Positions 1 through 22,769 of a stretch of DNA of 22,769 nucleotides are shown in pieces. The translations under genes and the position numbers were made by a program. The stretch covers positions 1 to 22,769 of the forward strand of contig CALZJV010000208.1 of the NCBI GenBank assembly GCA_945787595.1. Reading direction: 5' to 3'. The notes beneath the pieces were generated by a model. It saw nothing but the letters and a program-made list of their open reading frames with translations. It did no database searches and had not been told where the DNA came from. The DNA comes from an uncultured Desulfobacterales bacterium. GTDB lineage: Bacteria > Desulfobacterota > Desulfobacteria > Desulfobacterales > JAFDCJ01. Every line of letters starts with the position of its first letter. Within the stretch, counting starts at the first letter, position 1.

Positions 1-602
1 CAACAGAAAATTACTGGAAAATTGTCAAGATTCAGTTACTGGATGAACAGCGCGTATTATGAGATTTCGCTTAATTTGCCCCTTTCGTTTCACATCGCAA
101 CCACAACATATTGAGCCTGTGTCTTAGACATCAAAGGTGCATCTCCAACTTACATGCAAAAATGGACCGGCAAATTTAAGGTTAACCGTACAAATATACA
201 ATAGAATCAGAGTATTGCCTGGATTTGATTTAGGGCACGCAACCCAAAATTCATACCCTTGCAAAATAATGAAGATTACCGTAACCAATCTAAAATAATT
301 CAAGAACTATGGCAAGATCCCCTGCCTGCTGCTAGGCGTTTTTCAAACACAATTTGTAGAGTGCTCCGATTATTAATTGGAACCAATAATTGATGCAGAA
401 TATCGCAGGAAATCGAGACTGTGATAGCTGTCAAGGATGTCAGACTGTATATCTAATAAATACAGATTGGTAAATCATCTATACTATTATAGAGTATTTC
501 CGATTAAGGCACATCAGGTGCACTCTAAAATGTTGCAAAAAATATCAGATTACAATATGGTAAGGATGCAATTGATGAGGAATACCACTGTGGCATCATT
601 AT
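1..602. other. Non-coding stretch upstream of regulator relic
   Basis: No open frame here has a recognisable family, a ribosome binding site or coding character. The stretch is AT-rich. It holds one copy of a long-range direct repeat (190-217) and a weak terminator-like hairpin at 324-343, with GCCT/AGGC arms followed by GTTTTT. I see no RNA gene. Confidence 0.5.
190..217 (+). repeat. 28-bp direct repeat, copy 1 (partner at 19077)
   Basis: These 28 bases match 19077-19104 at 26 positions in the same orientation. The longest exact run is 14 bases (AATAGAATCAGAGT). The copies lie about 18.9 kb apart and bracket the relics, the inverted-repeat elements and the IS/intron debris. They could be attachment-site-like scars of an integrated element or two members of a dispersed repeat family. 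The function is inferred; only the match itself is seen. Confidence 0.5.
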
Positions 603-895
603 ATGGCAGAACAATTAACAATCACTCCACTCTTGCGAACCAAGCCGGATTGCCTGTTTATCGCCAGAGGCATTGGCCACCGACCTCAACTATTGGAACG
701 GCTTAACCAGCGCCGGTATCGACCACTGACCTTGGTCTCGGACGGATACTGCAAAAACGTGCTATCAAGAAAATGGCTGACGGCGAGCGAAAGTGGGTTT
801 CTATGGAAGAGAATCACAATGGCCTGCGCTCGTTCCTGAATGACATACTGTTCGTTATAAGAACAACGTTTCTCAACTTTTTTCAGAGCCCCCAG
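603..895 (+). pseudogene. Relic of a MalT-like LuxR-family ATPase regulator (N-terminal piece)
   Basis: The frame from 603 reads ITPLLRTKPD, then HRPQLLERLNQ, RRYRPLTLVSDGYCKNVLSRKWL. This lines up with the start of MalT-type signal-transduction ATPases (LLxTKL..., RPRLLERLN, LTLVSAPAGYGKTTLLSEWL). The Walker A loop is ruined: GYGKT has become GYCKN. Near 785-800 the match moves to the other frame, which continues KWVSMEENHNGLRSFLNDIL where intact relatives have WLSLDE.DND..RFL. The relic therefore carries a frameshift and a dead P-loop, and it stops where the kinase signal peptide begins; the other several hundred residues are absent. The product cannot be a working regulator. The family call rests on motif memory, not a search. 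Confidence 0.6.
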
Positions 896-898
896 GCT

Positions 899-3800
899 AT
901 GTTGAACATCCTGCAGAAACATTTGACCATTGCCTTCTTGGCAGCTTCTTTTTTTGTTTCATGTCTATACGTTGATATTGTCGCCGCGCAGCAGACCGCA
1001 TTAGAGTCTGTTGTTTCGCTGACCGCTGAAGAACAGACCTGGCTCGACAAGAACCACACAGTCCGGGTGCGTGTAGTTGACTTCCCACCCTTTATCATCG
1101 TCAACAAAGGCGAAGAACCTACCGGCGTATCAATCGATTATCTCAATATCATCGCTGCACGTACCGGAATCAGATTCAAGTATATCCACTCGAATCAGCC
1201 TTTTGCAAAGGCACTCGAGAATTTGAAGAATCGCCAGGATCCGGACCTGATTCAATGTATGATGCGAACACCCGAACGCGACTCCTTTATCTCTTTTTCA
1301 AGGGTGTATCTTGCGACGCCCAGAGTCATTTTCACACGCGCTGAAGGAAAATATATTTCCCAAATCGAGGATTTGTTCGGGCAAACCATCGCGGTACCGA
1401 GAGGAACCGTCGTTCACCAAGAGATCAAAAAGAAATACCCAGAGGTCAACCTTCTAATGTTGGATTCCGATGAGGCGTCACTGGAAGCGGTTTCCGGCGG
1501 AAAAGCGGATGCCTACATCGGCAACCTGTCTTTGGGCTCTTACCTGATTCTACAGAGAGGATTCACCAATCTAAAAGTTGCAACTTCCAGTCCTCTGTCA
1601 GATCACGCCTTTTCCTTTGGCATTCGAAAAGACTGGCCAGAATTGAGTAGCATCATAGACAAAGGTCTGGATACCATTACGCCTGATGAAAAATTAGCCA
1701 TTCGCAACAAATACTTCTCCGTACGATACGACTATGGGATAAGTGGTAACGACATTTTAAAATGGGTTCTGATTATCGCCGTAGCGGTTTCAGGCATCAT
1801 CTTTCTGTTTGTCTTCTGGAACCGCCGGATGGCAAAGGAGGTCCGCAGTCGAAAAGTGGCGGAGCAATCGGCCAGGGAAGCCCGGGATGTTGCCGAGAAG
1901 GCCACCCGGGCCAAGAGCGATTTCCTGGCCAACATGAGTCACGAGATCCGCACGCCGATGAATGCGGTTATCGGCATGGCACATCTGGCGCTCAAAACCG
2001 AACTGACGCCCAAACAGAAAGATTATTTGAACAAAATTCAATCTTCGGCCAACTCGCTGCTGGGGATTATTAACGACATTCTGGATTTCTCCAAGATCGA
2101 AGCCGGCAAGCTGGATATGGAAGTTGCGGAGTTTGACCTGTCGAAGATCCTGGTTAACGTCGCCAATGTGATCACCGTCAAGGCGCAGGAAAAGGAGAAT
2201 CTGGAAGTTTTGTTCTACCTTGATTCCCGGCTGTCCAACTTTCTGGTCGGAGACCCGTTAAGGCTCAATCAAATCCTGGTCAATTTCGGAAATAACGCGG
2301 TAAAGTTCACCGAGAAAGGTGAGATTGTACTGACGACCAAGATACAAAAAAGGTCGGGGGATAAAGTTACCCTTCAGTTTTCAATGCGGGATACCGGCAT
2401 TGGCATGACCGCGGAACAACAGGCCAATCTTTTCCAGGCCTTTTCCCAGGCGGACACATCGACAACGCGAAAGTATGGCGGCACCGGACTTGGCCTTACC
2501 ATCAGCAAACGTCTGGTCAATATGATGGGCGGAGAAATCCGGGTGGAAAGTGAGCTCGGACAGGGGACCACGTTCAGCTTTACGGCCGACTTTGGTCTGG
2601 GAAAGAAAACCGTAAAAAGACGCTTTGTACCATCGCCGGATCTCAGAGGGCTGAGGGTGCTGGTGGTGGATGACAGTGCCACGTCCAGACAAATTTTGCA
2701 GGATATCCTGGAGTCGTTTTCCTTTGAAGTCAATCTGGCAGCATCCGGAGAAGATGCTCTGGAAGAGATCGAAAGGGCCGACAAGGATCAACCGTTTGGG
2801 CTGGTGATCATGGACTGGAAGATGCCGGGCATGGACGGCCTCGAAGCTTCCAAGCGAATCAAAACTCACAAAACATTGAGCAAAATTCCCGCCATCGTCC
2901 TGGTGACGGCCTACGGTCGGGAAGAACTTATGCGGCAGGCCGATGAAATCGGATTGGAGGGCTTTTTATTAAAACCAGTGAGTTCATCGATGCTGTTGGA
3001 TGCCATCATGCAGGCCCTGGGAAGAGAGGTTCAGGGCGTGTCTCGGGTAGGCCGAAAAAAAGAACAGAGCGCCGAGGAGTTAAACGCTATTTATGGAGCC
3101 CGGGTGCTTCTGGTGGAAGACAATGATATCAATCAGCAGGTGGCGCGTGAGATTTTGCAAGGTGCGGGACTGAACGTTACGGTAGCAAATAATGGTCAGG
3201 AAGGTGTCGACGCTGCCAAGAAAAATAAATATGATGCAATCCTCATGGATATCCAAATGCCGGTAATGGATGGGTATGCCGCTACGCGGCGAATTCGGAA
3301 GTGGGAATTGGGATTGCGCAATGAAAATGGAAAGAATTCCGATTTAAAATCCAAAATCCAAGGAGTCCCTATTATCGCGATGACGGCCCATGCAATGGCC
3401 GGAGATGATAAAAAAAGCATCAAGGCGGGTATGAATGACCACGTCACCAAGCCGATTGATCCGGATCAGCTGTTTGCAGCCTTGCAAAAGTGGATCAAGC
3501 CGGCTGCAGAGCGGACTGCCGTCCCAAAAAGTTTACCCGCCTCAGGAGGGCCGCCGGTACATGAGGCACCTCCTAAACCGGATCAGGCGGTGCCGGAAGA
3601 AGATGAGCTTCCGGAATCTCTACCGGGATTTGATATTGCCGCCGGTTTGAAACGCTTGATGGGAAATAAACGTCTTTACAGAAAACTGTTGGTCGATTTT
3701 GGTACAAAATATGTAGAGACAGCCAGTGAAATCCGCGAGGCAATAGATGCAAAAGATATTGAACAGATCCATAGCCTGATCCACAATCTAAAGGGGCTGG

Positions 3801-4210
3801 CCGGAAATCTGGAAGCCGGAGACCTTCAGGCAGCAGCAGTGGAAATGGAAAAGCTCGTTAAAGGACAAACTATCTCTGATAAGGAACTGAACCAGAAATT
3901 CGCGGAACTGAAAAAGGCTATTAATCAAGCTCTGGAGGCGGTGCAAACCCTGGGGCTCCCGGCTGAGGAAAAAATCGTTGCGCCATCCGCTGAATGGCTG
4001 GCAGAGGTCCCGGTAGAGCAGGTAAAAGAGGCAACCGATCGCATCAAAGCAGCTGCTGAAATGGGGGATGTGATACAAATTAAATCAATTGCCGAAGAAT
4101 TGAAGTTTGAATCCGATGCCATGGCACCTTTCTATGACGAATTAATCCGATTAGCTGATGATTTTGACTTCGATGGCATTCAAAAAATAGTGCTCAAGTT
4201 AGACAGCTAA
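899..4210 (+). CDS. Hybrid sensor histidine kinase, SBP-HisKA-HATPase-REC-REC-HPt (BvgS/EvgS-like)
   Basis: A membrane phosphorelay kinase of about 1103 residues from the start chosen here. A signal peptide (MLNILQKHL...FFVS) leads into a periplasmic type-3 solute-binding domain (about 55-280), presumably binding an amino acid or similar small ligand. One membrane helix follows at about 289-307 (WVLIIAVAVSG). HisKA has FLANMSHEIRTPMNA with phospho-His348. HATPase_c shows the N box, DTGIGM (about 498) and GGTGLGL (about 527). Two receiver domains carry Asp639 (IMDWKMPGMDG) and Asp784 (LMDIQMPVMDG), each with a later Lys-Pro. An HPt domain has His962 in HNLKG. All phosphorelay residues are present. 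The frame is open upstream to an ATG at 773, but those extra 42 codons match the MalT-like relic, so I prefer 899; no convincing ribosome binding site marks either start. No response-regulator gene adjoins it. Confidence 0.93.
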   Translation: MLNILQKHLTIAFLAASFFVSCLYVDIVAAQQTALESVVSLTAEEQTWLDKNHTVRVRVVDFPPFIIVNKGEEPTGVSIDYLNIIAARTGIRFKYIHSNQPFAKALENLKNRQDPDLIQCMMRTPERDSFISFSRVYLATPRVIFTRAEGKYISQIEDLFGQTIAVPRGTVVHQEIKKKYPEVNLLMLDSDEASLEAVSGGKADAYIGNLSLGSYLILQRGFTNLKVATSSPLSDHAFSFGIRKDWPELSSIIDKGLDTITPDEKLAIRNKYFSVRYDYGISGNDILKWVLIIAVAVSGIIFLFVFWNRRMAKEVRSRKVAEQSAREARDVAEKATRAKSDFLANMSHEIRTPMNAVIGMAHLALKTELTPKQKDYLNKIQSSANSLLGIINDILDFSKIEAGKLDMEVAEFDLSKILVNVANVITVKAQEKENLEVLFYLDSRLSNFLVGDPLRLNQILVNFGNNAVKFTEKGEIVLTTKIQKRSGDKVTLQFSMRDTGIGMTAEQQANLFQAFSQADTSTTRKYGGTGLGLTISKRLVNMMGGEIRVESELGQGTTFSFTADFGLGKKTVKRRFVPSPDLRGLRVLVVDDSATSRQILQDILESFSFEVNLAASGEDALEEIERADKDQPFGLVIMDWKMPGMDGLEASKRIKTHKTLSKIPAIVLVTAYGREELMRQADEIGLEGFLLKPVSSSMLLDAIMQALGREVQGVSRVGRKKEQSAEELNAIYGARVLLVEDNDINQQVAREILQGAGLNVTVANNGQEGVDAAKKNKYDAILMDIQMPVMDGYAATRRIRKWELGLRNENGKNSDLKSKIQGVPIIAMTAHAMAGDDKKSIKAGMNDHVTKPIDPDQLFAALQKWIKPAAERTAVPKSLPASGGPPVHEAPPKPDQAVPEEDELPESLPGFDIAAGLKRLMGNKRLYRKLLVDFGTKYVETASEIREAIDAKDIEQIHSLIHNLKGLAGNLEAGDLQAAAVEMEKLVKGQTISDKELNQKFAELKKAINQALEAVQTLGLPAEEKIVAPSAEWLAEVPVEQVKEATDRIKAAAEMGDVIQIKSIAEELKFESDAMAPFYDELIRLADDFDFDGIQKIVLKLDS

Positions 4211-4737
4211 ATCAAGTTAATTGATCCTTCATTTACACTAATTGAATCGTTTTCACCTCTGTTGCATTAGCAAACGCCATTCACACTGTATCAAAAATAG
4301 AGGTAGCGGCTATCAATCCATAATCAGTTGTTTTTATATTCTATTTTATGTTGTGCTTACAAATCCACAATTAAATTGCCGCGAGAATGAAAAGCCGGAA
4401 AAAGTGAAGATAAGAAATCGACTGTCAAAGGTCAGTTAAAAGCCTTACGCAGCGCCCTTCATAGGTGAGAGTATGATTAGACAAATAATCGTATTAAGCT
4501 CAAAAATCACCCTTTTGCTCACCCCCCTCCCCCACGATTTTATATCCTAAAAGGGATATACTAAGACGAGCGTTATTATTTAGACAAGATTTTAACTGTA
4601 TCCATTAAATTAAAAAAGCCTAAAACGCATCGTAAGCGCAAGGCTTCGATACAATCGGCCTATCGAAAACAGCTGCAAAAGCATTTATTGAATCATCAAG
4701 TTAATCGAGAAAAGTAGAGCTATCAGGGGGTACCATT
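4211..4737. other. Intergenic region with a short palindrome
   Basis: I see no credible gene here. The only clear structure is an inverted repeat at 4541-4560: TATATCC and GGATATA around six bases, in AT-rich DNA about 180 bp before the permease start. It could be an operator or the stem of a small transcript. No strong terminator follows the kinase gene. Confidence 0.4.
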
Positions 4738-5874
4738 ATGAACCAACCAGCTAAAATGACCCAAGAAAAATCATACATGGAGATGGCAATAGATATAGCG
4801 ATTCGAATCGGTGTTCTAGCCCTTTTGATAGCCTGGTGCTTCCAGATATTAAGGCCTTTCATCACGCTGGTGATCTGGGCAGCCATCATTGCAATTTCAT
4901 TCTATCCTGTCTGTAGGAAGCTTAGTGATTAATTAGGGAATCGTGTCAAGATGGCATCTTCGATAATGATTGTAATCACACTCCTTCTCATCATCCTTCC
5001 CAGCATCAAGATGATAGACTCGCTTGTCGATGGGATGACATATCTCAACGACAAAATGCAGAGCGGTGAAATTAAAGTTCCGCCGCCGCCAGAAAATATT
5101 GATTCCTGGCCGGTGATCGGCAAATTGTTAAAAAGCTATTGGCATGAGGCTTCAGTAAACCTGAAGACAACGTTGCTACGCTATGCACCTCAGCTCAAAA
5201 CCGTAAGTTTAAGATTGTTGGAATTTGCTATGGGCACCACCATGGGGATGCTGCAATTTACACTTTCTATTATCATTGCCGGCGTTCTCATGGCCAATGC
5301 AGAGGGTGGTGGAACGTTGGTAAGAGACCTGTTTGTAAGTTTAGCCGGCGAGCGCGGCAGCGACTTTGCTGATATTTCGACGAGAACCATTCGTAATGTG
5401 GTCAAAGGGATTTTAGGGGTAGCCATTATCCAGGGTTTATTGGCTGGCGCGGGTTTTATGGTAGCCGGGGTGCCGGGTGCGGGGGTATGGGCTTTTTTAT
5501 GCATGTTTTTAGCGATCATCCAGATCGGCATTGCACCGGTTGTAATTCCCGTCGTCATCTACATGTTCTATAATGCAGACACGTTGACTGCCGGATTGTT
5601 GATGGTCTGGCTTGTTTTGGTCATGTTATCGGACAATTTCTTAAAACCAATACTCTTGGGACGTGGGGCTCCAGTGCCCATGCTCGTTATTTTTCTTGGT
5701 TCAATCGGAGGATTTATTTCAATGGGATTCGTTGGTCTATTTGTTGGAGCCGTCATTTTATCCATAGGGTTTAAGCTTTTCCAAGCCTGGCTCGAAATCG
5801 ATTCGAATCATACGATCACAACCGGCAGACCGGATACTTTTCCCAGCGAGAATTCCGAAGTCGGAAGCCCTTAG
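4738..5874 (+). pseudogene. AI-2E family transporter gene broken by an in-frame TAA
   Basis: Two open pieces, 4738-4932 and 4951-5874, lie in one reading frame separated by a single TAA at 4930-4932. Read through, the product is about 378 residues, a normal length for AI-2E/PerM-type permeases. It has an N-terminal helix pair ending FYPVCRKLSD, a large soluble loop (VPPPPENIDSWP), then many hydrophobic helices including GVPGAGVWAFLCMF, GIAPVVIP and the late LSDNFLKPILLGRG motif typical of the family. The residue lost is probably Lys (AAA to TAA). TAA is never a selenocysteine codon and is the normal stop of several genes here, so this looks like a recent nonsense mutation or a sequencing error. 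The ATG at 4951 could allow reinitiation without the first helices. The LssY_C lipoprotein follows after 25 bp. Confidence 0.8.
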
Positions 5875-5899
5875 ATTATTTCACAGCTGGACCTTTGAT

Positions 5900-7252
5900 A
5901 TGGCGGATAAGTCAAACAGAATGAATGGTGATAGAACGAGACACAGGTTTCTACTTTTACTGCAAGTATCAATTATATCTACCATAGCAATTTTTGGATG
6001 TACGGTATATCAAAAACCCCGCCCAATTTTTGATGTTCCCTTTCAAGAAAGATCGCAGTCAAAGGTCGATGGTGAGGTCAAGGTAACAGTTGCTGTTCTC
6101 AGTGCTGAAGAAAGCCGACAACTCTTTGGCGTCAATCTCGCAGGCCAGGGGATCCAACCGGTCTGGGTAAGGGTTCAGAACGCAGATTCAATTCCATATT
6201 GGCTGCTGTCCGCCGGTATTGATCCGGACTATTTCTCACCGTTGGAATCTGCCTATGCATTCCATGGCACATTTTCGAGTTCCCTAAACGAAAAAATAGA
6301 TGACCAATTCAGGGTGATGAGTTTTAGAAATCCGATCGCCTCTAGTGCCTCTGTTTCCGGTTTTATTTTTACCAACCGCGACGAGGGAACCAAGGTGGTA
6401 GACATTGATTTAATCGGTTATGGCAAAACCAAATTTTTCACCTTTTTTGTTTCCGTTCCTGGTATCAGGGCGGATTATCATGAAGTTGATTTCGATAGTC
6501 TCTATTCGGAAGAAGAAATAGTCGATCTCGACGAAAATGAGTTAAGAACAGCATTAGAAAACCTACCTTGTTGTGCAACAAATGAAGATGGCACTGAAAA
6601 TGGTGATCCATTGAACCTGGTTTTAATTGGAACTCGCGAAGATATATCAGCAGCTTTCGTTCGCAGAGGATGGCTTCCGGCTGAGCAGACACATGGCAAA
6701 GCGGTGTGGAAGACGATAAAGTCATTTCTGTTTGATTCAAGATACCGCTACTCACCCGTCAGTCCTTTATATTTATATGGACGACAGCAGGATTTTGCTG
6801 GGCAAAAGCCCCGCCATACGGTCCACCAGCGTAACCATCTACGGGCATGGCTCAGTCCAATGCGATATTGGGGTAAACCGGTTTGGATGGGTCAAATTAG
6901 CCGGGATATCGGTGTGCGGTTTACATTTAAAACCTGGCCCCCGGTGACCCATAAAATAGACCCGGATGTCGATGAAGCTATGTATGCCCTCATTGAAGAC
7001 CTGATCTACTCGCAGCAGCTCGCAAAAAGTGGATATGTTAAAGGCGTTGGTGCGGCGACGCGTTCAAAGCCCCGCCACAATCTTACGGGAGATCCTTATT
7101 TTACTAGTGGTAACCGCGCTGTTTTGGTGTTTGATCGCAGACCCCGTTCATTCGTCGAGATCGAATCCTTTGATTGGGAAAACCCTGTATCTTCAAGGCT
7201 AAAGCGACTTGCGACGGATGGGCAGCAGGATTTTGACGGGCAAGAGTACTGA
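5900..7252 (+). CDS. LssY_C-domain lipoprotein
   Basis: A 450-residue protein with an N-terminal hydrophobic stretch ending IFGC, a lipobox; a start at the second Met (5921) would also fit. The C-terminal half carries the LssY_C signature: LNLVLIGTREDI, FVRRGWLPAEQ, YSPVSPLYLYGRQQDFAGQKPR, then RNHLRAWLSP, GKPVWMGQISRDIGVRF. In known proteins this domain follows PAP2 phosphatase or LssY membrane regions; here it is an envelope-anchored lipoprotein. Its biochemical role is not established. It lies 25 bp after the permease and is probably cotranscribed. An oddity: 21 bases at 6785-6805 recur with two changes at 7223-7243, so the last residues (GQQDFDGQ) echo the internal RQQDFAGQ. Confidence 0.82.
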   Translation: MADKSNRMNGDRTRHRFLLLLQVSIISTIAIFGCTVYQKPRPIFDVPFQERSQSKVDGEVKVTVAVLSAEESRQLFGVNLAGQGIQPVWVRVQNADSIPYWLLSAGIDPDYFSPLESAYAFHGTFSSSLNEKIDDQFRVMSFRNPIASSASVSGFIFTNRDEGTKVVDIDLIGYGKTKFFTFFVSVPGIRADYHEVDFDSLYSEEEIVDLDENELRTALENLPCCATNEDGTENGDPLNLVLIGTREDISAAFVRRGWLPAEQTHGKAVWKTIKSFLFDSRYRYSPVSPLYLYGRQQDFAGQKPRHTVHQRNHLRAWLSPMRYWGKPVWMGQISRDIGVRFTFKTWPPVTHKIDPDVDEAMYALIEDLIYSQQLAKSGYVKGVGAATRSKPRHNLTGDPYFTSGNRAVLVFDRRPRSFVEIESFDWENPVSSRLKRLATDGQQDFDGQEY

Positions 7253-7629
7253 TGCCGGATAATCTTTTACGTTTTTTCTTTTTGTAAGAAGTATCTTGAA
7301 TGAAATACAAATTAGGATCATTTGAGAGCGGGGCCGAAAGGGTTGCCAGTTGTTTGATCGAGCATTACATTATCTGCGAGTTGATGCAACCCCGTAGCAA
7401 GTGTATCAATTTTATTTGGATACTAAATGCAGATGAAAATCCTTAGTAATTTTTCAAATATTCTCAAAATTTATAACTTGACATTAAGATTGGCCTTTGC
7501 AGGGAATACAGAAGCTTTTAGTTACAGAAAAATTATGGCTACGAGCAATTTTATGTCATCATGACCGATCTTGCTGATAATAAGTATGTCATTGGGTTTC
7601 TAATAAAAACCGAAAATAAAGGAGAGGCT
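7253..7629. other. Intergenic region before the small lipoprotein gene
   Basis: I see no gene supported by family or ribosome binding site. A TTGACA hexamer occurs at 7478-7483, but nothing resembling TATAAT lies 16-18 bases later, so I do not call a promoter. An ATG at 7561 is in frame with the lipoprotein, but the start at 7630 is far better. Confidence 0.4.
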
Positions 7630-7851
7630 ATGAAACTGGTAAAGATTTTATTGATCATTTTTGTCGCTGCAGGATTAATTGTAGGGTGTCAAAGCGCAAA
7701 AGAGAAAGCTTACCACTCAGAAAAAGAGGTAAACGAGGAAAGACTTGAGCTAATCGAACAATACAAAGACTGTATGGAAAAAGCCGATAAGGACAAGGAG
7801 AAGGAATCTGAGTGTGAACAATATCTAAAGGCGGCTGATGCGCTCAAATAA
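7630..7851 (+). CDS. Small lipoprotein of unknown function
   Basis: A 73-residue protein starting at an ATG preceded by GGAGAGG at good spacing. The N-terminus is a lipoprotein signal: MKLVK, a hydrophobic core, then LIVGC. The mature part of about 55 residues is highly charged and predicted helical (KEVNEERLELIEQYKDCMEK), rich in Lys and Glu, with two further Cys (about 50 and 62) that could form a disulfide. I do not recognise a family. In outline it resembles small outer-membrane helical lipoproteins. An in-frame ATG at 7561 would bury the signal peptide and is rejected. Confidence 0.75.
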   Translation: MKLVKILLIIFVAAGLIVGCQSAKEKAYHSEKEVNEERLELIEQYKDCMEKADKDKEKESECEQYLKAADALK

Positions 7852-7932
7852 TTGGCTGCATACCAACTGTGAACCATAAAATTTATCTATCCAATCATCA
7901 CTTAAAGTTTTGGGTGCGTTGGAGGTAAAATC

Positions 7933-8088
7933 ATGATTCAATCTCAACATAACCAATGGGAAACAGTCTTGCGACGGCGGGTGAGCTCGATCTTGTTAGT
8001 TGCAATCATTGCACTTACAGTTACGGTGCCCTCGATTGCCCAGAGCACCGATGGCATATCCAGACCACTCAGAAACCTAACAAATTAG
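7933..8088 (+). CDS. Short exported peptide, possibly a truncated gene
   Basis: A 51-codon frame with a strong ribosome binding site (GGAGGT about 7 bases before the ATG). It encodes RRRV, then a hydrophobic core SSILLVAIIALTVTV ending PSIAQS, which reads as a Sec signal peptide with cleavage near AQS. Only about 14 residues would remain after cleavage (TDGISRPLRNLTN). Either it makes a tiny secreted peptide or it is the 5' stub of a longer gene whose remainder is lost; what follows to 8330 has no matching frame. No family recognised. Confidence 0.45.
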   Translation: MIQSQHNQWETVLRRRVSSILLVAIIALTVTVPSIAQSTDGISRPLRNLTN

Positions 8089-8334
8089 GCAACGATTTGC
8101 GGCCGGCTTCAGGTAATCAATCCTGATTCCGGTCTTTTATTTTCAAAGAAGACAGTTGCCCAAACTGATAGTTGGGTTAAAAGTTCTGGAAAATTAAAGA
8201 CTTTCAGATGAAATATATAACTGACAAGGTGGGTTTATAAAGTGTGGGAGCGGGCACGAAAATCCACACTCAGCTCAAAATGTAGATTACTAATTGCGCA
8301 ATCTATATTCCTTACTGTTCCTGGTATATAACTA

Positions 8335-8536
8335 GTTTCCATCCATAAATGGTCTTTTTGCCCAATCTCGGCGTCAATCGGCGCGTTTGATTGTGCGACG
8401 TAGCCAGCTACGTCTCCGCACAAACGCTTGTCCGCACAAACGCTTGATTTCCTTGACCTTGGACAAAAATCCACATTTATGAATTGGAAACACCATCAAG
8501 TGCCCAACTGATTTTAACCGATTTGTGGATGGGCAC
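8335..8536 (+). mobile_element. MITE-like element, copy 1 (TSD TAACTA)
   Basis: A 202-bp non-coding element. Its left end, GTTTCCATCCATAAATGG, is an imperfect inverted repeat of its right end (complement reads GTGCCCATCCACAAATCGG). TAACTA lies directly on both sides (8329-8334 and 8537-8542), a 6-bp target duplication. The middle folds into a long hairpin around ACGTAGC-CA-GCTACGT with outer arms GCGTTTG.../...CAAACGC. Compared with copy 2 it has a 16-bp tandem duplication in the right arm (TCCGCACAAACGCTTG). It carries no transposase, so it would have to be moved in trans. The reverse strand has an open frame, but this is a hairpin artefact. Confidence 0.8.
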
Positions 8537-8642
8537 TAACTAGGAAAAAAATTTCTTAATATTGAAAAAATGTTTTATTCCCAATCTTTCTCATCATCTT
8601 GACTAAATACCACCATGTGGTTATTTTGATATCATTCATAGT

Positions 8643-8900
8643 CAGGCTACCGTTGTCGATATCGGTTCGGATTCAGGCTTCGACGCTCTTATTGCCTCAA
8701 TGGATGATATTTCCTTGTGGACGGGTTGAATTGCTGGAGGCCTGCTGGAGGCAGAGCTTCTCAGCGCCGTGAGCGCTTCCGGGTTTGAAAACGCCGAGAT
8801 CGTGCAAAAACACAATATCTTCGAAGGGGTTCCCAATCCATCCAGTGCGCTTGACTTTGGCATGCAGGGTGTAAGCCTGCGGACAAACAAGCATAGTTAG
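8643..8900 (+). pseudogene. Deleted ArsM-like methyltransferase relic with UGA at a Cys position
   Basis: One frame reads TVVDIGSDSGFDALIAS, a class I SAM-binding motif I as in arsenite methyltransferases. After only nine more residues (MDDISLWTG) comes a TGA at 8727-8729, and the same frame continues IAGGLLEAELLSAVSASGF and ends SSALDFGMQGVSLR. In ArsM relatives the second block is preceded by Cys (C-I/V-A/S-G-A-L), a conserved arsenic-binding cysteine, so the UGA replaces exactly that residue. Roughly 100 or more residues between the blocks, and the N-terminus, are missing, so this is a relic. A weak hairpin (8742-8754, loop TGGAG) follows the TGA. The present stop codon is completed by the inserted element copy 2. 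Family call moderately sure; selenocysteine in the ancestor is an inference. Confidence 0.55.
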
Positions 8901-9086
8901 TTTCCATCCATAAATGGTCTTTTTGCCCAATCTCGGCGTCAATCAGCGCGTTTGTTTGTGCGACGTAGCCAGCTACGTCTCCGCACAACCGCTTGATTTC
9001 CTAAATCTTGGACAAAAATCCGTATTTCTGGATTGGAAACGCTATTGAGTGCCCAAACTGATTTTAACCGATTTGTGGATGGGCAC
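8900..9086 (+). mobile_element. MITE-like element, copy 2 (TSD TAGTTA)
   Basis: A 187-bp second copy of the element at 8335, in the same orientation and nearly identical, without the 16-bp tandem duplication. TAGTTA flanks it at 8894-8899 and 9087-9092; this is the reverse complement of the TAACTA around copy 1, so both insertions used the same hexamer in opposite orientations. Removing the element and one hexamer restores CAT-AGT-TAA in the methyltransferase relic frame, so it landed in that gene's stop codon and changed TAA to TAG. The end sequences GTTTCCATCC and GGATGGGCAC are kept. Confidence 0.8.
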
Positions 9087-9303
9087 TAGTTAATCAGTCA
9101 AAACGTTTGTGCCATATTTATATCGTCGCGCAATCTTGTTTTCCTAATGCTTAAACTCTTCGATTGTGCGGGAATAGAGTGCTTTGACACAAACCCCAGA
9201 AAGAAGAATCCTCGGTAAGGCTGGAAAATATGCTCCAAGAGTATCAGGAGCTTAATATTTGGGTGGGAAAAAGAAATTCAAGCCCATAAGAAAGAGGTAA
9301 GGT

Positions 9304-9870
9304 ATGAAAGTAACAAAACGGGTTGCACTCTATTTCTTCGGCATATCTCTTATTTTGCTGGCAGGTGACTTCTCCCTGTGGGGGGGAGAGGACCACCTGG
9401 CAAAGTTTGGAGTAAATAGGTTAGACAAAAAGATTGATGCCCCGGAATTCACCCTTCCGGATTTAAGGGGCACAAAAAGAAGCCTGAGTGAATTTCGGGG
9501 AAAATTCATCATGTTGAATTTTTGGGCCACCTGGTGACCATACTGCCTCAAGGAGAGGTCCTCTCTGGAAAAGATCCATCAAGATTACAGAAGCAAAGGT
9601 CTGGTCATTTTGGCCGTCTCTATTGATCAGGGAAGCGGTGAAAAAGTTAGAAAGTTGGTGAAAGATTATGTCAAAAGCCATAACCTGACTTTCCTGAATT
9701 TACTAGATCTCAAATCTGAACTTGCCGCCCAATATGGTGTGCGTGGAATCCCGATGAATTTTCTCATAAACCCCCAGGGCAAAGTCGTCGCCGTTGCCAG
9801 CGGCTATCGGGAGTGGGAAAGCGAAGAAGGCCGGAAGGTGATCGAACTGCTAATTTCTGAAGCAAATTGA
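9304..9870 (+). CDS. Selenocysteine-containing TlpA/thioredoxin-like protein (UxxC active site)
   Basis: A 188-residue thiol-disulfide oxidoreductase if the TGA at 9535-9537 is read as selenocysteine. Before it: a signal peptide or membrane anchor (MKVTKRVALYFFGISLILLAG), then APEFTLPDLRG and the strand FIMLNFWATW. After it, in the same frame and without further stops: PYC, an AVSIDQG strand, KSELAAQYGVRGIPMNFLI with the cis-Pro loop, and NPQGKVVAVASGY. This is the complete TlpA/ResA fold with CPYC written as U78-P-Y-C81. A SECIS-like hairpin follows at the expected distance. The start has a ribosome binding site (AGAGGT). The protein would act outside the cytoplasm in disulfide or peroxide reduction; partner unknown. 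An automatic caller will split it into 9304-9537 and a fragment near 9610. The alternative is a point nonsense mutation, but the hairpin argues strongly against it. Confidence 0.88.
9552..9566 (+). promoter_or_regulatory. Bacterial SECIS-like hairpin with GGUC apical loop
   Basis: Bases 9552-9556 (GGAGA) pair with 9562-9566 (TCTCT), with one G-U pair, leaving the loop GGTCC. The E. coli fdhF SECIS that binds SelB has an AGGUCU loop; here the apex is A-GGUC-C. The GGTC begins 22 bases after the first base of the UGA, against about 21 in fdhF. Position, stem and loop all fit recruitment of SelB/Sec-tRNA to the UGA at 9535. The element lies inside the coding sequence, where bacterial SECIS elements are found. 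Confidence 0.82.
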
Positions 9871-10068
9871 TAATAATTTAACTCCGTTTCTGGTTTTGGA
9901 ATTTGTGCTGCGGCTATCTAAAAGAGACTCCCACGGCCTGATCCCGACTCTTTCGTGATTAATATTTTTTTTCAAATAAGTAGCTAAATCATAATCTGAA
10001 AGCAGAAAATCGTCTTCAATCGCTGTGGTTGTCATTTATTCCAATTCTGCAGCTTCCTGGTAGCGTAA

Positions 10069-10371
10069 AACCATCTCGAAGCCGTTGCCGAAGCCGACGG
10101 CCATACCCATAAGAAATCTGTTGAAACCGTCGAAACCTTGCTCGAACTCATTAAGTCAGAACTGGAATCCGGCGATGACGTTATGATCTCCGGCTTCGGT
10201 AAATTCTGTGTGAAAAACAAAAAGAAACGAAAAGGCAGGAACCCGGCCACCGGAAAAGATCTGATTCTAGCACCCAGAAAAGTCGTCACATTCAAATGGT
10301 CTGGGAAACTGAAAGAAAAACTGAAAACAAAGAAAAGACGCGTCAAGAGCATAAAAAATATTGAACTTTAA
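10069..10371 (+). pseudogene. IHF/HU-family DNA-binding protein gene with lost N-terminus
   Basis: The frame encodes NHLEAVAEADGH, HKKSVETVETLLELIKSELE, then the HU/IHF signature: SGFGKFCVKNKKKRKGRNPATGK, followed by LAPRKVVTFKWSGKLKEKL. It matches IHF-alpha-like proteins almost end to end. The usual start (M-x-LTK) is missing: a TAA at 10066-10068 stands where the conserved Lys before Asn-His would be, and no ATG, GTG or TTG follows in frame until a TTG at 10138, which lacks a ribosome binding site and would drop the first helix. The beta-arm and the DNA-intercalating Pro region are intact, so decay is recent. It may be a pseudogene or a shortened protein from the TTG. The lone copy sits apart from pheT-type neighbours. 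Confidence 0.7.
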
Positions 10372-10934
10372 TTTGCCATCGAATAATTTTGAGAGACAAA
10401 GATGGTTTAAGATATGAGTTATATGTATGAAATTTTTATCAATTCTAGATTTTGGCAAGATTCATGACATTTCGTCAAGGTTCCAATTACGGTTAGAATA
10501 AGCAAATATCACAAATTTCTCTCAATGTTTGATACTCAATATACATGTAATTTTGGTAAATTTTTGCTCTTATCAAGTGATCGCAACCCAAGGCTACCCC
10601 TTCAAATTATTACGATTTAGTGATTTCTAATTATCCCATTTGCAGCTGGCTAAGTTAAAAAATGTCAGGTCGGTTCTGATAGGACAGATACGCGCAAAAA
10701 TACCAATAAACTGTACGATTTAATAGGATTAGGACAAAATTAAAAGGTGACATTTAATTACGACAATGCTAAACCTTGTTATCGAGGCCTATATGTTGTT
10801 ATGCAATAGCGGCGGAGCCATAAGTCTTATATTTTCAACGGGCTTCTTTCGAAAAAGTAACTTCTTGTTCTTAAACAATTAAAATTGGAATTAATTTCCG
10901 AAGTCTGTAAAATATCGCGTTTCTGGAGGAAGCA
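10372..10934. other. AT-rich intergenic region before the SxtJ cluster
   Basis: About 560 bp with no supported gene on either strand and no clear terminator, repeat or RNA gene. It presumably holds the promoter for the cluster beginning at 10935, but I cannot point to confident -35/-10 boxes. Confidence 0.4.
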
Positions 10935-11351
10935 ATGATCGATTTACTTCGCGATAAAAAAGTTGGTTTTCCACCTGGAAGCATCACGGCAAAACAATCA
11001 GCCGATACAGGCATGGCAATGGTCCTTATCTGTCTATTAATTACATTTTTTAACAATAGTAAGATTGCATTGTCCATTTCTATTGTACTTTTGATCCTCA
11101 ATATGACTATCCCCAAAATCTATATGCCTCTGGCTAAAATATGGATCGGATTTTCGATAATTGTTGGCAATGTCGTCTCTAGGATATTACTATCGATAAT
11201 TTTTTATGTCTTGGTCACCCCAGTCGGTTTCATCAGAAAGCTTTTTGGAGCCGACCCAATGCAATTAAAAAAGTGGAAAAATGACAACGACACTGTCTTC
11301 CGAGAGCGTAACCATTTATTTCAGGCAAGAGACATCGAAAAACCATATTAA
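10935..11351 (+). CDS. SxtJ-family membrane protein
   Basis: A 138-residue membrane protein with a ribosome binding site (GGAGGAA) 7 bases before the ATG. Hydrophobic segments lie at about 27-60 (two helices, MVLICLLITFF and ALSISIVLLIL) and about 65-105 (IWIGFSIIVGNVVSRILLSIIFYVLVTPVGF), followed by a cytoplasmic tail with GADPMQLKKW. The order, length and the motifs WIGF..iG...srill...fy....P.g...k..g.d....k match the SxtJ-type small membrane proteins found beside NodU/CmcH carbamoyltransferases. Its biochemical role is unknown; a scaffold or anchor for the carbamoyltransferase is a guess from conserved neighbourhood. A DUF5989-like gene starts 12 bp downstream. Confidence 0.8.
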   Translation: MIDLLRDKKVGFPPGSITAKQSADTGMAMVLICLLITFFNNSKIALSISIVLLILNMTIPKIYMPLAKIWIGFSIIVGNVVSRILLSIIFYVLVTPVGFIRKLFGADPMQLKKWKNDNDTVFRERNHLFQARDIEKPY

Positions 11352-11363
11352 TAGGAGCCATAA

Positions 11364-11513
11364 ATGGAATTTTTAACTGATTTATTTGGATTTCTAAAAG
11401 AGCGCAAAAAGTATTGGTTATTACCGCTTATCTTGACCCTGCTTTTGCTTGGAGGGCTAATTGTCTTTACCAGCGGTTCAGCCATTGCTCCTTTCATTTA
11501 TACAATATTTTAA
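11364..11513 (+). CDS. DUF5989-like single-helix micro-protein
   Basis: A 49-residue protein preceded by AGGAG at proper spacing and 12 bp after the SxtJ-like gene. MEFLTDLFGFLKERKKYWLLPLI is a short amphipathic start with basic residues. LTLLLLGGLIVFTSGSAIAPFIYTIF follows as one membrane helix with the conserved small-residue end. The pattern F.FL..RKK.WL.P......G.L......s..APFIY is that of the DUF5989 family, which travels with SxtJ and carbamoyltransferase genes. The gene is easily missed because of its size. Function unknown; probably a small partner subunit in the membrane. Confidence 0.8.
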   Translation: MEFLTDLFGFLKERKKYWLLPLILTLLLLGGLIVFTSGSAIAPFIYTIF

Positions 11514-11783
11514 ATTGAGTGGGTCCGATCAGATTAATGAAGTGAGCCGTTGGTGGAGTTCAGCTTTATCAGAACTCTATTTATGAATAGAATTTGAAAA
11601 ATAGGCAGGTCTTTGCTGACTTTTTACCATTTGAACGACTCTTATGATTTCGGCCAAATGCAGGTAACTGGAATCTTATAATTAATATTGCTGGCCAGAT
11701 CATAAAATGAACAGATGAAAATCTCTTGTGCTTTTTTTCGTCAAAATTCCGGTTGATTGTAATTTTTTTTGGAGGTTTAATCC

Positions 11784-13646
11784 ATGCCAGAAGCCATTTT
11801 AGGATTATCAGCCTTCTATCACGATAGTGCTGCAGCGTTGTTAATAGATGGAAATATTGTTGCGGCTGCTCATGAAGAGAGATTCACTCGAAAGAAGCAC
11901 GATTCGTCATTTCCTTCGAATGCAGCCAGATATGTGTTGAAAGAAGGGGGGCTCTTCTTGGACGATCTGCACGCTGTCGCGTTTTATGACAAGCCGTACC
12001 TTAAGTTCGAAAGGCTGCTGGAAACATATCACGGGTTTGCCCCGCAAGGCCTCAAAAGTTTTACCTCTGCTATACCGGTCTGGATCAAAGAGAAGCTTTT
12101 TATGAAAAAAATGTTAAAAGACGAACTGGATAACATTGGCAGGGGGATTACCCAAAAATTTCTCTTTCCCGAACATCACCTATCGCACGCAGCAAGTGCC
12201 TTTTACCCCTCGCCATTTGATGAAGCCGCTATTATTACGGTTGATGGTGTCGGCGAATGGGCGACCACGACGCTTGGCAAGGGCGAAGGCAATGAAATAA
12301 GAATCCTGCGCCAGTTAGATTTTCCGCACTCCTTAGGACTTTTGTATTCAGCATTTACCTATTTCTGTGGGTTCAAGGTGAACAGCGGAGAATACAAGCT
12401 GATGGGGCTGGCGCCATATGGAAGGGGAAACTTGGAGAGAGCAAAAAAATGGAAAGAAATCGTTCTGGATAAGCTGGTAGATGTACGTGAAGATGGCTCC
12501 CTCTTATTGAACATGGATTATTTCAATTTTGCTACCGGATTGACCATGTGTGATGAAACAAAGTGGGAAGCTTTATTTGGTATTCAAAAAAGAGAACCGG
12601 AAAGTGAGCTGACACAGCCTTATATGGATCTCGCCTGGGTAATTCAAAATATAACTGAAGAAATTGTTCATCGCATGGCGGTCACGGTAAAAGAACTCAC
12701 GGGAAGTAATTATTTAGTTATGGCTGGCGGAGTCGCCCTTAACTGCGTCTCAAATGGCAAGTTGCTGAAAAGTGGCCTTTTTAAAGATATCTGGATTCAA
12801 CCGGCTGCCGGAGATGCTGGCGGCGCGGTTGGGGCCGCTTATGCCGCATGGCATATTTGGAAAGGTAACGGCCGAAAGTCAAGTAATCCTGTGGATGCAA
12901 TGCAAGGAGCTTATTTAGGTCCTGAATTCAACTCCAGCGATTTCAGTCGGGTCGCCATTAAATATGATGCGCCTTACAAAGAATATTCCGATTTCGAAGA
13001 ACTATGCAGGGATGTCGCCAAATTGATAGACCAAGGAAACGTCATCGGTTGGTTTCAGGGTAAAATGGAATACGGACCAAGAGCCTTGGGGAACCGAAGT
13101 ATTGTTGGCGATCCCCGAAACCCGGAAATGCAAAAAAAGCTCAATTTGAAAATTAAATACCGGGAGGGATTTCGTCCGTTTGCACCATCTGTATTAGAAG
13201 AAGATATAAATGAATACTTTGATTTAAATTCCCCAACACCTTACATGCTTCTTGTTGCACCTGTCCAAGAGAAGCGCAGAAAGCCGGTTCCTGATAACTA
13301 TGAGGATCTTAAGCTCTATGATCGACTCTACCACCTGCGGTCTGATATTCCCGCTATAACCCACGTGGATTTTTCTGCAAGAATTCAAAGCGTAAATAAA
13401 AATACCAATGAAAAATACTGGCGGCTGATAAAAGCATTTAAAGACTTAACCGGCTATGGCGTGGTCGTAAATACCAGCTTTAATGTGAGAGGTGAGCCCA
13501 TCGTATGCACTCCAAAAGACGCATATATTTGCTTTATGAGGACTGAAATGGATTATTTGGTAATGGGAAACATGCTATTCGATAAAAGCCGACAGCCAAA
13601 ATGGGAAAAAGACAATTCCTGGAGAGATTTGTACGAACTGGATTGA
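11784..13646 (+). CDS. Carbamoyltransferase of the NodU/CmcH family
   Basis: A 620-residue enzyme, a typical length, with a strong ribosome binding site (GGAGG) before the ATG. The N-terminal Kae1-like domain begins ILGLSAFYHDSAAALL and has EERFTRKKHD, the metal site EHHLSHAAS (His131, His135) and VDGVGEWATT. Further on come GLLYSAFTYFCGF, GEYKLMGLAPYGR and the nucleotide loop MAGGVALNCVSNG. The C-terminal domain has GKMEYGPRALGNRSI (from about 424), FRPFAPSVLEE and VVNTSFNVRGEPIV. The family moves a carbamoyl group from carbamoyl phosphate through carbamoyl-adenylate to a hydroxyl of a sugar, antibiotic or lipid; the acceptor here is unknown. Its neighbours are SxtJ and DUF5989 upstream and SGNH and methyltransferase genes downstream, which suggests tailoring of an exported glycan or small molecule. 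Confidence 0.93.
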   Translation: MPEAILGLSAFYHDSAAALLIDGNIVAAAHEERFTRKKHDSSFPSNAARYVLKEGGLFLDDLHAVAFYDKPYLKFERLLETYHGFAPQGLKSFTSAIPVWIKEKLFMKKMLKDELDNIGRGITQKFLFPEHHLSHAASAFYPSPFDEAAIITVDGVGEWATTTLGKGEGNEIRILRQLDFPHSLGLLYSAFTYFCGFKVNSGEYKLMGLAPYGRGNLERAKKWKEIVLDKLVDVREDGSLLLNMDYFNFATGLTMCDETKWEALFGIQKREPESELTQPYMDLAWVIQNITEEIVHRMAVTVKELTGSNYLVMAGGVALNCVSNGKLLKSGLFKDIWIQPAAGDAGGAVGAAYAAWHIWKGNGRKSSNPVDAMQGAYLGPEFNSSDFSRVAIKYDAPYKEYSDFEELCRDVAKLIDQGNVIGWFQGKMEYGPRALGNRSIVGDPRNPEMQKKLNLKIKYREGFRPFAPSVLEEDINEYFDLNSPTPYMLLVAPVQEKRRKPVPDNYEDLKLYDRLYHLRSDIPAITHVDFSARIQSVNKNTNEKYWRLIKAFKDLTGYGVVVNTSFNVRGEPIVCTPKDAYICFMRTEMDYLVMGNMLFDKSRQPKWEKDNSWRDLYELD

Positions 13647-13832
13647 GAGAGGGAAACTTTAATTAAGATAAATATTTTAATGAATTCATAAACACTTGAA
13701 ACAAGTCGAAGGTCAAGCAACACCGAGGCGGCGCCGGTAATGCGAGTATCGATGCTACGGCCACCATTGCCATCTCAGTCCTCGAGCTATACTACAGGTA
13801 GTTATTCAAACTCTGGGAGAACTTAACGAAAT

Positions 13833-15059
13833 ATGCGACATCTGACAAAGAAAAAGGGATTTCTTACAATCATCCTGGCGATCAGCCTTTTGGTTGGCGC
13901 CGAGATTTCCGCCAAGATCATAGTGTATTACGTTCTGGATATCAAGGACAGCAATTTCTATCACTACTACCGGAAAGACCCAAAGCTTAGACTTCTTATG
14001 TGGAGCAAAAATTTGGAACCACATCCTTACTTTGGTTTTGAGAGCAAACATATCAGACAGTTTGAAAAGCTTCAGAACGAACTCCATCCAAACGATTTTG
14101 TGATTGGCATATTAGGTGGCTCAGTTGCCGGAATGTTCGCTAACTATGTTTCGAAACGACCTGAGTATTTTGATAAATTAAGGGAAGCAATACCATCTTT
14201 TGGAAGCAAGAACCTCCGAATAGCAAGACTTGCCATGGGTTCGGCCAAACAACCTCAGCAATTTTTTATCGCTACCTATTTTTTAGACCAGTTAGACTTA
14301 ATGATTAATATCGATGGTCTCAATGATGCCTCCATTGGACACTACCTTCCTGTATATCCGCTGGAGTTTCCGCTTTTGTCTTTAAAATTTTATCAACGCA
14401 CAAATCAGGGAGGCATGTATGCAATCTTTGGACGTCTAGCTCGCTGGACCTACAATATGGTAAATGTTTTTCCCCGCCGCGTTCCTCTTCTTTCACGAAG
14501 CAGTTTGTATTTCGTCTTATGGTATGGGACCCACGACATACTATACAAAATTGTGAAATGGTTTGAGGCAGCATACTATGCCGCCGCTATAGGAAGCCAT
14601 CAATCAGAAGTGGTTAAAAGCACCACACCCACTGAAATAATGGAAAAGAGACTAAAAATCTGGAAGAGATATACTGCCCTGCAAAATGACATTGTGGGAA
14701 AATGGCAATGGAAACCTGTATTCTTCTTCGTTCAACCTAATCAATATTTGAAGGATTCTAAGATCCTGTCAGATGAAGAAAAGAGAACAGCAATTAATAA
14801 CAGGAGAGCTGAACACACCCATGAGATGATGGTGGGCTTGAAAAGAGGGCTTCAGGATTTGCAAAACTCGGGTATCCCCATTTTTGATCTCACGAGAATA
14901 TTCTCAGATACTAGGGAAACAGTATATATAGATGACGTGGGTCACTTAAACGATCGGGGAAACCATATCATGGCCGAAGAAATTGTGGCTGTTATTCTTA
15001 GGCGTCAAGCAGAAAATGCTCCGCCATCACCGAAGGATGCTCAGACAGGAGAGCAATAG
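13833..15059 (+). CDS. Membrane-anchored SGNH/GDSL-hydrolase-like protein
   Basis: A 408-residue protein with an N-terminal signal anchor (KKKGFLTIILAISLLVGAEI). It then has an SGNH-type block I, VIGILGGSVAG (putative nucleophile Ser97), a block with INIDGLNDAS around residue 156, and a C-terminal block V, IDDVGHLNDRGNHIM, with putative Asp368 and His371. This is the pattern of extracytoplasmic SGNH hydrolases, which act as esterases or O-acetyl transferases on glycans, and such proteins recur beside carbamoyltransferase/SxtJ/DUF5989 genes. The substrate is not known. It lies about 190 bp after the carbamoyltransferase in the same direction. The ribosome binding site is weak (GGGAGAA), but no better start exists. 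Confidence 0.72.
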   Translation: MRHLTKKKGFLTIILAISLLVGAEISAKIIVYYVLDIKDSNFYHYYRKDPKLRLLMWSKNLEPHPYFGFESKHIRQFEKLQNELHPNDFVIGILGGSVAGMFANYVSKRPEYFDKLREAIPSFGSKNLRIARLAMGSAKQPQQFFIATYFLDQLDLMINIDGLNDASIGHYLPVYPLEFPLLSLKFYQRTNQGGMYAIFGRLARWTYNMVNVFPRRVPLLSRSSLYFVLWYGTHDILYKIVKWFEAAYYAAAIGSHQSEVVKSTTPTEIMEKRLKIWKRYTALQNDIVGKWQWKPVFFFVQPNQYLKDSKILSDEEKRTAINNRRAEHTHEMMVGLKRGLQDLQNSGIPIFDLTRIFSDTRETVYIDDVGHLNDRGNHIMAEEIVAVILRRQAENAPPSPKDAQTGEQ

Positions 15060-15117
15060 TTTGTAAGACTGTAACGGAGGGTGATAAGAACTAGAAATTA
15101 TTCGTATAGATGAGGAG

Positions 15118-15158
15118 ATTTAATAAGGCGGTCGTTCAGCCTGTTGGACTTATTAAAT
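15118..15158 (+). promoter_or_regulatory. Perfect 10-bp inverted repeat in the leader of the methyltransferase gene
   Basis: ATTTAATAAG (15118-15127) and CTTATTAAAT (15149-15158) are exact complements around a 21-base GC-richer loop. The structure ends 16 bases before the ATG at 15175 and directly before the likely ribosome binding site (CCTGAGGA). As RNA it could control translation; as DNA it could be an operator. No T-run follows, so it is not a standard terminator. Confidence 0.45.
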
Positions 15159-15174
15159 TACCTGAGGATACAAT

Positions 15175-16197
15175 ATGTTTGATAATGATAAGAATTTTAT
15201 TACTCAGAACATTGATATGTTTTCTTGTCCAAAGTGTGGCGGTGACTTAACTTTTAATAATGAGAGTTTTAATTGTTTTAGTTGCCATCAGCCTTATCAA
15301 GTTTTTGATGGTATTCCATCGTTATTTTGGCCAAATGATTGGGACTCTTCGAAAGAAGACGTAACTGACAAAATCAAATCGTTTTATGAAAAAACCCCCT
15401 TCCCTAACTACGATGATTTTGACAAAGTAGATAGTCTAATTAACAAAGCAAGAAAAGGTCTTTTCGCGAAATTATTGGATGATCAAATTCCTTTTGGTAC
15501 TCGTATTTTAGAATGTGGTTGTGGCACCGGACAGTTGACAAACTTCCTATCTATTGCCAACAGAACCGTAATCGGGACAGATATTTGCATGAATTCACTA
15601 AAAATGGCTAATGCATTTAGAGAAGCAAATGATTTAAAAAGAGCGCATTTTTATCAAATGAATCTATTTCGCCCATCCTTCAAACCACAAAGTTTTGATT
15701 TGGTGATTTCAAACGGAGTTCTTCATCATACCAGTGCCCCCTTTTTAGCATTCAAATCAATATCCAATCTCGTTAAACCAAATGGGTACATATTAATAGG
15801 TCTCTATCATAAATATGGAAGATTAGCTACCGATCTTCGCCGGGTAATATTTAACATGACAAAAGATAAGTTAAAATTCCTGGATCGGCGGGCAATAAAC
15901 AAAGATATTAGCCAATCTAAAAGGAATGCTTGGTTTATGGACCAATATAAGAATCCTCACGAATCTAAACATACAGTCGGAGAAGTTTTACATTGGTTAG
16001 ATAGTACCAAATTCATATTCATCCATAGTATACCTAAAACAGTGCCATTTGAAAGTATTGATGAGTCAGAAAGATTGTTTAAACCAGATAGGTTAGGTAA
16101 TCAGCTTGAAAGATTTATTGTAAATATTGGAATGATATTTACAGGACATAGAGAAGGGGGATTTTTTACAATCATTGCTAAGAAAGCAAAAAGGTAA
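15175..16197 (+). CDS. SAM-dependent methyltransferase with N-terminal zinc ribbon
   Basis: A 340-residue class I methyltransferase. A Trm112-like ribbon opens it, with Cys18, Cys21, Cys34 and Cys37 and then YQVFDGIPSLF. Motif I is RILECGCGTGQL (from about 112), an acidic residue in GTDICMNSLK follows, and the motif IV region is LVISNGVLHHT, with later LVKPNGYILIGLYH. About 100 residues at the C-terminus are not family-typical and include a late hydrophobic patch (FIVNIGMIF). It is the last gene of the carbamoyltransferase cluster and probably methylates the same product; the acceptor is unknown. It is visibly more AT-rich than the carbamoyltransferase gene, suggesting a different origin. A group II intron fragment begins about 10 bp past its stop. 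Confidence 0.85.
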   Translation: MFDNDKNFITQNIDMFSCPKCGGDLTFNNESFNCFSCHQPYQVFDGIPSLFWPNDWDSSKEDVTDKIKSFYEKTPFPNYDDFDKVDSLINKARKGLFAKLLDDQIPFGTRILECGCGTGQLTNFLSIANRTVIGTDICMNSLKMANAFREANDLKRAHFYQMNLFRPSFKPQSFDLVISNGVLHHTSAPFLAFKSISNLVKPNGYILIGLYHKYGRLATDLRRVIFNMTKDKLKFLDRRAINKDISQSKRNAWFMDQYKNPHESKHTVGEVLHWLDSTKFIFIHSIPKTVPFESIDESERLFKPDRLGNQLERFIVNIGMIFTGHREGGFFTIIAKKAKR

Positions 16198-16206
16198 TTC
16201 ATGGCT

Positions 16207-16475
16207 ATCGAGATAGGGAGGAGCCTCACAGCTCCCCCCTCCCACACCACGCAGCATACGGGTCCGTACTGCGCAGTTCGGCTGATCAGAGGGGAACGAA
16301 AGTCCAAGTGATTCGAAGAGATCATCAGGCAAGGCGATATTAACCCACTTTACTTTGCTCATACGCCAGGGGCCTTTACGTGCACAGCCTGTCGTTACGG
16401 TATAGTTTCGCGACACTCCTCTTTTCAGGAGTTCACCCACACGGCTTTTTCGGTTTTTCTCTCCGAGCCGGAGGC
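16207..16475 (-). mobile_element. 3'-terminal fragment of a group II intron (maturase tail, domains V-VI)
   Basis: On the minus strand one frame reads LGEKNRKSRVGELLKRGVSR, then CARKGPWRMSKVKWVNIALPD and LFESLGL. This is the tail of group II intron maturases (R....L..LG......W...RKG.WR.....). After it, about 16246-16280 forms a long stem closed by GTACGG-ACC-CGTATG, fitting domain V. Next, 16207-16243 forms a GGGAGG/CCTCCC-type stem ending CTATCTCGAT, fitting domain VI and the intron 3' end. The reverse transcriptase, domains I-III and the 5' end are gone, so it cannot splice or move alone. The 3' end lies about 10 bp past the methyltransferase stop. The call rests on recalled intron patterns. 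Confidence 0.55.
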
Positions 16476-16999
16476 CATTTATCACGCAATAGCTCCAAAG
16501 TTTTTTGCGACAGGGGCACGTTACGGTCTTTAATGCCCATGTGGCCCATGGATTTTTGGACTTGGATAAATCCACGGGCGCTTTCGATATTTTCGACTTT
16601 CGTGTGAATACCTTCGGACAAGCACAATCCGCAGGAATAGATCGTGGTGAGGCAAGCCCGATAGCGTAGTCTCTCAATGTTGCTTAAAATCTCACGAACT
16701 TCATCACGGCTAAAGACGAACGGGAGCTTCTTTTCACGCCCGGGGCAGATAAACAGCAGCGTTGGCCAGGGGCGCTTAATGGTATTTTCATAGAAGAATT
16801 TGATGATGCACAGGGCGACAGTGCTGGTGCTGCGGCTCCATTTTTTAGCGTTTTTGCCGTACAGAGAGTAATCTCGCAGTTCCTCTGCGGTAATGCTGCC
16901 TGGGGATTTGCCGAAATGTTCGCACAGTTGGTGGACGGCAGTGACATAAAGTGTCAGAGTGCTATTGCTGTAACCTTTGAGTTGTAAGTCTTCGATCAT
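16476..16999 (-). pseudogene. Truncated tyrosine recombinase/integrase, catalytic Arg lost
   Basis: The minus-strand frame from 16999 starts with a SAM-like core-binding domain (MIEDLQLKGYSNSTLTLYVTA, then LRDYSLYGKN) and continues into a catalytic domain: FVFSRDEVREILSNIERLRY, TTIYSCGLCLSEG, KVENIESARG, KDRNVPLSQKTLELLRDKW. In active enzymes CGLCLSEG reads TGLRLSE, where Arg is catalytic box I; here it is Cys. After RDKW (about 16476) the match ends and intron sequence begins; the HxxR, H/W and Tyr boxes are absent. The frame runs on to a stop at 16433 through intron DNA. Such integrases often accompany IS91-type elements, and an IS91 relic lies nearby but on the other strand. Not functional. 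Confidence 0.75.
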
Positions 17000-17060
17000 C
17001 CGCTGTCTTAATCTTAAGGGTGTCTTCGTTTAACTCCTTTTTATATGGTTAATGCAAACG

Positions 17061-17077
17061 GGTATAGGAGATATACC
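17061..17077. repeat. Short perfect inverted repeat
   Basis: GGTATA and TATACC surround GGAGA about 60 bp upstream of the recombinase relic start (minus strand). It may be an operator or an element end. No partner copy is seen in the window. Confidence 0.3.
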
Positions 17078-17173
17078 ATAGTGAATAAAGTCCAAAAACA
17101 AAAATGAAGACTCTGATGTCTTTCTTAATGTTTTTCTGCCCTCAGCCACGACTTGTGAACGGTTACGAACAAA

Positions 17174-17701
17174 TCAACTACCAATCCGCACATAGTCGCC
17201 GTCGAAAACAATCACCTCATAGTCGCCGTCGGATTCATCACCAATAACTGCAGCGGCGGTGACCGATCCGGGGGGCACCAGCTTCAACCGGAAACTGCCG
17301 TCGTCATAGTCGATGCTAACCGCCTTGAAACCGAAGCCGACCGGGATTTTGCCCTCGTAGCCCACCCGGGTATTGGAGCTGTTTTCCGGCGTGACCTCGA
17401 CGTTGCTACCGACCATTTGCTGGATGACGGGTACTTCGACCGCCAAACAGCCGCCGTCGCTCTTTTCGACCTCCACGACCACCTTGCGGGCCTTGAGCAC
17501 GGAGGTAAAGATGGACAAGCGGTCGTCTTCCAACAGCTCAGCCGTCGTGAACAGCGCATCCACTGGCGCGCTGCGATTGATATAGGCGTCCAGTCGCACT
17601 GGTTTTACAAAATGGCGGGTGACCTGTTCGTACTGAAACTTGAGGGCCCGTGCGGTTTTGTAAACTGCTTTGATTCCAAGATTTCCACCGGCGGCGGAAA
17701 T
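17174..17701 (-). pseudogene. 5'-truncated gene resembling bacterial gasdermin (bGSDM)
   Basis: The minus-strand frame is open from 17701, just after a TAG at 17702-17704, to a stop at 17174: 175 residues without an ATG (a GTG lies at 17599). It reads GGNLGIKAVYKTARALKFQYEQV, VKPVRLDAYIN, LLEDDRLSIFTSVLKARKVVVEV, then VEVPVIQQMVGSNVEV and RVGYEGKIPVGFGFKAVSID. This order (Y..A..L.F.f.dv, ld.yl, ...yvvt..lk..k..ve, vpaiq..vg.nv.v, y.G..p..FGFkav.l) resembles the second and third parts of bacterial gasdermins, about 250-residue pore-forming defence proteins freed by a neighbouring protease. The first 70 or so residues, including the lipidated N-terminal Cys, are missing, and no protease gene adjoins. 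It is more GC-rich than its surroundings. Family call from memory of the pattern; it could instead be another beta-rich protein. Confidence 0.45.
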
Positions 17702-17847
17702 CTACAGTCAAAGTCGTTGCATGAATCGACAGATGCTCAAGCCGGCCTTTTTGCATGTTAGCTATAATATATACATAAATATTTATATTGAGGCTCACAT
17801 TTCAATTGTATAGGGTATTCGTAATTCTCCAAGTTGGATTGATCGAT

Positions 17848-18588
17848 ATGTTAAATGCGTGCCCTACACAAATTGATTTAGATGTTTATCAGCCACGCAA
17901 CCCAAAGGCAAGCGCCTATTACAGCTGCGTCGAGGATCATTTTGAACAGCTGGAAACTGTCTGGGACGAACGTTATCAGAGCCGCTTCGGCTTTTGGCGG
18001 CCGTATGTGACCGATGTCATCCAGCGCTATTTGGATTGCGGGGATTTACATTTCGGTTTTGCGCGAGTTAAATGTGAAGACTGTGGACACGAATATTTGC
18101 TGGCGTTTTCTTGCAAGCGCCGACATTTTTGTCCCTCCTGCCATCAGAAGCGGGTGGTGGAATTCGGCGAATGGTTATGCACAGAAGTGCTAAAATATGT
18201 GCCGCACCGGCAGTGGGTTTTCAGCATTCCCAAACGGCTGCGGATCTATTTCATGTTTGACCGGAAGCTGCTCACAAAACTGAGCCGTTGCGCCTGGAAA
18301 GTGCTGAACTTGTATTTAACCCAAGCGATACCCTATGACGATGCCAAAGCCGGTGCTGCGGTTGCCGTACAGAGCTTTGGTGATTTTCAAAATTTTAATT
18401 CCCACCTGCATGTAATCTGTACAGACGGTTGCTTTTATGGCAACGGCTCGTTCAAGGCTTGCCCGACACCACATCCAAAAGATTTAGAGGATTTGTTCCG
18501 CTATGAAGTCTTTAAGATGCTAAAACTGAAGGTAAAATCAATGATGTTGTGATCGAGAACATGATGTATTTGGGCCACAGCAGCTTTA
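17848..18588 (+). pseudogene. IS91-family transposase, frameshifted and 3'-truncated
   Basis: From the ATG at 17848 the frame has the IS91 N-terminus, a zinc-ribbon transposase domain (VKCEDCGHEYLLAFSCKRRH, then FCPSCHQKR), the VFSIPKRLRIYFMFDR block, and an HUH-type His-x-His at residues 186-188 (HLHVICTDG). Near 18525 one base appears lost: the listed frame ends LKVKSMML at 18552, while the shifted frame continues EGKINDVVIENMMYLGHSSF as in relatives. All similarity stops at about 18588, so the catalytic tyrosines and the terminal end are gone. A longer start at 17788 is possible but adds an unrelated hydrophobic stretch. Not functional. Confidence 0.85.
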
Positions 18589-19209
18589 AGAGCCAACTTG
18601 TGCTTTTTGCTATGTACCAAGGGTTTCCTATTCGTTTTAAAACCCGATGTATCTCCAACAAAGTTGGAATCATTAAAGACTATGAAAATTTAAGATATCC
18701 TCAATCTCAGTTTTCATGGCATAGCAGACGATAACTGCTATATATCTACAATAATAACAGTAATTTAACGTTAAAGATACTCAAATGATATCTTACAGCG
18801 GGCAATCTTTTTTTTACAGACCCTACAGAATTAAATTAGACAGATCTTGATTTTAACAGACCTTTTCTATGCAAACTCAGGCACGCCCAAAAACATCAGA
18901 TATAATTGAAGCTATCCGCGGAATCATTGAATAATTTACCTGCCACAAGCCGGATACCGGCTAATATGCCCCATTTTGCGAGGACCTCGTAAGGCATTAG
19001 CACGGACGATAAAAACCGGCGGTACAACTTGACGACGAACCTATCTAAAAGAGCTTTTGCTGTAGATATTAGTGTAACAAATATATAATAGAATCAGAGT
19101 TTTGATTTTACCGGCCGTATTTCTTCACTACCTTTACAAGTTGATCATGATCAATGGCATGTGCGGTGGCGGTGTTGGTCGTATGCATAGCGATGGATGA
19201 GTGGCCGTT
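18589..19209. other. Intergenic debris between IS91 relic and oxidoreductase gene
   Basis: No supported gene. It contains a perfect hairpin at 18948-18962 (AGCCGG-ATA-CCGGCT), a second small stem in GCGAGGACCTCG, and the second copy of the 28-bp direct repeat (19077-19104). The 61-codon open frame from 18549 is the IS91 tail running into unrelated DNA. Confidence 0.45.
19077..19104 (+). repeat. 28-bp direct repeat, copy 2 (partner at 190)
   Basis: Same orientation and 26/28 identity with 190-217; the differences are C to T and A to T. It lies about 105 bp past the end of the oxidoreductase gene, between the mobile-element debris and conserved-looking chromosome, which fits a boundary scar. 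Confidence 0.5.
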
Positions 19210-21091
19210 TTATTGTTCAAGCAAATCAATTTTATTCAGATCCTGCGCAAGATCCGATAAACGTTGAGGGCCAAGAATGTCGGCTCTCTGTAGGCCAGAT
19301 TCAGGATCCCATCCCCGAATCTTATAAAATTCCTTCAACATCCTGTCGTAAGTTTTCCGGTCAAGGGTTTGCCCTTTACGACTTATTACTTCCTCTCCGC
19401 GACCCGGTACGATTACATCCGGATTGAGGTAAATCTCTTTAACCGGGTTTGTAAAATTGAACTCGGCAGGAAAATCATCAAATACGTTCGCCATATTTAT
19501 TGAGACCGGCCTCATCGATTTCAATCCCTGTGGCTGCATGGAATATCCGGCTTTCCATTGTCGGGTCCCCGACATGATCGGGGGTGTTCCATGAAGACAT
19601 GATCGGCCAGACCGCATCGCATAAGCCGAGACTGTCTTTTACGATGGTTCGATCGATTATTTTGGCCGCCGCACAGGCTTTCCCTTCGTGCGTCATCAAA
19701 TCCCATGCTTTTTCATGCCCCCAGAACTTTGAGGCCGCAGCTCTGAAAACATCTGCAGTTACAGGTGAGGATTTGGGGTCATTTAAATAGCGGACCCACT
19801 CTCCCAAAAGTAGGCTCACCTCGTGAAGCATCGATATGGGTTGCCTTGGTTCAAAAGCATATAGCAGGGCATTCGTCAAATAGGCCCGTCCGGAGTATTC
19901 GGCCGCACTACCGACATCCGACACTTCATCGGAAAAATTCGCTCTTGCTTTTTCACCCAGTTTTTCTCCTGCCCGTAACAAGCCTTCGGCTAAAATGTCG
20001 CCAAATCCTTTTCTGTAGGCAATCATATCGGCAAGTTTATCAAAAAACGACAATTTCCCAATTTCTTCGATATGGAGGCCCGTCTCCTCCGGCGTAAGGT
20101 ATCCTGACGCAAAACAGGCATCCAGCCAGGCAATGATATTATACATCTCCATGGTGCAGATCGACAGGTCATTACATAATCGCGTGGCATCAAAGGCCGC
20201 CTCTTCAGGTTCATCGTTTCGATCCACAATCCATTCGTGATAGACAAACACGGCCTGGCACATACCGATAATGTCTTTTCCGGAGGCCGCCCGTGCAACA
20301 AGCCGGAATTCGCAATCGATGGCACATTGATAACAGTGGGCGGTTTTTGCTGAAGCGCCTGTTTCCCGGCAGGCAGAGTCAGGTTTGGCTGGACCTTGGC
20401 ATAAATGATATACTTTTTTATTGAGTTCCTTGAGTCTGTCCGGCTGTGCTGTTGAGGGCCCGCCGCTGCCCATTACGGCTATTGCCTTGAGGTTTTTGGA
20501 ACCGAACACCGCACCGAACCCGCCTGTGACGCTACCGTCATTTTCCGTCATAAGGTTGGCGCTGCGACTCAAATTTTCACCTGCAACACCGGTTGTTATA
20601 AATCTGACCCTTTTCCCATATTCATTTTTCAATATATTACCTGCAGCATATACACCCTTGCCCCAAAGCGAAGATGCGTCATGAATCTGAACGTTCTTGC
20701 CATGGATTAATAAATAAATCGGCTTGCTCGATCGTCCGTGTATGATAAGGCCGTCATAGCCCGCTATTTTCAGGTAGGGTCCAAAAAAGCTGCCGATGTT
20801 GCCATAGCAGAAACCTTCAGGCATCAACATGGGAGATTTGCCGATTACCATGCACCTGGCAGCACCCTGTGTGCCGGTTGCTACCAGGGGGCCGGTCATA
20901 AAGATCAAGCGATTTTCCGGATCAAAGGCACTGGTGCCGGGTAGAACCTCTTCCCAGTAAATTCGGGTGGCGATCCCGCGGCCGCCTAAAAACCGATCGG
21001 CATAGGGCATGGTATCCATTGTCGATGTTCGGCCGTTGGAAAGATCTACCTTGAGAATCTGTCCACACCATCCATGTAGGCCTGTTTTCAT
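19210..21091 (-). pseudogene. Aldehyde:ferredoxin oxidoreductase with C-terminal deletion/frameshift
   Basis: The minus-strand frame 21091-19478 encodes 537 residues of the tungsten AOR family. It starts MKTGLHGWCGQILKVDLSNG with ribosome binding site AAGGAGA, and has FLGGRGIATRIYW, LIFMTGPLVATG and NIGSFFGPYLK. The [4Fe-4S] cysteines are C253, C256 and C260 (HCYQCAIDC) and C491 (DSLGLCD). The frame stops after NKYGERI. A second frame (to 19210) continues DDFPAEFNFTNPV, YLNPDVIVPGRG, SRKGQTLDRKTYDRMLKEFY and RGWDPESGLQ, the normal AOR C-terminus. Relatives have about 15-18 more residues (FNLQRA...RG) at the junction, so a small out-of-frame deletion removed them. All cofactor ligands remain. 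As read it yields a C-terminally shortened protein, which may be inactive. The family oxidises aldehydes to acids with ferredoxin and tungstopterin. Confidence 0.82.
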
Positions 21092-21471
21092 TGTCTTTGT
21101 CTCCTTGGACTGGAGGAATGATTATTTTTCTTAGTAAACAGGGCGTTTGTAAATGCTATATCAACGTCGTCACTTGAGGGCTTCTGAAGCCTCATAACAT
21201 ATTTAATCGCGGAGCGGGACGTTTTTTTAGGTTCCATCTATATCGTTACTTGAATATTTTAATGCTTTTGTTGCATACCAAAACTATTGCTTGCGCCCCA
21301 ACTTTGATGATACCTGTATCTTACCTCGATTTCAGATTATGGCAAACTATCTATAGTCGGGACTCCGTTAAATTTGAGGCTAATTTTATAGCATATCAAA
21401 AATTTAGCATAGTTTTGGGTTGTCTCAATGGATCGGAATTTAAGTAATTTACGAATGAAGGAGTAGGTGTT
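21092..21471. promoter_or_regulatory. Divergent intergenic region with a 10-bp inverted pair
   Basis: This separates the oxidoreductase gene (leftward) from the cyclic-nucleotide-domain gene (rightward), so it should hold both promoters. CCAAAACTAT at 21278-21287 and its exact complement ATAGTTTTGG at 21409-21418 are about 120 bases apart, possibly paired operator half-sites. I cannot assign -35/-10 boxes with confidence. Confidence 0.35.
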
Positions 21472-21918
21472 ATGTATATCCAACAAGTAGAGCTTACGCG
21501 GGGTATCGGAAGAGATTTCGTGAAGGCACTAACGGAGATGTCGGCCAAGGAAGAACATGAGCAAGGGGAAATCCTTTTTAAAAGAGGAGATCCTGCAAAC
21601 CACGCTTTTCTTTTATTGATCGGCCGCGTTCATTTGAAAGTAGGCGAGACTGGTCAGGTGATCCACATCGTAAGCCGTCCTGGTGAGACATTTGGGTGGT
21701 CGAGTCTCGTGGACCGCGATGTATATTCTGCCACCGCAGAGTGCGTCGAGCAGACGGCGCTTCGCAAACTCCACCGAGCTGATTTTCAAAAACTTTTAAA
21801 AAAGGACCCTACAAACGGGCTCATTTTTTTTCAGCGTCTTGCAGGAATGCTTGGAGAACGGTTGCTGGAAAGCTACGCCCGGTATGAAAAATTATTCCGT
21901 GGTGAAACCTTTGTATAG
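21472..21918 (+). CDS. Stand-alone cyclic-nucleotide-binding-domain protein (CRP-like fold, no HTH)
   Basis: A 148-residue protein with a ribosome binding site (AAGGAG) before the ATG. It is a cNMP/CRP-type jelly roll: EQGEILFKRGDPANHAFLLL, then GRVHLKVGE, VSRPGETFGWSSLVDRDVY and SATAECVEQTALRKLHRADF. FGWSSLV sits at the phosphate-binding-cassette position but departs from the classic GE...R.A.V, so ligand binding is uncertain. The C-terminal helices (LIFFQRLAGMLGERLLESYARYEKLF) resemble the dimerisation helix, after which the protein ends without a DNA-binding helix-turn-helix. It probably senses a signal and acts through protein contacts. It is divergent from the oxidoreductase gene and upstream of a dehydrogenase-like gene. 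Confidence 0.82.
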   Translation: MYIQQVELTRGIGRDFVKALTEMSAKEEHEQGEILFKRGDPANHAFLLLIGRVHLKVGETGQVIHIVSRPGETFGWSSLVDRDVYSATAECVEQTALRKLHRADFQKLLKKDPTNGLIFFQRLAGMLGERLLESYARYEKLFRGETFV

Positions 21919-22073
21919 TAAAAAAAATGAAGGCCAGGCAACACAAAAAAAGATCTTAAATTCCGATGGACAACGCACCTTTGCAGACGCTAAAGTGAGG
22001 CGAGTCCCTTTTATTTAAGAAATTGACACGGAACAGTAAGGATCACGATATCAAAATCGTAAACGGGAGTAAA

Positions 22074-22769
22074 ATGATGAATTTCTACACGATGCTTCAA
22101 AGACGTGCTTCAAAGGGACGGCCCATTAAGGTGGGGGTGATCGGTGCGGGAAAGTTTTCTGCCATGTTTTTATCCCAGGCGCGGCTGGTTCCGGGACTAC
22201 AGGTGATGGGGATTGCCGAATTGGAACCGCAGAAAGTCTTTGACGCGCTGGAGCGAACCGGTTGGGATGACGGTATTGCGGAAAATGCCGTGAATGCTGG
22301 ACAGATCAATGATGCTGCCGCCAGAGGACGGATAGGGGTGTGTCCGTCGGCCATGGAAGTGATCGCATCGGACTGCGAAGTGATTCTGGAGATTACCGGC
22401 CATCCGGAGCACGGGACCCAACATGCCCTGGCAGCCATCGAAGCCGGCAAGCATATCGTGATGGTCACCGTGGAGGCGGACTGCCTGGTGGGGCCGGCTT
22501 TGAAGAAGAAGGCGGAAGAGAAGGAGGTGGTTTACTCTATGGCCTACGGCGACCAGCCGGCGTTGATAATGGAGCAAATCGACTGGGCTCGGACCGTGGG
22601 TTTCGATGTGGTGTGTGCCGGAAAGGGGACGCGCTATCAGCCCGAATATCATTTCTCCACCCCTGAAACGGTTTGGGGATATTACGGATTCAGCAAGGAG
22701 CAGGTGGCCAGCGGCGACTACAATGCCCGGATGTTCAACTCCTTCCTGGACGGCTCCAAAAGTGCCATA
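22074..22769 (+). CDS. Homoserine-dehydrogenase-like/DRL-type NAD(P)-dependent oxidoreductase (3' end outside window)
   Basis: The frame is open to the window edge (232 codons seen). A ribosome binding site (GGGAG) precedes two adjacent ATGs (22074 and 22077). The start is MMNFYTMLQRRASKGRPIKV, then a Rossmann fold GVIGAGKFSAMF, LVPGLQVMGIAEL with the acidic ribose-binding residue, DCEVILEITGHPEHG, ALAAIEAGKHIVMVTVEAD and VVYSMAYGDQPALI, then GKGTRYQPEYH. This matches the family of SAF-containing, homoserine-dehydrogenase-like oxidoreductases that includes the DXR-like (DRL) enzymes of Brucella. Most members have no proven substrate, so I do not assign one. About half the protein is missing beyond the edge. 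Confidence 0.78.
   Translation, partial: MMNFYTMLQRRASKGRPIKVGVIGAGKFSAMFLSQARLVPGLQVMGIAELEPQKVFDALERTGWDDGIAENAVNAGQINDAAARGRIGVCPSAMEVIASDCEVILEITGHPEHGTQHALAAIEAGKHIVMVTVEADCLVGPALKKKAEEKEVVYSMAYGDQPALIMEQIDWARTVGFDVVCAGKGTRYQPEYHFSTPETVWGYYGFSKEQVASGDYNARMFNSFLDGSKSAI

Follow-up and report, generated by a model that had tools for sequence, protein, structure and literature searches.

Judging from the passages available of each source, selenoproteins of the Prx-like or TlpA-like kind with a UxxC motif have been on record since 2005-2006. UxxC Prx-like proteins were described from marine metagenomes (PMC1088965, PMC2398784), a "Prx-like thiol:disulfide oxidoreductase" was reported in Syntrophus, Geobacter and Desulfotalea (PMC1794560), and the Prx-like selenoprotein family appears again in PMC9312934 and PMC5029168. 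A 2026 review lists, in the part available, UxxC selenoproteins of PF00578, cd02966 and PF08534 (PMC13188914). The accessible passages of a paper on nine new families (PMC12013277) make no mention of TlpA, thiol, disulfide, thioredoxin or Trx, and those of PMC8318568 hold no TlpA/thioredoxin-type wording.

The DNA analysed here, hereafter the window, is a stretch of 22,769 nucleotides from an uncultured Desulfobacterales bacterium. We conclude, with a probability of roughly nine in ten, that positions 9304-9870 of its forward strand hold one gene, in which a downstream hairpin lets the UGA at 9535 be read as selenocysteine (Sec), and whose product is an exported reductase of the ResA/TlpA fold. 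A previous sequence-only reading of the window had presented this gene as a probable undescribed selenoprotein; "undescribed" stands for the orthologous group, but not for its kind, since UxxC proteins of the PF00578/TlpA-like type were already published. The 188-residue protein matches no NCBIfam profile over its cut-off, and its 99.8 bits against the ResA profile (NF002854, cut-off 170) leave it outside that family. Possibly new are the group to which the gene belongs (clade A below) and the placement of a second group (clade B) beside cytochrome c maturation (ccm) genes.

Read-through of positions 9304-9867 yields 188 residues, followed by a terminal TGA (9868-9870). The only break in the frame is an internal TGA at 9535-9537, codon 78, in the context FWATW-U-PYC, after which the frame stays open for 110 codons, as the sequence-only reading had claimed; its placement of this proposed selenocysteine codon at the first active-site cysteine agrees with our alignment, where residue 78 falls on the first Cys of the ResA CxxC motif. 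In the list of open reading frames (ORFs) of at least 80 residues, made without read-through, the frame is represented solely by an 86-residue piece starting from a TTG at 9610. When C is written for U, the protein matches the AhpC-TSA (PF00578, 94.1 bits, cut-off 26) and Redoxin (PF08534, 81.9 bits) domains, and both matches span the UGA. Two positions are invariant in an alignment of 38 rows: Cys81, the predicted resolving cysteine of the UPYC motif (TGC, 9544-9546), and Pro150 in a GIP context (9751-9753), which we take to be the cis-proline position of thioredoxin-family folds. The AlphaFold2 model obtained from the 38-row alignment, with C modelled for U, has a mean pLDDT of 91.8, and the best solved structures retrieved with Foldseek are ResA and TlpA (best E 1.7e-15). 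The domain, the position of the CxxC, the conserved Pro and the thioredoxin fold all place the protein in the ResA/TlpA superfamily. Its hydrophobic N-terminus (9304-9399), with a weakly modelled helix at about residues 5-20 (block pLDDT 61-69), suggests a signal peptide or membrane anchor, and hence export of the product.

A search of protein databases gave 402 homologues among 720 candidates, 120 of which were listed. It had been anticipated that standard gene callers would split the gene, and the closest public proteins indeed end, start or show a W or a gap at codon 78: P0021 (83% identity over 41% of the query) stops precisely at NFWATW, a further eight (P0093, P0094, P0095, P0098, P0099, P0103, P0106 and P0121, 106-114 residues long) start some 20-25 residues past U, P0002 and P0007 lack the stretch containing the site, and P0003, P0004, P0005 and P0028 carry a W there, which, as these four were seen as protein records, is consistent with gene calling under TGA=Trp. 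Homologues with Cys at residue 78, named beforehand as a source of support, were found among more distant proteins: CPYC occurs in 32 of 121 proteins (the 120 listed plus P0001), one of which is P0001 with C for U, so 31 are Cys rows. Plasmids gave 401 matching records, all below 60% identity; a ResA/TlpA-type annotation stands at the match in 18 of the 20 listed, and of the other two, one lacks any annotation and one lacks a feature at that place. A single locus was matched among viral contigs, at 26% identity.

At the DNA level, 29 loci were recovered from GTDB species contigs, and the eight that entered the codon check (L001-L008, the other loci, L009-L029, being at 27-41% identity) all have TGA at the codon-78 site. 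Their records correspond to Candidatus Desulfatibia vada, Desulfobacterales (three, L003 among them), Syntrophus, Deltaproteobacteria, Thermodesulfovibrionia (L007) and Nitrospirae. The 389 genomes of the class of G003 (G001-G008 are the genomes of L001-L008) gave 68 rows at E <= 1e-25; all six close rows (58-76% identity) have one TGA, and TGA is also present in 13 of the remaining 62. The 155 genomes of the class of G005 gave four rows, with TGA in the sole close one, and a search with the L007 protein in the 230 genomes of the class of G007 gave 40 TGA rows in 36 genomes, 39 of them at the top of the list. After removal of copies (L038-L042, L067 and L071, dropped from the codon check onward as copies of L001-L007), the fetched loci comprise 60 rows with TGA at residue 78 and 28 Cys rows with TGC or TGT; a TGA row of G383, from the search of the class of G003, lies outside this 60-row check. 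All 60 Sec rows follow the pattern U-x-[WY]-C, which is absent from the 28 Cys rows. Two of the marks by which a bacterial selenoprotein is recognised are seen here, an in-frame UGA where homologues have the catalytic Cys, and a UGA kept across independent species. At L046, L050, L052 and L053, from four genomes of the class of G003, a Cys-TlpA gene lies closely downstream of the Sec-TlpA gene, and L005 contains, at about 3254, a second, truncated copy of the clade A gene (clades are defined below), in which the UGA and the hairpin are kept and stops follow soon after.

A quick tree was made from 142 of 192 rows, for which one in four of the non-CPYC Cys proteins from the protein search was kept, and with P0003, P0004 and P0005 assigned as Sec from the W at the site in their protein records; L107, a clade B-like row with TGA, was off the tree by E-value. 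The window gene falls in clade A, which contains 11 Sec rows (SH-aLRT 99), eight of them known as DNA, and which groups with nine CPYC Cys proteins (support 92). TGA is present in all eight clade A genes checked as DNA, that is, the window gene and seven others at 58-77% identity. Clade B comprises 51 Sec rows (support 90), with TGA in 51 of 51, and it is spread over 36 of the 230 genomes of the class of G007 and a minority of genomes of the class of G003. This tree requires two changes of the Sec label; 59 of its 139 inner branches are weak, and when only the strongly supported ones are counted, a single change is forced. Two origins of Sec among the ResA/TlpA rows would be the shortest reading of the tree, and a single origin is also compatible with it. 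A fuller scenario, to which we give somewhat less than even odds, would be that two separate Cys-to-Sec conversions led to long-lived Sec lineages, with no reversion to Cys among the rows of the tree, where clade A arose from CPYC ancestors and serves some disulfide target, and clade B, in part of its range, replaces CcmG.

This last point derives from the neighbourhoods of 38 clade B-type loci (L007, L008, L116-L135 and L137-L152, with L149 off the tree and some genomes present twice). Nine of them (L008, L130, L135, L140, L144, L145, L150, L151 and L152) lie in or beside cytochrome c maturation genes, which were confirmed by Pfam for L008 and L144 and recognised by gene clustering for the remaining loci. 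In L150 the ccm genes are on the opposite strand; L119 and L128, with a single related assembly gene each, were excluded from the nine. The gene order in L144 is U-TlpA, CcmF, CcmH, a zinc-ribbon protein, CcmE, an ABC ATPase in the place of CcmA, CcmB and a CcmC-like protein. The clade B genes beside ccm genes are probably Sec-CcmG, of which a full-text search limited to the open-licence literature returned no report. A PCYCGC-family protein is also encoded near clade B-type genes at nine loci, including L139:8530-9036, the one on which PF13798 was tested; the available part of PMC13188914 names, among selenoproteins, a CYCXC family that bears this Pfam number.

Given that more distant Sec relatives sit with ccm genes, as in L144, the window protein could itself act as CcmG in System I cytochrome c maturation, its first Cys replaced by Sec. 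We regard this as unlikely, because ccm genes were not recognised among the subset of window ORFs scanned, and no gene within at most 6 kb around the other clade A loci clusters with ccm genes, on contigs that are mostly of 3.4 to 6.8 kb (only those of L003 and L005 are longer, and L005 was viewed around its truncated copy). Moreover, the two clades occur together in G002, where L002 is of clade A and L113/L144, accompanied by its ccm genes, is of clade B; a difference in role is therefore probable. In L001, the clade A gene is located downstream of Fur-family and rubrerythrin genes. The product of the gene at 9304-9870 is most likely an exported thiol reductase, and clade A is best described as Sec-containing reductases of the ResA/TlpA type.

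Upstream of the gene, direct repeats occur in the window regions 8328-8507 and 8893-9056, with lengths of 103 nt (at 95% identity) and 77 nt (at 84%). Downstream, a frame without a clear start at about 10069-10371 (+) encodes what we take to resemble an HU/IHF DNA-binding protein, and L003 encodes a similar protein (8402-8737, minus strand) near its own copy of the gene. A gene cluster at 10935-16197 (+) follows, for an SxtJ-like protein, a carbamoyltransferase, a product of 408 residues that matches no Pfam family, and a methyltransferase, and then a partial tyrosine integrase (16433-16999, minus strand), a truncated IS91/ISCR-type transposase (17788-18552, plus strand) and an aldehyde ferredoxin oxidoreductase spread over two frames (19210-21091, minus strand), both matching NF007354 below cut-off, as by a frameshift or a sequence error. 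An Rfam scan of the window gave a single match at E <= 5, sR35 with an E of 4.2, dismissed as chance.

Downstream of the UGA, the sequence-only reading had pointed to a hairpin with a GGUC loop 22 bases away, and GGTC is located there, at 9557-9560, counted from the T of TGA. The apical hairpin, GGAGAG-GUC-CUCUCU (9552-9566, plus strand), our candidate SECIS element, pairs 9552-9557 with 9561-9566 through six pairs (five Watson-Crick and one G-U) around a GUC loop. The bacterial SECIS (bSECIS) model, as given in the available part of PMC13188914, requires a loop of 3-9 nt, a stem of 4-16 bp, a G in the first two loop positions and a distance of 16-37 nt from the UGA, and the window hairpin, with its GUC loop, 6 bp and 20 nt between UGA and loop, fits this geometry. 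The threshold of the model, a minimum free energy of -7.5 kcal/mol or lower, is reached by 9535-9572 (-7.5), but the minimum-energy fold of this segment is another hairpin, and the conserved one alone has -5.7. The RNA fold proposed as a check gave a divided result: the hairpin is better than expected from 200 synonymous recodings (p = 0.045) and is conserved in 8 of 8 clade A genes, but it is not the minimum-energy fold, and the region 9530-9600 folds more weakly than its shuffles (z = +1.8).

Within clade A, the hairpin bases GAGAGGTC-TCTCT are identical in all eight sequences, and the remaining position is C in seven and A in L004. An alternative window hairpin, GCCUC/GAGGU, was rejected as the conserved element, with 72.5% of clade A cells paired versus 97.9% for GGAGAG/CUCUCU. 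No covariation was detected in the clade A stem among these eight sequences, since its pairs hardly vary, and codon identity averages 0.64 and rises to 0.90 at the hairpin, which is weak evidence for clade A because another stretch scores 0.91. The hairpin of clade B is a different one, GGAAGG-AGUUG-CCUUCC; 99.3% of its cells are paired, and two pairs are changed on both sides, in six cells; none of 500 shuffles reaches that number of cells, and 54 of 500 reach that number of pairs. Its covariation score is 0.114, and sliding the partners by one column gives a higher one, 0.127. Codon identity in clade B peaks at the hairpin (0.87 versus a mean of 0.44), and the Cys genes have a mean of 0.41. 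In a comparison with 200 protein-keeping recodings, the best hairpin reached p <= 0.05 in 8/8 clade A, 47/51 clade B and 3/26 Cys genes, L107 and two Cys rows of L005 being left out by E-value. The best hairpin lies near the published bacterial SECIS spacing in all 59 TGA rows scanned, by a scan that was designed after the sequences had been inspected and that confined the spacing to about that range.

The TGA could also be the mark of a pseudogene, or of a sequencing or assembly error, where a TGC or TGT active-site codon turned TGA and the gene is either dead or read wrong. The window does hold other broken genes, namely the split aldehyde ferredoxin oxidoreductase, the truncated IS91-type transposase and the partial integrase, and a truncated second copy of the gene exists in L005, but we find a dead or misread gene very improbable: the seven close relatives checked as DNA, from separate genome records, all have the TGA and the hairpin, instead of the ordinary Cys and unconserved hairpin that would have spoken against a selenoprotein, and the 3' half of the window gene stays in frame, with a GC3 alike on both sides of the internal TGA (5' 0.52, 3' 0.51). 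An equally slim chance is left for a selenium-free reading, in which the UGA is suppressed or read through non-specifically, or serves as a regulated stop that yields two products, one short and one long. The weakness of the conserved hairpin in the window would suit such a read-through, but the UGA stands at the catalytic Cys position in 60 of 60 TGA rows, the hairpins are near the SECIS spacing, within the limits of the scan, and the genome groups concerned mostly have selA.

The machinery for Sec was searched for in the relatives. The genome with the closest copy (G353, 76% identity) has selA, selB, tRNA-Sec and selD. Its being the source species found no backing, as one window gene compared with it gave no DNA match, a negative that carries little weight. 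Among G001-G008, selA was found in 6 of 8 genomes, by a profile search of genomes whose completeness is not given, and it was not found in G004 (2.6 Mb) and G006 (2.0 Mb); selB is also over its cut-off in 6 of 8, and is absent at that level from G006, with two partial matches below it, and from G004, with weak matches only. A tRNA-Sec scored over the gathering score in G001, G006 and G008 (3/8, from no more than 150 scored candidates in each genome), and ARAGORN recovered tRNA-Sec in L033 (G006) and L034 (G001). For selD, 8 of 9 genomes (G001-G008 plus G353) are over the cut-off, the exception being G004, and in those eight selD itself has an in-frame TGA. Of the genomes with close copies in the class of G003, 4/6 have selA (not G004 and G006), as do 33/36 of those with TGA rows in the class of G007 (not G730, G752 and G762). 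Overall, selA occurs in 202 of 230 genomes of the class of G007 and 359 of 389 of the class of G003, and because it is nearly universal in both classes, its co-occurrence with Sec-TlpA is weak evidence. The least probable alternative, an organism-wide reading of UGA as Trp or Gly (code 4 or 25) with no selenocysteine, would account for the four public proteins with W at the site, as from code 4 gene calling, but TGA terminates 6 of the 13 listed window ORFs, the other 12 ORFs have no in-frame TGA (partly by construction), including conserved proteins of 1145 and 620 residues, a Trp at residue 78 would abolish the CxxC, and the relatives have Sec machinery.

Insertion of Sec at codon 78 is thus strongly supported on comparative grounds, by the conserved UGA, the domain, the hairpin and the Sec machinery in relatives. 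In the mechanism that we propose, SelA, SelB, SelC and SelD would decode the UGA at 9535 as selenocysteine, guided by the hairpin just downstream, and the product would be exported, either secreted or membrane-anchored. By analogy with ResA and TlpA, Sec78 would attack substrate disulfides, Cys81 would resolve the resulting selenylsulfide, and a membrane reductant of the CcdA/DsbD type would recharge the enzyme.

The locus would represent a conserved redox enzyme missed in annotation, the closest public copies being cut in two or carrying a Trp at the catalytic site, and it would add a Cys-to-Sec conversion whose Cys sister group can be traced. Its more distant Sec relatives suggest that one step of cytochrome c maturation depends on selenium and, if clade B does act in the place of CcmG, cytochrome c assembly would depend on selenium in those bacteria. 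Among described systems, the Prx-like thiol:disulfide oxidoreductase selenoproteins (PF00578, UxxC/UxxU; representative WP_010940744.1) share the domain and the UxxC with the window protein, a likeness judged by the definition of the family, which consists of domain and motif only and may span several subgroups. The thiol-disulfide isomerase-like selenoprotein (cd02966) and the Redoxin UxxC proteins (PF08534) share a TlpA-like or Redoxin domain and the UxxC, by their labels only. NF041054 (ResA-like WAxxUGC, WAxxUGC_long) has a ResA-like domain and, from its name, a Sec after the WA motif, but differs in that the window protein reaches 60.8 bits against its cut-off of 300, in its UGC motif instead of UPYC and in a profile of 354 positions. 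Finally, ResA and TlpA (PDB 1st9, 1jfu) share with the window protein the fold, with TM-scores by target length of 0.83-0.89 for the listed ResA chains and 0.74-0.76 for TlpA, the position of the CxxC and the invariant Pro150, and differ from it by the Cys that they keep where the window protein would have Sec.
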